DNA of 64,000 bases from Hyunsoonleella aestuarii (lineage in GTDB: Bacteria > Bacteroidota > Bacteroidia > Flavobacteriales > Flavobacteriaceae), in NCBI RefSeq assembly GCF_006148925.1, contig NZ_VAWB01000001.1, positions 1,702,001 to 1,766,000 of the forward strand, in the 5' to 3' direction. This document shows, piece after piece, positions 1-64,000 of this stretch (the first letter of the stretch is position 1; every line of letters starts with the position of its first letter). The translations under genes were made by a program, and so were the position numbers. The notes under the pieces are model-generated. The model was not told the DNA's origin. It made no database searches and saw only the letters and a list, made by a program, of their open reading frames with translations.

Positions 1-1023
1 GATCAAGCAAAAAAGATAGTTGATAGCTTGTTGCCTTTAGTTAAAAATAGCAAAACTAAGTTCAACGAAGTTGCAAATGAAATTAATACTGATGGTACTA
101 AAGGGAAAGATGGTAGTATTGGGTGGATAAGATATTCAACGTTTAACCCTGCAAGTTTTGATCCTGATTTTGCGGACTTTTTGTTTGAAAATGAATCAGG
201 AGAAGTAGATGCTGTATTAACTCAATTTGGATATCACATTATTAGAATTGATGATAAAAAAGCAGTTGATAATGCCATAAAAATTGGAACTATTTCAAGA
301 AAGATAGAGCCATCTGAAGCTACGATTAATAAAGTATTTAGAGACGCTTCAAATTTTGAAATAAAGGTTGCAAATAATGATTTTGAAGCGACAGCTACTG
401 AAAGTAATTATACTATACGACCAATTAACGGCATAAAAGCTTTAGATGAAAACATAACGGGCATAGGTAGTCAAAGACCAATTGTGCGTTGGACGTTTGA
501 AGACGAGTCTGAAGCAGGTGATATAAAGCGTTTTAATATTCCTGATGGATATGCCATTGCGCAATTAGTTGCAAAACATGAAGAAGGGCTTATGGCCATA
601 GAGGATGCTTCTGCTACCGCCTTACCAGCTATTCGTAAAGAAAAGAAAGCCCAAATTATAAAAGATCGAATTTCAGCAACTACTTTAGAGGATTTAGCGG
701 CGGCAGAAAACACAACAGCTCGATCTGCTTCTGCACTTACTATGAAAACTCCAACCATTTCTGGTGCTGGAAGAGAACCACTTGTTGTTGGAGCGGCTTT
801 TGGTCTAGCAGAAGGAAAGACTTCAAAACCAATAGCTGGGGAAAACGGTGTTTATATGATTGAAGTTACTAAAGTAACACCAGCAGTAGAATTAGATAAT
901 TATCAAGCATCCGCAAATAGAGTAGCTCAGCAAAAAACAAATGCTGTAAATACAAAAGTATACGATGCGCTAAAAGCAGCGGCAGACATTGAAGATAATA
1001 GAGTTGCTACCCAAGTGCAGTAA
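1..1023 (+). CDS. Peptidylprolyl isomerase, parvulin/PpiD-like, C-terminal part
   Basis: The reading frame is open from the first base, so the N-terminus (normally signal or membrane anchor plus chaperone domain) lies upstream of the window. The first ~85 visible residues carry the end of a parvulin (PpiC) rotamase domain: a GKDGSIGW segment, then the FENESGEVDAVLTQFGYHIIRI segment that closes such domains. The remaining ~250 residues resemble the C-terminal region of PpiD/SurA-like periplasmic folding factors of Flavobacteria, which help fold outer-membrane and secreted proteins. A weak hairpin with a T-run follows the stop. The family is clear; the PpiD versus SurA choice is less so because half of the protein is missing. 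Confidence 0.85.
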   Translation, partial: DQAKKIVDSLLPLVKNSKTKFNEVANEINTDGTKGKDGSIGWIRYSTFNPASFDPDFADFLFENESGEVDAVLTQFGYHIIRIDDKKAVDNAIKIGTISRKIEPSEATINKVFRDASNFEIKVANNDFEATATESNYTIRPINGIKALDENITGIGSQRPIVRWTFEDESEAGDIKRFNIPDGYAIAQLVAKHEEGLMAIEDASATALPAIRKEKKAQIIKDRISATTLEDLAAAENTTARSASALTMKTPTISGAGREPLVVGAAFGLAEGKTSKPIAGENGVYMIEVTKVTPAVELDNYQASANRVAQQKTNAVNTKVYDALKAAADIEDNRVATQVQ

Positions 1024-1045
1024 ATAAAACTAAAATTTAAATAAG

Positions 1046-1076
1046 AAGAGCCTTAATAATTTTGAGGCTTTTTTTA
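1046..1076. terminator. Possible terminator between convergent genes
   Basis: AGCCT (1049-1053) and AGGCT (1065-1069) form a short stem followed by seven T residues on the plus strand. It lies between the isomerase stop and the end of the convergent GHMP kinase gene. The stem is only 5 bp, so the call is moderate. Confidence 0.5.
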
Positions 1077-1080
1077 TGCA

Positions 1081-2001
1081 CTATAATACCATTTTCTCGT
1101 ATGGAATGATGGTGTTAAACCCTTTTTCTTTAAAATAGGCTTCGGGGTTGGTTCGAGAAGTAACCATAATAAAGTCGCCACCCCAGGCACCTAGACTTTT
1201 TATGCTTCCTTTATAATCATTAAATAGGAGCCTTTTTATAGGTGTTTGATTGGTAAGGTCACCTATAATGTTTTCATGTTTATCGATAAGGTATTCAAAA
1301 TCCTCTAAGTTTTTACAGGAAATTACCTTTTCGGTAATCAAGTTGATGTCTTTAATACATGATGTAGCATTTTGTTTATTTGCATGATAGTGTTTAATTC
1401 CTTCGCGGCTGTTTTGTTTTTTATTTAAATAAACAAAGAAGATATTTTCTTTAAATGATGGGTTGAAATCGACAGACTTAGCTACTCTTTTTTCTTTGTT
1501 ATTAGAAGCTAATTGATAGGTTATTGGGGTGTTATTTTTGGCGCATGCTATATCATATCCACTTCCGCCAAATGTTAATTCTAGTAACTTATAGGGGTCA
1601 ACCTGAGCCCATTGAGCAATATTATTGATTAATGTCGAAGATGTGCCCAGTCCCCAATGTTTTGGAAAAGTTAATTTAGTTGTTGCTTGATAACCTTGGT
1701 TGTCGCTCAAGAATCTTGGATTTAAAGACCTTGCACTACATAATATTTGAATTAGTCGATCTTCGATATTGTTCGGGGCTTTGGTCTCATTACCTATATT
1801 TTCAATAGCAAAATTACTTTCAAACCAAATGGCGTCGGTTTCATCAAAACTCTTCCAAATAATTTTTGGTTTGTCAATCGAATTTATTTCAAGTAATTGA
1901 CCAAACTTGGTAGGAATGGCTAATGCTAAAGCGCCATCTAATACAGCGTATTCACCAGTGAGTAATAATTTACCGTTACTATAGAATTTGTTACTATTCA
2001 C
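1081..2001 (-). CDS. GHMP kinase (mevalonate-pathway kinase-like)
   Basis: 306 residues. The GHMP ATP-binding motif is visible as WGLGTSS (residues 116-122), preceded by the N-terminal substrate-side signature GKLLLTGEYAVLDG (10-23) and followed by GSGYDIA (147-153). These fit mevalonate or phosphomevalonate kinases, which phosphorylate mevalonate-pathway intermediates in the cytoplasm. The gene starts with GTG and overlaps the end of the upstream HMG-CoA reductase gene by 8 bases, so the two are almost certainly co-transcribed and translationally coupled. This places it in isoprenoid synthesis. Which phosphorylation step it performs cannot be told from sequence alone. Confidence 0.85.
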   Translation of the reverse strand: MNSNKFYSNGKLLLTGEYAVLDGALALAIPTKFGQLLEINSIDKPKIIWKSFDETDAIWFESNFAIENIGNETKAPNNIEDRLIQILCSARSLNPRFLSDNQGYQATTKLTFPKHWGLGTSSTLINNIAQWAQVDPYKLLELTFGGSGYDIACAKNNTPITYQLASNNKEKRVAKSVDFNPSFKENIFFVYLNKKQNSREGIKHYHANKQNATSCIKDINLITEKVISCKNLEDFEYLIDKHENIIGDLTNQTPIKRLLFNDYKGSIKSLGAWGGDFIMVTSRTNPEAYFKEKGFNTIIPYEKMVL

Positions 2002-3319
2002 TTTTTATTCTAAGCTTATTTATGGCATCAACAACGGCGCTATGACTAACAGCATTGGTTTTAAAATATGTCGTTAAAATATTTTTTTCTTCCTTACTAG
2101 CTTCAAATTGATTTAAAATATTCATTAAGTGCATTTTCATATGACCTTGCTGAATACCAGTTGTAGTGAGCGAACGCAGTGCTGCAAAGTTTTGAGCCAA
2201 TCCTGCTACCGCCACAATCTGCATTAATTCTTTGGCAGAAGGGTGATGTAATAATTCAAGAGATAATTTAACTAATGGATGTAGCTTAGTAAGTCCTCCA
2301 ACAGTGCCTAAAGCCAATGGAATTTCCATCCAAAAACTAAAAATGCCATTTTCTATTTTGGCATGAGACAAACTACTGTATTGACCTTTTCTTGAAGCAT
2401 AAGCATGCACACCAGCTTCAACGGCTCTAAAATCGTTCCCTGTAGCTAATACCACGGCATCAATACCATTCATAATCCCTTTATTATGGGTCACGGCACG
2501 ATAGGGTTCTATTTCTGCAATGTTAACAGCTTGAACAAATTTATTTGCAAACTCTTGAGGCGATATCGAATCATTTTCTGTTAGTTCATTCACTTTGCAA
2601 CCAACCTCAGCTCTAACCAAGCAGTTGGGAACATAGTTAGATAAGATGCTCATAACAATGTGAATCTGTTTCTCTTCTTCCGAGAAAAGGTCAAATCCTA
2701 AAGCTTCATTTTTAAACGTTTTTGCAAACTGTTCTAAGCATGAATTTATAAAATTGGCACCCATAGCATCCAGCGTTTCAAACGAGGCATGTAGCTGGTA
2801 GTAACCCTCCAAATTTTCTGTTTTATCTCGTAATTCAATATCTAAGACACCACCACCTCTGGATTCCATATTCTTGGTAAGGTGTTTGGATTCACTTAAA
2901 AGTTTTGGTTTAACTGAATTAAAAAAAGTTTTAAGTTTATTAAAATCACCGGTATAAATAAAGTGAACTTGTCCAATTTTAGTTGTAGAAATCACTTCGG
3001 TTTTAAAACCACCTCGATCTAACCAAAATTTAGCAGCCTTACTAGCTGCAGCGACAACCGAGCTTTCTTCAATGGCCATGGGTATGGTATAAAGTCTGTC
3101 GTTTATAAGAAAATTAGGAGCTACACCTAAGGGTAAATAGTAATTTGTAATCGTGTTTTCTATAAACTCATCATGCAATTGCTGAATCTTTTCGTTCGTA
3201 TTCCAATATTGCTTAATAATTTTTTTAGCATCATCAGAATTTGAAAAATAGGTATTAACTATCCAGTCTATTTTTTTTGATTTAGATAGTTTAGAAAAAC
3301 CAGCAATCGTTTTACTCAT
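1994..3319 (-). CDS. Hydroxymethylglutaryl-CoA reductase, class II-like
   Basis: 441 residues from the ATG at 3319; a start seven codons further up is possible, but the protein then gains an unlikely N-terminus. It makes (or, in degradative members, oxidises) mevalonate with NAD(P)H. Family catalytic residues can be placed: Glu84 or Glu85 in MAIEESS, Lys280 in HNKGIMNG, Asp296 in GNDFRA and His393 in QGHMKMH. The length and absence of a membrane domain fit the bacterial class II form. It is first in a two-gene operon with the GHMP kinase, which argues for a biosynthetic mevalonate pathway. A TATCTTTG element on the minus strand lies just upstream. Confidence 0.93.
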   Translation of the reverse strand: MSKTIAGFSKLSKSKKIDWIVNTYFSNSDDAKKIIKQYWNTNEKIQQLHDEFIENTITNYYLPLGVAPNFLINDRLYTIPMAIEESSVVAAASKAAKFWLDRGGFKTEVISTTKIGQVHFIYTGDFNKLKTFFNSVKPKLLSESKHLTKNMESRGGGVLDIELRDKTENLEGYYQLHASFETLDAMGANFINSCLEQFAKTFKNEALGFDLFSEEEKQIHIVMSILSNYVPNCLVRAEVGCKVNELTENDSISPQEFANKFVQAVNIAEIEPYRAVTHNKGIMNGIDAVVLATGNDFRAVEAGVHAYASRKGQYSSLSHAKIENGIFSFWMEIPLALGTVGGLTKLHPLVKLSLELLHHPSAKELMQIVAVAGLAQNFAALRSLTTTGIQQGHMKMHLMNILNQFEASKEEKNILTTYFKTNAVSHSAVVDAINKLRIKSE

Positions 3320-3337
3320 AAAAATTAGTTTAAGTTG

Positions 3338-3345
3338 CAAAGATA
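3338..3345 (-). promoter_or_regulatory. Putative -7 promoter element of the HMG-CoA reductase operon
   Basis: The minus strand reads TATCTTTG, an exact match to the Bacteroidota -7 consensus TAnnTTTG, 18 bases before the ATG at 3319. I see no clear -33 TTG at the expected distance. Confidence 0.45.
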
Positions 3346-3557
3346 AGACTCTTGGTATGAATATTGAATATCTTGATTTACCAAGTTATTTAAGTGTTAA
3401 TAATTACGGTTTTTTGCATAATTTTTAGTAAACTTGACATCATTTTATGAAATAAACATTTTTTTTAATGAAACGCCCAAAATTCATTATTTAATTTTAA
3501 TGATTCTCGCACTTTGGAACGTGATAATAAACTATTTAAAACAGTAGCAATCTACAA

Positions 3558-5792
3558 ATGAAATACCTTAATTTTTCCCTTGGCATCTGCCTTTTTTTAG
3601 CAACAATTTTAACAGCACAGACAAAACAAATTAGTATAGAAGAAATTTGGAATGGCACCTTTAGAACAGAAGGTATGGATGTGCTACATTCTATGAAGAA
3701 TGGACAACAATATTCTGTTTTAAATTTTGATCAAGCTTCCAGAAGTACGTCGGTAGATATTTACGACTACAAGACTTTAGAGAAAATTAAAACACTTGTT
3801 AGTTCTGCCGATTTGGAAGATCTGGCTTACTTCACAGATTATAAATTTAGTAACGATGAGCAAAAAGTAATTTTGGCTACAAATGAAGAATCTATTTTTC
3901 GTCGTTCTGTGTTGGGGAATTATTTTGTTTATACCATCAATGATAAATCACTTGACTTAATTTCTGAGGATAAAATACAAGAGCCTACTTTTTCTCCAGA
4001 TGGAACTAAAGTCGCCTATGCAAAAAATAATAACTTATTTGTGAAAGATTTAAAGTCTGGGGAAACCATACAAATAACTTTTGATGGTAAAAAGAATGAA
4101 ATAATAAATGGTATTACCGATTGGGTCTATGAAGAAGAATTTGCTTTTGTTCGTGCCTTCGAATGGAATGCGGATAGCAATAAAATAGCTTTTATAAGAT
4201 TTGATGAAACCAACGTTCCAGAGTTTTCTATGGATGTTTATGGAACTGGGCTTTATCAAACACAACACGTATTTAAATACCCTAAAGCAGGAGAAACTAA
4301 TTCGCTAGTGTCGCTTTATATTTATAATCTTAATAATGGAGCAACTAACGAAGTTAAATTGGGGAAATCTTATAACGACTTTTATATTCCACGTATCGAA
4401 TGGACAAATAAACCCGATGTTTTGAGCGCACATTACATGAATAGACATCAAAATGAATTGGATTTGTGGATGATTAACGCGAAAACAAACACATCTAATT
4501 TAGTGCTAGCAGAAAAAGACAAGGCCTATATAGATGTAACAGATAATCTTACTTTTTTAAAAGACAATAGTTTTATTTGGACAAGTGAAAAGGACGGTTT
4601 TAATCATATTTATCATTACAGTGAAGAAGGTAAGCTTATAAATCAAGTTACAAAAGGGAACTGGGAAGTCACTAATTATTATGGTTATGATGAAAATACG
4701 AATAGAATTTTTTATCAGTCTGTTGAAAATGGCTCGATAAATCGAGACGTATATTCAATTAAGCTTAACGGTAGAAATAAACAAAGATTAACCAAAAGTG
4801 AAGGAACGAACAACGCATCATTTAGTGCCGATTTTTCATATTTTATCAATACTTTTTCCAGTGCTTCGATACCGCCTGAATACTCTCTAAATAGTTCAGC
4901 TTCAGGAAATCTTATAAAAAGCATAAAAGATAATGATGTCTTATCACAAAATCTTTCTAATTATAAGACCTCTAAAAAAGAGTTTAGTACTATTCGTGTA
5001 AATGGAAACGATTTAAATATGTGGATGATTAAACCAGCCGATTTTGATGCTTCTAAACAGTATCCGCTATTTATGACACAATATTCTGGACCAGGATCCC
5101 AATCGGTTGAAAATAGTTGGAACGGTGCAAACGATTACTGGTTTCAACATTTAGCACAAGAAGGTTATATTATAGTTTGTGTAGATGGTCGTGGTACAGG
5201 ATTTAAAGGTGCCGAGTTTAAAAAAGTAACGCAGAACGAATTGGGTAAGTATGAAGTTGAAGACCAGATTCAGGCAGCAAGACAATTAGGCGAATTACCG
5301 TATATTGATAAAACTAGAATCGGAATATGGGGGTGGAGTTATGGAGGTTTTATGAGTAGTAATTGTTTATTTAAAGGCAACAATGTTTTTAAAATGGCAA
5401 TTGCCGTTGCACCAGTAACCAGTTGGCGTTTTTATGATACTATTTATACCGAGCGTTATATGACAACACCACAAGAAAACCCAAGTGGTTATGATGATAA
5501 CTCACCAATTAATCATATAGATAAACTTGAAGGCGATTTTCTATTAGTGCATGGATCTGCAGATGATAACGTACATTTACAAAATACCATGCGATTAGCA
5601 GAAGCATTAATTCAGGCTAATAAACCATTCGATTGGGCAGTTTATCCAGATGATAATCATGGGATTTACGGCGGAAATACTAGACTTCATTTATATAATA
5701 AAATGACCAAGTTTATCCATAATAATCTTGGTGATAAAAGAAATAAGGAAGAGAAAGTTGGAGTAAAGGAAAAAGTGGAAATTAAAGGATAG
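3558..5792 (+). CDS. Dipeptidyl peptidase IV-like S9B serine peptidase
   Basis: 744 residues with an N-terminal signal peptide (NFSLGICLFLATILTAQT). The first ~480 residues form the beta-propeller part typical of S9B peptidases; the last ~250 are the alpha/beta-hydrolase domain. The nucleophile is Ser594 in GWSYGG, with Asp669 in SADDNVH and His701 in DDNHGIYGG completing the triad, and the DWVYEEEF motif (N-terminal dipeptide anchoring in DPP-IV) is present. It should release X-Pro or X-Ala dipeptides from peptide N-termini in the periplasm. It is followed 23 bases later by two POT peptide transporters, a logical partnership. The C-terminal tail is rich in Lys and Glu. Confidence 0.94.
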   Translation: MKYLNFSLGICLFLATILTAQTKQISIEEIWNGTFRTEGMDVLHSMKNGQQYSVLNFDQASRSTSVDIYDYKTLEKIKTLVSSADLEDLAYFTDYKFSNDEQKVILATNEESIFRRSVLGNYFVYTINDKSLDLISEDKIQEPTFSPDGTKVAYAKNNNLFVKDLKSGETIQITFDGKKNEIINGITDWVYEEEFAFVRAFEWNADSNKIAFIRFDETNVPEFSMDVYGTGLYQTQHVFKYPKAGETNSLVSLYIYNLNNGATNEVKLGKSYNDFYIPRIEWTNKPDVLSAHYMNRHQNELDLWMINAKTNTSNLVLAEKDKAYIDVTDNLTFLKDNSFIWTSEKDGFNHIYHYSEEGKLINQVTKGNWEVTNYYGYDENTNRIFYQSVENGSINRDVYSIKLNGRNKQRLTKSEGTNNASFSADFSYFINTFSSASIPPEYSLNSSASGNLIKSIKDNDVLSQNLSNYKTSKKEFSTIRVNGNDLNMWMIKPADFDASKQYPLFMTQYSGPGSQSVENSWNGANDYWFQHLAQEGYIIVCVDGRGTGFKGAEFKKVTQNELGKYEVEDQIQAARQLGELPYIDKTRIGIWGWSYGGFMSSNCLFKGNNVFKMAIAVAPVTSWRFYDTIYTERYMTTPQENPSGYDDNSPINHIDKLEGDFLLVHGSADDNVHLQNTMRLAEALIQANKPFDWAVYPDDNHGIYGGNTRLHLYNKMTKFIHNNLGDKRNKEEKVGVKEKVEIKG

Positions 5793-5815
5793 AATACTAA
5801 CTAACAATTATATAT

Positions 5816-7201
5816 ATGGCGAATTCAGCTACGATTAAACAAAAAGAATTATTTGGACATCCAGTAGGATTATTTGTGCTCTTTTTTACCGAAATGTGGG
5901 AACGCTTTTCTTATTACGGAATGAGGGCTATTTTGGTATTATATTTAGTCGGTCTGACTACCGATGCAAATCCAGGATTAGGATGGTCCAATGGTGAAGC
6001 TTTAGCCTTGTATGGTTGGTATACCATGATGGTCTATGTGATGTCGATCCCAGGAGGAATAATTGCAGATAAGTTATTAGGTCAAAAAAAGTCTGTCTTA
6101 GTTGGAGGAGTTTTATTGGTATTAGGACACAGTATATTGGCAGTTGAGGAAATGTGGGCCTTTTATACTGGATTAGTACTGATTGTTTGTGGAGTAGGTA
6201 TGCTTAAGCCAAATATATCTACAATGGTTGGTGGTTTGTACGAAAAAGGTGATATAAGAAGAGATAAAGGTTTCACGATTTTTTATATTGGAATAAATGT
6301 TGGGGCATTTTTATCTAGTTTAGTTGTTGGTTATGTTGGAGAAGTTCATGGATGGCATTATGGATTTGGACTTGCAGGAATAGGAATGGCAGCCGGTTTA
6401 ATACAATATCTTATAGGGTTAAAACATTTAACTCATGTAGGTAATTTTTTAGGAGCATCTCAAAATGATAAAGATAAGGAGCTAATGAAAAAACCACTTA
6501 CCAAAATTGAAAAAGACAGGGTTGTGGTATTGCTTCTTTCGTTTTTATTAGTAATAGTTTTCTGGGGGGCGTTTGAGCAAGCTGGAGGTTTAATGAATAT
6601 CTATACTTCTGAAAAAACAAATAGAATGCTTATGGGCTGGGAAGTTCCAGCAACATGGTTTCAGTCTTTAAATGCAATGTTTATTATCTTTTTAGGAACT
6701 TCTGTGGCAGCATATTGGGCAGCTCGTAAATTAAAAGGGAAAGCGGCTTCAGGTTTGTTTAAAATGATAATTGGCCTCATTATTATGGGAACAGGTTTCT
6801 TTTTTATGACTGCTGCAACAGCACAATATGAATCAACAGGATCTTCAGCGATGTACTGGTTGGTGTTAGCGTATTTGTTTCACACAGTAGGGGAACTATG
6901 TTTGTCTCCAGTGGCGTTGTCCTATACTACAAAATTAGCGCCTGTTAAATATGCTTCTTTAATGATGGGTATTTATTTTGCTATGACAGGTTTTGGAAGT
7001 AAGCTAGCAGGACTCCTCGGGGAATGGTCAGAAAGTCTTGGAGAATATACAATTTTTACGGGTATTGCAGTTTTTTGTGTTGTTTTAGGAGGTTTGGTGT
7101 TAGCTATAAGAAAAAAATTAGAACACTTAACTCATGGCGCTGAAGATGACGAACATGTTATTCATGATGAAGCAGAAGGTTTTGAATTAGCTGATAATTA
7201 A
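5816..7201 (+). CDS. POT/PTR2 family proton-coupled oligopeptide transporter
   Basis: 461 residues, mostly hydrophobic, with the POT proton-coupling signature ExxER followed by FSYYG (Glu26-Arg30 onward) at the end of a typical HPxGLFVLFFTEMWERF N-terminus. A PTR2 motif region around GMLKPNISTMVGGLY, and a later GELCLSPVALSYTTKLAP segment, are also family hallmarks. The protein imports di- and tripeptides across the inner membrane using the proton gradient. It sits between the DPP-IV-like peptidase and a second, longer POT gene, and probably takes up the dipeptides released by that peptidase. It ends in an acidic cytoplasmic tail. Confidence 0.95.
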   Translation: MANSATIKQKELFGHPVGLFVLFFTEMWERFSYYGMRAILVLYLVGLTTDANPGLGWSNGEALALYGWYTMMVYVMSIPGGIIADKLLGQKKSVLVGGVLLVLGHSILAVEEMWAFYTGLVLIVCGVGMLKPNISTMVGGLYEKGDIRRDKGFTIFYIGINVGAFLSSLVVGYVGEVHGWHYGFGLAGIGMAAGLIQYLIGLKHLTHVGNFLGASQNDKDKELMKKPLTKIEKDRVVVLLLSFLLVIVFWGAFEQAGGLMNIYTSEKTNRMLMGWEVPATWFQSLNAMFIIFLGTSVAAYWAARKLKGKAASGLFKMIIGLIIMGTGFFFMTAATAQYESTGSSAMYWLVLAYLFHTVGELCLSPVALSYTTKLAPVKYASLMMGIYFAMTGFGSKLAGLLGEWSESLGEYTIFTGIAVFCVVLGGLVLAIRKKLEHLTHGAEDDEHVIHDEAEGFELADN

Positions 7202-7212
7202 TACATATTATC

Positions 7213-8988
7213 ATGGAAGAAAATTCAACCGATCATTTTTTTAAAGACAAAGTATTAGGGCATCCATCAGGATTGTTTGTTTTATTTTTTACCGAGATGT
7301 GGGAGCGTTTTTCATATTATGGAATGCGTGCTATTTTGGTGATTTTTTTAACTGGGGCGATTATTGGAGATAACCCAGGGTGGGAATGGACGTCCGAAGC
7401 AGCACTTTCTCTATTAGGAACTTATGCAATGCTTGTTTACCTCACCCCTCTAGTTGGTGGTTGGCTGGCAGATAATAAAATTGGCTATAGAATGGCAGTT
7501 GTTATTGGTGCTTTACTAATGACTCTCGGTCACGCCTCTATGGCTGCTGAAACACCAACATTTCTTTACATTGGAATTGCATTTTTAATAGTTGGTAACG
7601 GATTCTTCAAACCTAATATGACCTCTATTATTTCTAAGATGTATGAAGGCCATGACGAGAAAAAGGATGGCGCTTATAATATTTTTTATATGGGTGTAAA
7701 TGCCGGAGCCTTTATAGGAATTATGCTTTGTGGTTGGGTAGGAGAGAAAATTGGTTGGAGTTACGGTTTTGGTCTTGCTGGAATATTTATGCTTTTAGGG
7801 ATGCTTCAGTTTTATTATGCACAATCACTCTTTGGTAACATTGGTGATAAACCGAAAAATGAGAATGTCGATATAATAGATGATTTAGCCAATAATTATA
7901 AGGAGGTTTCGAGCAGGGGAGAAAAATTAAATAGGTTTTTAACGATTGATTATTTACTTATAGGTGTCTTTATAATTTCAGCAATGATTTTTATAATTAA
8001 CGACCCCTTAAGTAAAATTGGGAACATTTATACTTTTAATTTCACTGTTGCAGGAATGGCAGATTCTCTGTTTTTCGCATTATTAGCTGCGATAACATTT
8101 ATTTTACTTCTGTTAGTTAGAATACCAAGATATATTCCCGTTGAAAGAGATAGAATGATTGCCTTTTCAATCTTTTGTATTTTCACTATTTTCTTTTGGG
8201 CGGCATTTGAACAAGCGGCAGGATCACTCCCAATTTATACCAGAGATTATACTAACAGAATTTTGGAAGGAGGTGCAGCAACAACTTTTAAAATTGTTGA
8301 CTTAATAGTTACTGTGGTGCCGCTTTGTGTCATAACTTATGTCCTTTTAAGTTTATTTAGAAAAACTTTTAATAGAATAGGTTTATCTAATATTATTCTA
8401 GGTTTTAGTTTTATTATAGTTTGGGCTATAGTTTTATATAAATTATACATTGAATTTCAATCTACCGAAACAGAAGTTCCAATTACATGGTTTGCTATAT
8501 TGAACTCTCTCTTTATTATTATGTTTGCACCCCTATTTACGAAATGGTGGGATAGTAAATATAATCCACCTGCATCAGTGAAGTACTTTTTAGGATTAGC
8601 TCTATTGGGAATTGGATTTGGTTTCTTAGCTTTCGGTGCAAAAGATGTGCCGCTTGGAGCTCAAACAGCAAGCCTAAGTATGGCGTGGTTGGTATTTGCT
8701 TATTTGTTCCATACGTTGGGAGAAATGTGCTTAAGTCCAATGGGGTTATCTTATTTAAGTAAGCTAGTTCCAGGACGTATGGTGGCATTTATGTTTGGTG
8801 TTTATTATTTGGCAATAGCAATTGGTAATAAGTTGGCACACTATGTAGGCGGCGATATAGAAAAAATTACGAGCGAACATGGTCTTTCGTTTTTCTTTTT
8901 GATATTTACTTTTATACCTATTGGGTTGGGTCTTGTTTCCTTAATGTTACACCCATTATTGAAAAAACTCATGCATGGTGTTCGTTAA
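7213..8988 (+). CDS. POT/PTR2 family oligopeptide transporter, long form
   Basis: 591 residues, paralogous to the gene just upstream: the same HPSGLFVLFFTEMWERFSYYG start (ExxER at Glu28-Arg32), NGFFKPNMTSIISKMY and GEMCLSPMGLSYLSKLVPG segments. It is about 130 residues longer, mainly from an additional hydrophilic segment and extra membrane spans in the middle (residues ~210-300 and ~370-440). It starts 11 bases after the first POT stop and is followed by a strong terminator, so the peptidase and both transporters form one transcription unit. The two paralogues may differ in peptide preference; the sequence does not say which. Confidence 0.94.
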   Translation: MEENSTDHFFKDKVLGHPSGLFVLFFTEMWERFSYYGMRAILVIFLTGAIIGDNPGWEWTSEAALSLLGTYAMLVYLTPLVGGWLADNKIGYRMAVVIGALLMTLGHASMAAETPTFLYIGIAFLIVGNGFFKPNMTSIISKMYEGHDEKKDGAYNIFYMGVNAGAFIGIMLCGWVGEKIGWSYGFGLAGIFMLLGMLQFYYAQSLFGNIGDKPKNENVDIIDDLANNYKEVSSRGEKLNRFLTIDYLLIGVFIISAMIFIINDPLSKIGNIYTFNFTVAGMADSLFFALLAAITFILLLLVRIPRYIPVERDRMIAFSIFCIFTIFFWAAFEQAAGSLPIYTRDYTNRILEGGAATTFKIVDLIVTVVPLCVITYVLLSLFRKTFNRIGLSNIILGFSFIIVWAIVLYKLYIEFQSTETEVPITWFAILNSLFIIMFAPLFTKWWDSKYNPPASVKYFLGLALLGIGFGFLAFGAKDVPLGAQTASLSMAWLVFAYLFHTLGEMCLSPMGLSYLSKLVPGRMVAFMFGVYYLAIAIGNKLAHYVGGDIEKITSEHGLSFFFLIFTFIPIGLGLVSLMLHPLLKKLMHGVR

Positions 8989-9013
8989 TCGAATAAAAAG
9001 TTAAAATAAACTC

Positions 9014-9041
9014 AAAAAGCTCCTGTTTAGGAGCTTTTTTT
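9014..9041 (+). terminator. Rho-independent terminator after the peptide-use operon
   Basis: A perfect 10-bp stem, AAAAAGCTCC and GGAGCTTTTT, encloses a 6-base loop and runs into a T tract 26 bases after the second POT gene. Confidence 0.9.
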
Positions 9042-9076
9042 GTAAGTTCGGAATAGGTTTTGCAACATAAAGGGTT

Positions 9077-9541
9077 ATGAAAAAGACAATATTTGGATTT
9101 TTAATATTTATTGGAGCTTATAGTTTCAGCAACGCTCAAAAAGCAATTTGGCATACCGATATGACAAAAGCTTCCGAAATTGCCATAAATGAAAACAAAC
9201 CAGTACTCATGTTTTTTACTGGATCTGATTGGTGCGGGTGGTGTAAAAGATTGCAGCGCGAAGTATTATTAACTGAAGATTTTGAAGCTTGGGCGAAAGA
9301 TAATGTGGTGCTTATGGAATTGGACTTTCCAAGAAGAGCACCTCAAGAGCAATCAGTAAAGGTTCAGAATTATCAGTTACAGCAAATATTTAAAGTTACA
9401 GGGTATCCGAAGATATTTTTTGTGAACCCAGAAAAGAAACCCGATGGAAAAATGAATTTAAACAGTCTTGGCAGTACTGGATATGTGCGTGGAGGAACTC
9501 AAAAATGGTTGGCTGTTGCAAATAATATTATAAAAAAATAG
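9077..9541 (+). CDS. Secreted thioredoxin-fold protein (WCGWCK)
   Basis: 154 residues with a signal peptide ending near SNAQ (residue ~21). The redox motif WCGWCK has cysteines at 53 and 56, in the context MFFTGSDWCGWCKRL that is typical of the thioredoxin-7/DUF255-like group of Bacteroidota. A cis-proline is likely in GYPKIFF. It should act in the periplasm on protein thiols or disulfides; its partner is unknown. Only 4 bases separate it from a second thioredoxin-like gene, so the two are an operon, transcribed separately from the peptide block because of the terminator upstream. Confidence 0.9.
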   Translation: MKKTIFGFLIFIGAYSFSNAQKAIWHTDMTKASEIAINENKPVLMFFTGSDWCGWCKRLQREVLLTEDFEAWAKDNVVLMELDFPRRAPQEQSVKVQNYQLQQIFKVTGYPKIFFVNPEKKPDGKMNLNSLGSTGYVRGGTQKWLAVANNIIKK

Positions 9542-9545
9542 AAAG

Positions 9546-10094
9546 ATGAAAAGGATTTTATATTTATTTATGGCATGTTGTTTAATTTCAATAAATGCTC
9601 TAGCACAAGAAATTAATTGGGTGACTTTGGAAGAAGCGGTAAAGCTTCAAAAGAAAATGCCCAAAAAGATTATGGTAGATGTTTATACCAATTGGTGTGG
9701 TCCCTGTAAGATGCTTGATAAAAATACATTTCATAACAAGGATGTTGTGGACTATGTCAATAAGCATTATTATGCAGTTAAGTTTAATGGTGAAGGTAAC
9801 GATGTGGTTACTTTTGATGGTAAAACATATGATAATCCAAACTATAATCCAGCAAATGCAAAAAGACGAAATTCAGCACACCAATTGACCCGTTATTTTC
9901 AGATAAATGCTTACCCAACTATAGTTTTTATAGATGAAAAAGGTAAAATGATAGCTCCAATAAAAGGCTATCAACAACCGCAAGGGTTAGAGCTTTATTT
10001 GAAACTGTTTAAGGACGATGCTTATAAAGAAATGGATACCCAAGAAAAATTTACAGCTTATGCGAAAGCTTTTAAGGCAGAGTTTCAAGGTTAA
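9546..10094 (+). CDS. Secreted thioredoxin-like protein (WCGPCK)
   Basis: 182 residues, signal peptide ending near NALAQ (residue ~21). The classical thioredoxin active site WCGPCK is present with cysteines 51 and 54, and the cis-proline segment reads NAYPTIVFID. It is a predicted periplasmic thiol reductase or disulfide-handling protein. It follows the WCGWCK protein by 4 bases and is probably co-expressed; having two different redox motifs side by side suggests a relay or two client sets. Its stop is only 6 bases from the convergent comEC stop, leaving no room for a separate terminator. Confidence 0.92.
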   Translation: MKRILYLFMACCLISINALAQEINWVTLEEAVKLQKKMPKKIMVDVYTNWCGPCKMLDKNTFHNKDVVDYVNKHYYAVKFNGEGNDVVTFDGKTYDNPNYNPANAKRRNSAHQLTRYFQINAYPTIVFIDEKGKMIAPIKGYQQPQGLELYLKLFKDDAYKEMDTQEKFTAYAKAFKAEFQG

Positions 10095-10100
10095 AAGATT

Positions 10101-12146
10101 CTAATAATCAATAATATAGGCTCCCTTTTCGCCAGTTTGGTGAAATGGGAGTTTTCTTTTATTGCAAATCTTCTTCCATCTTTCGATATACGATTTGTAG
10201 TTACTGCCATCTGCTATTATTTGCTCGAGATTCAAAGAGTCGATAAGTCGATTTAAATTAATTTTAGGGGATTTTCTTAAAAGCACATAATCAGGTTTGA
10301 ATAATTTGGTGTTGTAAATACCCAAACTGTCTATAACCAGAAGCTTTTTATTGTTTAAAATGTAGAAAGGTTTTAAGGTGTCTTTTTTGATTGTTTTAAT
10401 ATGACTCTTTACAGTAAAAGATTTGATTATTTTGGTTGTTGATGCTGAAGCTGAAAGGGAATCGGAATTGGATGCAACAGACATTTCATTTTTAGTAATA
10501 TGTCCAATGAGACTGCTTCTGCTTTTATGAAAGATTATTAATTGGTTCGATGGTTTGTTTAACTTGGTGTAGAGCATGGCGGCTTGTACAAGTAAAACGG
10601 AAATTAAGAAGAATTTTAAGCTGAAATAATCTTGTTTCTTATATAATCTAACCAGGGCAATAATCAATACATAGCCTGTTAAAACATATAAAATATTGAA
10701 GGGTATGTCTTTGATTAAGAAGGATTCTTGACTCGAAACCCAGCCAACAATTCCATTCATTTTACTAATGATGCCTCCATAAAAGTTAGCTAGAAAATTT
10801 GGTAACAAATTTATAGAAGTCAATAGGATAACTAATAGACCTATTCCTAAGATAAGTCCAAGAAAAGGAATGATGATTATATTAGAAACAAAAAATAAAC
10901 TTGGGAATTGATGAAAATAGTATAAGCTAATTGGAATAATACCAAATTGAGCGGAAACCGTTATGGTTAGAGTGTGCCATAGTTTATCGAGAATCCAATA
11001 TTTAGTTTTCCATAGATTGTATAATATAGGATCTATCGATACTATTGTGAATACTGCCAAATAACTTAGTTGAAAACCTACATCAAATAAAAATAACGGT
11101 TTGAATAGTAAAATTACAAACATGGAAATAGCCAAGGTGTTATAAATGTTTGTAGGTCTTTTTAAGTTCATGGCTATTGCAACAATACTAAACATGGTGA
11201 CAGCGCGTGTAACGGAAGCGGATAAACCAGCTATCAAAGCAAAAGCCCATAGGAAGATAACAAGTAAAACAATCTTTAGAGGTCTGCCATATTTAAAGTA
11301 TTCTATGGGTTTTAAAACGATACTTAGAATGAGTAAAATAATTCCAACATGCAGACCAGAAACCGCCAAAATATGTATGGCGCCAGCATTGGTGTAGCTC
11401 TCATAAATTTCCTTACTTATATCCTGACGTTGCCCTAATAGTAAGGCATTAATAATGGCAAGCTCATCTGGTTTAAATGAATGGCTTTCCATTTTAGAAT
11501 TAATATACTGCCTAATTGTGTTGGCAATTCCAAATAACGTTTTAGTGCTGGTTTTAACTTTAAATAATTCTTGATTTTTAATAAATGATTGATGGTAAAT
11601 GTATTGCTTGTCGAGATAAATTTTGTAATCGAACTGGTGCGGATTTAATGGATGAATAAGATCCTTAAGATCTAAATAGCTAATGAATATTTCGTCTACA
11701 ATTAGTTTAGCATATAAAGAGTCTTTTTCAATGTTAAGTAATGATTTTCCAGTTACAATGGAATCATTGATTTTTAAAATATCGATGATGTATTTGTCAT
11801 AATAATTTCCAGGTTTTAATACTTCTCTTATCCTAAAGGTGACTTGCGAAGTTGAATTATTTTTAAAACTCTTATGCTCACTATAATGATTATAAAAATT
11901 CTTTTGATTGTGAAAATTAACTACCAACATACCCAAACAAATCATCATGGTATATGCTATAATACCAAACCAAATAGTTTTAATAAATTGCTTTCTAGAT
12001 ACTAAAAATGAAATTAGGAATATTGAAAATAAACTGACTACAAGGTATATATTGGTCTGCAATGGGATTTGAAAGGAGTAACCAATTGCAATTCCAATTA
12101 TAAGACAAACGGTCAGTTTTATAATGGTGAAATTTAAAAGGCGCAT
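10101..12146 (-). CDS. comEC: ComEC/Rec2-family competence membrane protein
   Basis: 681 residues with many membrane segments. The competence core is recognised by the segment around AIHILAVSGLHVGIILLIL (residues ~260-280) and by the following GLSASVTRAVTMF segment, both hallmarks of ComEC. The family forms the inner-membrane channel for single-stranded DNA uptake. An N-terminal periplasmic domain (residues ~90-220) is present. The C-terminal ~150 residues are hydrophilic, Ser- and Lys-rich and lack an HxHxDH metallo-beta-lactamase motif, so this is the form without the nuclease-like domain. It is downstream of an NlpC/P60 lipoprotein gene, 23 bases apart. Confidence 0.92.
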   Translation of the reverse strand: MRLLNFTIIKLTVCLIIGIAIGYSFQIPLQTNIYLVVSLFSIFLISFLVSRKQFIKTIWFGIIAYTMMICLGMLVVNFHNQKNFYNHYSEHKSFKNNSTSQVTFRIREVLKPGNYYDKYIIDILKINDSIVTGKSLLNIEKDSLYAKLIVDEIFISYLDLKDLIHPLNPHQFDYKIYLDKQYIYHQSFIKNQELFKVKTSTKTLFGIANTIRQYINSKMESHSFKPDELAIINALLLGQRQDISKEIYESYTNAGAIHILAVSGLHVGIILLILSIVLKPIEYFKYGRPLKIVLLVIFLWAFALIAGLSASVTRAVTMFSIVAIAMNLKRPTNIYNTLAISMFVILLFKPLFLFDVGFQLSYLAVFTIVSIDPILYNLWKTKYWILDKLWHTLTITVSAQFGIIPISLYYFHQFPSLFFVSNIIIIPFLGLILGIGLLVILLTSINLLPNFLANFYGGIISKMNGIVGWVSSQESFLIKDIPFNILYVLTGYVLIIALVRLYKKQDYFSLKFFLISVLLVQAAMLYTKLNKPSNQLIIFHKSRSSLIGHITKNEMSVASNSDSLSASASTTKIIKSFTVKSHIKTIKKDTLKPFYILNNKKLLVIDSLGIYNTKLFKPDYVLLRKSPKINLNRLIDSLNLEQIIADGSNYKSYIERWKKICNKRKLPFHQTGEKGAYIIDY

Positions 12147-12169
12147 GCGGTTTAAATATAAGAAATATC

Positions 12170-12703
12170 TTATAAAATACGACGTGCTTCAAAAAAGGAT
12201 TTTTGCCAATAGCTTTCAGATAAGGAAGAGGTAATAACACCTGCTTTTGTGGTAGCATGAATAAATGTAATGTCTTTATTGTTTACTTTAACAATTAAGC
12301 CTACATGGTTAATCGCGTTTCTTCTGTTTTTTCCAGTTTTAAAAAATAGTAAATCCCCTTTTTGAGTGTTTTTCAAGGTAATTTTAGTGCCCTTTTTGGC
12401 CATGTCTCTAGATATCCGGGGGAGATAAATATTATGTGCATTAAAAGACTCAAAGATTAAACCAGAGCAATCCATCCCTGATTTGCTCGTGCCACCCCAT
12501 TTATAACGAACACCTTTGAAGGATTTGGCATAATTAATAATTTTATCTTCAATGGGGATAACTTCATTGGAAGTAAGACTATTAGTTTTTTGTTTTGATT
12601 TTTTTGTTATTACTTTAGATGACGTGGAATTTTTTGATCGCTTTGAGGATTTACAGCTATAAAAGGCAACTATTAGGAGAATAAGAACTAGAATTTTTCT
12701 CAT
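12170..12703 (-). CDS. NlpC/P60 cell-wall peptidase lipoprotein
   Basis: 177 residues. A short signal ends in a lipobox-like VAFYSC with Cys17, followed by a basic, Ser/Lys-rich linker (18-45). The C-terminal domain is NlpC/P60: catalytic Cys79 in SGMDCSGLI, His in INHVGLIV and a polar third residue in FIHATT. Such enzymes cut peptide stems in peptidoglycan (typically D-Glu-DAP bonds) and act on the periplasmic side. It lies between lpxB and comEC on the same strand with short gaps, probably in one long envelope-related transcript. The exact bond it cuts cannot be read from the sequence. Confidence 0.9.
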   Translation of the reverse strand: MRKILVLILLIVAFYSCKSSKRSKNSTSSKVITKKSKQKTNSLTSNEVIPIEDKIINYAKSFKGVRYKWGGTSKSGMDCSGLIFESFNAHNIYLPRISRDMAKKGTKITLKNTQKGDLLFFKTGKNRRNAINHVGLIVKVNNKDITFIHATTKAGVITSSLSESYWQKSFFEARRIL

Positions 12704-12711
12704 TAATCTTG

Positions 12712-13827
12712 CTAATCTTGAAGTGACTTAAAAATTAACTTAGCTGTTTTTTCGCTTGCGCCTTTACCTCCCAATTTTTTCTCTAGCTCATAATAATTCA
12801 TAAAGAATTTGGTGCGCTCATAAGGGTCCAAAATAATGTCCAATTCTTTTTGCAATTGCTTTTTGTTAAAGCCATTTTGGATAAGCTCTGTCACTACTTT
12901 TTTGTCCATAATCAAATTAACGAGCGAGATATATTTAAGCGTAATAATTCGCTTGGCAATTTGATATGAAATATTACTTCCTTTGTAGCATACTACTTGA
13001 GGCACTTTAAACAAGGCTGTTTCTAAAGTGGCTGTGCCAGAAGTTACTAATGCCGCAGTGGAAACACTAAGTAAGTCGTAAGTTTTATTTGGAACAAAAC
13101 CAATATTACGTTTAGTAATGAATGGTTTGTAGAACTCGTATTCCTGACTTGGCGCTCCTGCAATTACAAATTGATAATTAGGATAATCATCAGCTAAACT
13201 TAGCATAACCGATAAGGTCTTCTTTATTTCTTGTTTCCTACTTCCTGGTAAAAGCGCTATAATGGGTTTGTCATTTAGGACGTGTTCATTTCTAAATTCG
13301 AATTCATCAACTTGATTTCTATCCGATATAGCATCAATTAAAGGATGTCCTACAAAGGTAACATCGTAATCAAATCTGCTTTCATAAAATTCTTTCTCAA
13401 AAGGCAGTATAACGTACATAGCATCAATATCCCTTTTAATGGCATAAACCCTTTTCGCGCGCGATGCCCAAACTTGAGGAGAAATAAAATAGTTAGTTCT
13501 ATAACCTTTTTGCTTTGCCCATTTGGCGATACGTAAATTGAAACCTGAATTATCAATAAAAATAATGACATCTGGGGCATAGCTTTCAATATCTTTTTTA
13601 CATAATGAGATATCCTTGAAAATTTTAAAAAGATTCATGATTACCTCAATAAACCCCATGAATGAGCGCTCTTTGTAATGTTTTACAAGTGTGCCGCCAA
13701 CACCTTGCATTAAATCGCCACCCCAAAACCTAAAATCAGCATTTACATCTTCTCTTTGTAAAGCCTTCATAAGGTTTGAGCCATGTAAATCGCCAGAAGC
13801 TTCGCCAACAATTATATAATACTTCAT
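12712..13827 (-). CDS. lpxB: Lipid-A-disaccharide synthase
   Basis: 371 residues from the ATG at 13827, which gives the canonical start MKYYIIVGEASGDLHG; an in-frame codon 12 residues earlier lies inside the neighbouring gene and is unlikely. LpxB joins UDP-diacylglucosamine and lipid X into the lipid A disaccharide at the inner membrane. Visible family features are GEASGDLHG near the N-terminus, FWGGDLM, YFISPQVWASR, LPFEKEFY, FVGHPL, LLPGSRKQEI and SGTATLE. Full length for the family, so the cell makes lipid A. It is downstream of a small membrane protein and surE. Confidence 0.95.
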   Translation of the reverse strand: MKYYIIVGEASGDLHGSNLMKALQREDVNADFRFWGGDLMQGVGGTLVKHYKERSFMGFIEVIMNLFKIFKDISLCKKDIESYAPDVIIFIDNSGFNLRIAKWAKQKGYRTNYFISPQVWASRAKRVYAIKRDIDAMYVILPFEKEFYESRFDYDVTFVGHPLIDAISDRNQVDEFEFRNEHVLNDKPIIALLPGSRKQEIKKTLSVMLSLADDYPNYQFVIAGAPSQEYEFYKPFITKRNIGFVPNKTYDLLSVSTAALVTSGTATLETALFKVPQVVCYKGSNISYQIAKRIITLKYISLVNLIMDKKVVTELIQNGFNKKQLQKELDIILDPYERTKFFMNYYELEKKLGGKGASEKTAKLIFKSLQD

Positions 13828-13828
13828 T

Positions 13829-14110
13829 TTAGAAGAGTTTAAAAACAAAAGTAAAAACAGCAATAAAAACAGTAATTAGTAAAACACCCCGCGCTCTGTA
13901 ATCTTGTCTTTTTTTAATAAAAATAAAAAAAGCAATTAAGTTTAAAATAGCTCCGAGACTTATTAATTTACCAAGAAAGCCTTCATTGGATGCTGCTTTT
14001 ATAACATTCATAAAATCATCACCTTGTCCCAATAGGGTAGCAGCTAAAAACAAACCAAACACATTAGCAATTAAACCTATAAGTACACCAATTAAAACTT
14101 CTTTTTTCAT
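13829..14110 (-). CDS. Small membrane protein between surE and lpxB
   Basis: 93 residues with three hydrophobic segments (about 5-27, 49-66 and 75-92) and a basic stretch KKRQDYRARG between the last two. No enzyme motif is visible and I do not recognise a named family. It starts 20 bases after surE and its stop is 1 base from the lpxB start, so it is translated as part of this operon. The position suggests a role in the envelope, but that is inference from neighbours only. Confidence 0.75.
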   Translation of the reverse strand: MKKEVLIGVLIGLIANVFGLFLAATLLGQGDDFMNVIKAASNEGFLGKLISLGAILNLIAFFIFIKKRQDYRARGVLLITVFIAVFTFVFKLF

Positions 14111-14130
14111 TTTTGTTTGTTTTAATAAAT

Positions 14131-14904
14131 CTATTTTAAATTCCAGTTTTTCAAATCGTTAATAAGGCGATGTGCCGTTAAGTCAAACTGAATAGGAACG
14201 AGTGAAACATAATTATTTTCTAAGGCCCACTCATCAGTGTCATCACCCTCATCTAAATTAACAAATTTGCCAGAAAGCCAGTAATATTCTTTTCCTTGTG
14301 GGTTAACCCTTTTATCAAATTCTTCAACCCAATTAGCTCTTGCTTGTCTACAAACTTTAATGCCTTTTATTTCCGATTCTATAATGTCTGGGATATTAAC
14401 GTTTAGTACAATACCGTTAGGTAATCCATGTTTTAAAACGTTTTCAGAAATGTTTTTCACAAACGATTTACAAGCTTCAAAATTCGCCTGCCATTTATAG
14501 TTTAGTAAAGAAAAGCCAATGGCAGGAATGCCTTCAATACCAGCTTCTAAAGCGGCACTCATGGTACCAGAATAAATTACATTTATGGACGAATTTGAGC
14601 CATGATTAATGCCAGAAACACATAAATCGGGCTTTTTAGGCAGTAATTCTCGAATTGCAAGTTTTACACAATCTGCTGGGGTGCCAGAACAGCTATATTC
14701 TTTAATTGTATCATCTCCAAAATCTACCCGTTCTGCATACAAAGTCGAATCTAAAGTAATAGCATGACCCATGCCACTTTGAGGACTATCTGGAGCTACA
14801 ACCACAACATCCCCTAAAGTCTTCATAACAGATATCAAAGTTCTTATTCCAGGTGCATTAATACCATCGTCGTTGGTAACTAGAATTAATGGCTTTTCGG
14901 TCAT
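14131..14904 (-). CDS. surE: 5'/3'-nucleotidase SurE
   Basis: 257 residues starting MTEKPLILVTNDDGINAPGI; the metal-binding Asp12-Asp13 pair, the SGMGHAIT motif and the GINHGSN metal ligand segment are all present, as is the SGTMSAALEAG motif. SurE is a cytoplasmic metal-dependent phosphatase that removes phosphate from nucleoside monophosphates. It is the first gene of the minus-strand group running to comEC and is divergent from the processing-protease gene; the 166-base divergent gap should hold both promoters, though I see no exact TAnnTTTG there. Confidence 0.95.
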   Translation of the reverse strand: MTEKPLILVTNDDGINAPGIRTLISVMKTLGDVVVVAPDSPQSGMGHAITLDSTLYAERVDFGDDTIKEYSCSGTPADCVKLAIRELLPKKPDLCVSGINHGSNSSINVIYSGTMSAALEAGIEGIPAIGFSLLNYKWQANFEACKSFVKNISENVLKHGLPNGIVLNVNIPDIIESEIKGIKVCRQARANWVEEFDKRVNPQGKEYYWLSGKFVNLDEGDDTDEWALENNYVSLVPIQFDLTAHRLINDLKNWNLK

Positions 14905-15070
14905 AAGTTTAACACTTTAGGCATCGCTAAAATACATAATTTACGTTGTAAAGCCCTAATTTCTTTAGTTTAACAAAAAATTAGTAGCAATTAACTTTAT
15001 TGGCATAGTTTTTTCTTTATTTTAGTAGAAAATATGCGGTATTTTCCATAGAAATATGAAATATTAACAG

Positions 15071-17218
15071 ATGAAAAAAATTATGAAGAGGAATTATAAA
15101 ATGTTGTTTTTGGTATTGCTGCTTGCTTTTGCTTCATGCAGTTTTACAGCCAAATCGTTTGATGATCCAGATAAGGATAAATTATTAGTTCGTGTTATAA
15201 CATATGTTTTACAGCAAGGTCATTTTGATCCAATTGATATGGATGATGAATTTTCGGCTGAGTTGTATGAAGACTATATTGAAACTATCGACCCAGTTAA
15301 ACGATATTTCTATGAATCTGATATTAAGGATTTCGAAAAGTTTAAATTAACGTTAGACGATCAACTCAAGGCACAGGATATTACATTTTTCAATGTGGTA
15401 CATGAGCGTATGTTAAAACGCATTGAAGAGGCTAAAGAGATTTATGCTGAAGTCTTGTTAAAACCATTCGATTATACTTTAGATGAAGAGTTTGATACCG
15501 ATTATGAAAATATGGAGTTTGCAAAAAATAAGAAGCAAATGAAAGAGCGCTGGAGAAAACAATTAAAGTTTTCTACGCTTAGTAACTATGATGATTTATT
15601 TGAAGACGAAAATCGAATTAAAGAAAGAGACCCATCTCATGTTGTTAAAACAGAAGCAGAGATTGAAAAAGAAGCTCGTGAATCAACTTTAAAATCTATT
15701 GATATCTATTTCAACGACAATATCGACGACTTAAAGCGTGAAGATTGGTTTGCTATATATGTCAACGCTATCGTTGAAGAGTTTGATCCACATACCTATT
15801 ATTTAGCTCCAAAAGGGAAAGAAGATTTCGATCAGCGTATGTCTGGAAAGCTCGAAGGAATTGGAGCTAGATTAACTAAACGCATGGACAATATTAAAAT
15901 AGTTGAATTAATTTCTGGTGGCCCAGCTTGGAGAAGTAAAGAGTTGGAAGTGGAAGATATTATTTTGAAAGTTAAGCAAGAAGATGAAGAATTCCCTGTT
16001 AACATCGTAGGAATGCGAATTAGTGATGCGATCAAGTATATAAAAGGACCAAAAGGAACGAAGGTAACATTAACCATTAAGAAAATTGATGGTACTGTAA
16101 AAGATATAGAAATTGTTCGTGATGTTGTAGAATTAGGAGAAACCTACGCAAAAGCATCATTAGTTGAAAAGGATGATAAGAAGTTTGGCGTTATTAATTT
16201 ACCTGCATTTTATGTCGATTTTAATGACTACAAAAAATTAAATGCCGCTAAAGATGTTAAGCTTGAAGTAGAAAGACTAAAGGCTGAAGGCATGGAAGGC
16301 TTGGTTTTAGATTTGCGTAATAATGGAGGAGGCTCCTTGCCAGCTGTTGTTGATATGGCGGGATTATTTATAAAAGATGGTCCAATTGTGCAAGTCCGTT
16401 CAACAGGCGAGTCTAAGGAGGTTTTAAGAGACCGAGATAAATCCATTACTTGGGATGGTCCATTGGTGATATTGGTTAACGAAATATCAGCATCGGCGTC
16501 AGAAATTATGGCTGCAGCAATGCAAGATTACAAGAGAGCTATAGTAATTGGTAGTAAGCAAACTTATGGGAAAGGCACTGTTCAAAATGTTCTGAACCTG
16601 AACAATTTGGTTCGAAATAATTCCAATGGTGATTTAGGAGCTTTGGCATTAACCACTCAAAAATATTATAGAATTAATGGAGGTTCGGTGCAGTTGGAAG
16701 GAGTAAAAAGTGATGTTAAAGTGCCTGGACGTTTTAGTTTTATTGATGTAGGAGAAAAAGATAAAGATAATCCGCTACCTTATGATGTAATTGACGCTGC
16801 CGATTATACTGTTTGGGATAATTATTTCGATTATGACCAAACTATTAAAAGTAGTGCGGAAAGAATGAGTAATAATGAGCAATTAAAACTTATTGAAGAA
16901 AATGCTAAATGGGTGAAAAGTAAAATTGATGACACAGTATTTTCATTAAACTATAAAAAATATAAAGCTAAACTTGATTTAAATGAAGAAGAGGCGAAAC
17001 GTTTTGATGCACTTTCCGATTATAAAACAAATTTAACATTTCAACCTCTTGCTTATGAAAAAGAGCTTTTTGAATCTGATACCACTGATTTGAAAGAGAA
17101 ACGTGAACGTTGGTATGAAAGCTTAAGTCAAGACGTATATATAGAAGAAGCATTGAATGTTCTTGAAGATTTGCGCACATCTCAAGGCATTAAAAAAGTT
17201 GCTTCGGTTAAGGATTAG
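15071..17218 (+). CDS. Carboxy-terminal processing protease, S41 family (Tsp/Prc-like)
   Basis: 715 residues. The N-terminus has a signal with lipobox-like LLAFASC, so it is probably a periplasm-facing lipoprotein. Order: N-terminal Tsp-type helical region (to ~235, with EEFDPHTYYL), PDZ domain (~245-335, GKLEGIGARL onward), S41 catalytic core (~360-520) and a Tsp-type C-terminal domain. The nucleophile lies in the SASASE motif (473-478) and the general-base Lys is 501 in YGKGTVQ. It degrades or trims periplasmic proteins from the C-terminus. An ATG four codons later is an alternative start. The next gene, an ABC permease, begins 9 bases after the stop. Confidence 0.94.
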   Translation: MKKIMKRNYKMLFLVLLLAFASCSFTAKSFDDPDKDKLLVRVITYVLQQGHFDPIDMDDEFSAELYEDYIETIDPVKRYFYESDIKDFEKFKLTLDDQLKAQDITFFNVVHERMLKRIEEAKEIYAEVLLKPFDYTLDEEFDTDYENMEFAKNKKQMKERWRKQLKFSTLSNYDDLFEDENRIKERDPSHVVKTEAEIEKEARESTLKSIDIYFNDNIDDLKREDWFAIYVNAIVEEFDPHTYYLAPKGKEDFDQRMSGKLEGIGARLTKRMDNIKIVELISGGPAWRSKELEVEDIILKVKQEDEEFPVNIVGMRISDAIKYIKGPKGTKVTLTIKKIDGTVKDIEIVRDVVELGETYAKASLVEKDDKKFGVINLPAFYVDFNDYKKLNAAKDVKLEVERLKAEGMEGLVLDLRNNGGGSLPAVVDMAGLFIKDGPIVQVRSTGESKEVLRDRDKSITWDGPLVILVNEISASASEIMAAAMQDYKRAIVIGSKQTYGKGTVQNVLNLNNLVRNNSNGDLGALALTTQKYYRINGGSVQLEGVKSDVKVPGRFSFIDVGEKDKDNPLPYDVIDAADYTVWDNYFDYDQTIKSSAERMSNNEQLKLIEENAKWVKSKIDDTVFSLNYKKYKAKLDLNEEEAKRFDALSDYKTNLTFQPLAYEKELFESDTTDLKEKRERWYESLSQDVYIEEALNVLEDLRTSQGIKKVASVKD

Positions 17219-17227
17219 GAAAAATAT

Positions 17228-18322
17228 ATGAGTTATAAATCGCACTCATTAAGACAATTAGCGCTCCAAAAATTTAAGAAAAATGTTTGGGGCGTTTTTA
17301 GTTTATTTTTTATTCTTTTCGTTGGTTTCATATCTATTTTCGCTTACGCACTAGCTCCTGACAATTCTATGCATGCTAATCAAATGCATTTGTCCATACA
17401 TTCTAAAAAACCAGGTTTTAAGGTTCAAATGCTAACCATGCCTAATCAGAATATTAATAAACAATCATTTTTATCTAAGGTTTTTTATGGAGAAAAAAAC
17501 ACAATTACTGAAATAGCGATAAGCGATTTTAAAGTGGATAAAGATAATTTATTTTACACCGAATATGCTTCGGATGGTATTATAGTTGTTTCTAAGAGCA
17601 TTCCGTTGCAAGCTTTTCCGGAAGGAAACTATAAATCATTTATAAATGAAAAATCATTTGTTTTTGGAACCGATAAATATGGCCGCGATTTACTGAGTCG
17701 TGTTTTGGTTGGTGCTAGAGTTTCTTTTTTTATTGGATTTGTAGCTGTTTTTATTTCGCTACTTATTGGGATTTTTATGGGAAGTTTAGCTGGTTATTTT
17801 GGAGGTAAGGTAGATGCTGTAATTATGTGGATTATTAATGTGACTTGGTCCATTCCAACATTGTTGTTGGTAATCGCAATAACATTGGCTTTAGGTAAAG
17901 GGTTTTGGCAAGTTTTTATTGCTGTTGGTTTAACCATGTGGGTTGAAGTAGCTCGAGTAGTTCGAGGTCAAATTATTAGTGTAAAGGAAATGCAATATGT
18001 TACTGCAGCAAGAGCATTGGGTTTTAACGACTTTAGAATTATTTCCAAGCACATTTTGCCGAATATAATGGCACCTGTTATTGTGATTTCGGCTGCTAAT
18101 TTTGCTGCAGCAATTTTAATTGAAAGTGGTCTTAGTTTTTTGGGAATTGGTGCTCAACCACCTATGGCTAGTTGGGGAGCTATGATTAAAGATCACTATA
18201 ATTATATTATACTCGGTAAACCCTATTTAGCAATTATTCCAGGACTATGCATTATGAGTTTAGTAATGTCATTTATGCTTATTGGTAATGCTTTAAGAGA
18301 TGCATTGGATGTAAAAACCTAA
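17228..18322 (+). CDS. ABC transporter permease, OppC/DppC type
   Basis: 364 residues, with one N-terminal membrane span (~20-42), a periplasmic insert (~45-140), and a C-terminal five-span permease domain. The EAA loop that docks the ATPase is visible as YVTAARALGFNDFRIISKHILPN, and the C-terminal SGLSFLGIGAQPPMASWG is typical of OppC/DppC. It should be the second permease of a peptide/nickel-type importer. No partner permease, ATPase or binding protein is in the window, so it works with subunits encoded elsewhere. The close 9-base spacing after the processing protease suggests co-transcription. Confidence 0.92.
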   Translation: MSYKSHSLRQLALQKFKKNVWGVFSLFFILFVGFISIFAYALAPDNSMHANQMHLSIHSKKPGFKVQMLTMPNQNINKQSFLSKVFYGEKNTITEIAISDFKVDKDNLFYTEYASDGIIVVSKSIPLQAFPEGNYKSFINEKSFVFGTDKYGRDLLSRVLVGARVSFFIGFVAVFISLLIGIFMGSLAGYFGGKVDAVIMWIINVTWSIPTLLLVIAITLALGKGFWQVFIAVGLTMWVEVARVVRGQIISVKEMQYVTAARALGFNDFRIISKHILPNIMAPVIVISAANFAAAILIESGLSFLGIGAQPPMASWGAMIKDHYNYIILGKPYLAIIPGLCIMSLVMSFMLIGNALRDALDVKT

Positions 18323-18334
18323 TCTTCATAAGAA

Positions 18335-19210
18335 TTATTTTTGTCCTTTTTTAAACCCATAAATGTTTTGATGAATAAAATCTTTTGGAAATTTGTCATC
18401 ACCTTTAAAACCTATTTCTACAGTTCCACTATCTTCAGGAATGTAATTTGTTTTAAATATATAATCCCAAAGACTTAAACTAATGCCATAATTCACACCA
18501 TATTTTCCTTTAGGTAGAACGTAGGCATGATGGTATAAATGCATTACGGGGTTGTTGAAAACATACTTAAGTGGCCCCCATGTTATTTTAATATTCGCAT
18601 GGTTTAAATGACCAATTGCAATGGTTATAAAATGAATGATATATGCTTGTTCTGGTTCAAAACCACCAATTAGCATGACGCCAAAAGTTTTTAGCGGCTT
18701 GTATAGTATATTTTCCATCCAATGGTATCTTAAGTGTGCTGCAAAACCCATTTCTTTTACACTATGGTGTACTTTATGGAATTTCCATAAAAAAGGATAT
18801 TTATGTAATAATACATGTGTGAACCATTGTACGAAATCAAGAATAATAAAGAATATTAATAACTGAATCCACATTGGCCATAATGAAATGTCAAATAACG
18901 CAAAAGTTTTGGCAGTAATATTTACATCTAAAAATAGTAGCCCAAGAATTTTGTAAACACCACTAATGACAATTGAGAAGATGAAAAAATTGAAAAACAT
19001 ATAAAATCCATCTAACCAGAAATCTTTTCTAATGATTGATTGTTCTTTTCTCCATGGGAATACAATCTCTAAAACCCAAACAAAAATTGAAATTGCTACA
19101 AGTCCCCAAAAATAATTCGTGTACCATGGCACTTCAAAGATTATAGATTTCCAAGTCCAACTTAATGTGCCATTGAAAGCACTAATAAAAGCGTCTAAAT
19201 ATTTTTCCAT
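18335..19210 (-). CDS. Sterol desaturase/fatty acid hydroxylase family membrane protein
   Basis: 291 residues with four to five membrane spans. The di-iron histidine clusters of the family are present in order: HVLLH, WKFHKVHHS, then HLNH and HLYHHA near residues ~235-245. Members hydroxylate or desaturate lipids at the inner membrane using O2. The substrate cannot be deduced. It lies 35 bases downstream of the cytochrome gene on the same strand and may be in the sulfite dehydrogenase operon, although no functional link is known. Its stop is 12 bases from the convergent ABC permease stop. Confidence 0.9.
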   Translation of the reverse strand: MEKYLDAFISAFNGTLSWTWKSIIFEVPWYTNYFWGLVAISIFVWVLEIVFPWRKEQSIIRKDFWLDGFYMFFNFFIFSIVISGVYKILGLLFLDVNITAKTFALFDISLWPMWIQLLIFFIILDFVQWFTHVLLHKYPFLWKFHKVHHSVKEMGFAAHLRYHWMENILYKPLKTFGVMLIGGFEPEQAYIIHFITIAIGHLNHANIKITWGPLKYVFNNPVMHLYHHAYVLPKGKYGVNYGISLSLWDYIFKTNYIPEDSGTVEIGFKGDDKFPKDFIHQNIYGFKKGQK

Positions 19211-19245
19211 GATTATTTTTTTTAAGGTTTAAACTAATTTCTTTT

Positions 19246-19716
19246 TTATTCTTTTAAATAATACCAATTTATATTTTCTATGGGCGCTCTTCTACCCATG
19301 TCTCTTGGAGGATAATTTGTAACTAAATAATTGACTATTACCTTTTGATTTTTTCCTAAATCCCATAGGTTTTGGGTTTCTTGCATCCATTTAATAGTTG
19401 CATTCCAGCGTTCAGCATTCATTCTATTTTGAACAAGTAATTTTGATGAATGACAGTTGGTGCAATTATTTACTACGGTCATTAATCCCTCGTTGTTTAT
19501 TAATCCAGTCCTTATATGAATACCATTTTCTATTCTATCTTCATCTTCTTCTAAAGGAATATTAACAATGGTCTTAGATTCTGTACTATGAAAATAACTG
19601 GGGTTAACAGTGTAATATACAATCAATCCACCTGTTATTAAAAACAGACTAAAAAGTACAAATACTAATCGAGTTACTTTATTAATGAGTTTTTTATAAT
19701 CTTCTTCTTTAGGCAT
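19246..19716 (-). CDS. Membrane-anchored monoheme c-type cytochrome (SorB-like)
   Basis: 156 residues. A single N-terminal membrane anchor (LVFVLFSLFLITGGLIVYY, ~17-35) precedes a periplasmic domain with one haem c site, CTNCH. It begins directly after the stop of the molybdopterin oxidoreductase gene (TAA immediately followed by ATG), so the two are translated together. In SorAB sulfite dehydrogenases the small cytochrome takes electrons from the molybdenum subunit, and that role is inferred here from gene order plus the haem motif. The N-terminal anchor should keep the enzyme at the inner membrane facing the periplasm. Confidence 0.87.
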   Translation of the reverse strand: MPKEEDYKKLINKVTRLVFVLFSLFLITGGLIVYYTVNPSYFHSTESKTIVNIPLEEDEDRIENGIHIRTGLINNEGLMTVVNNCTNCHSSKLLVQNRMNAERWNATIKWMQETQNLWDLGKNQKVIVNYLVTNYPPRDMGRRAPIENINWYYLKE

Positions 19717-20937
19717 TTAATTTACTTTTACAGCGATTCTATGACAAGCATTATTTAAGTACCCTTTAGGATTCCATCCCGGTAAAAGCATAGGTTGTGC
19801 TTTATTGTTTGAATCAGTTGCTTTTGCCCATATTTCATAGTATCCTTTTCTAGGAAAGCTAACCAATGCATTAAAGTGTTGCCACGCCAATCTGTTTAAA
19901 GGTTTTTCAATTGCACATAATTTCCAAGTAGATCCAAAATCTATTGAGTATTCCATTTTAGCAACTTCTAATTCTCCCGCCCAAGCATGTCCACGAATAT
20001 TTAAAGAACGCCCTTCTTTTATAGTAGCACCAGATTTCGGATAAGTAATTAATGATTTTACAGGCATAGATTCAATTATACACATGTCTTCATCTTTAAC
20101 TTTCTCTCCTGGGGCAATAGGATTGCAGGGAATTCTATATGCATCACCGGTCATTTTTGTGCCATCATGTACTTGATCTCTTATGCTAATTCTATTCACC
20201 CACTTTCCAGAAACCGAAGCTGGCCAACCCCCAGCGACTAAACGTAAAGGGTATCCATGCACTAAAGGAATATCTTCACCGTTCATTTTAAATGCTAATA
20301 AAGTTTCATCTTGAAACGCTTTTTGCATAGGGAATCCTCTCGAAATAGGTTCTTTAGTTGGGTCTTGACTCAAATGCAAATCTACTCCATGAAAACCTAT
20401 ATAAACAGCATTGTTTTTAATGCCTACATCCTTTAAAACATCTCGTAAACGAATACCTGTCCAGGAAGCGCAGTGCACGGCTCCTAAAGTCCATTGATTA
20501 CCTTTTGCTGTCGGATTGAACTCACTCCGACCATTTCCACCGCATTCAATGGTTAATTGATAAGTGTATTGTTTAAATTTTGTTTTTAACTCCGTTAAAG
20601 TGTATATTTTATTAATCTTGGCCGATTCACCATCAATAGTGAGTGTCCATTTTTTAGCATCAATATTTTCAGGTATTAAACCATTATTTCGAATAAACAT
20701 ACAAGAGTTAGGTGTGATTTTGTCGTCTAGTAAGTGTGCTTGTGCTTCAATATTCCAAGGTTTGTCGTTTAACACAATCATGTCTTTATGTTTGTTAAAC
20801 ATTTTAAAAGGATCAGGCTCTTGTATGGCTAGAGGAATGTAGCCATCCGGTAAATTTGAACCAAAAATAATATCTGCACCAATTAGTGTCGCAAATGAGC
20901 TTAATGTTCCTTTTTTAACAAAATCTCTTCTTTTCAA
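19717..20937 (-). CDS. Sulfite oxidase-family molybdopterin oxidoreductase (SorA-like)
   Basis: 406 residues. It starts with TTG at 20937, giving KRRDFVKKGTLSSFATLIG, a twin-arginine (Tat) export signal; no ATG precedes it in frame nearby. The sulfite oxidase fold is shown by IECGGNGRSEF, whose Cys is the expected Mo ligand, by HCASWTGIRLRDVL and GYPLRLV, and by a C-terminal dimerisation domain (~290-406, with GRSLNIRGHAWAGE). It should oxidise sulfite to sulfate in the periplasm and pass electrons to the cytochrome encoded next. SoxC-like or other sulfite-oxidase-family substrates are possible. Palindromic operators lie upstream. Confidence 0.9.
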   Translation of the reverse strand: MKRRDFVKKGTLSSFATLIGADIIFGSNLPDGYIPLAIQEPDPFKMFNKHKDMIVLNDKPWNIEAQAHLLDDKITPNSCMFIRNNGLIPENIDAKKWTLTIDGESAKINKIYTLTELKTKFKQYTYQLTIECGGNGRSEFNPTAKGNQWTLGAVHCASWTGIRLRDVLKDVGIKNNAVYIGFHGVDLHLSQDPTKEPISRGFPMQKAFQDETLLAFKMNGEDIPLVHGYPLRLVAGGWPASVSGKWVNRISIRDQVHDGTKMTGDAYRIPCNPIAPGEKVKDEDMCIIESMPVKSLITYPKSGATIKEGRSLNIRGHAWAGELEVAKMEYSIDFGSTWKLCAIEKPLNRLAWQHFNALVSFPRKGYYEIWAKATDSNNKAQPMLLPGWNPKGYLNNACHRIAVKVN

Positions 20938-21001
20938 AATGATTAAATTATAGGTTCTTAAAAGAAAATCTCTCTAAATTACAATTTCTAAAACTTTCCC
21001 T

Positions 21002-21019
21002 TTGTTACTTATGTTACAA
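21002..21019. promoter_or_regulatory. Operator-like palindrome, copy 1 (sorA side)
   Basis: TTGTTACTTATGTTACAA: 7-bp arms with one mismatch around a TTAT spacer. It differs from copy 2 (21194-21211) at a single base. The arm length and 4-bp spacer match the geometry of Crp/Fnr-family sites. It lies 65 bases upstream of the sorA start, where an activator could bind. Confidence 0.65.
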
Positions 21020-21069
21020 TAACTACGTGGCATATTAAAGAATCTAATTAATAATATAATATTACATGA

Positions 21070-21088
21070 ATTGTCTAGTTCGGACAAT
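21070..21088. promoter_or_regulatory. Inverted repeat in the divergent sor intergenic region
   Basis: ATTGTC and GACAAT are perfect 6-bp arms separated by 7 bases, between the two TTGTnAC palindromes. Possible extra regulator site; weaker evidence than the flanking pair. Confidence 0.35.
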
Positions 21089-21193
21089 GATATTAGTCAG
21101 CTTAATTAATTGTATTGAAATTGACGGATATCAGTTTAGTATATTATTAAAAACAATACTTTGGTATCATAATTTTTAATACAAATTTTCATT

Positions 21194-21211
21194 TTGTAAC
21201 TTATGTTACAA
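21194..21211. promoter_or_regulatory. Operator-like palindrome, copy 2 (membrane protein side)
   Basis: TTGTAACTTATGTTACAA is a perfect palindrome: 7-bp arms and a TTAT spacer. It is nearly identical to the copy at 21002-21019, 192 bases away centre to centre. It overlaps an upstream ATG at 21203, which supports the ATG at 21263 as the real start of the membrane protein. Confidence 0.68.
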
Positions 21212-21262
21212 GAAAACATTTATAGTATTAGTAATTTTCAAGACGACTACAAATTATACATT

Positions 21263-21943
21263 ATGAAAAAAGATTTTGAAACAAAATTTACAGGTTGGGC
21301 CTTTATAGTTGCTACGGTATTATTATGGGGAGGTTGGGTGCTTTCACCGCATCATATAGGTGAATATATTGTGGCATCAGATTTTAGTGCTATTAGCGAA
21401 GATTTATGGTATTGGATTTGGATGTATCGCTTTCATATATTTGGATGGGTAACCATGGCGATTTCCATGTTTGCATTGGTGTCTATCACAGCAAGAAAAC
21501 CTTATCGCGTGTTAATGCTTCCTGGTGCAGGTATGGTTATTGTAGGAACTTTTACTATTGCTATTGCGGCTGCGTATTTTTATAACTACGGCGCTTGGGG
21601 TGTTGGACAAACGGCTGGCAAATCTCCAGATGAAATTCAGGAGTTTATGGATAGCATTCTATTTACCAATCAATATGTAACCTGTTTTGTACGTTTTGGT
21701 CGAATTTTTTCAGGTGTAGGTTTAGTTTTATTAGGATATGGATTTATAAAATGGAACATTGTAGGTAAATGGTTGGGCTGGTTTACACTTTTGTTAGGAT
21801 TTGTGGCAATGGGAATTATTCTGTCTATACCAGATAACTTTGAAGTTTATAAACCAGTATTCCATGTAAAAACACTTTGGTTATTAGCTATGGGTATTTC
21901 GTTGCTACTAAATGGTGTTAATATTCCAGAAAGGGATTCTTGA
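21263..21943 (+). CDS. Six-span membrane protein of unknown function
   Basis: 226 residues from the ATG at 21263 (KKDFETKFTGWAFIVATVLLWGGWVLSPHHIG). A longer frame reaches an ATG at 21203, but that codon sits inside a perfect palindromic operator and would add a hydrophilic tail before the first span, so I prefer 21263. About six hydrophobic spans are visible and a conserved-looking SPHH after the first could bind a metal or haem, as could His in YRFHIFG; this is speculation. I do not recognise the family. Divergent from the sulfite dehydrogenase operon and sharing its operator motif, it may be co-regulated with it. Confidence 0.75.
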   Translation: MKKDFETKFTGWAFIVATVLLWGGWVLSPHHIGEYIVASDFSAISEDLWYWIWMYRFHIFGWVTMAISMFALVSITARKPYRVLMLPGAGMVIVGTFTIAIAAAYFYNYGAWGVGQTAGKSPDEIQEFMDSILFTNQYVTCFVRFGRIFSGVGLVLLGYGFIKWNIVGKWLGWFTLLLGFVAMGIILSIPDNFEVYKPVFHVKTLWLLAMGISLLLNGVNIPERDS

Positions 21944-22015
21944 ATTTAGCATAAATTATTAGACTAGGTATAGTGAGTTTGATATTGTGTTAAGTAATAC
22001 GTTGAATATTAAGAG

Positions 22016-22627
22016 TTAATTTTTTTCTAACTCCATATTTCGATTCAATTGGTCAATATACTCTAATACATCGTCTCTGCCAATATCCTTAGAAGAGGAA
22101 GTAATAAAGTAATTTGGCATTTCTTCCCATGTTTCTAATAAAATGGTTTTATAGTCCTGGACATAGTTAACTATAGCCTTAGGTTTCAACTTATCAGCTT
22201 TAGTAAATATGATAGAAAATGGAAGCCCATTTTCTCCTAGCCATTGCATAAATTCTAAGTCAATGGGTTGTGGTTTATGGCGTATATCAACTAATACAAA
22301 TGCTGTCACTAGCTGTTCCCTTAAAGCGAAATATTGTGTAATAAACTTTTGGAATACCTTTTTAGCACTTTTAGAAACCCTAGCGTAACCATAACCGGGT
22401 AAATCTACCAAATGCCAATTTTTGTTAATTAAAAAATGATTAATTAGTTGCGTTTTTCCTGGTCTTCCCGAGGTCTTTGCTAAACTTTTTCGGCTAGTTA
22501 GCATGTTTATAAGAGAGGATTTACCAACATTACTTCTACCAATAAAGGCGTATTCTGGTAATCGGCTTTTTGGACATTTATCAACATCGGAATTGCTTAC
22601 TACAAATTCAGCAGATTTAATTTTCAT
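22016..22627 (-). CDS. engB: Ribosome biogenesis GTPase EngB (YihA/YsxC)
   Basis: 203 residues, full length for EngB. The G1 P-loop is GRSNVGKSS, G3 is DLPGYGYA and G4 is TKADK; G2 lies around GRPGKTQ. EngB is a cytoplasmic GTPase needed for large ribosomal subunit assembly. It follows an alpha/beta hydrolase gene on the same strand with a 71-base gap and may share its transcript. Nothing unusual is seen in the protein. Confidence 0.95.
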   Translation of the reverse strand: MKIKSAEFVVSNSDVDKCPKSRLPEYAFIGRSNVGKSSLINMLTSRKSLAKTSGRPGKTQLINHFLINKNWHLVDLPGYGYARVSKSAKKVFQKFITQYFALREQLVTAFVLVDIRHKPQPIDLEFMQWLGENGLPFSIIFTKADKLKPKAIVNYVQDYKTILLETWEEMPNYFITSSSKDIGRDDVLEYIDQLNRNMELEKN

Positions 22628-22698
22628 GTTTCTTTGTTCTCTTAATAGGTGAGAATGTATATTTCGTTAAAAATTTCTGAATTTTATTAAGCTCTAGC

Positions 22699-23463
22699 TT
22701 AAAGTTCTCGTTTTTGTAACCAAGCATTCATAATTTGGTTGAACTCATCGGGATGTTCCATCATAGCGGCATGCCCACATTTATCAATCCAAAATAGGTC
22801 AGAATTTGGAAGCAATTCATTGAACTCTTTGGCGACCTCAGGTGGAGTAACATTATCATTTTTACCCCAAATAATACAAGTTGGTGTTTGCATTTTAGGT
22901 AAATCCTTAGCCATATTATGGCGAATTGCACTTTTGGCAATGGCAAGGGTTTTTACAAGTTTGTTTCTATCGTTTACAGTTTCGTAAACTTCATCTACGA
23001 TTTCTTTGGTTGCTACAGCAGGGTCGTAAAAGACGTCTTGAGCTTTTTTCTTGATAACTTCGTAGTCACTTCGTTTTGTATAGCCACCTCCCATAGCACT
23101 TTCATATAAGCCAGAGCTTCCTGTGATTATAAGTGCTTTTACGTTTTTGGGATACAATTTGGTGTGGTATAAACCTATATGGCCTCCTAAAGAGTTTCCA
23201 AGTAATATCACTTCTTTAAAACCTTTAAATGCTATGAAATCATTAAGGTATTTAGCAAAGCTTTTAACGTTCGTTTTTAATAACGACATGGTATAAATAG
23301 GTAATTCAGGAATTAAAATCTTATAACCTTGCGAGCTGAAAAAATTTGTAACAGAGTCAAAATTACTAAGACCACCCATAAGACCATGGAGAACAATTAT
23401 AGGCGTGCCTTCTCCAACTTCGATATAACGGTAATTTTTTTCTTCTTTTAAGCGATGCGTCAT
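22699..23463 (-). CDS. Alpha/beta-fold hydrolase
   Basis: 254 residues. The oxyanion-hole strand is IIVLHGLMGG, the nucleophile elbow is LLGNSLGGH (Ser), the acid is probably in WGKNDNVTPP and the catalytic His is in CGHAAMMEHP. These features define a complete soluble alpha/beta hydrolase of the small esterase/lactonase type without a signal peptide. The substrate is unknown. An exact TAnnTTTG element (TATATTTG on the minus strand) lies 26 bases before the ATG, so this gene probably leads the transcript into engB. Confidence 0.9.
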   Translation of the reverse strand: MTHRLKEEKNYRYIEVGEGTPIIVLHGLMGGLSNFDSVTNFFSSQGYKILIPELPIYTMSLLKTNVKSFAKYLNDFIAFKGFKEVILLGNSLGGHIGLYHTKLYPKNVKALIITGSSGLYESAMGGGYTKRSDYEVIKKKAQDVFYDPAVATKEIVDEVYETVNDRNKLVKTLAIAKSAIRHNMAKDLPKMQTPTCIIWGKNDNVTPPEVAKEFNELLPNSDLFWIDKCGHAAMMEHPDEFNQIMNAWLQKREL

Positions 23464-23489
23464 TAATCAGTTAGTCATTTGGTTAAAAA

Positions 23490-23497
23490 CAAATATA
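23490..23497 (-). promoter_or_regulatory. Putative -7 promoter element of the hydrolase gene
   Basis: The minus strand reads TATATTTG, matching TAnnTTTG, 26 bases upstream of the hydrolase ATG. Confidence 0.5.
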
Positions 23498-23680
23498 GTT
23501 ATTTCATTCAAATTTCAGGTAAATAAATGATTCAAGCAGATAATAGCGCAAATGTAAGATGTTAACAATCGTTAATCTTTATTGATGTTATTTTTTAAGT
23601 GACTGGTAATAAGAGAGTAATGTTTATTGGAATCATAATAATCGTCGATAAAAGACATTTAAACGAAAAATTATTAACAA

Positions 23681-23710
23681 AGTGGTATAAAGTGGTAAAA
23701 TGTGGTAAAA
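23681..23710 (+). promoter_or_regulatory. MraZ-box: three 10-bp direct repeats upstream of mraZ
   Basis: Three contiguous decamers, AGTGGTATAA, AGTGGTAAAA and TGTGGTAAAA. The shared core TGGTA recurs every 10 bp, with 5-base spacers, the geometry described for MraZ binding to TGGGN repeats upstream of its own operon. The repeats end 7 bases before a TATATTTG promoter element, so bound MraZ would cover the -33 region and repress the division cluster. Confidence 0.85.
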
Positions 23711-23717
23711 TTTTCGA

Positions 23718-23725
23718 TATATTTG
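23718..23725 (+). promoter_or_regulatory. Putative -7 promoter element of the mraZ-ftsZ cluster
   Basis: TATATTTG matches the Bacteroidota TAnnTTTG element. It lies 32 bases before the mraZ TTG start and directly downstream of the three MraZ-box repeats. Confidence 0.6.
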
Positions 23726-23757
23726 AAACTTAAACACCAAAACGCCAACCAAACTAA

Positions 23758-24225
23758 TTGGATTCATTAATAGGAACATACGAATGTAAAGTCGATGCAA
23801 AAGGGCGATTAATGATGCCTGCTGCATTGAAAAAACAAATGTCATCCATTTTGCAAGATGGCTTTGTTTTGCGTCGTTCTGTATTTCAAAAATGCTTAGA
23901 GCTTTACCCTATTAAAGAATGGCAGGTACTTATGCAAAAAGTGAATAAGCTTAATAAGTTTAAGAAAAAGAATAATGATTTTATTCGCCGCTTTACCGCT
24001 GGTGTTAAAATGGTAGAGGCAGATGTAAATGGTCGATTATTAATTCCAAAAGACTTAACGGTGTTTGCAAATATTTCGAAAAACATTGTTGTGGCCTCTG
24101 CAATCAATATTGTGGAGATATGGGATAAAGATTTATACGAACAAGCAATAAATGATGCAGCTTTAGATTTTGCAGATTTAGCCGAAGAAGTTATGGGACA
24201 AGATGATGATTATGGAATATCATAA
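23758..24225 (+). CDS. mraZ: Transcriptional regulator MraZ
   Basis: 155 residues. The start is a TTG: an in-frame TAA stands immediately before it, and the protein then begins DSLIGTYECKVDAKGRLMMP, where MraZ normally starts. Two AbrB-like SpoVT repeats are visible, with the DxKGR motif at DAKGRLMMP and again as VNGRLLIPKDL. MraZ binds repeated TGG boxes and controls the division and cell-wall cluster, including its own gene; a matching three-repeat box lies at 23681-23710. First gene of the cluster; its 3' end overlaps the start of rsmH. Confidence 0.95.
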   Translation: MDSLIGTYECKVDAKGRLMMPAALKKQMSSILQDGFVLRRSVFQKCLELYPIKEWQVLMQKVNKLNKFKKKNNDFIRRFTAGVKMVEADVNGRLLIPKDLTVFANISKNIVVASAINIVEIWDKDLYEQAINDAALDFADLAEEVMGQDDDYGIS

Positions 24226-25108
24226 CCCTGTTTTGCTAATGGAAACCGTTGATGGGTTAAATATTAAACCCGATGGTATTTATGTGGATGTGACTTTTGG
24301 AGGTGGTGGTCATAGTAAAGAAATACTAAAAAGGCTTGGAGCTGATGGAAAGTTATTTGCGTTCGATCAGGATTTAGATGCTCTTGAAAACGCTATAGAT
24401 GACCAACGTTTCACTCTGATTAATGAGAATTTTAGGTACGTAAAACGGTTTTTAAGGTTTCATGGAGTGAAACAAGTTGATGGCGTATTGGCAGATTTCG
24501 GAGTTTCGTCACATCAATTTGATGTTGCTGAACGTGGATTTTCAACCCGTTTTGATGCGAATTTAGATATGCGAATGAATCAACAAAATGAGTTGTCGGC
24601 ATTGAAAGTGGTTAATGAGTATAGTGAAGAGCAATTGAAAAATGTTCTTTATCAATATGGAGAATTACGTGCAGCTCCTGCCATGGCAAGATTAATTGTT
24701 GAGTACAGAGAAAATGAGCCAATAGTTACGAGTAAACAGCTAAAAGAGGTTCTAAAAAAGTTTTTACCTCCAAGGCATGAGAATAAAGTTTTGGCTCAAA
24801 TTTATCAAGCAATAAGAATAGAAGTGAATCAAGAAATTGAGGCTTTAAAAGAATTTTTATTGCAGACACCAGAAATTTTGACTGAAGGGGGAAGATTAAG
24901 TTTTATCTCTTACCACTCATTAGAGGATAGGCTAGTTAAGCGATTTATTCGTAACGGAATGTTTGAAGGAGAGCCAGAGCGCGATGTATTTGGAAATTTT
25001 GAAGTGCCACTTAAAAAAGTAAACGGACTTATAGTTCCTACTATGGAAGAGATAAAAATAAACAACAGAGCTAGAAGTGCTAAGCTGCGCATTGCTGAAA
25101 AAATCTAA
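24212..25108 (+). CDS. rsmH: 16S rRNA (cytosine(1402)-N(4))-methyltransferase RsmH (MraW)
   Basis: 298 residues from the third possible ATG at 24212, which gives the standard start MEYHNPVLLMETVDGL; two ATGs just upstream would add only three residues. SAM-binding motifs include DVTFGGGGHSKEIL and FAFDQD, followed by DFGVSSHQFD and RGFSTRFDANLDMRM, and the C-terminal SYHSLEDRLVKRF. It methylates N4 of C1402 in the 16S rRNA decoding centre. Overlaps the mraZ end, and is followed after 8 bases by ftsL. Confidence 0.96.
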   Translation: MEYHNPVLLMETVDGLNIKPDGIYVDVTFGGGGHSKEILKRLGADGKLFAFDQDLDALENAIDDQRFTLINENFRYVKRFLRFHGVKQVDGVLADFGVSSHQFDVAERGFSTRFDANLDMRMNQQNELSALKVVNEYSEEQLKNVLYQYGELRAAPAMARLIVEYRENEPIVTSKQLKEVLKKFLPPRHENKVLAQIYQAIRIEVNQEIEALKEFLLQTPEILTEGGRLSFISYHSLEDRLVKRFIRNGMFEGEPERDVFGNFEVPLKKVNGLIVPTMEEIKINNRARSAKLRIAEKI

Positions 25109-25116
25109 AGCATAAA

Positions 25117-25434
25117 TTGAAAAAAAGAATTCAGAAAATATTAAAAGGAACATTTCTAGTTAGCGATGACTCTTTTAAGAATTGGAGGTTCATCATTTTT
25201 ATTTCAGGTTTAGCTATCGTGATGATTGCTAGCTCTCATAGTGCTGATAAAAAAGTTTATGAAATAGCACGATTAAATAATGAGGTTAAGGAGTTGCGAT
25301 CTAATTTTTTAGATGGACGATCCAGGTTAATGCGACTTAAAATGGAATCGGCAGTTAATACAAAAATGAAAGAGAAAGGATTGGCACCTTCTGTAATTCC
25401 GCCAAAAAAAATTAAAGTTAAATCTCAAAATTAA
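25117..25434 (+). CDS. ftsL: FtsL-like cell division protein
   Basis: 105 residues, starting with TTG. A cytoplasmic N-terminus of ~25 residues is followed by one membrane span (RFIIFISGLAIVMIASSHS) and a periplasmic coiled-coil-like segment (EIARLNNEVKELRSNFLDGRSRLMRL). Position between rsmH and the division PBP, plus this bitopic architecture, identifies FtsL, which with FtsB and FtsQ activates septal wall synthesis. Sequence conservation in this family is poor, so the assignment leans on context. Confidence 0.85.
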   Translation: MKKRIQKILKGTFLVSDDSFKNWRFIIFISGLAIVMIASSHSADKKVYEIARLNNEVKELRSNFLDGRSRLMRLKMESAVNTKMKEKGLAPSVIPPKKIKVKSQN

Positions 25435-25443
25435 AATAGAAGC

Positions 25444-27465
25444 TTGGCAGTAAAGGAGAAAAGCATATTAAACCGTTTGTATTTTATTTCAGGATGTATG
25501 TTCGTCTTCGGAATTGCTGTGGTGTTTAAGCTTGTGAGTATTCAGTTTTTGCAAGGAGATAAATATAAAAGTCTGGTTGGAAAGCGATCAATAAAGAATG
25601 TAACAATACCCGCAAATAGAGGTAATGTTTATGCAGATGATGGTAGCTTATTAGCGACCTCAATTCCTAAATATAATATTGCTATTGATGCGGTTGTTTC
25701 TTCTTCAAAATTATTCGAAGAAAACATAAAGGCATTGTCTGATTCACTTTCCAGATATTCAGGTAAATCATCAAGTTATTATCAGCGGGCCATCAGAAGA
25801 GCACGTGCAAACAAAAATCAATATTATTTATTGGCAAAAAACATTGGGTATTCTGATTATGTGAGATTAAGAAGTTTTCCGCTTTTAAATAAAGGAGCTA
25901 TTCCTGGAGGTTTGATAGTTGAGCAAAATACAAAACGAGAATTTCCAATGGGAAGTATTGCACGACGAACGATTGGTTACGAGCGTATTGATGAGAAAGG
26001 CAATGTAACCCGACCTGGTATTGATGGTGCTTTTGGGGTAAAATATTTAAGAGGTACAGATGGAAAACGTTGGAAGCAAAAAATAGGCAAAAACAAATGG
26101 AAACCTCTTACCGATTATAATCAGGTTGAGCCAAAAGATGGTTATGATGTTTACACAACCATTGACGTTAATATTCAGGACATAGCTCATCATGCTCTTT
26201 TGGAGCAGTTGGATAAATATAAAGCAGATCACGGATGCGTGATCGTTATGGAAACCAAAACAGGCGAAGTAAAAGCGATTTCCAATTTAGGAAGAAGTTC
26301 TAAAGGAGTGTATTATGAACGATTGAATTATGCTGTTGGAGAAAGTCATGAACCGGGATCGACCTTTAAGCTTATGGCCTTAGCAGCAGCCTTTGAAGAT
26401 AAGTTAGTTGATACCAGCGATGTTGTTGATACAGAAAAAGGGATTTTGTCTTTCTATGGAAAAAAAGTGAGAGATTCAAAGCATGGTGGCTACGGAAAAA
26501 TAACTGTTTCTAAAGCTTTTGAGGTGTCATCGAATACTGGGGTTGTAAAAGCCATAGATCAGGCTTATAAAGAAAAACCAAGCAAGTTTATTGATCGCCT
26601 TAGTGCCATGAATATTAAGCATGGCGATTCTTTGGGGATTCCAATTATAGGTGAAGCAAAGTCTATAGTGCCAGATCCAAGAGTTAAGAATGGAAGATGG
26701 AGTGGTATTGCTTTACAATGGATGGCTTATGGTTATGGTGTTTCATTCACACCATTACAAACATTAACATTCTATAATGCTATCGCTAATAACGGTGAAA
26801 TGGTAAAGCCTCAATTTTTGAAGGAGGTTAAAGAATTCGATAAAGTTATCGTGCCATTTGAAAAAGAAGTTATTAATAGACAAGTCTGTTCTAAAGAAAC
26901 CATTGGAAAACTTCAAAAGCTTTTAAAGAATGTTGTTGAAAAGAAGCATGGAACAGGAAACGGATTGTATTCAGAAAATTTTTCAATGGCAGGTAAAACA
27001 GGAACTTGTCAGAAAGATTATCGTGATAAAGATAAGCTCAACTATATCTCTTCGTTTGCAGGATATTTTCCTGCTGATAATCCAAAATACTCTTGTATTG
27101 TAGTTATTCACGAACCTGATAAAAGCGTAGGTTATTATGGAGCTGATGTTTCAGGTCCCGTATTTAAAAGAATAGCTCAAAAAATATTTACAGATACACC
27201 AATTATTGATGAAGTAGAAACTTTAGAGGTGAAAAACGCTAAAGCTGAATCGCAATTTGAAGCGTACTACAAATTAGCCCAAAACCACAAAACAATTATG
27301 CCTAATGTGGTTGGTTTGCCTGCTATGGATGCTATCGCATTATTAGAAAATATGCAAGTTGATGTTAAGATTGAACTTTTGGGAGCTGGTATTGTGAAAA
27401 AGCAATCTGTAAGAGAAAAAGTAAAGTTAAATAGTAATCAAACTATTGTTTTAAACGCTTCGTGA
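25444..27465 (+). CDS. ftsI: Division-specific penicillin-binding protein (FtsI/PBP3) with PASTA domain
   Basis: 673 residues with a TTG start (next codons GCA GTA AAG). One N-terminal membrane span (~14-32) and a dimerisation domain (~60-230) precede the transpeptidase domain. Active-site motifs: Ser306-Thr-Phe-Lys309 (SxxK), Ser362-Ser-Asn364 (SxN) and Lys518-Thr-Gly520 (KTG). The last ~60 residues (MPNVVGLPAMDAIALLENM onward) form a single PASTA domain. It crosslinks septal peptidoglycan in the periplasm with FtsW. The murE start overlaps its stop as GTGA. Confidence 0.96.
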   Translation: MAVKEKSILNRLYFISGCMFVFGIAVVFKLVSIQFLQGDKYKSLVGKRSIKNVTIPANRGNVYADDGSLLATSIPKYNIAIDAVVSSSKLFEENIKALSDSLSRYSGKSSSYYQRAIRRARANKNQYYLLAKNIGYSDYVRLRSFPLLNKGAIPGGLIVEQNTKREFPMGSIARRTIGYERIDEKGNVTRPGIDGAFGVKYLRGTDGKRWKQKIGKNKWKPLTDYNQVEPKDGYDVYTTIDVNIQDIAHHALLEQLDKYKADHGCVIVMETKTGEVKAISNLGRSSKGVYYERLNYAVGESHEPGSTFKLMALAAAFEDKLVDTSDVVDTEKGILSFYGKKVRDSKHGGYGKITVSKAFEVSSNTGVVKAIDQAYKEKPSKFIDRLSAMNIKHGDSLGIPIIGEAKSIVPDPRVKNGRWSGIALQWMAYGYGVSFTPLQTLTFYNAIANNGEMVKPQFLKEVKEFDKVIVPFEKEVINRQVCSKETIGKLQKLLKNVVEKKHGTGNGLYSENFSMAGKTGTCQKDYRDKDKLNYISSFAGYFPADNPKYSCIVVIHEPDKSVGYYGADVSGPVFKRIAQKIFTDTPIIDEVETLEVKNAKAESQFEAYYKLAQNHKTIMPNVVGLPAMDAIALLENMQVDVKIELLGAGIVKKQSVREKVKLNSNQTIVLNAS

Positions 27466-28925
27466 TAGAATTAAAAGACATATTATATAAGGTTACATTA
27501 AATGCGGTGGTTGGCAGCACAAGTCTTGCAATAAAAGCAATTGAATTCGACTCAAGAAATGTAAATTCTGAAAATGTGTTTGTGGCTGTGAGAGGAAGTG
27601 CAGTAGATGGTCATGAGTACATAGATAAAGCAATTGATAGTGGTGCTATTGCAATTATATGTGAGGAGATGCCACAAAATCTGCAAGAGGGTGTTACCTA
27701 TGTTGAAGTTGATAGTTCTAGCAAGGCCATGGCAATAATGGCTTCTAATTTTTACAATGTTCCATCCGAAAATTTAAAACTAATAGGTGTTACAGGTACT
27801 AACGGTAAAACAACCGTTGCAAGTCTTTTATATCAGTTATTTAAGAAGGCTGGATATAAAGTGGGTTTATTATCGACAGTAAAAATTTTAGTTGATGATA
27901 ATGAATATAAGGCAACTCATACTACACCAGATTCTCTAACAATTAATAAGTACTTGGTGGAAATGAATAAAGCTGGAGTTGAGTTTTGTTTTATGGAGGT
28001 TAGTTCTCATGGAATCCATCAAAATAGAACCGAAGGACTTCATTTTGAAGGTGGTATTTTTACGAATTTATCTCATGATCACTTAGATTATCACAAATCC
28101 TTTGCGGAATACAGAGATGTTAAAAAGCGATTCTTCGATCAGCTTTCATCTAAGGCTTTTGCCTTAGTAAATACAGATGACAAGAATGGTTTAGTGATGC
28201 TTCAAAACACATCGGCTAGAAAATTCACTTATGCTATAAAAGGTTATGCCGATTATAAAGCTCAAATATTAGAAAATCAATTTAGTGGGCTTCTTCTTAA
28301 GTTGAATGATAGCGAGGTTTGGTCAAGATTAATTGGCAATTTCAACGCTTATAATGTTTTAGCGATTTATGCTACTGCCGAATTATTGGGTTTAGAAAAG
28401 GTTGAAATTTTACGAATTATAAGTGAGTTGCAAAGTGTAACTGGACGATTTCAATATCTAGTTTCAGATGAAAAAATCACTGCTATAGTTGATTATGCAC
28501 ATACACCAGACGCATTAAAAAATGTGTTACGGACTATAAATAGTATTCGAACAAAAAACGAAGAATTGATAACTGTTTTTGGATGTGGTGGAGACAGAGA
28601 TAAAACCAAACGCCCGAAAATGGGTCATATAGCTTCGGCATTAAGTACAAAAGTAGTTTTAACTAGTGATAATCCTAGAAGCGAAGTTCCAGAAACTATC
28701 ATTGAAGAGATTGAAAAAGGTGTTGAGCCTCAAAATTTTAAAAAGGTTCTCTCAATAACCGATAGAAAACAAGCAATTAAAACAGCATGTCAAATGGCTA
28801 ATCCAAATGACATAATTCTAATTGCAGGAAAGGGACACGAGACATATCAAGAAATTAAAGGAGAACGCTTTGATTTTGATGATTTTAAGATAGTACAAGA
28901 ATTTTTAAAACAGTTGCAAAAATAA
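27462..28925 (+). CDS. murE: UDP-MurNAc-tripeptide ligase MurE
   Basis: 487 residues from a GTG that overlaps the ftsI stop. The Mur ligase ATP site is [14 protein letters not shown]; central-domain HTTPDS and C-terminal segments are in order. The substrate motif Asp403-Asn-Pro-Arg406 (DNPR) is the signature of ligases adding meso-diaminopimelate, so the wall is of the DAP type. The enzyme adds the third stem residue to UDP-MurNAc-L-Ala-D-Glu in the cytoplasm. mraY begins one base after its stop. Confidence 0.96.
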
Positions 28926-28926
28926 T

Positions 28927-30168
28927 ATGCTGTATTACCTATTTGAATATTTAGAAAAAGAATTTCAATTTCCTGGGGCTTCACTTTTTGGCTTTATCAC
29001 CTTTAGGGCTGCAGCGGCAATTATTTTTTCCTTGCTTATTTCTACCATTTTTGGTAAGCGAATAATACGATTTCTTCAGAAAAAGCAAATGGGTGAGACC
29101 ATTAGAGACTTAGGTTTGGCAGGACAAGCAGAGAAAGCAGGAACACCAACAATGGGTGGCATTATAATAATTCTTGCTACGCTATTGCCAGTGTTATTAT
29201 TAGCAAGATTAGACAATATATATATCATTTTGTTGATTGTTACTACAATCTGGATGGGAATTATAGGATTTTTAGATGATTATATTAAAAAGTTCAAAAA
29301 TGATAAAGAGGGCTTAAAAGGGCGATTCAAAGTGTTAGGTCAGGTTGGATTAGGTCTCATAATTGGGGCGACATTATATTTTCATGACGATGTTACCATC
29401 AAAGAAAAATTATCAATAGAGCAGCAGCAAGAGTTAATTTTAAAGGATGCCAATATAGCGCCGTCAAAACTTTTTAAGGAAGAGGCTAAATCAACAAAAA
29501 CAACCATTCCATTTGTAAAGGGTAATGAATTTGATTACGCTAAACTAATCACTTGGATAAATCCTAGTTTAGAAAAATATGCGTTTGTAATTTTTATTTT
29601 GGTTTCTATTTTTATCGTAACAGCTGTTTCAAATGGAGCCAATTTAACCGATGGAATTGATGGTCTTGCAGCAGGAACCTCTGCTATAATAGTCCTTACT
29701 CTTGGCATATTTGCATGGGTTTCTGGTAACATAATTTTCTCTGATTACCTCAATATCATGTACATCCCAAGAGTGGAAGAAATTACCATTTATATAGCCG
29801 CTTTTGTAGGGGCCTTAATTGGGTTTCTGTGGTATAATACATTCCCTGCCCAGGTTTTTATGGGTGATACAGGAAGTTTAACTATTGGTGGAATTATTGC
29901 AGTAATAGCAATTGCTGTTCGTAAGGAATGGTTAATACCAGTGCTATGTGGAATTTTTTTAGCGGAAAATTTATCCGTGATGATGCAGGTGAGTTGGTTT
30001 AAATATACCAAGAAAAAATATGGAGAAGGAAGGCGCATTTTTAAAATGTCTCCGTTACATCATCACTATCAAAAATCAGGATATCATGAAAGTAAAATAG
30101 TTACAAGATTTTGGATTATAGGAATACTGTTAGCCATAATTTCTATTGTAACTCTGAAGATTAGATAG
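28927..30168 (+). CDS. mraY: Phospho-N-acetylmuramoyl-pentapeptide transferase
   Basis: 413 residues, ten predicted membrane spans. Diagnostic segments: AGTPTMGG near residue 75, FLDDYIKKF (catalytic Asp pair region), [13 protein letters not shown], and MGDTGSL plus the C-terminal [15 protein letters not shown] histidine motif. There is an insert of about 50 residues between the fourth and fifth spans (~155-210), common in Bacteroidota. MraY transfers phospho-MurNAc-pentapeptide onto undecaprenyl phosphate, making lipid I at the inner membrane. murD starts directly after its stop. Confidence 0.96.
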
Positions 30169-31500
30169 ATGAAAAGGTTAGTGGTTCTAGGTGGTGGAGA
30201 AAGCGGTGTGGGAACTGCTCTTTTAGGAAAGGAAAAAGGCTATCATGTATTTGTTTCCGATAAGGGAAAAATAAAAGAAAAATATAAAGAAGTTCTTATA
30301 CATAATGAGATTGAGTGGGAGGAAGAAACGCATACAGAAGCAAAAATTCTGAATGCTAATATTATAATGAAAAGTCCTGGGATACCTAGTAAGATAGGTT
30401 TAGTACAGAGATTAGTAGCTGCCAATATTCCCGTGATTTCCGAAATAGAATTTGCTTCTAAGTTCACAGATGCAACTATAGTGGGAATCACCGGGAGTAA
30501 CGGTAAAACAACCACAGCTACATTAACGCATCATCTTTTAAAAGGTGATTTAAATGTTGGTTTAGCAGGTAATATTGGTGATAGTTTCGCAAAGCAAGTA
30601 TTGGAAAGAGGATATAAAAATTATGTGCTTGAGATAAGTAGTTTTCAGTTGGATGATTGCTATAGTTTTAAACCACATATTGCCATAATAACCAATATTA
30701 CTCCAGATCATTTAGATAGATATGATTACAAGTTTGATAACTATATCTCATCGAAATTTAGAATAGCAATGAATCAAACAAAAGATGATTATTTGATTTA
30801 TGATGGAGATGATGAAGTAATAGTTAATCATTTGAATAATAATCCAGTTCAATCGACCCTACTTCCATTTTCACTTGAAAAAACAATTGAAAATGGAGCG
30901 TATTTAGACAAAGAAAATATAAAAATAACGATAGATAACGATCAAATAATTATGCCAACAACAACATTATCTCTTGAGGGAAAACACAATATTAAAAACG
31001 CAATGGCTGCCTCAACCGTTGCTCATTTATTAAGGATTAGAAAGCAGACTATTAGGGAGAGCTTAGAAAATTTTCAAGGTGTTGAACATCGACTAGAAGA
31101 GGTTTTAAAAATTAATAAAGTTCAATATATCAATGATTCTAAAGCAACAAATGTAAATGCTACCTATTATGCCTTAGAAAGTATGGATGCGCCTACGGTA
31201 TGGATAGTCGGTGGTGAGGATAAAGGAAACGATTATCAAGAGCTTTTTCAGTTTGTAAACGAAAAAGTTAAGGCTATTATTTGCTTAGGTGTGGACAACG
31301 AAAAGCTTTTAAAAACTTTTGGTGGCATGGTAGATATTATTATCGAAACACAATTTATGAGCGAAGCGGTAAAAATAGCTTATAAAGTAGCAGAGGCCGG
31401 GGATAACGTATTGTTATCGCCTGCATGTGCAAGTTTTGATTTGTTTCAAAATTACGAAGATAGAGGGCGTCAATTTAAAAATGCCGTTAGAAATTTATAA
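30169..31500 (+). CDS. murD: UDP-N-acetylmuramoyl-L-alanine--D-glutamate ligase
   Basis: 443 residues. The N-terminal UDP-binding fold starts LVVLGGGESGVGTA, the ATP P-loop is GITGSNGKTTTATL, and the central ISSFQLD and NITPDHLDRYD segments are typical of MurD. C-terminal VGGEDKGNDY and LSPACASFDLF complete the family pattern. It adds D-glutamate to UDP-MurNAc-L-Ala in the cytoplasm. The start codon abuts the mraY stop with no spacer. Confidence 0.96.
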   Translation: MKRLVVLGGGESGVGTALLGKEKGYHVFVSDKGKIKEKYKEVLIHNEIEWEEETHTEAKILNANIIMKSPGIPSKIGLVQRLVAANIPVISEIEFASKFTDATIVGITGSNGKTTTATLTHHLLKGDLNVGLAGNIGDSFAKQVLERGYKNYVLEISSFQLDDCYSFKPHIAIITNITPDHLDRYDYKFDNYISSKFRIAMNQTKDDYLIYDGDDEVIVNHLNNNPVQSTLLPFSLEKTIENGAYLDKENIKITIDNDQIIMPTTTLSLEGKHNIKNAMAASTVAHLLRIRKQTIRESLENFQGVEHRLEEVLKINKVQYINDSKATNVNATYYALESMDAPTVWIVGGEDKGNDYQELFQFVNEKVKAIICLGVDNEKLLKTFGGMVDIIIETQFMSEAVKIAYKVAEAGDNVLLSPACASFDLFQNYEDRGRQFKNAVRNL

Positions 31501-31524
31501 ACATTTAGAAAGAAGCTTTAATAA

Positions 31525-32718
31525 GTGCAGCAGTTATTTAATAACATAAAAGGAGATCGATTAATTTGGGCAATAGTTGCCCTTTTAGCGATTCTATCTT
31601 TTTTGCCTGTATATAGTGCTGCCAGTAATTTAGCTTATAAAGGAGGTAACGGAAATACATTTACCTTTTTTGTGAAGCATTTTATGCATCTGTTTCTTGG
31701 ATTTGCTATTATGTATGGTGTTCATAAGATTCCTTATAGATATTTCAAGGGGTTGTCATTAATAATGATTCCAATTGTTTTGGTGCTTTTGGGAATTACC
31801 ATGTTGCAAGGAACTGTGGTTGAAGGTGCAAGCGCGAGTCGATGGATTCAGATTCCAATTGTTGGTATGTCTTTTCAAACATCAACATTCGCATCGGTCG
31901 TTCTAATGGTTTATGTAGCAAGATACATGTCTAAAATAAAGGATAGAGAAATTTCTTTTAAGGCTTCGATTTTACCGCTTTGGGTTCCAGTATTTTTGAT
32001 ATTAGCTTTGATTCTACCATCAAATTTTTCAACTGCAGCCATTATATTTTTAATGGTGATTATATTAGTTTTTTTAGGAGGTTATCCGGTTCGATATTTA
32101 GGAATTATTTTCGGGTTAGGAGTTATAGCCCTTGTGATGTTTGTTATGGCCGCTAAATTAACTTCAGGACCATTAAATGTTAAGGTTACCACTTGGGAAA
32201 ATCGAATTAAAAATTATTCCAATGGAGAAGATACTGAAGCCGATTATCAAATAGAAAAAGCTAAAATAGCCATTGCCTCTGGCGGTATAAAAGGCGTTGG
32301 TCCAGGAAAGAGTATTCAAAAGAACTTTTTGCCACAGTCCTCATCAGATTTCATTTTTGCAATAATTATAGAAGAATATGGTTTGATAGGAGGTTTTTTA
32401 ATAATGATTTTATACATGTGGTTTTTATTTAGAATCGTAATAGTTGCACAAAAGGCCGATACAGTGTTTGGAAAGCTTTTAGTTTTAGGAGTTGGCTTGC
32501 CTATTGTTTTTCAGGCTTTAATTAATATGGCGGTTGCTGTAGAGTTGTTCCCAGTAACTGGTCAAACTTTACCATTAATTAGTAGTGGAGGAACTTCTAT
32601 ATGGATGACGTGTTTAGCTATTGGTGTTATATTGAGTGTAAGTTCAAGAAGAGAAGAAGTAAAAGAGCAAGAAAGTAGGGAAGAAAATCCTTTAGAGATA
32701 TTATCAGAAACAATTTGA
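31525..32718 (+). CDS. ftsW: SEDS-family septal peptidoglycan polymerase FtsW
   Basis: 397 residues from a GTG start, ten predicted membrane spans. SEDS features include SAASNLAYK in the first loop, ASRWIQIP, a large periplasmic loop with [44 protein letters not shown], and the C-terminal PLISSGGTS motif. FtsW polymerises lipid II at the septum together with the FtsI-type PBP. Ends in an acidic cytoplasmic tail. The murG ATG overlaps its stop (TGATG). Confidence 0.95.
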
Positions 32719-33815
32719 TGAACAAGTATAAAATCATATTATCTGGAGGTGGCACAGGAGGGCATATTTACCCGGCTATTGCTATTGCCAACGAGCTAAA
32801 GTCTCGTTTCCCTGAAGCCGACTTTCTGTTTGTGGGAGCAAAGGACAGAATGGAAATGGAAAAAGTGCCTCAAGCGGGTTATGACATAAAAGGGTTATGG
32901 ATTTCTGGGATACAACGTAAGTTGACTTTGAAAAATCTGATGTTTCCTTTTAAATTACTTAGTAGTTTGTGGCGAGCTCGAAAAATAGTAAAAGCATTTA
33001 AGCCTAATGTGGTAATTGGTACTGGTGGGTTCGCAAGTGGTCCATTGTTGCATGTTGCAGCTTCTTCAGGAATTCCATGTTTAATACAAGAACAAAACTC
33101 TTATCCTGGAATTACCAATAAATTGTTAGCCAAAAAAGTTAAAAAAATATGTGTTGCTTATAATGGTTTAGAACGTTTCTTTCCCGAGGATAAAATAATA
33201 AAAACAGGTAATCCAGTAAGGCAAGATTTATTAGATATAGATGAGAAAACAGTTGAAGCCAAAAACTTTTTCAATTTAAAGCACGGTAAGTATACGCTTT
33301 TGGTTTTAGGGGGAAGTTTAGGTGCTAGAAGAATTAATGAATTAATTGAAAACGAGTTAGATTTTTTTGACACGCAGAATGTTCAAATTATCTGGCAATG
33401 TGGTAAGTTATATTTTCAGCAATATAAGATATATAATAACACTAAGAACGTTCAAGTTTATCAGTTCTTAAATAACATGGATTTTGCTTATGCTGCGGCT
33501 GATATTGTGATATCCAGAGCAGGAGCAAGTTCAGTGTCCGAGTTGTGTATTGTTGGTAAGCCAGTTATGTTTATTCCTTCGCCTAATGTCGCGGAGGATC
33601 ATCAAACAAAAAACGCTATGACAATTGTAGAAAGTGACGCGGCAATAATTATAAAGGAGGCTGATTTAGAAGTGGATTTCAAGAATAAATTTTCTCAGTT
33701 AATTGCTTCTCCCGTAAAGCAAAAAGAATTGGGTCAAAACATAAAGAAACTGGCATTAGTGAATGCTACCAAGGAGATAGCAGATGAAGTTGAAAACCTT
33801 TTAGTTAATAGATGA
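32718..33815 (+). CDS. murG: UDP-GlcNAc:undecaprenyl-PP-MurNAc-pentapeptide transferase
   Basis: 365 residues from the ATG at 32718, which overlaps the ftsW stop; a TTG one codon earlier adds nothing. N-terminal lipid/acceptor motif [13 protein letters not shown], then [29 protein letters not shown] and the UDP-GlcNAc site with [17 protein letters not shown] and [10 protein letters not shown]. MurG makes lipid II on the cytoplasmic face of the inner membrane. murC starts four bases inside its end. Confidence 0.96.
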
Positions 33816-35164
33816 ACTTAAAAAATGTAAATAATATTTATTTTATCGGTATAGGTGGTATTGGTATGAGTGCTTTAGCTAGATATTTTAAGGCTCATAA
33901 AAAAAATGTCGTTGGATATGATAAGACTCCGACCGATATTACTAATGGTCTTGTAGATTTTGGTATTAATGTGCACTATGAAGATACAACAGAAAATATT
34001 CCTATTGAATTTTTGAAACCTGTAAGCACATTAGTTATTTACACCCCAGCGGTCCCTAAGTCTCATAGTGAGTTAACATATTTTAGAAATAATGGATACG
34101 AGGTTTTAAAACGTTCTAAAGTACTTGGTTTGATTACGGAAAACTCATTTTGTTTAGCTATAGCAGGTACGCACGGAAAAACAACTACAACAAGTATTCT
34201 TGGGCATTTAATGTATGAATGTGAGATTGAACTAACTGCATTTTTAGGCGGAATTAGTGAAAACTATAATTCTAATTTGATTTTAAATGGAAACAAGGTT
34301 ACTGTAGTTGAAGCAGATGAATTCGATCGTTCGTTTTTGGCTTTGTCGCCAGATATGGCTTGTATAACCTCAATGGATGCAGATCATTTAGATATTTATG
34401 GAGAAGAAGAATCACTAAAAAAATCATTTGTTGAGTTTTCAAAGCGACTAAAATCAAAAGGGAAATTATTCGTTAAAAATGGGTTGCCATTAGAAGGCAT
34501 CACTTATGGCATTGAAGATGATTCTGATTATACCATTCAAAATATAAGAATAGAAAACGGAACATATGTTTTTGATGTTAAAACGCCAAAAACAGTTCTA
34601 GAAAAGTTGGAATTTAACCTACCTGGTAGACATAATTTGTCGAATGCATTAATAGCCTTGGCGATGGCTGTAGAATATGGTTGCCCTCACCGGCAGCTCG
34701 CCAATGCTTTAGCATCTTATAAAGGTGTCAAGCGTCGTTTTACCTATCATATTAAAACAGAAAAGTTAGTCTTTATAGACGATTATGCACATCATCCAGA
34801 AGAAATTAGTGCTGTGCATCAAGCGGTAAGAGAAATGTATCCAACCAAAAAAGTACTAGCTATTTTTCAGCCACATTTGTTTAGTAGAACACGAGATTTT
34901 ATTGATGATTTTGCGCTTAGCTTATCCAAGTTTGATGAAATATTGCTGTTGGATATTTATCCAGCACGAGAGCTGCCAATTGAAGGAGTTACCTCTTCTT
35001 GGTTGTTGGATAAAATAAATAACGAGAAAAAGCGCCTTGTCTCGAAACAAGAATTAATCGATAGAATTCATGAAAGTACAGCTCAGGTTATTTTAACTAT
35101 TGGAGCTGGAGACATTGGGGAAGAAGTAAAACATATTAAAAAAGAATTGAGCCTTGCGAGTTAA
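33812..35164 (+). CDS. murC: UDP-N-acetylmuramate--L-alanine ligase
   Basis: 450 residues, start overlapping the murG stop as ATGA. The N-terminal fold is [17 protein letters not shown], the ATP P-loop is [11 protein letters not shown], and the family segments [39 protein letters not shown] and FQPHLFSRT are all in order. It attaches the first amino acid, L-alanine, to UDP-MurNAc in the cytoplasm. Its last 11 bases overlap the ftsQ start. Confidence 0.97.
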
Positions 35165-35873
35165 TTGGAACTTTTTAAAAATGATTTGTCTACTAGGGCT
35201 AGTAGTGTTTCTTTTTGCTTTTGCAACATCACGAAATGCTGAAAGAATAGTTTCTCAGCCTGAGATAAAATTCTTAGGTGAGAATAATCTTTTTATAACT
35301 AATGAGACTGTTAGTAAATTGTTAATACAAAATCAAAGGGACGTTAAAAATGTGCTTAAAGAAACTTTAGATTTGAATCAATTAGAAGAAGCCCTAACTT
35401 CTAATCCGATGATTAAGTCGGCGGAAGTGTATGTTTCTGTAAATGGAGGGCTTAATGCCGAGATAGAGCAAAAAACACCTTTAGCAAGAGTAAGTACAAA
35501 TTCGTCTTATTATATTGATGACGAAGGTTCGTTTATGCCATTGTCAAGCAATTATTCGGCTAGAGTTCCATTGGTTACCGGACATGTTGAAAAGAACAAT
35601 TTAAAAAACCTGTTTGAGATTGCAAGTAAAATAAAAAATGATGATTTTTTAAGAAAGAATGTTATTGGAATTCATCAAGATCAAAATAAAGCTTTAAATC
35701 TCAAATTAAGGAACTGTAATTTCATTGTCCAGCTAGGAAAAATAGAAAGTTTGGATAAAAAAATTAATAACCTAAAAGTTTTTTATAAAAAGAACCTAAA
35801 AGAGAATACACTTAATAATTATAGTAAAGTTAATTTACAATTTGACAATCAAGTCGTGTGTACCAAAAGATAA
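35154..35873 (+). CDS. ftsQ: Cell division protein FtsQ
   Basis: 239 residues from a TTG inside the end of murC, giving the flavobacterial-looking start [23 protein letters not shown] with a single membrane span. An ATG ten codons later would cut into the span, so TTG is preferred. The periplasmic part has a POTRA-like region (~40-110, FLGENNLFITNETVSKLL and SNPMIKSAEVYVSVNGGL) and a beta domain. FtsQ links early and late division proteins. Located in the conventional murC-ftsQ-ftsA order. Confidence 0.9.
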   Translation: MRVNWNFLKMICLLGLVVFLFAFATSRNAERIVSQPEIKFLGENNLFITNETVSKLLIQNQRDVKNVLKETLDLNQLEEALTSNPMIKSAEVYVSVNGGLNAEIEQKTPLARVSTNSSYYIDDEGSFMPLSSNYSARVPLVTGHVEKNNLKNLFEIASKIKNDDFLRKNVIGIHQDQNKALNLKLRNCNFIVQLGKIESLDKKINNLKVFYKKNLKENTLNNYSKVNLQFDNQVVCTKR

Positions 35874-35876
35874 AAA

Positions 35877-37178
35877 ATGGAACATAATTTAGCAGTAGGG
35901 TTAGACATAGGAACCACAAAAATTGTGGCCATGATTGGTCGTAAAAATGAATACGATAAAGTTGAGATTTTGGGTATTGGTAAATCTAAAAGTCTTGGTG
36001 TGCACCGAGGTGTCGTAAATAATATAACACAAACCATCCAATCAATTCAGCAGGCTGTTCAAGAGGCAGAGGTTTCTGCAGATATGAAAATTGAAGATGT
36101 TACTGTGGGTATTGCAGGACAGCATATTAGAAGTTTACAACATAGCGATTATATAACCAGACCAAATTCTGAAACTGTAATTGATGAAGATGACATTGAT
36201 AGGTTAATTAATCAAGTGCATAAATTGGTTATGTTGCCTGGTGAGGAAATTATTCATGTCTTACCACAAGAATATAAAGTAGATGGGCAAGCAGAAATAA
36301 AGGAACCTATAGGGATGTATGGGGGAAGATTGGAAGCGAACTTCCATGTTGTTGTTGGTCAAGTATCATCCATTCGAAATATTGGACGCTGTGTGCAAAG
36401 TGCAGGTTTAGATTTAGAAGGAATTACTTTGGAACCCTTAGCATCTGCTAATGCAGTTTTAAGTCAAGAAGAAAAGGAGGCTGGAGTTGCATTGATTGAC
36501 ATAGGAGGTGGAACCACAGATTTAGCCATATTTAGAGATGGTATTATTCGTCATACAGCGGTAATTCCTTTTGGAGGAAATGTGATTACTGAAGACATAA
36601 AAGAGGGTTGTTCTATTATTGAAAAACAAGCAGAATTATTAAAAATCAAATTTGGTTCTGCATGGCCTGGAGAAAATAAGGATAACGAAATTGTTTCTAT
36701 TCCAGGGCTTAGAGGAAGAGAACCAAAAGAAATAACGTTAAAGAATTTATCTAAAATAATACATGCACGTGTTGTAGAAATTGTTGAGCAAGTTTATGTT
36801 GAGATAAAAAATTACGGACACGAGGAGCAAAAAAAGAAGCTCATTGCAGGTATTGTGCTTACAGGAGGTGGAAGTCAACTAAAACATTTAAAGCAATTAG
36901 TTGAATATATAACAGGCATGGATACTAGAATAGGTTATCCAAATGAGCACTTAGCCGGAGATAGTGATGAAGATGTAACAAGTCCGCTATATGCAACGGC
37001 AGTTGGTCTAGTATTAGATGGGCTGAAACGTTTAGATAGAAAAAGTATTGAAGAAAAAGAAGTTGAGATACATGAGAACTCGGAAAGCGAGGTTAATGAA
37101 GCTCCAGTAAAAGAAAGACGATCGTTTTTAGATAAATTAACAGAACGCGTTAAAGATTTTTTAGATAACGCCGAATAG
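35877..37178 (+). CDS. ftsA: Cell division actin-like protein FtsA
   Basis: 433 residues. Actin-fold phosphate motifs: GLDIGTTKIVAMIG near the N-terminus and DIGGGTTDLAIF, plus IVLTGGGSQLKHL. FtsA polymerises at the membrane and tethers FtsZ. The C-terminus (SFLDKLTERVKDFLDN) has the expected amphipathic membrane-targeting helix. Starts 3 bases after ftsQ; a 63-base gap separates it from ftsZ. Confidence 0.96.
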   Translation: MEHNLAVGLDIGTTKIVAMIGRKNEYDKVEILGIGKSKSLGVHRGVVNNITQTIQSIQQAVQEAEVSADMKIEDVTVGIAGQHIRSLQHSDYITRPNSETVIDEDDIDRLINQVHKLVMLPGEEIIHVLPQEYKVDGQAEIKEPIGMYGGRLEANFHVVVGQVSSIRNIGRCVQSAGLDLEGITLEPLASANAVLSQEEKEAGVALIDIGGGTTDLAIFRDGIIRHTAVIPFGGNVITEDIKEGCSIIEKQAELLKIKFGSAWPGENKDNEIVSIPGLRGREPKEITLKNLSKIIHARVVEIVEQVYVEIKNYGHEEQKKKLIAGIVLTGGGSQLKHLKQLVEYITGMDTRIGYPNEHLAGDSDEDVTSPLYATAVGLVLDGLKRLDRKSIEEKEVEIHENSESEVNEAPVKERRSFLDKLTERVKDFLDNAE

Positions 37179-37241
37179 ACATATAATTAATCCATAGAAT
37201 AAAAGTAAAATTTAAGTATTAAAACCAGCAAACTAGAATTT

Positions 37242-39200
37242 ATGAGCAGCAAAAAAGAATTCGAAAGCATCGCATTTGATTTACCCAAAAATCAATCAAA
37301 TGTCATTAAAGTTATTGGTGTTGGAGGCGGTGGTAGCAATGCCATTAATCACATGTTCCAACAAGGCATTAAAGGGGTAGATTTCTATATCTGCAATACC
37401 GATGCACAAGCCCTTCAAAATAGTGGTGTGCCTAACAAAATTCAATTAGGTCTTAATTTAACCGAAGGACTTGGTGCAGGCGCTAACCCAGAAATTGGTG
37501 AACAATCAGCCGTTGAGAGTTTCGAGGAAATTTCACGCATGTTAGATTCCAATACTAAAATGGTATTTATAACTGCGGGAATGGGCGGTGGCACTGGGAC
37601 TGGTGCAGCTCCTATAATTGCTAAAATGGCAAAAGATCTGAATATCTTAACCGTTGGTATTGTAACGATGCCATTCCAGTTTGAAGGTAAAATGCGTTTA
37701 GAGCAATCTCAAAAAGGGATTGAAAAACTAAGAGATGTTGTTGACTCTTTAATAGTAATTAATAATAATAAACTTCGTGAGGTTTATGGAAACCTTGGTT
37801 TTAAAGCTGGTTTTTCTAAAGCAGATGAAGTGCTATCTACCGCTGCTCGTGGTATAGCTGAAGTTATTACTCATCATTACACACAAAATATCGATTTACG
37901 TGATGCTAAAACGGTATTAAGTAATAGTGGAACAGCAATAATGGGATCGTCTTTGGCATCTGGTCAAAATCGAGCTCAAGATGCTATTAGAAAGGCCTTA
38001 GATTCTCCTTTACTAAATGATAATAAAATTACTGGAGCAAAGAATGTGTTACTGCTTATTGTTTCTGGATCTCAAGAAATTACAATTGATGAAATTGGCG
38101 AAATAAATGATCACATCCAAAATGAAGCAGGTCATGGAGCAAATATTATTATGGGTGTTGGTGAGGACGAATCTCTTGAGGAATCTATTGCTGTAACCAT
38201 TATTGCTACTGGTTTTAATGTTGAGCAACAAGACGAAATTTCTAATACCGAAACTAAAAAAGTGGTACATTCTCTTGAAGAAGAACAAGATTTATCTGCT
38301 AACGATCGTGATCCTGTAATTATTACACCTATTATAGAGTTAGAGAAAAAGGAAGAACCACCAATTGTACGTCACACTTTGGAGTTAGAAGACGAAGAGC
38401 AGTCAATTCAATTTGAAAAAAAGGAAGAAGTAGAACCTAAGAAATTTACGATTTCAAACGATACCGATATAAATTTAATTCCAACATCAGAATTATTGAA
38501 AGATATGGATGTGGTTTATGAAGAAGTTTCATTAGGTATTCAAGAGGAGGAAGATTTTATTATTAAACCGGTTACAGTAGTTTCAGAAAAGGAAGAAGTT
38601 ATAGTTGAAGAAGAACAGCAGATTACTTTAACATTCGATTTACCATTATCCTCTGCAAAGGAAGAAGAATCCATACAAGAGCAGGAACCAATAATGAGTG
38701 ATAATATTAAGAAGATTCCTGTTAAGGATTATATCGAACTCATCACTGTTACCGAGGCCAATGAGGATGGTGAAGTGCGCTATGCTTTAGATGATTACAT
38801 AGAATTGGAGTCTGCTATGAATACTAAAAAAGTAAGTAAGACCGAGGTTATAGAAGAAATAGAAGAGGAAATTGTTTTTGAAAAGAAGGTAATTGAAGAA
38901 GTGTCAGAAGAGGATATTCCAGTTGATGAGATTGATCCTATGAATACGCCAATATCTCAAATGCTAAAAGAGCGAGCAGAAGAGCGCAGACGTAAAATGA
39001 AAGACTTCAATTATAAATTTAATAACGCTAAGATAGACGACATTGAAAAAGTGCCGGCATATAAAAGACAAGGTGTGAATTTAGATGAAGTAAAACATTC
39101 GTCAGAAACAGATATGTCTAGAACGAGTATTGGATTAGATGATAATGACGATATTCAGTTAAGAAGTAACAATTCATTTTTGCACGACAATGTAGATTAG
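37242..39200 (+). CDS. ftsZ: Cell division tubulin homologue FtsZ with long acidic C-terminal extension
   Basis: 652 residues; most FtsZ proteins are 350-450. The GTPase core occupies ~1-330, with GVGGGGSNAI at 26-35 and the tubulin signature GGGTGTG at 115-121. Residues ~340-600 are a very acidic, Glu- and Val-rich linker with repeated EKKEE and EEEI-type patches. A basic segment (LKERAEERRRKMKDFNYKFN) and a short C-terminal end follow. Long linkers are seen in Bacteroidota. FtsZ forms the cytokinetic ring, bound to the membrane through FtsA. A terminator follows the gene. Confidence 0.96.
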   Translation: MSSKKEFESIAFDLPKNQSNVIKVIGVGGGGSNAINHMFQQGIKGVDFYICNTDAQALQNSGVPNKIQLGLNLTEGLGAGANPEIGEQSAVESFEEISRMLDSNTKMVFITAGMGGGTGTGAAPIIAKMAKDLNILTVGIVTMPFQFEGKMRLEQSQKGIEKLRDVVDSLIVINNNKLREVYGNLGFKAGFSKADEVLSTAARGIAEVITHHYTQNIDLRDAKTVLSNSGTAIMGSSLASGQNRAQDAIRKALDSPLLNDNKITGAKNVLLLIVSGSQEITIDEIGEINDHIQNEAGHGANIIMGVGEDESLEESIAVTIIATGFNVEQQDEISNTETKKVVHSLEEEQDLSANDRDPVIITPIIELEKKEEPPIVRHTLELEDEEQSIQFEKKEEVEPKKFTISNDTDINLIPTSELLKDMDVVYEEVSLGIQEEEDFIIKPVTVVSEKEEVIVEEEQQITLTFDLPLSSAKEEESIQEQEPIMSDNIKKIPVKDYIELITVTEANEDGEVRYALDDYIELESAMNTKKVSKTEVIEEIEEEIVFEKKVIEEVSEEDIPVDEIDPMNTPISQMLKERAEERRRKMKDFNYKFNNAKIDDIEKVPAYKRQGVNLDEVKHSSETDMSRTSIGLDDNDDIQLRSNNSFLHDNVD

Positions 39201-39233
39201 TTAAAAACACATTACTAGCCTAACTTAGTTATG

Positions 39234-39269
39234 AACCCGAAAAGTTTCCCTCAGCGTTTCGGGTTTTTT
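39234..39269 (+). terminator. Terminator after ftsZ
   Basis: AACCCGAAA (39234-39242) pairs with TTTCGGGTT (39257-39265) and runs into a T tract. Marks the end of the division cluster. Confidence 0.88.
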
Positions 39270-39346
39270 ATTGCTTCAAAATTTGTTAAGCTCTAAAGAA
39301 GAGAATCTATTTTTCTTAGTATCTTCGCAGTCTAATAATTTATCCT

Positions 39347-39796
39347 ATGAGTTTACAACAAGAAGTTATGACTGCTTTAAAGGGAGCAATGAAGGCTAAA
39401 GATCAAACAGCACTTACAGCTTTAAGAGCGGTTAAATCTGCAATTTTATTAGCACAAACTGAAAGTGGAGCAAAGGAAGAATTAACTGAAGAACAAGAGC
39501 TTAAAATACTCCAAAAACAAGTAAAGCAGCGTAAGGATAGTGCGGCAGTTTATTTAGAACAAGGAAGAGAAGATTTGGCAGCTCCAGAACTTGCTGAAGC
39601 AGAAATTATTAATCAATTTTTACCAGAAGCGTTAACCGAAGAAGAAATTGAAAAGGTGGTTGTAATGACTATAGATAGGGTTGGAGCAGAAGGTATGAAA
39701 GATATGGGTAAGGTAATGGGTATTGTAAGTAAAGAATTGGCAGGACAAGCAGATGGAAAAACCATTTCAAATATTGTAAAAGCAAAATTGTCTTAA
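39347..39796 (+). CDS. GatB/YqeY domain-containing protein
   Basis: 149 residues, matching the YqeY family over its full length: SLQQEVMTALKGAMKAKD, TALRAVKSAI, EEQELKILQKQVKQRKDSA, AEIINQFLPEAL and a C-terminal GMKDMGKVMGIV segment. The fold resembles the tail domain of the GatB amidotransferase subunit and may bind tRNA, but the cellular role is not settled. It has its own likely promoter after the ftsZ terminator (TATCTTCG at 39320-39327 is one base off TAnnTTTG). tRNA-Arg follows 19 bases after its stop. Confidence 0.93.
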   Translation: MSLQQEVMTALKGAMKAKDQTALTALRAVKSAILLAQTESGAKEELTEEQELKILQKQVKQRKDSAAVYLEQGREDLAAPELAEAEIINQFLPEALTEEEIEKVVVMTIDRVGAEGMKDMGKVMGIVSKELAGQADGKTISNIVKAKLS

Positions 39797-39815
39797 TTTA
39801 GCATAGTAAAATAAT

Positions 39816-39889
39816 GGCTGCGTAGTTCAATTGGATAGAATATCAGATTTCGGCTCTGAGGGTTGGGGGTTCGAATCCCTTCGCGGTCA
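39816..39889 (+). tRNA. tRNA-Arg (anticodon TCG)
   Basis: 74 nt cloverleaf. Acceptor GGCTGCG pairs with CGCGGTC (two G-U pairs), the anticodon stem is TCAGA/TCTGA around loop TTTCGGC giving anticodon TCG, and the T-loop is TTCGAAT. The discriminator is A and CCA is not encoded. It reads CGA and probably other CGN arginine codons by wobble. Probably co-transcribed with the yqeY-like gene or from the same promoter, since only 19 bases separate them. Confidence 0.95.
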
Positions 39890-39895
39890 CGAATG

Positions 39896-39927
39896 AAAAA
39901 ACCAAACTTAATTAAGTTTGGTTTTTT
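39896..39927. terminator. Bidirectional terminator after tRNA-Arg and the LytS-like kinase
   Basis: A perfect 32-base palindrome: 16-base arm AAAAAACCAAACTTAA and its reverse complement. It has a T tract on either strand and lies between the tRNA and the end of the convergent histidine kinase gene, whose last base touches it. Confidence 0.9.
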
Positions 39928-41069
39928 TAAATTGGAATAACAATTTTTGTAACGACTTCATGAGATGTTGAGGAATTATGGATACCAAAATTAAAATTAC
40001 CTATACCATAAATAGTTTCTAACCTATCCAGAATATTTTTTAATCCACTTCCTTTTTTTAACAGAGTATTAAAATCATTAACAAGAGGTTTACCATTATT
40101 TGATACTATAATTGTTAACATATTATTGAAGGTTTTGCGAATAACAATTTTTATTAATAATGTTTTGTGTTTATATGAAAACCCATGTTTTATAGAATTT
40201 TCAATTAAGGATTGAATTATAAGGTTAGGTACTAAAATCTCATCAAGGTTGTCTTCAACATCTTTTTCAATTGATAAATCTTCCGAAAACCTAGTAAGAA
40301 TTAAACTGGTATATTTTTCATGTATATAAAGCTCTTTTTTAAGAGGTATTAAATTGTCTCTTTTGCTATCAATAATTTCCCTTAGCAAATCACTTAAATT
40401 AGATATGTTTTTTTGCGCTTTATCTGGATCAATTTCTATAAGGGCCGAAATTCCGTTTAAGGTATTAAAGATAAAATGAGGGTCTAGTTGAGATTTAAGC
40501 AAAGACATTTTAGTTTCAACCAATTGAGATTTTAAACTAGATTCTTGTTCTTTAAATTCTCCCATATTTTTAAAATAGCTATAAGAATATATTACCCCGA
40601 GCATGGCAAAATAGACTAAAAAGTTATCATCGGATACAGAAACAATCCTAACTAATAGTTCCAAAAAAAAAGTTGAGTTTTCTGGAATTGCGGGTAATAA
40701 ATCTAATATGTAAAAAATAAAACAAGAAATAAGCATTATTGTTACACCCATAAGCAATGAGAACAAAATATGTATGGTTACTAGTGGAATCAATTTTAAG
40801 TTTGCAACCCAAGGGAGTTGTATTATTTTTATTATTAAATACATAAAAGCTAAAACAACAAGCCAGTCTATAATATGAAGAAAGAGAAACGATAAGTTTA
40901 AATCCAAACTTGGGTCTTTTATGTGGTTTATTTTGAATATTGAAAACCTGGTAATAATGGATATTAGTTCATAAATTGTATAAAAAGCAAGGAGAATTGA
41001 AAAAAGAGATTTGTCAATTTTAATTGAAGCAAAATTATTTTTTTTATTTTTCAAGAAATGATTTAGCAT
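39927..41069 (-). CDS. LytS/YpdA-like membrane histidine kinase
   Basis: 380 residues. Four hydrophobic spans in the first ~165 residues (about 22-42, 58-80, 90-120, 140-165) form the sensor, without a periplasmic domain of size. A coiled segment leads to the His_kinase domain, with the phospho-acceptor His198 in SQLDPHFIFNTLNGI and an ATP site with QSLIENSIKHGF and GSGLKNILDRL. It should phosphorylate the LytTR regulator encoded 3 bases upstream. Together they form a two-component operon next to the SusCD locus. Confidence 0.92.
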   Translation of the reverse strand: MLNHFLKNKKNNFASIKIDKSLFSILLAFYTIYELISIITRFSIFKINHIKDPSLDLNLSFLFLHIIDWLVVLAFMYLIIKIIQLPWVANLKLIPLVTIHILFSLLMGVTIMLISCFIFYILDLLPAIPENSTFFLELLVRIVSVSDDNFLVYFAMLGVIYSYSYFKNMGEFKEQESSLKSQLVETKMSLLKSQLDPHFIFNTLNGISALIEIDPDKAQKNISNLSDLLREIIDSKRDNLIPLKKELYIHEKYTSLILTRFSEDLSIEKDVEDNLDEILVPNLIIQSLIENSIKHGFSYKHKTLLIKIVIRKTFNNMLTIIVSNNGKPLVNDFNTLLKKGSGLKNILDRLETIYGIGNFNFGIHNSSTSHEVVTKIVIPI

Positions 41070-41072
41070 ATA

Positions 41073-41846
41073 TTATAGGCCTAATTTTTTGTTAATGGCT
41101 TTTCTGTAAGACTTACTAACTCTAAATAACTTGCCATCCGTCATTTTAACATCAAGTTCGTAGTAGCTGGAATGTATAACCTCTAAAACGTAGGAAATAT
41201 TTATTATAACCGAACGATGAATTCTTATAAATTTATCGGCGTTTAATTGCTTTATAAGATTGTTTAAAGAATCTCTTACTGTAATTGTCTTGTTTAGTGT
41301 TTGTATTTCTGGATAACTACCAGATGCCAAGATGTATTTTATATCTGATTGTTCTATGAAATTAATCTTATTGCCTACCCTTATAGGGAATTTTTCCATA
41401 AAAACGTTACTCTTTTGGTTAGAATTCTGACCAATAAATTTTAATAATTCATTTACTTTTTCAAAATATTGATGTTCAATGTTATTTTGTAGGTTTTCGA
41501 TTGCTTTTTGAACAGATTGCAGGAAACGTTCATTTTCAAATGGCTTGAGCAAATAATCAAAAGCAAAGAAATCGAATGCTTTTAAAGCAAACTCATCATA
41601 TGCAGTGACGAATATTATTAGAGGTCTTCTGTGTTTGTCAATTTTAGCTAGTACATCAAAACCATTCATATCTTTCATTTCTATATCTAAAAATATAAGA
41701 TCAGGATTTAATGAATTTATTTTGTTAATAGCATCTTCCCCATTGGCACACTCACCAATTACATCTATATTATCAATATTCTTAATTAAGTTAAGAATAC
41801 GTTTTCTTGCCAATAATTCGTCATCTATTATGATGGATTTAAACAT
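41073..41846 (-). CDS. LytTR-family response regulator
   Basis: 257 residues. An N-terminal receiver domain has the acidic pair Asp8-Asp9, phospho-acceptor Asp54 in LIFLDIEM, and Lys in YLLKPFE. The C-terminal LytTR DNA-binding domain (~155-255) shows the family's FIRIHRSVIINISYV and FRVSKSYRKAI segments. LytTR domains bind direct repeats about one and a half to two turns apart; 21-bp-period repeats lie just upstream (41924-41985). First gene of the kinase operon, divergent from the SusC gene, which is the obvious target candidate. Confidence 0.93.
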   Translation of the reverse strand: MFKSIIIDDELLARKRILNLIKNIDNIDVIGECANGEDAINKINSLNPDLIFLDIEMKDMNGFDVLAKIDKHRRPLIIFVTAYDEFALKAFDFFAFDYLLKPFENERFLQSVQKAIENLQNNIEHQYFEKVNELLKFIGQNSNQKSNVFMEKFPIRVGNKINFIEQSDIKYILASGSYPEIQTLNKTITVRDSLNNLIKQLNADKFIRIHRSVIINISYVLEVIHSSYYELDVKMTDGKLFRVSKSYRKAINKKLGL

Positions 41847-41878
41847 GATTTGCTGTGATTAATTAGAGTGTACGAATA

Positions 41879-41886
41879 CAAAAATA
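41879..41886 (-). promoter_or_regulatory. Putative -7 promoter element of the LytTR regulator gene
   Basis: The minus strand reads TATTTTTG, matching TAnnTTTG, 32 bases upstream of the regulator ATG. Confidence 0.4.
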
Positions 41887-41923
41887 TTGATTTATTTTTC
41901 ACTTATTTTTTTGATTAATTTCA

Positions 41924-41985
41924 TTTAAAACAATAAAAGTATTTTTTAAAACAATAAATGTATTATTTAAAACATTTAAAACACA
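41924..41985. promoter_or_regulatory. Three direct repeats with 21-bp period (candidate LytTR operator)
   Basis: TTTAAAACAATAAAAGTATT (41924), TTTAAAACAATAAATGTATT (41945) and a weaker third unit starting TTTAAAACATTTAAAACA (41966) recur exactly every 21 bases. LytTR regulators bind paired direct sites at about this spacing, and the regulator gene starts 78 bases away. AT-richness tempers the call. Confidence 0.5.
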
Positions 41986-42303
41986 CTTCATGTTTTATTG
42001 AACTAATAAATCATATAAAAATTTCAAGCGTTACATGCTGATACGTTATTACATTCAGAAAACAATAGATATCTCTTAAAACAATATCATAGTAGTTCAG
42101 AAAAAACAACCCATTAGCATATGTTATTCGTCATAATTTAGCTTAAATAACATAAGCAAAAGGGTTATTCTGGTTGTGAAAATACCTTATAGAGTTCCAT
42201 TAAACTTTGTATTCTATCATTTTGATTTTTTTTGAATTAGTCTTCCTTAAAATCACAGATAACCCTATGCTTTTTGTTAACTAACTCAATTAACTAATTT
42301 AAT
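41986..42303. other. Rest of the LytTR-SusC intergenic region
   Basis: No coding frame or clear hairpin. It contains further TTAAAACAATA-like (42076) and GAAAACAATA-like (42058) half-sites out of phase with the 21-bp repeats. It must carry the SusC promoter, but I see no exact TAnnTTTG near the start. Confidence 0.4.
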
Positions 42304-45300
42304 ATGAAACGTATGAGAATTAAAAATTACTTAATCTTCTTTTTACTAATGTTTAGTACTGCTTCGATATTAGCGCAAGAAAAAACAATTTCGGGAACGG
42401 TTTCGGACAATTTAGGATTAGCTCTTCCAGGAGCTACCGTGCTAATTAAAGGAACTTCTTCTGGTGTTTCAACAGATTTTGATGGTAAATATTCAATTCA
42501 AGCAAATCTGGGAGATGTGCTTGTGTTTAGCTTTGTTGGTTATGCTGAACAAGAAATTTTAGTAAATACATTAAACACAATAAATGTTTCTTTACAAGAG
42601 GATACACAAGCTCTTGAAGAAGTAGTTGTGACTGCCTTCGGTATTAAAAGAAATCCAAAAAATTTAGGATATGCAGTTAGCAAAGTAACATCTCAAGAAA
42701 TAACTGAAAATTCCGAACCAGATTTAATCCGCTCATTATCTGGGAAAGTTGCTGGGGTTAATGTTAATTTTTCTACTGGTGTTGCAGGTGCGGCAAACCT
42801 TATTAATATTAGAGGACAAACTACTTTAGGAGGCTCAACACAACCATTAATAATCGTCGATGGTATAGCCTACGATAATACCCAGGCGGGTGATAATACT
42901 AATTTAAACTTCTCAAACCAAACTCTGGGTGGTGGTAGTTATGAAACTGGATTGTCTAGTTTGGATCCAAATGATATAGCTTCTGTAAATGTTCTCAAGA
43001 GCGTCGCGGCTTCAGCTTTGTATGGGTCTAGAGCTGCAAATGGAGTTATTGTTATAACTACAAAATCGGGCTCACCAAATGCTGGGGGGAATAAAAAACT
43101 TAGCGTAAATGTAAATTCTGGTGCATATTTTGAGACTATTGCAAATTTACCAGATTATCAAAACACTTATGGAAATGGAACACAGTTTGACTATCAGAAT
43201 GCCAATGGTTCATGGGGGCCACGTTTTGATTCTAGAGAAACTATTCCAACATGGCCTAATCTATTAAATGCCTTTCCGGACCAATTCGGACCTACTGTAC
43301 CTTATGTAGCTCAGCCAAATAACGTAAAGAATTTGTTTAAAACAGGAGTGGTTTTAGAGAATTCTGTAAATCTTGCCTACGGTGGCGAAGATGGAAGCTT
43401 TAGCATGACTGTTTCAGATTTGGCTCAAGAAGGTTATATCCCTTTTAACTCTTATGATAGAACATCTATTTCAGCTGGGGGTAATTTTAAACTGAAAAAT
43501 GGAATAACATTTGGAGGATCTCTTAGCTTTTCAAATACAGATCAAGTGGGAGGTTTCTACGGTGAAAACCAATTTGGTGGCTCATCTTCTTCTTTTGCGA
43601 GAGCATTATGGTTGGGTAGAACCTGGGATACTAGTTTACCTTATGAAGATGCAAATGGTGCTTCGGTTACTCCAAATGACGGATGGGATCATCCTTTGTG
43701 GTCTTGGGAACATGATCAAATTGTAACTCAAACTAATAGAACAGTAGGGAATATAAACATAAGTTTCCCAATAAATGATAACATTTCAACGTCATTGCGG
43801 GTTGGAATGAATAAATATATTCTGGAAAGAAGACAGATTAGGGATGCTCAATCTAGAGCATCATTAGCTGATGGCGGGTCAGTAGTTAAAATTGATTTTA
43901 CCAATGAAGATATTGAATCTACTTTCTTAGTGAATTTTGACTATAAATTAAATGATGATATCGGGTTTACGGGAATTTTAGGTTCAAATATTCTGCAAAA
44001 CACGGCTGTGAATTTTGCTTTGACAGGTAGTACGTTTATATCTCCAGGGGTTAGATCAATAAGAAATACGGTAACCCAGGCTATTAATTTTGACAGAAGT
44101 TCGAGGCAAAGAACCTTTGGCGCATTTGCGGAGGTTGGATTCTCCTATAAAGACTTTTTGTTTTTAAATGGAACTGCCAGAAACGACTGGAATTCTACAT
44201 TACCAAAAGATAATCGTTCTTATTTTTATCCTTCTTTAAGTTCATCGTTAATAATGACGGATGCTTTTAATATAGATAGTGATGTTTTAACATTTGCTAA
44301 ATTAAGAGCTAGTTATGCTGAAGCAGGTAGAGCTGCTCCTAGCGAATTCTTAAATACAACTTTTGCAACAGGAAATCCTATAAACAATGTGCCAATTGTA
44401 GGTAATAGCATTGCACTTGGTGATCAAGAAATTGAACCAGAATTTACAAAAGAATTTGAAATAGGAACAGATTTAGAATTTTTTAACAGACGCGTAGTGG
44501 TTGATTTTAGTTGGTACAAAAAAACTACAACTAACTTAATATCAGCTGTAACTGTACCATCTTCTAGCGGGTTTACGTCCTTTAATACTAATATTGGAGA
44601 GATGCAAAATACTGGAGTTGAAGTGGGATTAACATTGGTGCCAATTCAAAATGAAAATTTAAGATGGAGTTTATTTACAACTTTTACGAGAAATGTTAAT
44701 GAAGTAACTGAACTGGTAGAAGGATTGGATAGAATTCAGTTTGAAAGTAATGGTAATCAAGTGCCACATGCTATTCCAGGACAACCTTTTGGGGTCTTTT
44801 ATGGGCAAAAATGGGGTAGAGATGCTAATGGTAACTTTCTTATAGATCCTGCTACTGGCTATATTTGGAACTCTGCAGATAATGAAGCATTAGGAACTAC
44901 TGCGAATGGCATTATTGGTGATCCAAATCCCGATTTTAGAATGAGTTTTATTAATAATATTACTTATAAAAATTTCACGCTTAGTGCTCAAATAGATTGG
45001 AGAGAAGGGGGTGATATACAATCTACAAGTATTCAAGCGCTTTTAGGGAGAGGTGTAACAAAAGATACTGAAGACAGAGAAAGAACAGTAATCATTCCAG
45101 GGTTCTATAGTGATTCACAAGGAAATCTTAAACTTGATTCTAGTGGTAATCCAATACCAAATACGACACAATTAGATATTAACGATTTATATTTTAATGG
45201 AGGCGGAGCTACCAGTACGTTTGGACAAAATGCTGTTGCTGAGGCAAGTGTGTATGACGGAACAGTATATAGACTTAGAGAGCTTAGTTTAACTTATAAT

Positions 45301-45513
45301 GTGCCTTCTAAATGGCTTGAGAAAACGCCATTTGGAAAAATGTCGTTTAGTGCTATGGGTAATAATTTATGGTATTTCGCTCCAAACGTTCCAAAATACA
45401 CAAATTTTGATCCAGAAGTGACTTCACATGGTACATCAAGATTGCAAGGTGTCGAAATTGCTTCTCCACCAACTTCCACGAGATATGGATTTAAGATTAA
45501 CCTAACATTTTAA
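42304..45513 (+). CDS. SusC/RagA-family TonB-dependent outer-membrane receptor
   Basis: 1069 residues. A signal peptide (LIFFLLMFSTASILAQ) is followed by a carboxypeptidase-regulatory-like domain (~27-105, ISGTVSDNLGLALPGATVLIKGTSSG), a plug domain beginning at EEVVVTAFGIKRNPKNLGYAVSKV with the SusC-type SALYGSRAANGVIVITTKSG, and a beta-barrel to the C-terminal YGFKINLTF. It imports large nutrients through the outer membrane with energy from TonB, using the SusD-like lipoprotein as lid. The ligand is not evident, as no glycoside hydrolase or peptidase is encoded in the operon. First gene of a three-gene operon opposite a LytTR system. Confidence 0.95.
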   Translation: MKRMRIKNYLIFFLLMFSTASILAQEKTISGTVSDNLGLALPGATVLIKGTSSGVSTDFDGKYSIQANLGDVLVFSFVGYAEQEILVNTLNTINVSLQEDTQALEEVVVTAFGIKRNPKNLGYAVSKVTSQEITENSEPDLIRSLSGKVAGVNVNFSTGVAGAANLINIRGQTTLGGSTQPLIIVDGIAYDNTQAGDNTNLNFSNQTLGGGSYETGLSSLDPNDIASVNVLKSVAASALYGSRAANGVIVITTKSGSPNAGGNKKLSVNVNSGAYFETIANLPDYQNTYGNGTQFDYQNANGSWGPRFDSRETIPTWPNLLNAFPDQFGPTVPYVAQPNNVKNLFKTGVVLENSVNLAYGGEDGSFSMTVSDLAQEGYIPFNSYDRTSISAGGNFKLKNGITFGGSLSFSNTDQVGGFYGENQFGGSSSSFARALWLGRTWDTSLPYEDANGASVTPNDGWDHPLWSWEHDQIVTQTNRTVGNINISFPINDNISTSLRVGMNKYILERRQIRDAQSRASLADGGSVVKIDFTNEDIESTFLVNFDYKLNDDIGFTGILGSNILQNTAVNFALTGSTFISPGVRSIRNTVTQAINFDRSSRQRTFGAFAEVGFSYKDFLFLNGTARNDWNSTLPKDNRSYFYPSLSSSLIMTDAFNIDSDVLTFAKLRASYAEAGRAAPSEFLNTTFATGNPINNVPIVGNSIALGDQEIEPEFTKEFEIGTDLEFFNRRVVVDFSWYKKTTTNLISAVTVPSSSGFTSFNTNIGEMQNTGVEVGLTLVPIQNENLRWSLFTTFTRNVNEVTELVEGLDRIQFESNGNQVPHAIPGQPFGVFYGQKWGRDANGNFLIDPATGYIWNSADNEALGTTANGIIGDPNPDFRMSFINNITYKNFTLSAQIDWREGGDIQSTSIQALLGRGVTKDTEDRERTVIIPGFYSDSQGNLKLDSSGNPIPNTTQLDINDLYFNGGGATSTFGQNAVAEASVYDGTVYRLRELSLTYNVPSKWLEKTPFGKMSFSAMGNNLWYFAPNVPKYTNFDPEVTSHGTSRLQGVEIASPPTSTRYGFKINLTF

Positions 45514-45524
45514 TAAAACTAAAT

Positions 45525-47228
45525 ATGAAAAATTTAATATATAATAAATGCCTAAAGTATTATTTGTTAATATTTGCCACTGCCTTTACAGTATCTGGAT
45601 GCGATACCTTTTTGGATGTTGATACAGATGTTGATAATCCAACTACGGTGGCTCTAAATTTGATTTTGCCTAGTATTCAAGCAACGATAGGTGAAATTGG
45701 ATCTGCAAATTTTAATTCGGCTGAGATACTTTCTGTATATGTACATCAATTAGTTTCTAGGAGTGAACAAGATCAATATGGAGCGCAGGCAGACAATGTA
45801 AGCATACGAAATGAATGGGATGATATTTATCTCGTTTTAACAGATATAGAAACACTTATTAAACAAGCTACAGAAAGTAATGATAAGGTTTATTTAGGAG
45901 TGGCACAGGCTTTAAAGGCCTATCTAGGGTCTGTAGCTGTCGATTTGTGGGGTGATATTCCTTTTTCTGAGGCTACTCAATTAGAGAGTGGTATAGTTGG
46001 GCCTAAATTTGATGATCAGCAGGAAGTGTACAAGGCAGTTTTTGAGCTGCTTGATATGGCTAAAGTAAATATTAGCAGCGGAGAAGGAAATGTTTTTCCA
46101 GGGTCAGATGATTTTTTCTATGGAGGAGATACAGATAAGTGGGTTAAGTTTATAAACACTTTAAAATTAAAATTGTATAACCAAATTAGACTATCATCAA
46201 TGTTTAATGCCTCTGATTTAAATGCTTTAGCAAGCGAAGGTAATTTCTTAGCTTCTTCTGAAGATGATTTTCAATGGACGAATTATTCTAATATAACGCC
46301 AACAGATGAACGTAACGAATTGTTTAAGGCGTCTTACGTTCAAGCTCAGGTAGATCACTACATTAGTCCTTGGTTCTATGAAGTTTTAAAAGGAATGAAT
46401 CCTAACATTCATACTGGAAATCCAGATCCAAGAATTCCTTACTACTGGGTTAATCAGTTGCCACCTGGCACTTTTCCAAGGGATCAAGGAGATACGGTAA
46501 GTGGTGATCCCAATGCCGACTATTGGGATGAGTCTACAGGCTTCTTAACTATTCGCTTTGGCAGTATAAGTACAGATCGAGATGGGGCGGTTCAAAATGA
46601 TGCAACATTCCCTGGAATATATCCCTCCGGAGGAAGATTTGATGACGGGTTAGGCTTTTCAAGAAGCGCTACGACTAATGGTACCGGTGTTGCCCCTAAG
46701 AGAATATTAACTTATTATGAGTTTTTGTTTATCCAAGCAGAATTAATACATGTAGGTTTAATGACAGGTGATACTAGTGCAAAACTTGAAGAGGCTATGC
46801 AGGCAGCGTTTCAGAAAGTTGATGAGGTTGTATTGGCTAGTGGAACTTCGCAAACAGTTCCAAAGTTAGAAGGTGCAAGTGCCGTAATGGATTATATCAC
46901 TAATGTATTATCTGAATTTGACGCTGCCAATGCCGATAAAAAATTGGAAATAATAATGACGCAAAAATGGATAGCCTCATTTGGTGATCCAATGGATATT
47001 TATACAGATTATCGCAGAACGGGATATCCTGTATTAGCGAACCCTAATGGACCTTCACCGGAATATCAACTAGATAATGGAGATGACTGGCCTCTGGATG
47101 ATAGTCTTACGACTCTAGGTAATAGCTTTCAGACATCGTTTTTCTGGTCTTCAGATGAGATTAATAACAATAGTAATTCACCTTCACAGAAAGACCCAAC
47201 TGTGTATAAAATATTTTGGGACAATTAA
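45525..47228 (+). CDS. SusD/RagB-like nutrient-binding outer-membrane lipoprotein
   Basis: 567 residues. Lipoprotein signal with lipobox TVSGC (Cys ~26), then a helical TPR-like SusD fold: YLGVAQALKAYLGSVAVDLWGDIPFSEA, KWVKFINTLKLKLYNQIRLS, and a C-terminal EIIMTQKWIASFGDPMDIYTDYRRTGYP, the pattern of the SusD-like group 2 (RagB/SusD_2). It sits on the cell surface and captures ligand for the SusC channel encoded 11 bases upstream. No ligand-specific feature is recognisable. Confidence 0.94.
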   Translation: MKNLIYNKCLKYYLLIFATAFTVSGCDTFLDVDTDVDNPTTVALNLILPSIQATIGEIGSANFNSAEILSVYVHQLVSRSEQDQYGAQADNVSIRNEWDDIYLVLTDIETLIKQATESNDKVYLGVAQALKAYLGSVAVDLWGDIPFSEATQLESGIVGPKFDDQQEVYKAVFELLDMAKVNISSGEGNVFPGSDDFFYGGDTDKWVKFINTLKLKLYNQIRLSSMFNASDLNALASEGNFLASSEDDFQWTNYSNITPTDERNELFKASYVQAQVDHYISPWFYEVLKGMNPNIHTGNPDPRIPYYWVNQLPPGTFPRDQGDTVSGDPNADYWDESTGFLTIRFGSISTDRDGAVQNDATFPGIYPSGGRFDDGLGFSRSATTNGTGVAPKRILTYYEFLFIQAELIHVGLMTGDTSAKLEEAMQAAFQKVDEVVLASGTSQTVPKLEGASAVMDYITNVLSEFDAANADKKLEIIMTQKWIASFGDPMDIYTDYRRTGYPVLANPNGPSPEYQLDNGDDWPLDDSLTTLGNSFQTSFFWSSDEINNNSNSPSQKDPTVYKIFWDN

Positions 47229-47240
47229 AAAATAAGTATT

Positions 47241-48137
47241 ATGAAAAAAATAAAATTTCTAGTTATAATGGTAGCCGTTACAATGATTTGTTTTTCTTGT
47301 GACGATGATGGTGGAACTTCTTTTCGATTTTTAGAAGAAGGGATAGTTCCTAATATTCAAAAAGATGCGAGTAAAGATGCTTTTTTTGATTTGATAAAAA
47401 TTTCTAGTGGAGAAAATATTAGTGTAGCTTTTAGTGTCGAAGTGGCTCAAGGCGATCCAATAGCCTCAGATATTGTAGGATTTTACAAAACCGCATCAGG
47501 TTTAATATATAAAGCTACTTTATTTCAAAATGCTACATTGCCAGGAGATTTTACATTATCAGCAAATGATGTTGTTTCCGCTTTTACAGAATTAGCTAGT
47601 ATTGATGATCTACAACTAGCAGATGTTCTTACTATTTCGGCGTCATTCACAAGATCAGATGGAACGGTTTTGGATTTATTGAATGATGATACTACAGATA
47701 ATTTTAGTGCCAATACTAAGAACTCTGCACTTTTTAATACAGTTATCAGTTATCCTGTTTCATGTCCCTCAGACATTTCTGGAGAATATACAGTGGTTAG
47801 TAGCGGTTTTTCAACAGATGGAGCTCCAAAAAATAATCCGTTAGTAAATTTGTCGTATGATGTTATACTTACGGACAACGGCGGTGGAAACTATGATATT
47901 TCTGACGGTGTTGCTGGTGTATATCAGGATTGGTATTGTGCACCATATGGATATTGTTTTGAGACTGCTGGTAACTTTACAGATGTTTGTGGAACTTTAA
48001 CTGGTTCTTGGATTGAATCTTTTGGGTGTACTATAAATTTAACAGGTACTGTGAATGAAGACGGAACATTAACTATTCAATGGTCGAATTGTTTTGGTGA
48101 TACTATTGAAGAGGCTATTTATACCCCAAAAAGTTAA
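47241..48137 (+). CDS. Lipoprotein of unknown function in the SusCD operon
   Basis: 298 residues. The signal ends in a lipobox (MICFSC) followed by DDDGG, an acidic stretch that in Bacteroidota favours surface export of lipoproteins. The middle has a beta-rich domain (~45-165); the C-terminal ~120 residues contain six cysteines in a beta-sandwich-like region (SCPSDISGEYTVVSSG to the end). I do not recognise the family. As third gene of the SusC-SusD operon, 12 bases after susD and before a terminator, it probably works as an accessory surface ligand-binding protein, in the way of SusE/SusF, which is inferred only from position. Confidence 0.8.
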   Translation: MKKIKFLVIMVAVTMICFSCDDDGGTSFRFLEEGIVPNIQKDASKDAFFDLIKISSGENISVAFSVEVAQGDPIASDIVGFYKTASGLIYKATLFQNATLPGDFTLSANDVVSAFTELASIDDLQLADVLTISASFTRSDGTVLDLLNDDTTDNFSANTKNSALFNTVISYPVSCPSDISGEYTVVSSGFSTDGAPKNNPLVNLSYDVILTDNGGGNYDISDGVAGVYQDWYCAPYGYCFETAGNFTDVCGTLTGSWIESFGCTINLTGTVNEDGTLTIQWSNCFGDTIEEAIYTPKS

Positions 48138-48165
48138 TATCAAAACGAAAATATACTATTACGAT

Positions 48166-48200
48166 AAAAAACTATCCTTTACTGAAGGATAGTTTTTTGT
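48166..48200 (+). terminator. Terminator of the SusCD operon
   Basis: Perfect 14-bp stem AAAAAACTATCCTT with AAGGATAGTTTTTT around a 5-base loop, 28 bases after the lipoprotein stop. Confidence 0.92.
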
Positions 48201-48554
48201 GTGTATTAGAGATATACTAGTTTTAAAAAAAACAACAAGCTTTTGAAGCAATCAGTTAGCTTTATTAGATGTTTTTTGCTAGATATATTATAGTTTCTAA
48301 CATTCAATATCTTTAAATAAGTTTGAAGGTTTAGAGCTATTAAGAATTTTTATATTTTGTGAAAGTACTAGTGACAGATTATTGTATTGACTATTTATAG
48401 AATGTTATTATTAAAATAGTGCTCTTATTTTAATGGTCGCAAAATGAAGTTGGGGGGGAAACAAAAATATCAATAACAAAAGAAGATTGTTAAAATTGTG
48501 AGCTCACATTTTTATGGTAAATATATTGTGGTTCAAATAGTAAACGTAATGAGA
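48201..48554. other. Non-coding stretch without recognised features
   Basis: AT-rich, no convincing reading frame on either strand, no strong hairpin, and no repeat beyond an 8-G run near 48451. It separates the SusCD terminator from the end of a minus-strand gene. Confidence 0.5.
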
Positions 48555-49049
48555 TTATTTTTTTCTATTATAATTAATTCGCCATCTTAAAGACCACGTA
48601 AGACCATCATCTTGTGAAATTTCCCAATCCCATATTAGAGAATCCTTAGTAATATTTTTAAATACCATTCTTTTTACTATTCTTTTTCCGTTTTTCTCCT
48701 CTGTTTTGGTTATGAAAACTTTATCCCCATTTTCTTCTATGGTTCCATAAAAATTAAAATAACCGCCTCCATTGTCTGCCCAAGCTTGACGCCATATTTT
48801 TTTTCTTGCATTGTAAACAGAAAGACTTATTCCTTTGAAATTATTTTGTAAATCTACAAAGCTTTCTTGTATTACTTTTCCATCTAGTATTTTTATAACG
48901 TTATTAGTACCTTTCATTGTTTGACCTTGGGCATTGGTCCAAGTAAGATCCCATTCTCCAATCCAAAAATCGTACGAATTCTTATCCAAATCTTGAGCAA
49001 TACATGAGGTAATTGTTAGAAATATTGTAATTTTAAGAATAGATTTCAT
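48555..49049 (-). CDS. Secreted protein, DUF1579-like lipocalin-type fold
   Basis: 164 residues, signal peptide ending near SCIAQ (residue ~19). The mature part opens with YDFWIGEWDLTWTNAQGQTMKGTNNVIKILDGKVIQESF, a pattern of short beta strands found in DUF1579 and related lipocalin-like proteins, and continues with repeated W-rich strands to the end. A small hydrophobic ligand or a structural role is plausible; no enzyme residues are evident. It is the last of five similar-sized minus-strand genes (48.5-51.2 kb). Confidence 0.7.
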   Translation of the reverse strand: MKSILKITIFLTITSCIAQDLDKNSYDFWIGEWDLTWTNAQGQTMKGTNNVIKILDGKVIQESFVDLQNNFKGISLSVYNARKKIWRQAWADNGGGYFNFYGTIEENGDKVFITKTEEKNGKRIVKRMVFKNITKDSLIWDWEISQDDGLTWSLRWRINYNRKK

Positions 49050-49180
49050 GCTTAAACGTTTTCGTCTTTTTCTTTAGGACGATAAAAATGAGTTAACAAT
49101 ATCTTGGCTAGTATATTCTGGTTTAATTTTTATTTTGTAGTAAATGAAGGGCTTCTTTATAAATAAGTTTCTCTAAAATT

Positions 49181-49579
49181 TTAACGCCAGCCTCCTAAAA
49201 TGGCTCCAATTAAAGTAAAATAGGTAGTTATAAAAAGGCAATGAATTAAAATATACTTCCATGACCGGAGTTCAAATAATGCAATTATCGAAAAAATCAT
49301 AGAAGCTAATGTAAGTCCTGACATGAAACCCGCAAACATACCTTCTTGCCAATTTGATTTGCCACCAGCTAAGAAAGATGCCATGCCAAAAGAAATTATT
49401 AAAGCAAAAATAAAAGCAAAACTATAGGTTTTTATAGGATTTACTATGTAATCATTAGCTTTTATATTTATTTCCGACAGCCATGATTTTTGAAAAAGCA
49501 GTGGAGAATACCACAAGCCACCAAGGACTAGGTTTAATATTGCACATGTTAGGATTGCTAAAAAGTTTAGATTTTCCAT
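49181..49579 (-). CDS. DUF1761-like small membrane protein
   Basis: 132 residues with four hydrophobic segments: NFLAILTCAILNLVLGGLWYSPLLF (~4-28), a middle pair around SFAFIFALIISFGMASFL and FMSGLTLASMIFSIIALFEL, and the last YILIHCLFITTYFTLIGAIL. The N-terminal GxLWYSPLLF followed by a W-L pair is the DUF1761 hallmark. Function unknown. No close coupling to its neighbours (gaps of 131 and 84 bases). Confidence 0.75.
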   Translation of the reverse strand: MENLNFLAILTCAILNLVLGGLWYSPLLFQKSWLSEINIKANDYIVNPIKTYSFAFIFALIISFGMASFLAGGKSNWQEGMFAGFMSGLTLASMIFSIIALFELRSWKYILIHCLFITTYFTLIGAILGGWR

Positions 49580-49663
49580 AAGTAAAAGATTTTAATTTAA
49601 TTTTTTTTAGATTTTATTTGTTTAAGATTTCTTATAATAGTTAAAGAAAAGTATTAGTGTAAT

Positions 49664-50176
49664 TTATTTTTCACTATCTCTAAACTTAGTTTCCAAATAT
49701 TTTTGTGTCCACTTTCCGTCACTTCTAGAGCCAACAATAAATTTGTAAGTTTTATCGTCAATTTTAATCCAAGCATCTGTAACAATGGCATTTCCATATT
49801 TATAGGTATAGAAAATATCATCTTTAAGTATTTCTACGCTACCAGTTGTTAGTTCTCCGAAAATATCAAACTCCCAAAATTTTATTTTTTTGGATGTTTT
49901 GTCATATTGCCTTATGCCGTGATTTCGCAATCCGTATTTTGTTTGATTTATATCTGTATAGCCATTAGAATTAACTAATACAATGGTGCTATCTAATGAA
50001 AATTGAAAAGTTATTTCTTGTTTAAATTTTGAGCCATTCGCCCAATTGCCTTCGGCATACCAGACTTTACCAACTAACGCCTCAAACTTTTTTAAATGAT
50101 TTTCTTGCCCTTTTGAAATTAATGAGCTTAGAGAAAAAAGAAGTAATAATAATTTTATTTTCAGCATTGACAGCAT
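49664..50176 (-). CDS. Secreted beta-rich protein of unknown function
   Basis: 170 residues; signal peptide ending near SKGQ (residue ~23). The remainder (LKKFEALVGKVWYAEGNWANGSKFKQEITFQFS and so on) looks like the heat-shock/lipocalin-like small beta-barrel group that contains DUF6265-type proteins, with the W-x2-EG pattern at the first strand. No catalytic motif is visible. The 36-base gap to the upstream DinB-like gene suggests the same transcript. Confidence 0.65.
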   Translation of the reverse strand: MLSMLKIKLLLLLFSLSSLISKGQENHLKKFEALVGKVWYAEGNWANGSKFKQEITFQFSLDSTIVLVNSNGYTDINQTKYGLRNHGIRQYDKTSKKIKFWEFDIFGELTTGSVEILKDDIFYTYKYGNAIVTDAWIKIDDKTYKFIVGSRSDGKWTQKYLETKFRDSEK

Positions 50177-50212
50177 TTATATAATAAATTTTAGGTTAAA
50201 CTTTATTGTAAA

Positions 50213-50812
50213 CTAGTTATTTGCCTTTTCTTCTTCTAAAATTTCTTGAATCTGCATGGTATGCCTGTGCATATGAGCTCCAATAATAACAGCGTGCTGT
50301 ATGGCATCGGCTTCACCGTATATATAGGGTGCAAAGACATGCCTTAAATCAACTTTTGTTGAAGATAAAAAGACTATCAGATCTTTTCTTAAGGTTTTAA
50401 TTTCATTTAAAAAGAACTCTTTTGATTTATCTTTAAATTCAGGTTTGGGTCTAAAAGGAGCAGGTGTATTTACTTTATTAGTTCTATCTGTTATTTTAGC
50501 AATAACCAGCCAATCGTTGGAACTTAGATTTTTGTCTAAGTCTATTTTGCCACTATTAATTATTTCTTTCAACTTTTCGTTAAGAGTTTTCTCAACAATG
50601 GCTAAATGTTCTAAGCAATTTAAAATAGTCCATCCATTATCTTTTGGTTTGTAAGAAAGACTTGCTGTCTTAAGTTCACCAAGGTTACTTTCGAGTAACT
50701 GAATTGATTCTGTAAGAATATCGAGGGCAATTTTTTTATTATCGTTACTTTGTTGTCCTAATAATTGAGTTATTGGACAACTGATGAGTAGCATGAGTAT
50801 TATTTTTTTCAT
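50213..50812 (-). CDS. DinB-superfamily protein with export signal
   Basis: 199 residues. The C-terminal ~165 form a DinB-like four-helix bundle: NGWTILNCLEHLAIVEKTL carries the first metal-ligand His, and GAHMHRHTMQIQEIL the other two (HxxxH spacing). DinB relatives are metal-dependent enzymes such as thiol S-transferases. Unusually, an N-terminal hydrophobic signal (KKIILMLLISCPITQLLGQQ) suggests export to the periplasm, while most DinB proteins are cytoplasmic. A lipid anchor is possible at Cys12. Upstream of it, 10 bases away, is an NTF2-like protein gene. Confidence 0.8.
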   Translation of the reverse strand: MKKIILMLLISCPITQLLGQQSNDNKKIALDILTESIQLLESNLGELKTASLSYKPKDNGWTILNCLEHLAIVEKTLNEKLKEIINSGKIDLDKNLSSNDWLVIAKITDRTNKVNTPAPFRPKPEFKDKSKEFFLNEIKTLRKDLIVFLSSTKVDLRHVFAPYIYGEADAIQHAVIIGAHMHRHTMQIQEILEEEKANN

Positions 50813-50822
50813 AGGATTGGAA

Positions 50823-51170
50823 CTATTGATTAGGAATTACAGTTATGTTTTTTATTTTATTATTACGGTCAAAACTAATAATGTCAATAGCATCAATGGT
50901 TTTTGATGTGTCTTTTTCGGTATTTGGAGTTGTATATGAAAAATCAACTAGGACTTTATTAGAGTTTGGCGAGGTATAAAAATTTCTTGTTTCAAATTTT
51001 AATGTGCTAATCATCACTGCTGTTTGTTTAAAGAATTCTCTCGCTTTTATTGGCTTTTCAATACCATATTGAACCATACAATCTTCAGTTAAATATGAGT
51101 GTACTTCATTTATGTTGCCGTTATGAAATGCAATAAAATATTTTTTGGCTAAAACTTTTTTAGGATTCAT
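50823..51170 (-). CDS. SnoaL/NTF2-like small protein
   Basis: 115 residues. The pattern AKKYFIAFHNGNINEVHSYLTEDCMVQYG, then KAREFFKQTAVMI and beta strands to the end, is that of SnoaL/NTF2-like proteins with a cone-shaped pocket. These can be isomerases, hydrolases or pure binders; nothing here fixes the role. It is cytoplasmic (no signal) and leads the group of minus-strand genes ending at 48555. Confidence 0.72.
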   Translation of the reverse strand: MNPKKVLAKKYFIAFHNGNINEVHSYLTEDCMVQYGIEKPIKAREFFKQTAVMISTLKFETRNFYTSPNSNKVLVDFSYTTPNTEKDTSKTIDAIDIISFDRNNKIKNITVIPNQ

Positions 51171-51587
51171 GATATTCAGTTTTCTAAGCTTCGGAAAATA
51201 ATGATATAAATAGTAACAAAGTAATAGTTCTAGTTTCGCATATGTTATACTAATTAATTGTCTAAAGAGATTGAATTAATTTGGCTTTTTTCAATTTCAA
51301 ATCTCGTTTCTAACAAATTTGGCATAAATATTTTAGTAAAAAAGGTTAACGGAATGTTGGTAATAATTATAATGCTTTATAAAAATAGTCTAAATAAGGC
51401 TATAAGGGTTTTTTAAAGTATTGAGTGATAATAAAGTTGTTTTGAATGTATATAAATATGGTTTAAACATCTTTTACGAATTTTATTTTGAATTAATCAC
51501 TTTGTCAAAATTTCATTCTTTTTGCAGATTTAATTATTAATTGAGACTATATTAATGTAATTTCGGATTAGGATAATTCTTTATTAA
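51171..51587. other. Divergent non-coding region, NTF2-like and MtfA-like genes
   Basis: About 417 bases with no convincing gene. It must hold two divergent promoters but I see no exact -7 element. The bases are very AT-rich and stop-rich in all frames. Confidence 0.45.
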
Positions 51588-52442
51588 TTGGTGTTATTAG
51601 TAATTGTTATAGAAAAGTATAGTTTAGGAAGTAAAATAATACTCGGTATTTTCTTTGCTATTTTGGCTTATATGTTTTTCCATTTTGCGGTCAAAATGAT
51701 CGAGATGGGCTATGTTTTAAAAAGAAAAAAACCGTTTTATGTACACTTCTATTATTTCCTAAGGAAGCTTAACGATAAACAAAAAAACATACTTAGAAGT
51801 AGTTTTCCTTTTTACAATAAACTAAACGATAAGCATAAATCTTATTTCGAACATCGGGTGGCGTCTTTTATAAAGGACAAAGACTTTCTAGGCAGGGGTG
51901 GTACTGTTATTACAGAAGAAATGAAAATTCTAGTTTCTGCTACAGCTGTCATGCTAACATTTGGTTTTAGGGACTTTTATATAGGTTTAATATCTAAAAT
52001 TGTAATTTATCCTAATAGATTTTACTCTAAGTCTAACGACTCATATCATAAAGGCGAGTTTAATCCAAAGTTAAAGGCATTAGTCCTTTCTTGGGAAGAC
52101 TTTAAAAAAGGGTTTAATGTGAATGATGACAATTTAAACCTTGGAATACATGAATTCACTCATGCTATTCATATTAATAGTATTAAAGAGCGCGATATTA
52201 GTTCTACTATATTTAGCGACACATTCAAGGAGTTATCTGCTTTATTAAATGCGAATGATGGCTTAAGAAACAAAATAATAACTTCAAAATATTTTCGAGA
52301 CTACGCTTATACCAATCAGTTTGAATTTTTAGCAGTCGCTATTGAAAACTTTATTGAAACTCCAAATACTTTTAAAAAAGATTTCCCCGCTGTTTATTCT
52401 AAAGTAAAGCAAATGCTTAATTTTAATTTTGCCGGATACTAA
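51588..52442 (+). CDS. MtfA-like zinc metallopeptidase (M90) with membrane anchor
   Basis: 284 residues from a TTG, with a GTG one codon later as alternative. An N-terminal segment (IILGIFFAILAYMFFHFAVKMIEMG, ~15-40) is a membrane anchor. The MtfA domain follows: NILRSSFPFYNKLNDKHKSYFEHRVASFIKDKDFLGRGG, the MVSATAVMLTFG-like region, the VLSWEDF strand and the zinc motif HEFTHAIH with a downstream Glu (FSDTFKEL). E. coli MtfA lacks the anchor; Bacteroidota relatives often have it. The substrate is unknown. It stands alone on its transcript, probably. Confidence 0.85.
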   Translation: MVLLVIVIEKYSLGSKIILGIFFAILAYMFFHFAVKMIEMGYVLKRKKPFYVHFYYFLRKLNDKQKNILRSSFPFYNKLNDKHKSYFEHRVASFIKDKDFLGRGGTVITEEMKILVSATAVMLTFGFRDFYIGLISKIVIYPNRFYSKSNDSYHKGEFNPKLKALVLSWEDFKKGFNVNDDNLNLGIHEFTHAIHINSIKERDISSTIFSDTFKELSALLNANDGLRNKIITSKYFRDYAYTNQFEFLAVAIENFIETPNTFKKDFPAVYSKVKQMLNFNFAGY

Positions 52443-52492
52443 TTTTTCTTCAATGACATTTGTCATGCTTTATAAGTATTTAGTTTAATAAA

Positions 52493-52508
52493 TTTAGTGG
52501 TAACTAAA
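52493..52508. promoter_or_regulatory. Inverted repeat upstream of first CBS gene
   Basis: TTTAGT and ACTAAA, 6-bp arms with a GGTA spacer, ending 17 bases before the CBS gene start. A related TTAGT/ACTAA repeat precedes the second CBS gene (53022-53034), but with a 3-base spacer. Confidence 0.3.
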
Positions 52509-52525
52509 CTTATAAAACGAAAGAC

Positions 52526-52945
52526 ATGATACGAAAAGCACCAATTTCAATGATAATGACAGAGTCTGTTATAACGTTGAATAAAGAAGATAACTTAGAA
52601 ACTGCGGAAAAACTTTTTCAAAAACATCACATTAGGCATATTCCAATTGTAAGTGGCAATGTTGTGGTTGGAATGCTAAGCTATACAGATTTATTACGAC
52701 TTAATTTCGCGCAATTAAATGACGAGGTAAACAATGATGCTGATGTTTTTATTCATGATATGTTTACAATTGAACAGGTTATGCTTCAAAAGATTATTTC
52801 GGTTTCCTCTTCCAATTCTATTAAAGAAGTTGCCGAAATATTTGCAACAAAAGAGTTTCATGCGTTACCAGTGGTAGATAATAATAAGTTAGTTGGAATT
52901 GTCACTACAACCGATATTATTAAGTATTTATTGAATCAATTTTAA
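52526..52945 (+). CDS. Two-CBS-domain protein, copy 1
   Basis: 139 residues composed only of a CBS pair: the first (MTESVITLNKEDNLETAEKLFQKHHIRHIPIV, ~9-60), the second (MLQKIISVSSSNSIKEVAEIFATKEFHALPVVD, ~80-139). The conserved GMLSYTDLL and GIVTTTDIIKYLL ends are typical adenosyl-ligand binding sites. CBS pairs bind AMP, ATP or SAM and sense energy state. A closely similar gene follows 110 bases downstream, so the two arose by tandem duplication. Confidence 0.9.
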   Translation: MIRKAPISMIMTESVITLNKEDNLETAEKLFQKHHIRHIPIVSGNVVVGMLSYTDLLRLNFAQLNDEVNNDADVFIHDMFTIEQVMLQKIISVSSSNSIKEVAEIFATKEFHALPVVDNNKLVGIVTTTDIIKYLLNQF

Positions 52946-53021
52946 ATATTTCAATATTCGATTTGACGGTTATAATTAATTAAGCGCTGATTTTTATCAT
53001 TTTTTTCCACTTGTTTAGTAG

Positions 53022-53034
53022 TTAGTTTTACTAA
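53022..53034. promoter_or_regulatory. Inverted repeat upstream of second CBS gene
   Basis: TTAGT and ACTAA flank a TTT spacer, ending 21 bases before the start of the second CBS gene. Resembles the repeat at 52493-52508, differing in spacing. Confidence 0.25.
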
Positions 53035-53055
53035 TATATTTTAAATTTTAAGGTT

Positions 53056-53472
53056 ATGAAAAGTAGAGTTCCAGTTTCAGAAATAATGACAAAAAACATT
53101 ATTGCATTAGATAGGTCTGATGATTTAATTAGAGCAGAACAGCTCTTTAAAAGATATAAGATAAGACACCTACCCGTAGTGCGAGAAGAACAAATAATTG
53201 GTATGTTGAGTTATACAGATTTACTTAAAATTAGTTTCGCAGATGCCACGGATGATGACTTAGATATTGAATCTGTAGTCTACAATATGTATTCTATAGA
53301 ACAGGTTATGACTAAAGATTTAGTTTCTGTAACAAGTAAAACAGCCATAAGTGAGGTAGCAGAGATTTTAGCAGAAAAAGAGTTTCATGCCTTGCCAGTT
53401 GTAGATGATTCTATATTAGTTGGAATAGTAACAACAACCGATTTAATAAAATATTTACTTGAACAATATTAA
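53056..53472 (+). CDS. Two-CBS-domain protein, copy 2
   Basis: 138 residues, aligning over its whole length with the preceding CBS protein: MTKNIIALDRSDDLIRAEQLFKRYKIRHLPVV, GMLSYTDLL, EQVMTKDLVSV and KEFHALPVVDDSILVGIVTTTDLIKYLLEQY. The most divergent part is the linker between the two CBS domains. Its stop overlaps the convergent rpe end by 4 bases. The paralogues may form heterodimers or act under different conditions; the sequence cannot decide. Confidence 0.9.
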   Translation: MKSRVPVSEIMTKNIIALDRSDDLIRAEQLFKRYKIRHLPVVREEQIIGMLSYTDLLKISFADATDDDLDIESVVYNMYSIEQVMTKDLVSVTSKTAISEVAEILAEKEFHALPVVDDSILVGIVTTTDLIKYLLEQY

Positions 53473-54131
53473 GAGTTGGCTAAAGCCTTTAAATCTTTTA
53501 TGGTGTTATGCTGGTTGCTACTTTTAAAAACGTAACTTCCTGCGACTAAAACATCTGCGCCAGCATTGACTAATTCAAGAGCATTTTTATTAGTTACCCC
53601 ACCATCAATTTCAATTTTTGTTGATGCTCCTTTTCGATTTATTAATTCTTTTAGTTGGCTTACCTTATTGTATGTGTTTTCAATAAAACTTTGTCCACCA
53701 AATCCAGGATTTACACTCATTAAGCAAACCAAATCAATATTGTTAATAGTATCTTCTAAAACATTGATGTTAGTATGTGGGTTTAGAGCAACGCCAGCTT
53801 TCATGTCTTCAGCTTTTATAGCTTGAAGGGTTCTATGTAAATGTGTACAAGCCTCAAAATGAACTGTTAAAATATCACTACCTAATTGAGAAAATGTTTT
53901 AATGTATCTGTCGGGGTCAACAATCATTAAATGCACATCAATGGTCTTTTTTGCATGTTTGGTAATGGCTTGTAAAACAGGCATTCCAAATGAAATATTC
54001 GGAACAAAAACACCATCCATGATATCAATGTGAAACCAATCTGCATCACTGTTATTAACCATTTCAACGTCTCGCTGAAGGTTAGCAAAGTCTGCTGCTA
54101 AAATTGAAGGTGCTATTAGTTTTGAACTCAT
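53469..54131 (-). CDS. rpe: Ribulose-phosphate 3-epimerase
   Basis: 220 residues with the complete Rpe pattern: APSILAADFANL, DWFHIDIMDGVFVPNISFG (metal-binding His and Asp), DVHLMI, HFEA, LMSVNPGFGGQSF and EIDGGV, then ADVLVAGSYVFK. It interconverts ribulose 5-phosphate and xylulose 5-phosphate in the pentose phosphate pathway. A TATTTTTG element stands 28 bases upstream of its ATG on the minus strand. It is separated from rpoD by the rpoD terminator. Confidence 0.96.
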   Translation of the reverse strand: MSSKLIAPSILAADFANLQRDVEMVNNSDADWFHIDIMDGVFVPNISFGMPVLQAITKHAKKTIDVHLMIVDPDRYIKTFSQLGSDILTVHFEACTHLHRTLQAIKAEDMKAGVALNPHTNINVLEDTINNIDLVCLMSVNPGFGGQSFIENTYNKVSQLKELINRKGASTKIEIDGGVTNKNALELVNAGADVLVAGSYVFKSSNQHNTIKDLKALANS

Positions 54132-54158
54132 TTGATGGATATTATTTTATGGTTTGAG

Positions 54159-54166
54159 CAAAAATA
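54159..54166 (-). promoter_or_regulatory. Putative -7 promoter element of rpe
   Basis: Minus strand TATTTTTG, matching TAnnTTTG, 27 bases upstream of the rpe ATG, beyond the rpoD terminator. Confidence 0.42.
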
Positions 54167-54179
54167 CTATAAAAAAGTA

Positions 54180-54204
54180 AACCCCCGGTAATCAGCCGGG
54201 GGTT
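54180..54204 (-). terminator. Terminator of rpoD
   Basis: A GC-rich 9-bp stem, AACCCCCGG and CCGGGGGTT, with a 7-base loop. On the minus strand it is followed by a T-rich stretch and lies 71 bases after the rpoD stop. Confidence 0.9.
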
Positions 54205-54274
54205 CTTTCATCAATCAAAAAACGAACAGTTATGTGTAACTGTTTGTTGCGGTAATTTAGTTGTAATTATATTA

Positions 54275-55138
54275 CTATCCTAAATATGTTTTCAATATTT
54301 TACTTCTAGACGTATGTTTTAATCTACGAATAGCCTTTTCTTTTATTTGTCTTACACGCTCACGAGTTAAATCGAAAGTCTCACCAATTTCTTCTAATGT
54401 CATTGGGTGTTGGTTCCCCAAGCCAAAGTATAATCGAATAACATCTGCCTCACGGGGTGTTAAAGTTTCTAGAGCACGTTCAATTTCAGTACGTAAAGAT
54501 TCGTGTAATAATTCTTTATCTGGATTTGGTGACTCACCGCTATTTAGTACATCGTATAAATTAGAGTCTTCCCCTTCAACTAAAGGCGCATCCATACTAA
54601 CATGACGTCCAGAATTTTTCATGGATTCCTTAACGTCATTAATAGTCATATCCAACTCTTTAGCTATTTCTTCTGCAGAAGGCGGACGTTCGTGACTTTG
54701 CTCTAAAAAAGCAAAAGTTTTATTGATTTTATTAATAGAACCAATTTTGTTTAAAGGTAAACGTACAATACGCGATTGTTCTGCTAACGCTTGAAGAATC
54801 GATTGACGAATCCACCAAACGGCATAAGAGATAAACTTAAATCCACGAGTCTCATCAAAACGTTGAGCAGCTTTAATAAGCCCTAGGTTTCCTTCGTTTA
54901 TTAAATCTGGTAACGTTAAACCTTGGTTTTGGTATTGCTTGGCTACCGATACAACAAATCGTAAATTAGCTTTGGTTAACTTTTCTAAAGCTATTTGATC
55001 TCCAGCTTTAATACGTTGTGCTAATTCTACTTCCTCGTCTGCAGTAATTAAGTCAACTTTTCCAATTTCTTGCAGGTATTTATCTAACGAAGCAGTTTCT
55101 CTATTGGTTACCTGCTTCGTAATTTTGAGTTGTCTCAT
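54275..55138 (-). CDS. rpoD: Primary sigma factor RpoD (Bacteroidota short form)
   Basis: 287 residues. Region 1.2 ([25 protein letters not shown]) is followed directly by region 2 ([67 protein letters not shown]), region 3, and region 4 with the helix-turn-helix [29 protein letters not shown]. The long region 1.1 and non-conserved spacer found in E. coli sigma-70 are absent, as is usual in Bacteroidota. It directs transcription from housekeeping promoters with TAnnTTTG and TTG elements. A strong terminator follows. Confidence 0.97.
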
Positions 55139-55312
55139 GTATTATATCGTTATTTTAGAGGGATTGCAATTCTTATTCAATGGTTATACGTTTAAATGTC
55201 AAAAAATGTTACAAAAACTTTGAAATAATTTTTTATACACTCTTTTTTTAGACCCTAGAGTATTTGAATTGTCACAATTTAGACCGCGCGAAGTGGCTAA
55301 CTATTTCTTTAT

Positions 55313-56311
55313 CTATAGGAAAGACATTTTATCTTCCATGTTTATACGCTCTTGGGCAATGTAAATTTTTTGATGTACTTTTTTAAAAAATAACGTTCTA
55401 TCTCTTTCACCTGAGGTTGCCAACAGTTTTGAGTTAGACATTTGTTTTTGCAAAAATTCATACATCATTTCGCATGTATTCTGATTTTCAATTTTAAAAT
55501 AATTTAATACTGTAAATGGTGTGAAAAATACTTTGCCAAATGGGGTTATAATCATAGGTGTGTTAGTCAACATATGTAAATCACATTTGTATAGTAAAAA
55601 TTTATTACTACTACCATGACTTTCAATGCTTTGGTTAATTGTTTGTTCCTCAATGTGTTTTATTACCTCATGTATGTCATCACAAATAAGTAAAGCCAAG
55701 TCTTTAGATACTAATCCAGCTTCAAAATAGTAAAGTACTTGCTGCAAAGTGCCATTAATTGTGTTATCGCTCCATAACTCTGTTATATCAATATTTTTAT
55801 ATATTTCACCTAATTGAAAAGCGCTTTTTAAAAGGGATTCAGGAATAGTACTTATCCAATCATCAAAAGAAATTTTGCTTTTGGCCATGTCAATATTCAA
55901 ATCTTTCAACCAGACATACATTTTATATCTTGTTAAATAAGAATCTGTTAGGGTGTGAAAAACAGGGACGTCTTTAGCTGAGTAAATAATTGAAGCACCT
56001 TTAAGCTTCGTTAAAGGGTAGGTGTTGTTGTAAGATTGTTTTAACCATGATTCTAGTCCATCCGTATCATGAATAGTTGGGGACAATTCCGCTATAATAG
56101 AGTTTTGGTTACCAACTTCAAATAGTTTATTTAGTGAAATATTATAATGTTTTGCAAGTTTTACACTTTCTTCAAGTGATAAATTCGTTTTTAAATTTAT
56201 ACGTCTATAAGCGGCATCGTAACCAATATCTAATACATCTGCCATTTCATCTACAAAAGACGTATTGTCTTTTGATTTCTCTTTTAAGAGTTTAATGAAC
56301 TGATTTTGCAT
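55313..56311 (-). CDS. HTH-domain putative transcriptional regulator
   Basis: 332 residues. The N-terminal ~65 residues look like a Cro/C1-type helix-turn-helix (FVDEMADVLDIGYDAAYRRINLKTNLSLEESVKLAKHYNISLNKLF), a pattern found in a group of flavobacterial regulators. The remaining ~265 residues are soluble, mixed helix and strand, with no ligand motif I can name. A 23-base perfect palindrome lies 54 bases upstream, between this gene and two divergent tiny genes, a likely operator. No membrane segment, so it is presumably cytoplasmic. Confidence 0.8.
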   Translation of the reverse strand: MQNQFIKLLKEKSKDNTSFVDEMADVLDIGYDAAYRRINLKTNLSLEESVKLAKHYNISLNKLFEVGNQNSIIAELSPTIHDTDGLESWLKQSYNNTYPLTKLKGASIIYSAKDVPVFHTLTDSYLTRYKMYVWLKDLNIDMAKSKISFDDWISTIPESLLKSAFQLGEIYKNIDITELWSDNTINGTLQQVLYYFEAGLVSKDLALLICDDIHEVIKHIEEQTINQSIESHGSSNKFLLYKCDLHMLTNTPMIITPFGKVFFTPFTVLNYFKIENQNTCEMMYEFLQKQMSNSKLLATSGERDRTLFFKKVHQKIYIAQERINMEDKMSFL

Positions 56312-56365
56312 TTTTTCAAAAATTCCAAGTAGGAAAGTGGGTGGTTTTGTGAAAAATAAGAAAAT

Positions 56366-56388
56366 TAAATTGTTTTTTAAACAATTTA
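56366..56388. promoter_or_regulatory. Perfect palindrome between HTH gene and 91-residue gene
   Basis: 10-bp arms TAAATTGTTT and AAACAATTTA around a TTT spacer. It sits between divergent starts, 54 bases from the HTH gene and 61 from the small gene. Probable operator of the HTH protein. Confidence 0.55.
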
Positions 56389-56408
56389 GTCAAATGATTA
56401 TCAATTAA

Positions 56409-56425
56409 TACAAAGTAAGTTTGTA
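56409..56425. promoter_or_regulatory. Second inverted repeat overlapping a -7 element
   Basis: TACAAA and TTTGTA arms flank GTAAG. The plus strand within it reads TAAGTTTG (56416-56423), an exact TAnnTTTG, 26 bases before the ATG of the 91-residue gene. A repressor bound here would block that promoter. Confidence 0.5.
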
Positions 56426-56449
56426 CTATAATCTTTTAATAATCTAGCC

Positions 56450-56725
56450 ATGAAAGCTAATATTACAACAAATTCTCCCTTAATATTGTTTTGGTCTGTT
56501 CCTAGTATTTCTATGGTAAGGGAATATAAGGCTAAATGTGAATTACTAAGTAAGGCTATCGCTAATCTCAAATCTGTTGAAATTTTAACTTATGATAATA
56601 AGCTTATAAAGCTTGAACATATTATAATCGATTCAGGAAAATTCTTTGGAATGGAAAATATCAAAGGAGAGCTTAAAAAACTATTGCTGAATGTTAACAA
56701 GATTAAAGAAATAATAATACTTTAA
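56450..56725 (+). CDS. Small protein of unknown function (91 residues)
   Basis: 91 residues, cytoplasmic, no signal. The layout is alternating strands and helices (PLILFWSVPSISMVREYKAKCELLSKAIANLKSVEILTYDNKLIKLEHIIIDSGKFF and a final KKLLLNVNKIKEIIIL). I do not recognise a family. A promoter element TAAGTTTG and two inverted repeats precede it, and an HTH regulator is divergent, so it is probably regulated by that protein. Base composition matches the surroundings. Confidence 0.6.
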   Translation: MKANITTNSPLILFWSVPSISMVREYKAKCELLSKAIANLKSVEILTYDNKLIKLEHIIIDSGKFFGMENIKGELKKLLLNVNKIKEIIIL

Positions 56726-56735
56726 ATTGATCGCA

Positions 56736-56903
56736 ATGAGAACTGTTAGAAATATAAAAAGTAATCCATTTAAAAATCTTGTATTAAGCATTATTGATAA
56801 CTATCTATATTATGTTGTAATTAAAAAATCCTATAAGCAACAATTGGAACAAAAAATGTTGTCATCAGAAACTCAGAATTTTAATTTTCGAGTAGCCTCA
56901 TAA
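56736..56903 (+). CDS. Possible 55-residue protein downstream of the 91-residue gene
   Basis: An ATG 10 bases after the upstream stop opens a 55-codon frame (MRTVRNIKSNPFKNLVLSII and onward, ending FRVAS). The protein is basic, with a short hydrophobic stretch (LVLSIIDNYLYYVVI). No family is recognised. The tight spacing and start with normal codon use argue for a real co-transcribed gene, but its small size means that chance cannot be excluded. Confidence 0.45.
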   Translation: MRTVRNIKSNPFKNLVLSIIDNYLYYVVIKKSYKQQLEQKMLSSETQNFNFRVAS

Positions 56904-57025
56904 GTGATTCGGAATACTTTTGTTAAACTTTAGTAAACTCGTCCATTCTTTTTGTCTTATTTCAATGTTAAGTGCAACTTAAAAGCAGTGTATAACATTC
57001 TATTAAAAATACCACCCTTTTTTGT

Positions 57026-57033
57026 TATCTTCG
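57026..57033 (+). promoter_or_regulatory. Weak -7-like element upstream of the AraC-type gene
   Basis: TATCTTCG differs from TAnnTTTG at one base and is also seen upstream of the yqeY-like gene (39320-39327). It lies 108 bases before the ATG, so a long leader would be implied. Confidence 0.25.
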
Positions 57034-57141
57034 TTTTAGACATAAAAATCTTACGATATGAAGGATAATTAACTTTCCCAAATTCGAATAGCTCTTTTAA
57101 ATTGTAAGAAACTTATTTTAATTTTTTAAGTTGACTTAATT

Positions 57142-58278
57142 ATGGACTTCGTTTCCATTATTGACTTTTTATTAATGGCTGGGGTTTTACAAGGTTTCGG
57201 ATTTAACCTTGTAACCATTTTTGTTAAAAAGAGATTCGATAAAACCATTATCTTTTTAAACTTAACTGTCTTATTTATTTCATTAAACAATCTTCAAAGG
57301 TGGCTTATAGATAATGATTATTCGTCTGATTTGTTTCTGTTGGAAAATTTGATGATTCCTTGGTATTTGTTTATTGCGCCAATGTTTTATGCATTTACAA
57401 TTCACTTTATTAAAGTTCAGGATCGTGTAAATGACTTTGTTAGGTTTACAATTGTGCTTTTTATTGTTGAAATAATTATAAGGCTGTGTTTAATTTCTCA
57501 TGTTTATTATCAAGTTCCTAATAGGGACATATCAATAATAGAAAATTACACGACTTTTGAAGATATCTTCAACTTGGTATACGGTATTTTGTTTTTTGCG
57601 AATTCGTGTATTCTTATATTCCGAAAACACCACTTATTGCAATATATTTTAGCTTATGATGACTTAAATTGGATAAAATGGTTTATTCGCTTTGGTGGTT
57701 TGGTCATGCTTTTATGGGCAGTTGCTGTGATAGTTAAAAGTTTAACAGGTGATGAGTTTGTGTACTTATTTTTACGATTTAGTTCGTCAATACTGCTCTA
57801 TTGGATAGGATATCAAGGATTCTATAAATATAATGTGGTAAGGGATCGTATTTATTTAAGAAGTTCTATTGAAACGAATAGTGTTTTAATTACGCCAAAT
57901 AATTATGAGAAGCCATCCACAAAATCTGATGATTTCTTTAATGAAAAACATCAAAATGACTTTGAAAACGTGAAAAATCATGTTATTGGAAATAAACTTT
58001 ATTTGGATCCTTTGCTAAGCATGGAGACTTTGGCCAGCGACCTTGGGATGAGCAAAAGTTATTTCTCAAAACTGATAAATTCTTATAGTACCTATAACTT
58101 TTCAGATTTTATTAATTCGCTTAGGGTAGAACAAGCTAAAAAGTTTTTGTCCAGTAATGAATTTAATGAATATACCATTGTAGCTATTGGTTTAGAATGT
58201 GGTTTCAATTCTAAATCTACCTTTTATTCTGCCTTTAAAAAATTCACTTCAGAGACACCAACATCCTACAGAAATTAA
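57142..58278 (+). CDS. Membrane-anchored AraC-family transcriptional regulator
   Basis: 378 residues. The N-terminal ~235 residues contain about seven hydrophobic spans (starting near 7, 36, 65, 104, 140, 182 and 205), making an integral-membrane sensor. The C-terminal ~100 residues are an AraC/XylS domain with two helix-turn-helix motifs: LSMETLASDLGMSKSYFSKLINSYS and YTIVAIGLECGFNSKSTFYSAFKKFTSETPTSYR. AraC proteins bind direct repeats; a 19-bp-period direct repeat lies just downstream (58319-58356), ahead of a five-gene operon on the same strand, the likely target. The signal is unknown. Confidence 0.88.
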   Translation: MDFVSIIDFLLMAGVLQGFGFNLVTIFVKKRFDKTIIFLNLTVLFISLNNLQRWLIDNDYSSDLFLLENLMIPWYLFIAPMFYAFTIHFIKVQDRVNDFVRFTIVLFIVEIIIRLCLISHVYYQVPNRDISIIENYTTFEDIFNLVYGILFFANSCILIFRKHHLLQYILAYDDLNWIKWFIRFGGLVMLLWAVAVIVKSLTGDEFVYLFLRFSSSILLYWIGYQGFYKYNVVRDRIYLRSSIETNSVLITPNNYEKPSTKSDDFFNEKHQNDFENVKNHVIGNKLYLDPLLSMETLASDLGMSKSYFSKLINSYSTYNFSDFINSLRVEQAKKFLSSNEFNEYTIVAIGLECGFNSKSTFYSAFKKFTSETPTSYRN

Positions 58279-58318
58279 GATTCTTCTGATATATATCATT
58301 GTGACTTCATAGATATGT

Positions 58319-58356
58319 AATTAAATTTAGTATTAATTCTTAAATTTAGAATTATT
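58319..58356 (+). promoter_or_regulatory. 19-bp-period direct repeat (candidate AraC operator)
   Basis: TTAAATTTAGTATTA (58321) and TTAAATTTAGAATTA (58340) are near-identical and 19 bases apart. The spacing resembles paired AraC-family half-sites. An inverted repeat TAATTCT/AGAATTA (58334-58354) overlaps it. Confidence 0.4.
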
Positions 58357-58429
58357 AGAATCCAATATTATCGTTGGACATCCGGATTTTCATAAATAAG
58401 AATATCTTGGACATTAAAACATTTTAAAC

Positions 58430-58472
58430 CTAATAGTTTTATGATTGAAAGAATTAATTATAAAACTATTAG
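58430..58472 (+). other. 13-bp perfect hairpin at the start of the SDR operon
   Basis: CTAATAGTTTTAT pairs with ATAAAACTATTAG around a 17-base loop. A TTG start (58445) lies in the loop and an ATG (58475) two bases after the stem, so translation initiation of the first gene could be controlled by it. It lacks a T tract, so it is not a typical terminator. Confidence 0.55.
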
Positions 58473-59164
58473 TTATGTTACCTATCCTTATTTTATATCT
58501 CTTTAAAAAGATCAAAAGTAATACTGTTATATTGAGTATTAAGGAAGAGTTAAAAACGGCTGTATTGAAGGTAAAAACTTTTTTATTCATTCTAGCAGTA
58601 TTAATTTCATTCTCCTTTGCTAAGGTCAATAGTAAAGTTATTACCTATCATGTTATTAAAAATAATGTACTAATAGGTACAATTGAAATCAATAAAAGAG
58701 TTATTAATGATTCTGTTATTTATTTATCCGAAAGTCATATAAAAGTCAAGTTTTTATTAAAATTTAATGTAGTTGCTAAAGAAAAGTCAGTCTATAAAGA
58801 TGGCGTATTGGTCTATTCTTCCATATTCAGAACTCTTAATAAAAAGACAAAAACAGATAATAAGATTGTTTTAGATAATGGGCAATACAAACTTCAATCT
58901 ACAGGTAATTCAACAGCCTTAGGTTTTAACCGTATCAAACAGAATCTTATCACCTTATATTTTGAAGAACCTAATGGAGCTGGCTATGTTTTTTGTGACA
59001 ACTTAGGGACTATGTCAAAAATAACACCATTAGGCGATAGCAGATATAAAGTAGAATTTTCCAATGGAGCATATAATGTGTTTCATTATAAAAATGGGCA
59101 ATGCGTCAAAATTGATGCTGTAAACAAACTATTTAATGTAACTCTAATTCCAGTAGTAATATGA
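58445..59164 (+). CDS. DUF6134-like secreted protein
   Basis: Open frame of 239 residues from a TTG at 58445, just after a stop. Two other starts fit: ATG 58475, and TTG 58565, which gives KVKTFLFILAVLISFSFA, a clean signal peptide, and ~199 residues, the size I would expect for this family. The mature part (KVNSKVITYHVIKNNVLIGTIEINKRVINDSVIYLSESHIKVKF) is beta-strand rich, resembling DUF6134. Role unknown; probably periplasmic. First gene of the five-gene operon; its stop overlaps the next start by 4 bases (ATGA). Confidence 0.7.
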   Translation: MKELIIKLLVMLPILILYLFKKIKSNTVILSIKEELKTAVLKVKTFLFILAVLISFSFAKVNSKVITYHVIKNNVLIGTIEINKRVINDSVIYLSESHIKVKFLLKFNVVAKEKSVYKDGVLVYSSIFRTLNKKTKTDNKIVLDNGQYKLQSTGNSTALGFNRIKQNLITLYFEEPNGAGYVFCDNLGTMSKITPLGDSRYKVEFSNGAYNVFHYKNGQCVKIDAVNKLFNVTLIPVVI

Positions 59165-59838
59165 ATAATTCAGAGATTATATGGACTCTTATAGGAATTA
59201 TATTTTCCACCTATTTTATAGTGAGTTTTGTGTTTAATAAGTTGGGAATTCAAAATTTACATAAGGCATTAATATCTGCCAATGGATTACGTCTATTAAA
59301 TTTAAAACATCTTTTAGGTATCGTCCTTTTTGGAGTATTTAGTTATATAATGATGCCAGAATTTAGGGTTCTTATAGAAACTATTGAAATAGCAAAATTA
59401 GTTGTTTTAATAGCATTCTTCTTGATATTGTTTCTTTCTGCTTTCGTCTCTTATTTAAGTATCCAAAAAAGAGAAGAGATTCATAAAGTCCATATAAGCC
59501 ATTATAGTTTTTCAAACGCCTGGATGTATTTCATTATAAGATTTACATTTCTATTATGTTATGAATTCTTTTTCAGAGGTGTTCTTTTATTCAAGTTTCT
59601 TAACGAAACAAGCCTTTTTTTGGCTATTTTTTATAGTACAACCTTTTACGTATTAATTCACATTTTTGATTCAAAAAAAGAAATTATTGGAGCTATACCT
59701 TTTGGAATTGTTCTATGCTTATTCACATATTATACAAACAGTGTTTGGTATGCTTTTTTAATTCATCTCGCACTATCATCTGTTTATGAAATTTCGATGT
59801 TTTATTATTTAACACTTAAAGACAAAATTATATCATGA
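59161..59838 (+). CDS. CPBP-like intramembrane protein (variant glutamic protease motif)
   Basis: 225 residues with about seven membrane spans. The CPBP (CAAX-protease/Abi) fold is suggested by YEFFFRGVLLFKF at 134-146, with Glu135 and Arg139 (normally EExxxR), by His167 in FYVLIHIF and by His202 in FLIHLALS. The first Glu of the canonical pair is replaced by Tyr134, so activity is uncertain. Family members cleave prenylated peptides or act as bacteriocin-immunity proteins; none of that is implied here. It overlaps both neighbours by 4 bases, so it is translationally coupled to the SDR gene that follows. Confidence 0.72.
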   Translation: MNNSEIIWTLIGIIFSTYFIVSFVFNKLGIQNLHKALISANGLRLLNLKHLLGIVLFGVFSYIMMPEFRVLIETIEIAKLVVLIAFFLILFLSAFVSYLSIQKREEIHKVHISHYSFSNAWMYFIIRFTFLLCYEFFFRGVLLFKFLNETSLFLAIFYSTTFYVLIHIFDSKKEIIGAIPFGIVLCLFTYYTNSVWYAFLIHLALSSVYEISMFYYLTLKDKIIS

Positions 59839-60821
59839 AAGTATTTGTAACAGGAGCCACAGGTTATGTTGGCCATCAATTAGCAAAAAAATTGGCAAAT
59901 CAAAATTATAAAGTGATTGCTCTAGTAAGGAATTTGAATTCAGAGAATATTCCAAAACATGTAAATATTATTCCTGTAAAAGGTGATATATGTAATTATG
60001 ATTCTATAGAAAAGAGCATTGTAGGCTGTGATTATGTATTTCATACGGCAGCTTATACCAACTTAAAATGTAAAAATATAAATAACTTCTATAGTGCCAA
60101 TGTTAAGGGAACAGAGAACATTTTGAAAGCTTCTCAAAAACATCATATTAAAAAGGTTATTTATACTAGTACACTTGCTGTTCATGGGCCTTCATATAAA
60201 AGCATTGCAATTACCGAAGATCAACCGCGATTAATATCCTATTCAAATGATTATGAGTTAACAAAAGGGGTTTCGGAAGAGTTGGTTTTCTCATATATCA
60301 AAAAAGGATTGCCTTGTGCCATTTTAAATGTTACACGAGTATATGGTCCAGGGTTAAAGACTTTTACAAGTGGTGTCAACACACTAATTTCCAAAATTGC
60401 GAATAATGATTTTTTGATCGTACCAGCAAAACTAAATGTCACAACAAATTATGTTTTTATTGATGATGTTGTCGATGCTCATATACTAGCAATGAAAAAA
60501 GAGATAAGTAACGGGAAATATATTATTGGGGGTGATAATATAAGTTATGAGACCCTTTTTGAAGTCATTAAAAATATTACAAAAAGTAAGATAAAAATTG
60601 TTAAGGTTAACTACGGCATTATAAAAACTGGTTTTGCTATCATTAACATAACTAAGAGGTTTTTTGGAATGCCATCAGGAATTACCACAAAAGTTTTAGA
60701 CTCCCTCTTTGTAAATAGAATTTCATCATCACGAAAGGCGATTAAAGATTTAGATTATCAGGTTACACCCTTAAATAGAGGTCTTTTAACAACTATAAAT
60801 TACTTAAAATTTGCAGCATGA
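59835..60821 (+). CDS. Extended SDR (NAD-dependent epimerase/dehydratase), copy 1
   Basis: 328 residues. NAD(P) motif TGATGYVGHQLA at the N-terminus, the STLAVHG strand with its catalytic Ser/Thr region, and the YxxxK pair at Tyr-Glu-Leu-Thr-Lys in NDYELTKGVSEE. The overall layout resembles extended SDRs acting on 3-hydroxysteroids, dihydroflavonols or nucleotide sugars, so substrate is not predictable. Cytoplasmic. Similar to the last gene of the operon (61642-62604), so the operon holds two extended-SDR paralogues around a classical SDR. Starts ATGA-coupled after the CPBP gene. Confidence 0.88.
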   Translation: MKVFVTGATGYVGHQLAKKLANQNYKVIALVRNLNSENIPKHVNIIPVKGDICNYDSIEKSIVGCDYVFHTAAYTNLKCKNINNFYSANVKGTENILKASQKHHIKKVIYTSTLAVHGPSYKSIAITEDQPRLISYSNDYELTKGVSEELVFSYIKKGLPCAILNVTRVYGPGLKTFTSGVNTLISKIANNDFLIVPAKLNVTTNYVFIDDVVDAHILAMKKEISNGKYIIGGDNISYETLFEVIKNITKSKIKIVKVNYGIIKTGFAIINITKRFFGMPSGITTKVLDSLFVNRISSSRKAIKDLDYQVTPLNRGLLTTINYLKFAA

Positions 60822-61588
60822 AAACTTATACTTTAATAACTGGAGCAAGCAAAGGATTCGGAAGAGCACTTGCTTTGGAATGCGCAAAAAAAAACATGAA
60901 TTTGGTTTTAGTAGCGCTTCCAAATTCTGGATTAGAAGTGTTGAGTGAATTTTTAACAAACAATTTTGGAATTGATGTGTTGTTTTTTGAAATGGATTTA
61001 AGTTCAAAAGAAAATTGCATACATTTATATCAGGAAGTCAAAAGGAGAGGGGCCTCAATTAAATATCTAATAAACAATGCAGGTATGTTAAGTAATGGTT
61101 TATTTGAAGATATGAACGCGGATTATTTTTTAACCCAGATAAATATTAATGTCTCAACTCCAACTTTATTAACAAAACTATTCATCGATGACTTTAAGGC
61201 CTATACCCCATCAGGAATATTGAATGTAAGCAGTATGGCGAGTTTTTTTCATTTGCCAAAAAAACAAGTATACAGTGGTACCAAGGCTTATTTGTTGTCT
61301 TTTTCAAAAAGCTTAAGAAAAGAACTCAAGAAATATGGGATTTCTGTTTCTATTGTTTGTCCTGGAGGGATGAATACCACAGCGAGGTTATGCATACAAA
61401 ATAGAAGATTAGGATGGATATCTAGAAAATCAATTCTTAATCCAGAGGACGCTGCTAAAGAAACTCTACAAGATTTTTTTCGAGGTAAAGAGGTCATTAT
61501 CCCTGGTTTTATGAATAAAGTTTTTATGTTTTTAGATTCAATACTTCCGGTAGGAATCAAAAATAAACTTACAAGTAATGCTATTTAA
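60818..61588 (+). CDS. Classical short-chain dehydrogenase/reductase
   Basis: 256 residues. The cofactor motif is TGASKGFGRALA, followed by NNAG at ~residue 85, Ser in NVSSMASF and the YSGTK active site (Tyr and Lys) near residue 150. The Ser-Tyr-Lys set is complete, so it should be an active oxidoreductase of the acyl-group or hydroxysteroid-like type. A C-terminal hydrophobic stretch (NKVFMFLDSILPVG) may touch the membrane. Its start overlaps the first SDR stop by 4 bases. Confidence 0.92.
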   Translation: MKTYTLITGASKGFGRALALECAKKNMNLVLVALPNSGLEVLSEFLTNNFGIDVLFFEMDLSSKENCIHLYQEVKRRGASIKYLINNAGMLSNGLFEDMNADYFLTQININVSTPTLLTKLFIDDFKAYTPSGILNVSSMASFFHLPKKQVYSGTKAYLLSFSKSLRKELKKYGISVSIVCPGGMNTTARLCIQNRRLGWISRKSILNPEDAAKETLQDFFRGKEVIIPGFMNKVFMFLDSILPVGIKNKLTSNAI

Positions 61589-61641
61589 TAAGGTCTCATT
61601 TCAAAAATTCAATATTGTTTTATCCAAATGAGCTTAAAATA

Positions 61642-62604
61642 ATGACTGTTTTAGTTACTGGAGCTAATGGCTTATTAGGGACCAACGTTATAAACGAGCT
61701 TTTGAGAAAAGGCTATAAAGTTTATGGGTATTTAAGAAAAAAGTCTTCTTACAAGGGGATAGTTAATGCAAATCTTACATTATTAGAAGGTAATTTGCCT
61801 GATGTTAATGGTATATTCCAGGTGCTTGGAGATGTCGATACTATAATTCATTGTGCAGCTATAACTAATCAAAACCTTTTGCAATATTCAGATTATTACG
61901 ATTTAAACATTAAAAGTGTTAAGCATCTTGTAGATATAGCAATAGAACAAAGTGTCTCAAAATTTATTTATGTAAGCACCTCTAACGTCTTTGGTAATGG
62001 AAAAAGCGGGGTTTCGGCAAATGAAAGCTCTAAAATGAGATATCCGTTTTCAGAGTCCTTCTATGCTTTAAGTAAGTTAGAAGCAAGTCGTTATTTGAAA
62101 ACTAAGGAAAGTCAAATTGAAGTGGTGACCGTTAATCCAACATTTATGATTGGAGCGTATGACACAAAGCCAAGTAGCGGAAGAATTGTTTTAATGGGAT
62201 TAAAGAATCGAATTGTTTTTTGCCCTCCAGGAGGTAAAAATTTTGTTTGTGTAGAGGATGTGGCTAATGGAATTATAAGTGTTTTAGATAATGCTGTAAA
62301 CGGAGCGTCTTATATCATAGGCAGCGAGAATTTAAGTTACACTAAGTTTTTTAAGAGACTTCGAGTGCTGTGTAAAAGAACGTTCATAATTGTAAAACTC
62401 CCAAGAATAGTGCTATTATTTTTTGGTAGAATAGGAGATACACTTAGGTATTTTGGAGTAAGAACCAATTTGTCGACTGTTAATATGAAGGCTGTTTCAA
62501 TAAACAACTATTATTCAAATAGAAAAGCTCTAGAGGAATTAAGACTAACTATTAACCCTATAGAAAAGGGAATAGAAGATGCAATAAATTGGTTTAAGAA
62601 ATAA
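61642..62604 (+). CDS. Extended SDR (NAD-dependent epimerase/dehydratase), copy 2
   Basis: 320 residues from the ATG at 61642, which gives the standard TVLVTGANGLLGTNVI start; an upstream in-frame codon at 61615 adds nine unlikely residues. NAD motif TGANGLLG, STSNVFG strand and the active site YALSK (Tyr and Lys). Similar in size and layout to the SDR at 59835. Last gene of the operon, beginning 53 bases after the middle SDR and followed by a terminator. Confidence 0.88.
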   Translation: MTVLVTGANGLLGTNVINELLRKGYKVYGYLRKKSSYKGIVNANLTLLEGNLPDVNGIFQVLGDVDTIIHCAAITNQNLLQYSDYYDLNIKSVKHLVDIAIEQSVSKFIYVSTSNVFGNGKSGVSANESSKMRYPFSESFYALSKLEASRYLKTKESQIEVVTVNPTFMIGAYDTKPSSGRIVLMGLKNRIVFCPPGGKNFVCVEDVANGIISVLDNAVNGASYIIGSENLSYTKFFKRLRVLCKRTFIIVKLPRIVLLFFGRIGDTLRYFGVRTNLSTVNMKAVSINNYYSNRKALEELRLTINPIEKGIEDAINWFKK

Positions 62605-62644
62605 AAACCCGTCAATCTTGACTCTCAAGGTTAACGGGTTTTTG
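62603..62644. terminator. Bidirectional terminator between convergent operons
   Basis: AAAAACCCGT (62603-62612) pairs with ACGGGTTTTT, extended inward by AATCTTG/CAAGGTT with one G-U pair and one mismatch. It ends the SDR operon and the SbtA-partner transcript. Confidence 0.88.
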
Positions 62645-62664
62645 ACTAACTCAAACTAACTATT

Positions 62665-62976
62665 TTAATCTTCTACTTGAATTGTAATGATACTTTCTAT
62701 TCTTAATTTCTTTCCTTTTAAACGGGCATCTTTAAAGTAATCTTTAGCATCATGCTTCGCATCGATGAGCTCAATGATTCTACTGTTGTCATATTCGCAA
62801 GTATCATTTGCGTTACCTTCAGTGCGAGATAATCTCTGTAACTTGTGAAAGTTAATTTTTACATCCAAAACCGAGTTGATTATATCTCCTGCTTCAGATG
62901 GTGTAAAGTGACCATCAATAAGTTTAATTTCTTGATCTAAATTAATTTCTTTGGTTGAAATCGATTGTGTTTCCAT
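62665..62976 (-). CDS. Small protein downstream of SbtA-like permease, family unknown
   Basis: 103 residues, acidic, no signal or membrane span. It is rich in Asp, Glu and Lys with the segments FTPSEAGDIINSVLDVKINFHKLQRLSRTEGNAND and KLRIESIITIQVED. It follows the SbtA-like permease by 26 bases on the same strand, the position held by the regulator SbtB in cyanobacteria. It does not look like a PII-type SbtB (no T-loop pattern I can see), so it may be a different kind of partner or chance neighbour. Confidence 0.7.
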   Translation of the reverse strand: METQSISTKEINLDQEIKLIDGHFTPSEAGDIINSVLDVKINFHKLQRLSRTEGNANDTCEYDNSRIIELIDAKHDAKDYFKDARLKGKKLRIESIITIQVED

Positions 62977-63002
62977 AATGTGATTTTTTTAAGTTAAAAA
63001 TT

Positions 63003-63971
63003 TTATAAAGTATTTTGAATGATAAACAAGTAAAGTGGCATACCCAGAGTAATATTAAACGGGAATGTAATAGCTAAAGCCATTGGTATGTACAAACTAG
63101 GGCTGGCTTTTGGAACTGCGATTTTCATGGCAGCGGGAACCGCAATATAAGACGCACTTGCTCCTAGTATAGCAAATAATAGACGATTACCTACTTCGCT
63201 TATAAAAAGACCACTTGCAACTGCAACTATAACACCATTGATAATTGGTATAATTATGGCAAATGTTAAAGCAAATCGTCCTTTTTTAATAAATTCATTA
63301 AGTTTTTTACCACTTGTAATTCCCATATCTAATAAGAATACTGCTAGGAATCCTTTAAAAATATCTGTAGTAAATGGCTTAATACCTTCTGCTTGAGCTT
63401 CACTGGCTAGAAAACCTATCGCCAAACTCCCAAGAATCAATAAGACACTTCCATTAAACAAAGCATGTTGAATAACTGTTTTCATTGGAATTTCTGATTT
63501 ACCATTACCACCTTTAAAAAGCATAATTAAGAGTAAGCCTACCATAATTGAAGGAGCTTCCATTAAAGCCATTACAGCTACCATGTGCCCACTAAAGGCA
63601 ATTTGCTCTATTTCTAAAAATGAAATAGCGGTAACAAAAGTTACAGCACTTACAGATCCGTAGGCAGCAGCTATCGCACCAGCATTTTCAATGCTAAACT
63701 TGCGTCTTAGTATGAAATATCCATATACCGGAACAGCTACTGCTAAGAAAATACCAAACAATAAAGACCAAAGAATCTCCATGTCAAATTCACTATGCGC
63801 CAATTCTTGTCCACCTTTAAAACCAATGGCAAGTAACAAGTAAAGTGATATGAATTTTGAAGAATTTTCTGGGATATGTAAGTCACTTTTTAGCTGCACT
63901 GCAATGACGCCCAAAAAGAAGAACAATAATGCAGGATTAGTTAAGTTGTCTATAAGTAAATGTAAATCCAT
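63003..63971 (-). CDS. SbtA-like sodium-dependent bicarbonate permease
   Basis: 322 residues with about ten membrane spans in an inverted-repeat layout. The start DLHLLIDNLTNPALLFFFLGVIAVQLKSDLHIPE and the KGGQELAHSEFD, AIAAAYGSVSAVTFVTA and FLAVFLLDMG segments are those of the SbtA/DUF897 family. SbtA proteins co-import bicarbonate with Na+ in cyanobacteria; homologues in Bacteroidota are less studied, so the substrate is inferred. It starts the two-gene operon with the 103-residue protein. Confidence 0.9.
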   Translation of the reverse strand: MDLHLLIDNLTNPALLFFFLGVIAVQLKSDLHIPENSSKFISLYLLLAIGFKGGQELAHSEFDMEILWSLLFGIFLAVAVPVYGYFILRRKFSIENAGAIAAAYGSVSAVTFVTAISFLEIEQIAFSGHMVAVMALMEAPSIMVGLLLIMLFKGGNGKSEIPMKTVIQHALFNGSVLLILGSLAIGFLASEAQAEGIKPFTTDIFKGFLAVFLLDMGITSGKKLNEFIKKGRFALTFAIIIPIINGVIVAVASGLFISEVGNRLLFAILGASASYIAVPAAMKIAVPKASPSLYIPMALAITFPFNITLGMPLYLFIIQNTL

Positions 63972-64000
63972 TTAAAATTCTTTAGTTTTTCCGTTTAGTT

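Follow-up and report, generated by a model that had tools for sequence, protein, structure and literature searches.

A conserved DUF6134–CPBP–SDR operon with its own putative operator in Flavobacteriaceae, possibly acting on an envelope lipid

A block of genes on the forward strand of the window (the whole stretch of 64,000 nucleotides that was analysed, G000:C1:1702001-1766000, from Hyunsoonleella aestuarii) joins a DUF6134 protein, a CPBP-fold membrane protein and a set of SDR enzymes behind an AraC-family regulator. We are highly confident that the core of this block is a real conserved operon, and we consider it quite likely that the operon has a control site of its own. As to its function, we lean on balance towards an inducible system that modifies an envelope lipid reductively and hands it over to the periplasm. 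Both the genes and their switch appear genuine, and they seem not to have been described before; in the open-licence literature, we found no paper with the word DUF6134 and none describing this gene combination.

The initial annotation had read the region as a membrane AraC regulator followed by five genes, and both the open reading frames and Pfam confirm all six genes on the plus strand in the claimed order: the AraC-family regulator (57142..58278, 378 aa), the DUF6134 protein (58475..59164, 229 aa from its ATG), the CPBP-fold membrane protein (59161..59838, 225 aa), the extended SDRa (59835..60821, 328 aa), the classical SDRb (60818..61588, 256 aa) and the extended SDRc (61642..62604, 320 aa, starting at ATG 61642). 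For DUF6134, ATG 58475 is most likely the true start rather than the alternative TTG 58445, because its relatives begin there. ATGA overlaps at 59161, 59835 and 60818 couple the first four genes after the regulator (DUF6134–CPBP–SDRa–SDRb), as had been proposed; the AraC and SDRc genes are not coupled in this way, being set off by gaps of 196 bp (AraC–DUF6134) and 53 bp (SDRb–SDRc). The strong terminator expected at the end of the unit is real: downstream of SDRc, an intrinsic hairpin followed by a T-run (62602..62644, plus strand) folds at -21.3 kcal/mol (z = -5.8), which none of 200 shuffled sequences matched, and which a simple consensus scan had missed.

With the DUF6134 protein as query, close relatives (at least 117 bits) were found in 17 of 250 genomes of the same family, G000 included (about 7% of the sample), and elsewhere the search met distant DUF6134 proteins only. 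Combined with a search of genome contigs, this yielded about 25 non-redundant loci, some of them in draft genomes where loci may be cut; adjacency was counted over the 23 loci that cover the place, with neighbours annotated by Pfam on selected proteins. Named carriers include Flaviramulus, Hyunsoonleella, Tamlana, Jejuia, Christiangramia and an uncultured Algibacter, whose contig also stands for G034, which comes from the same genus as the window; the block was seen to travel together through marine-type flavobacteria.

DUF6134 and CPBP are adjacent in 22 of the 23 loci and CPBP and SDRa in every one, and SDRa and SDRb are likewise paired throughout (23/23); L048 and L053 carry an additional SDR in between. 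The exception is L058, in which AraC and DUF6134 are followed by another SDR and an FA_hydroxylase gene. AraC orthologues adjoin the operon in 18 of 23 loci. Judged by gene order, the fixed core is DUF6134–CPBP–SDRa–SDRb, usually behind AraC, and SDRc is accessory, because its relatives were found in six loci only, plus a fragment in L052. The five genes that had been described as one unit are thus not equal, although the first four do form a conserved core.

Genes could also stay together only through inheritance of the whole region. Many of the loci do share the rpe-rpoD neighbourhood, and part of the conservation is therefore vertical, but the core is kept with other flanks in L039, L040, L042, L050 and L062, its genes overlap, and the SDRa–CPBP pairing recurs in other families of the phylum. 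The locus comparison and this recurrent pairing largely refute purely positional conservation, which we regard as very improbable, and the check on gene order, in which some of the loci have unrelated flanks, upholds the earlier view of the operon as a system.

The regulator carries a C-terminal AraC double HTH domain (HTH_18, 62.8 bits against a cut-off of 33.6; HTH_AraC, 47.4 bits; both Pfam), and its multi-helix N-terminal part of about 225 residues (1-224) has several hydrophobic segments. When 16 AraC–DUF6134 intergenic regions were aligned, the block GTCCGAAATTATCGTTGGACATCC (GTCC-N12-GGAC) proved nearly invariant; it reads ATCCAATATTATCGTTGGACATCC in the window (58360..58383, plus strand), and is followed 33 bp downstream of its TTGGACAT by a second TTGGAYAT half-site (58407..58414, plus strand) and then by TAATANTTTTA. 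Bacteroidetes promoters have a consensus -7 element, which TAATANTTTTA and its counterpart in the window, TAATAGTTTTA, resemble, and we take the latter, at a conserved position in the alignment (58431..58441, plus strand), as promoter-like. Since the gap between AraC and DUF6134 holds both the conserved operator and this promoter-like element, the operon probably forms a separate transcription unit, with the AraC gene probably carried on a transcript other than the operon's.

An operator matrix built from 15 sites scores 35.0 in the window, compared with a maximum of 12.7 in shuffled sequence, and also detects the operator in three loci outside its training set (L047, L062 and, weakly, L058). 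Operators are present in all 18 loci with an adjoining AraC and in none of the five without one (L040, L050, L059, L060 and L061; Fisher p ~3e-5, for loci of shared ancestry, with most of the positives among the training sites of the matrix). L062, in which AraC is divergent, has two sites, one facing each of the two transcription units. Within the window's genome, TTATCGTTGGACATCC occurs once and no wider AraC regulon was found, the next matches having three mismatches and a frequency no higher than that of a reversed control. The 14-mer ATCGTTGGACATCC lies at the operon promoter in 13 of 13 operon-bearing genomes searched (with one mismatch in G115 and G174), and its only other exact copy among them is a second one in G220, which precedes a homologue of a 91-aa ORF of the window (56450..56725, plus strand). 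The window's own ORF has no operator upstream, and that it is a further member of the AraC regulon here is a guess. Across these searches the operator appears essentially private to this locus, and AraC is most likely the protein that binds it. The earlier claim that the operon is under AraC thus gains support from a conserved putative site of control, with the reservation that the regulator is probably not part of the transcript.

A regulator that has a sensor part in the membrane and seems to target just one operon would also suit a diffusible-signal system, in which the SDRs make a lipophilic signal, the membrane AraC acts as its receptor and the operon autoinduces. However, no synthase that would build a carbon skeleton is encoded, and copies of the operon exist in L040, L050 and L059-L061 without an adjacent AraC and operator, so that the enzymes are useful without AraC; we consider this explanation unlikely.

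For the enzymes themselves, SDRa and SDRc match PF01370 (134.8 and 103.1 bits) and SDRb matches PF00106 (139.4 bits). The glycine-rich cofactor motif and the catalytic residues of active SDRs are conserved in SDRa (TGxxGxxG; S112-Y140-K144) and SDRb (TGxxxGxG; S139-Y152-K156), and SDRc has Y150-K154 in the numbering of its alignment reference. The best curated models for SDRa and SDRc are HpnA, SdmB and OleD, aligned over nearly their full length and scoring far below cut-off (HpnA, 179.5 and 173.2 bits against 367.65; OleD, 94.4 and 70.6 bits against 580, for SDRa and SDRc respectively), while that for SDRb is a mycolate reductase (CmrA-type, NF040690; 134 bits over residues 2-251, with a cut-off of 380). 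A hopanoid pathway was rejected, given the HpnA scores and a search that found no squalene-hopene cyclase in the window's genome; the neighbours of HpnA-like SDRs in other places are citrate synthase/ALAD or NADH dehydrogenase genes, an observation that we also counted against hopanoids. The Ole (olefin) and mycolate pathways were discarded on their scores, and we know of no mycolate pathway in Bacteroidota.

The naming of HpnA as a sugar epimerase raises a different possibility, namely that SDRa and SDRc are nucleotide-sugar epimerases or reductases feeding an envelope glycan, and that DUF6134 and CPBP serve its assembly. In Riemerella anatipestifer, which belongs to the same class, a CPBP gene likened to the operon's by its size is required for O-antigen (PMC6142336). 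Against such a sugar or polysaccharide route, SDRa's best solved relative is the oxidoreductase 3wj7 (E 2.5e-30), well ahead of sugar epimerases; no glycosyltransferase travels with the operon in the Pfam-annotated locus comparison; and the variants of the operon bring lipid genes instead, all of which makes it improbable in our judgement. We also weighed detoxification or redox stress, with the SDRs reducing toxic lipid-derived aldehydes or ketones and AraC sensing membrane damage. Many SDRs reduce carbonyls broadly, and the operon's sporadic distribution (17/250 family genomes) is of a kind that stress modules can show, but a detoxifying operon would not need a fixed partnership of CPBP and an anchored periplasmic protein, and we hold it to be quite improbable.

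The CPBP protein falls within its family by sequence (PF02517, 40.2 bits against a cut-off of 22.4). A search of its profile against solved structures by sequence gave nothing useful, and the nearest solved folds to its AlphaFold model (pLDDT 86.6) are Rce1 4cad (probability 1.00, though E 0.029) and 6u0o, the SagB-SpdC complex. The altered active-site motif that had been pointed out earlier is indeed there: motif 1 reads YEFFFR instead of EExxxR in the window, with Y134-E135 where the catalytic Glu-Glu is expected, and it is YExFFR-like in every operon copy, the first Glu being replaced by Tyr in all of them. The second Glu, the Arg and both His (H167, H202) are retained, and at the Asn position of HxxxN most copies have Ser. 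Rce1 and MrtX activate water with the first Glu and a His, and their oxyanion hole is formed by the His and Asn of HxxxN (PMC11980579). Because residues that serve catalysis in these enzymes have been lost, proteolysis is unlikely; the operon CPBP is most likely not a protease, and we rejected an active CAAX protease as a candidate. We also gave up the view that the altered motif marks SDR-linked CPBPs alone, since it belongs to a wider CPBP branch that includes proteins without an SDR neighbour.

DUF6134 is assigned by PF19630 (87 bits against a cut-off of 27.9, with nearly the whole profile covered); its profile, too, gave nothing useful by sequence against solved structures. The AlphaFold model (pLDDT 86.3) consists of two N-terminal hydrophobic helices followed by an all-beta part, to which the nearest solved fold is EipB (DUF1849; E 4.8e-5, TM ~0.5, a modest value). 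LolA and LprG follow at E ~0.01-0.07 and TM about 0.2-0.3 (0.24-0.28). From this model we predict a membrane-anchored periplasmic domain with an EipB/LolA-like fold, which lends the earlier guess of export indirect support only. Homology between DUF6134 and DUF3108 was not supported (hhalign probability 5.6%). Patatin or PLD genes are frequent neighbours of the distant DUF6134 genes found elsewhere.

Variants of the operon differ in their further genes. A fatty acid desaturase gene is inserted between SDRb and SDRc in L049 and L054, and L058 holds FA_hydroxylase genes and a radical SAM gene, while no PKS, NRPS or acyl-carrier genes were found among the annotated neighbours; of the initial guess of a lipid or polyketide-like molecule, the first half thus finds support in the variants' gene content and the second does not. 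In profile searches over 395 Bacteroidota genomes, SDRa-CPBP pairs recur in other classes and families. Six loci of other families (L106, L111, L132, L134, L138 and L139) combine SDRa and CPBP with a PAP2_3 protein; four of these loci (L111, L134, L138 and L139) additionally hold a DUF3108-type protein, and in L131 DUF3108 and DUF6134 stand side by side, near SDRb-SDRa. A tree of SDRa places the operon copies in a single clade (support 100/97), which is nested in a larger group with moderate support that also contains the PAP2-linked copies.

We favour the tailoring of an envelope lipid because lipid-active neighbours occur in independent variants, the SDRs are nearest to lipid-ketone reductases, the membrane protein is probably non-proteolytic and a periplasmic EipB/LolA-like domain is predicted. 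The neighbours that speak for a lipid are the desaturase, the FA_hydroxylase, the PAP2_3 proteins and the patatin or PLD genes near distant DUF6134. On the other side, enzymes with the SDR fold act on sugars and alcohols as well, and the curated SDR models were all missed by far; the resemblance of DUF6134 to LolA is modest, and EipB is an envelope-integrity protein without an established ligand or molecular role (PMC10787603); most operon copies, the window's included, are without these lipid enzymes; and the altered CPBP motif also occurs away from SDR genes.

The gene order, the conservation of the operator, the lost residues and the predicted folds come out of the comparison itself; the substrate class, the order of reactions, the hand-over and the AraC signal are inferred. 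In the scheme that we propose, AraC would use its membrane part to sense a membrane state or a lipophilic ligand, and would activate this one promoter. SDRb and SDRa would interconvert carbonyl and hydroxyl groups in consecutive NAD(P)H-dependent steps, acting at the inner membrane on a lipid that has a long hydrocarbon chain, and SDRc, where present, may add a further step. The CPBP protein, with its presumably non-proteolytic Rce1 fold, would hold or present the lipid in the membrane, and in the periplasm the anchored beta domain of DUF6134 might take up the product or monitor it, after the fashion of LolA/EipB-like folds. A bolder version, which we consider doubtful, is that a lipid is handed over along a route governed by a one-component membrane sensor, with a CPBP devoid of its protease residues acting as the station in the membrane between the reductases of the cytosol and an anchored beta-domain acceptor in the periplasm, and that the same CPBP-SDRa station is reused across Bacteroidota with PAP2 and DUF3108; if true, the latter would constitute an undescribed lipid-modification and export module. 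The locus ties two unassigned families, DUF6134 and the CPBP branch with altered catalytic residues, to constant SDR partners and a single regulated promoter, and their function therefore becomes testable. If the lipid reading is true, Flavobacteriaceae would gain a regulated modification of an envelope lipid, and CPBP proteins a role other than proteolysis.

Among known systems, the 3-ketosphinganine and 3-ketocapnine reductases of Bacteroidota are SDRs that reduce lipid ketones and are encoded away from the first-step synthase (PMC9278070, PMC11211663). They share the phylum with the operon SDRs, to which we liken them by description only, and an operon present in so small a part of the sampled family genomes fits a core lipid poorly. 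The extended SDRs of lipid pathways, OleD, HpnA and SdmB, are the nearest curated models to SDRa and SDRc, in which the catalytic residues are intact, but their partner genes differ from those of the operon; the classical mycolate reductase is nearest to SDRb at a score far under its cut-off. The Rce1 and MrtX proteases and SpdC have the Rce1 fold in common with the predicted model of the operon CPBP, which, unlike the proteases, is without the catalytic first Glu of EExxxR and mostly without the Asn of HxxxN. Finally, EipB (DUF1849), LolA and LprG are, at modest similarity, the solved folds nearest to the predicted beta domain of DUF6134, EipB coming first at a sequence identity of only 8-9%, and the operon's DUF6134 proteins have in addition an N-terminal hydrophobic helix and a second hydrophobic segment.

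A family of small ORFs of 91-92 amino acids is found close to the operon, with its member in the window lying upstream of the AraC regulator gene (56450-56725, + strand), an arrangement that recurs at the related locus L055. At locus L053, the family member instead lies downstream of SDRc (4195-4473, - strand), and a second copy of the operator, the putative AraC site, is located ahead of it at 4563-4586. This ORF family may be a further member of the regulon. On the other side of the window operon, two - strand genes (62665-63971) converge on the terminator, one for a protein of 103 aa and the other for a membrane protein of 322 aa that is putatively an SbtA-type transporter.

The regulator gene is present as a tandem pair of AraC paralogues, with the operon downstream, at L037 (3244-5549; one contig with L056) and L042 (3198-5525). 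A variant locus, L058 (9498-16422), lacks CPBP and SDRa. Its order is AraC-DUF6134, another classical SDR and an FA_hydroxylase gene, after which come two genes that match no Pfam family, then a radical SAM gene and finally another FA_hydroxylase gene.

Distant DUF6134 genes at L065, L067, L068, L069, L073, L075, L078 and L079 each have nearby a gene that belongs to one and the same cluster, c1. In L065 this c1 gene encodes a patatin-like phospholipase, and in L065 and L075 a PLD-like gene lies beside or between the DUF6134 and c1 genes.

Near SDRa-SDRb pairs, a DPRP photolyase-related gene is found at L130 and L131, and at L131 this region is adjoined by DUF3108-DUF6134-ECF sigma-FecR. In several other Bacteroidota families, SDRa and CPBP form a module with a PAP2_3 protein (L106, L111, L132, L134, L138 and L139), often with DUF3108 present as well; this module is apparently likewise undescribed.
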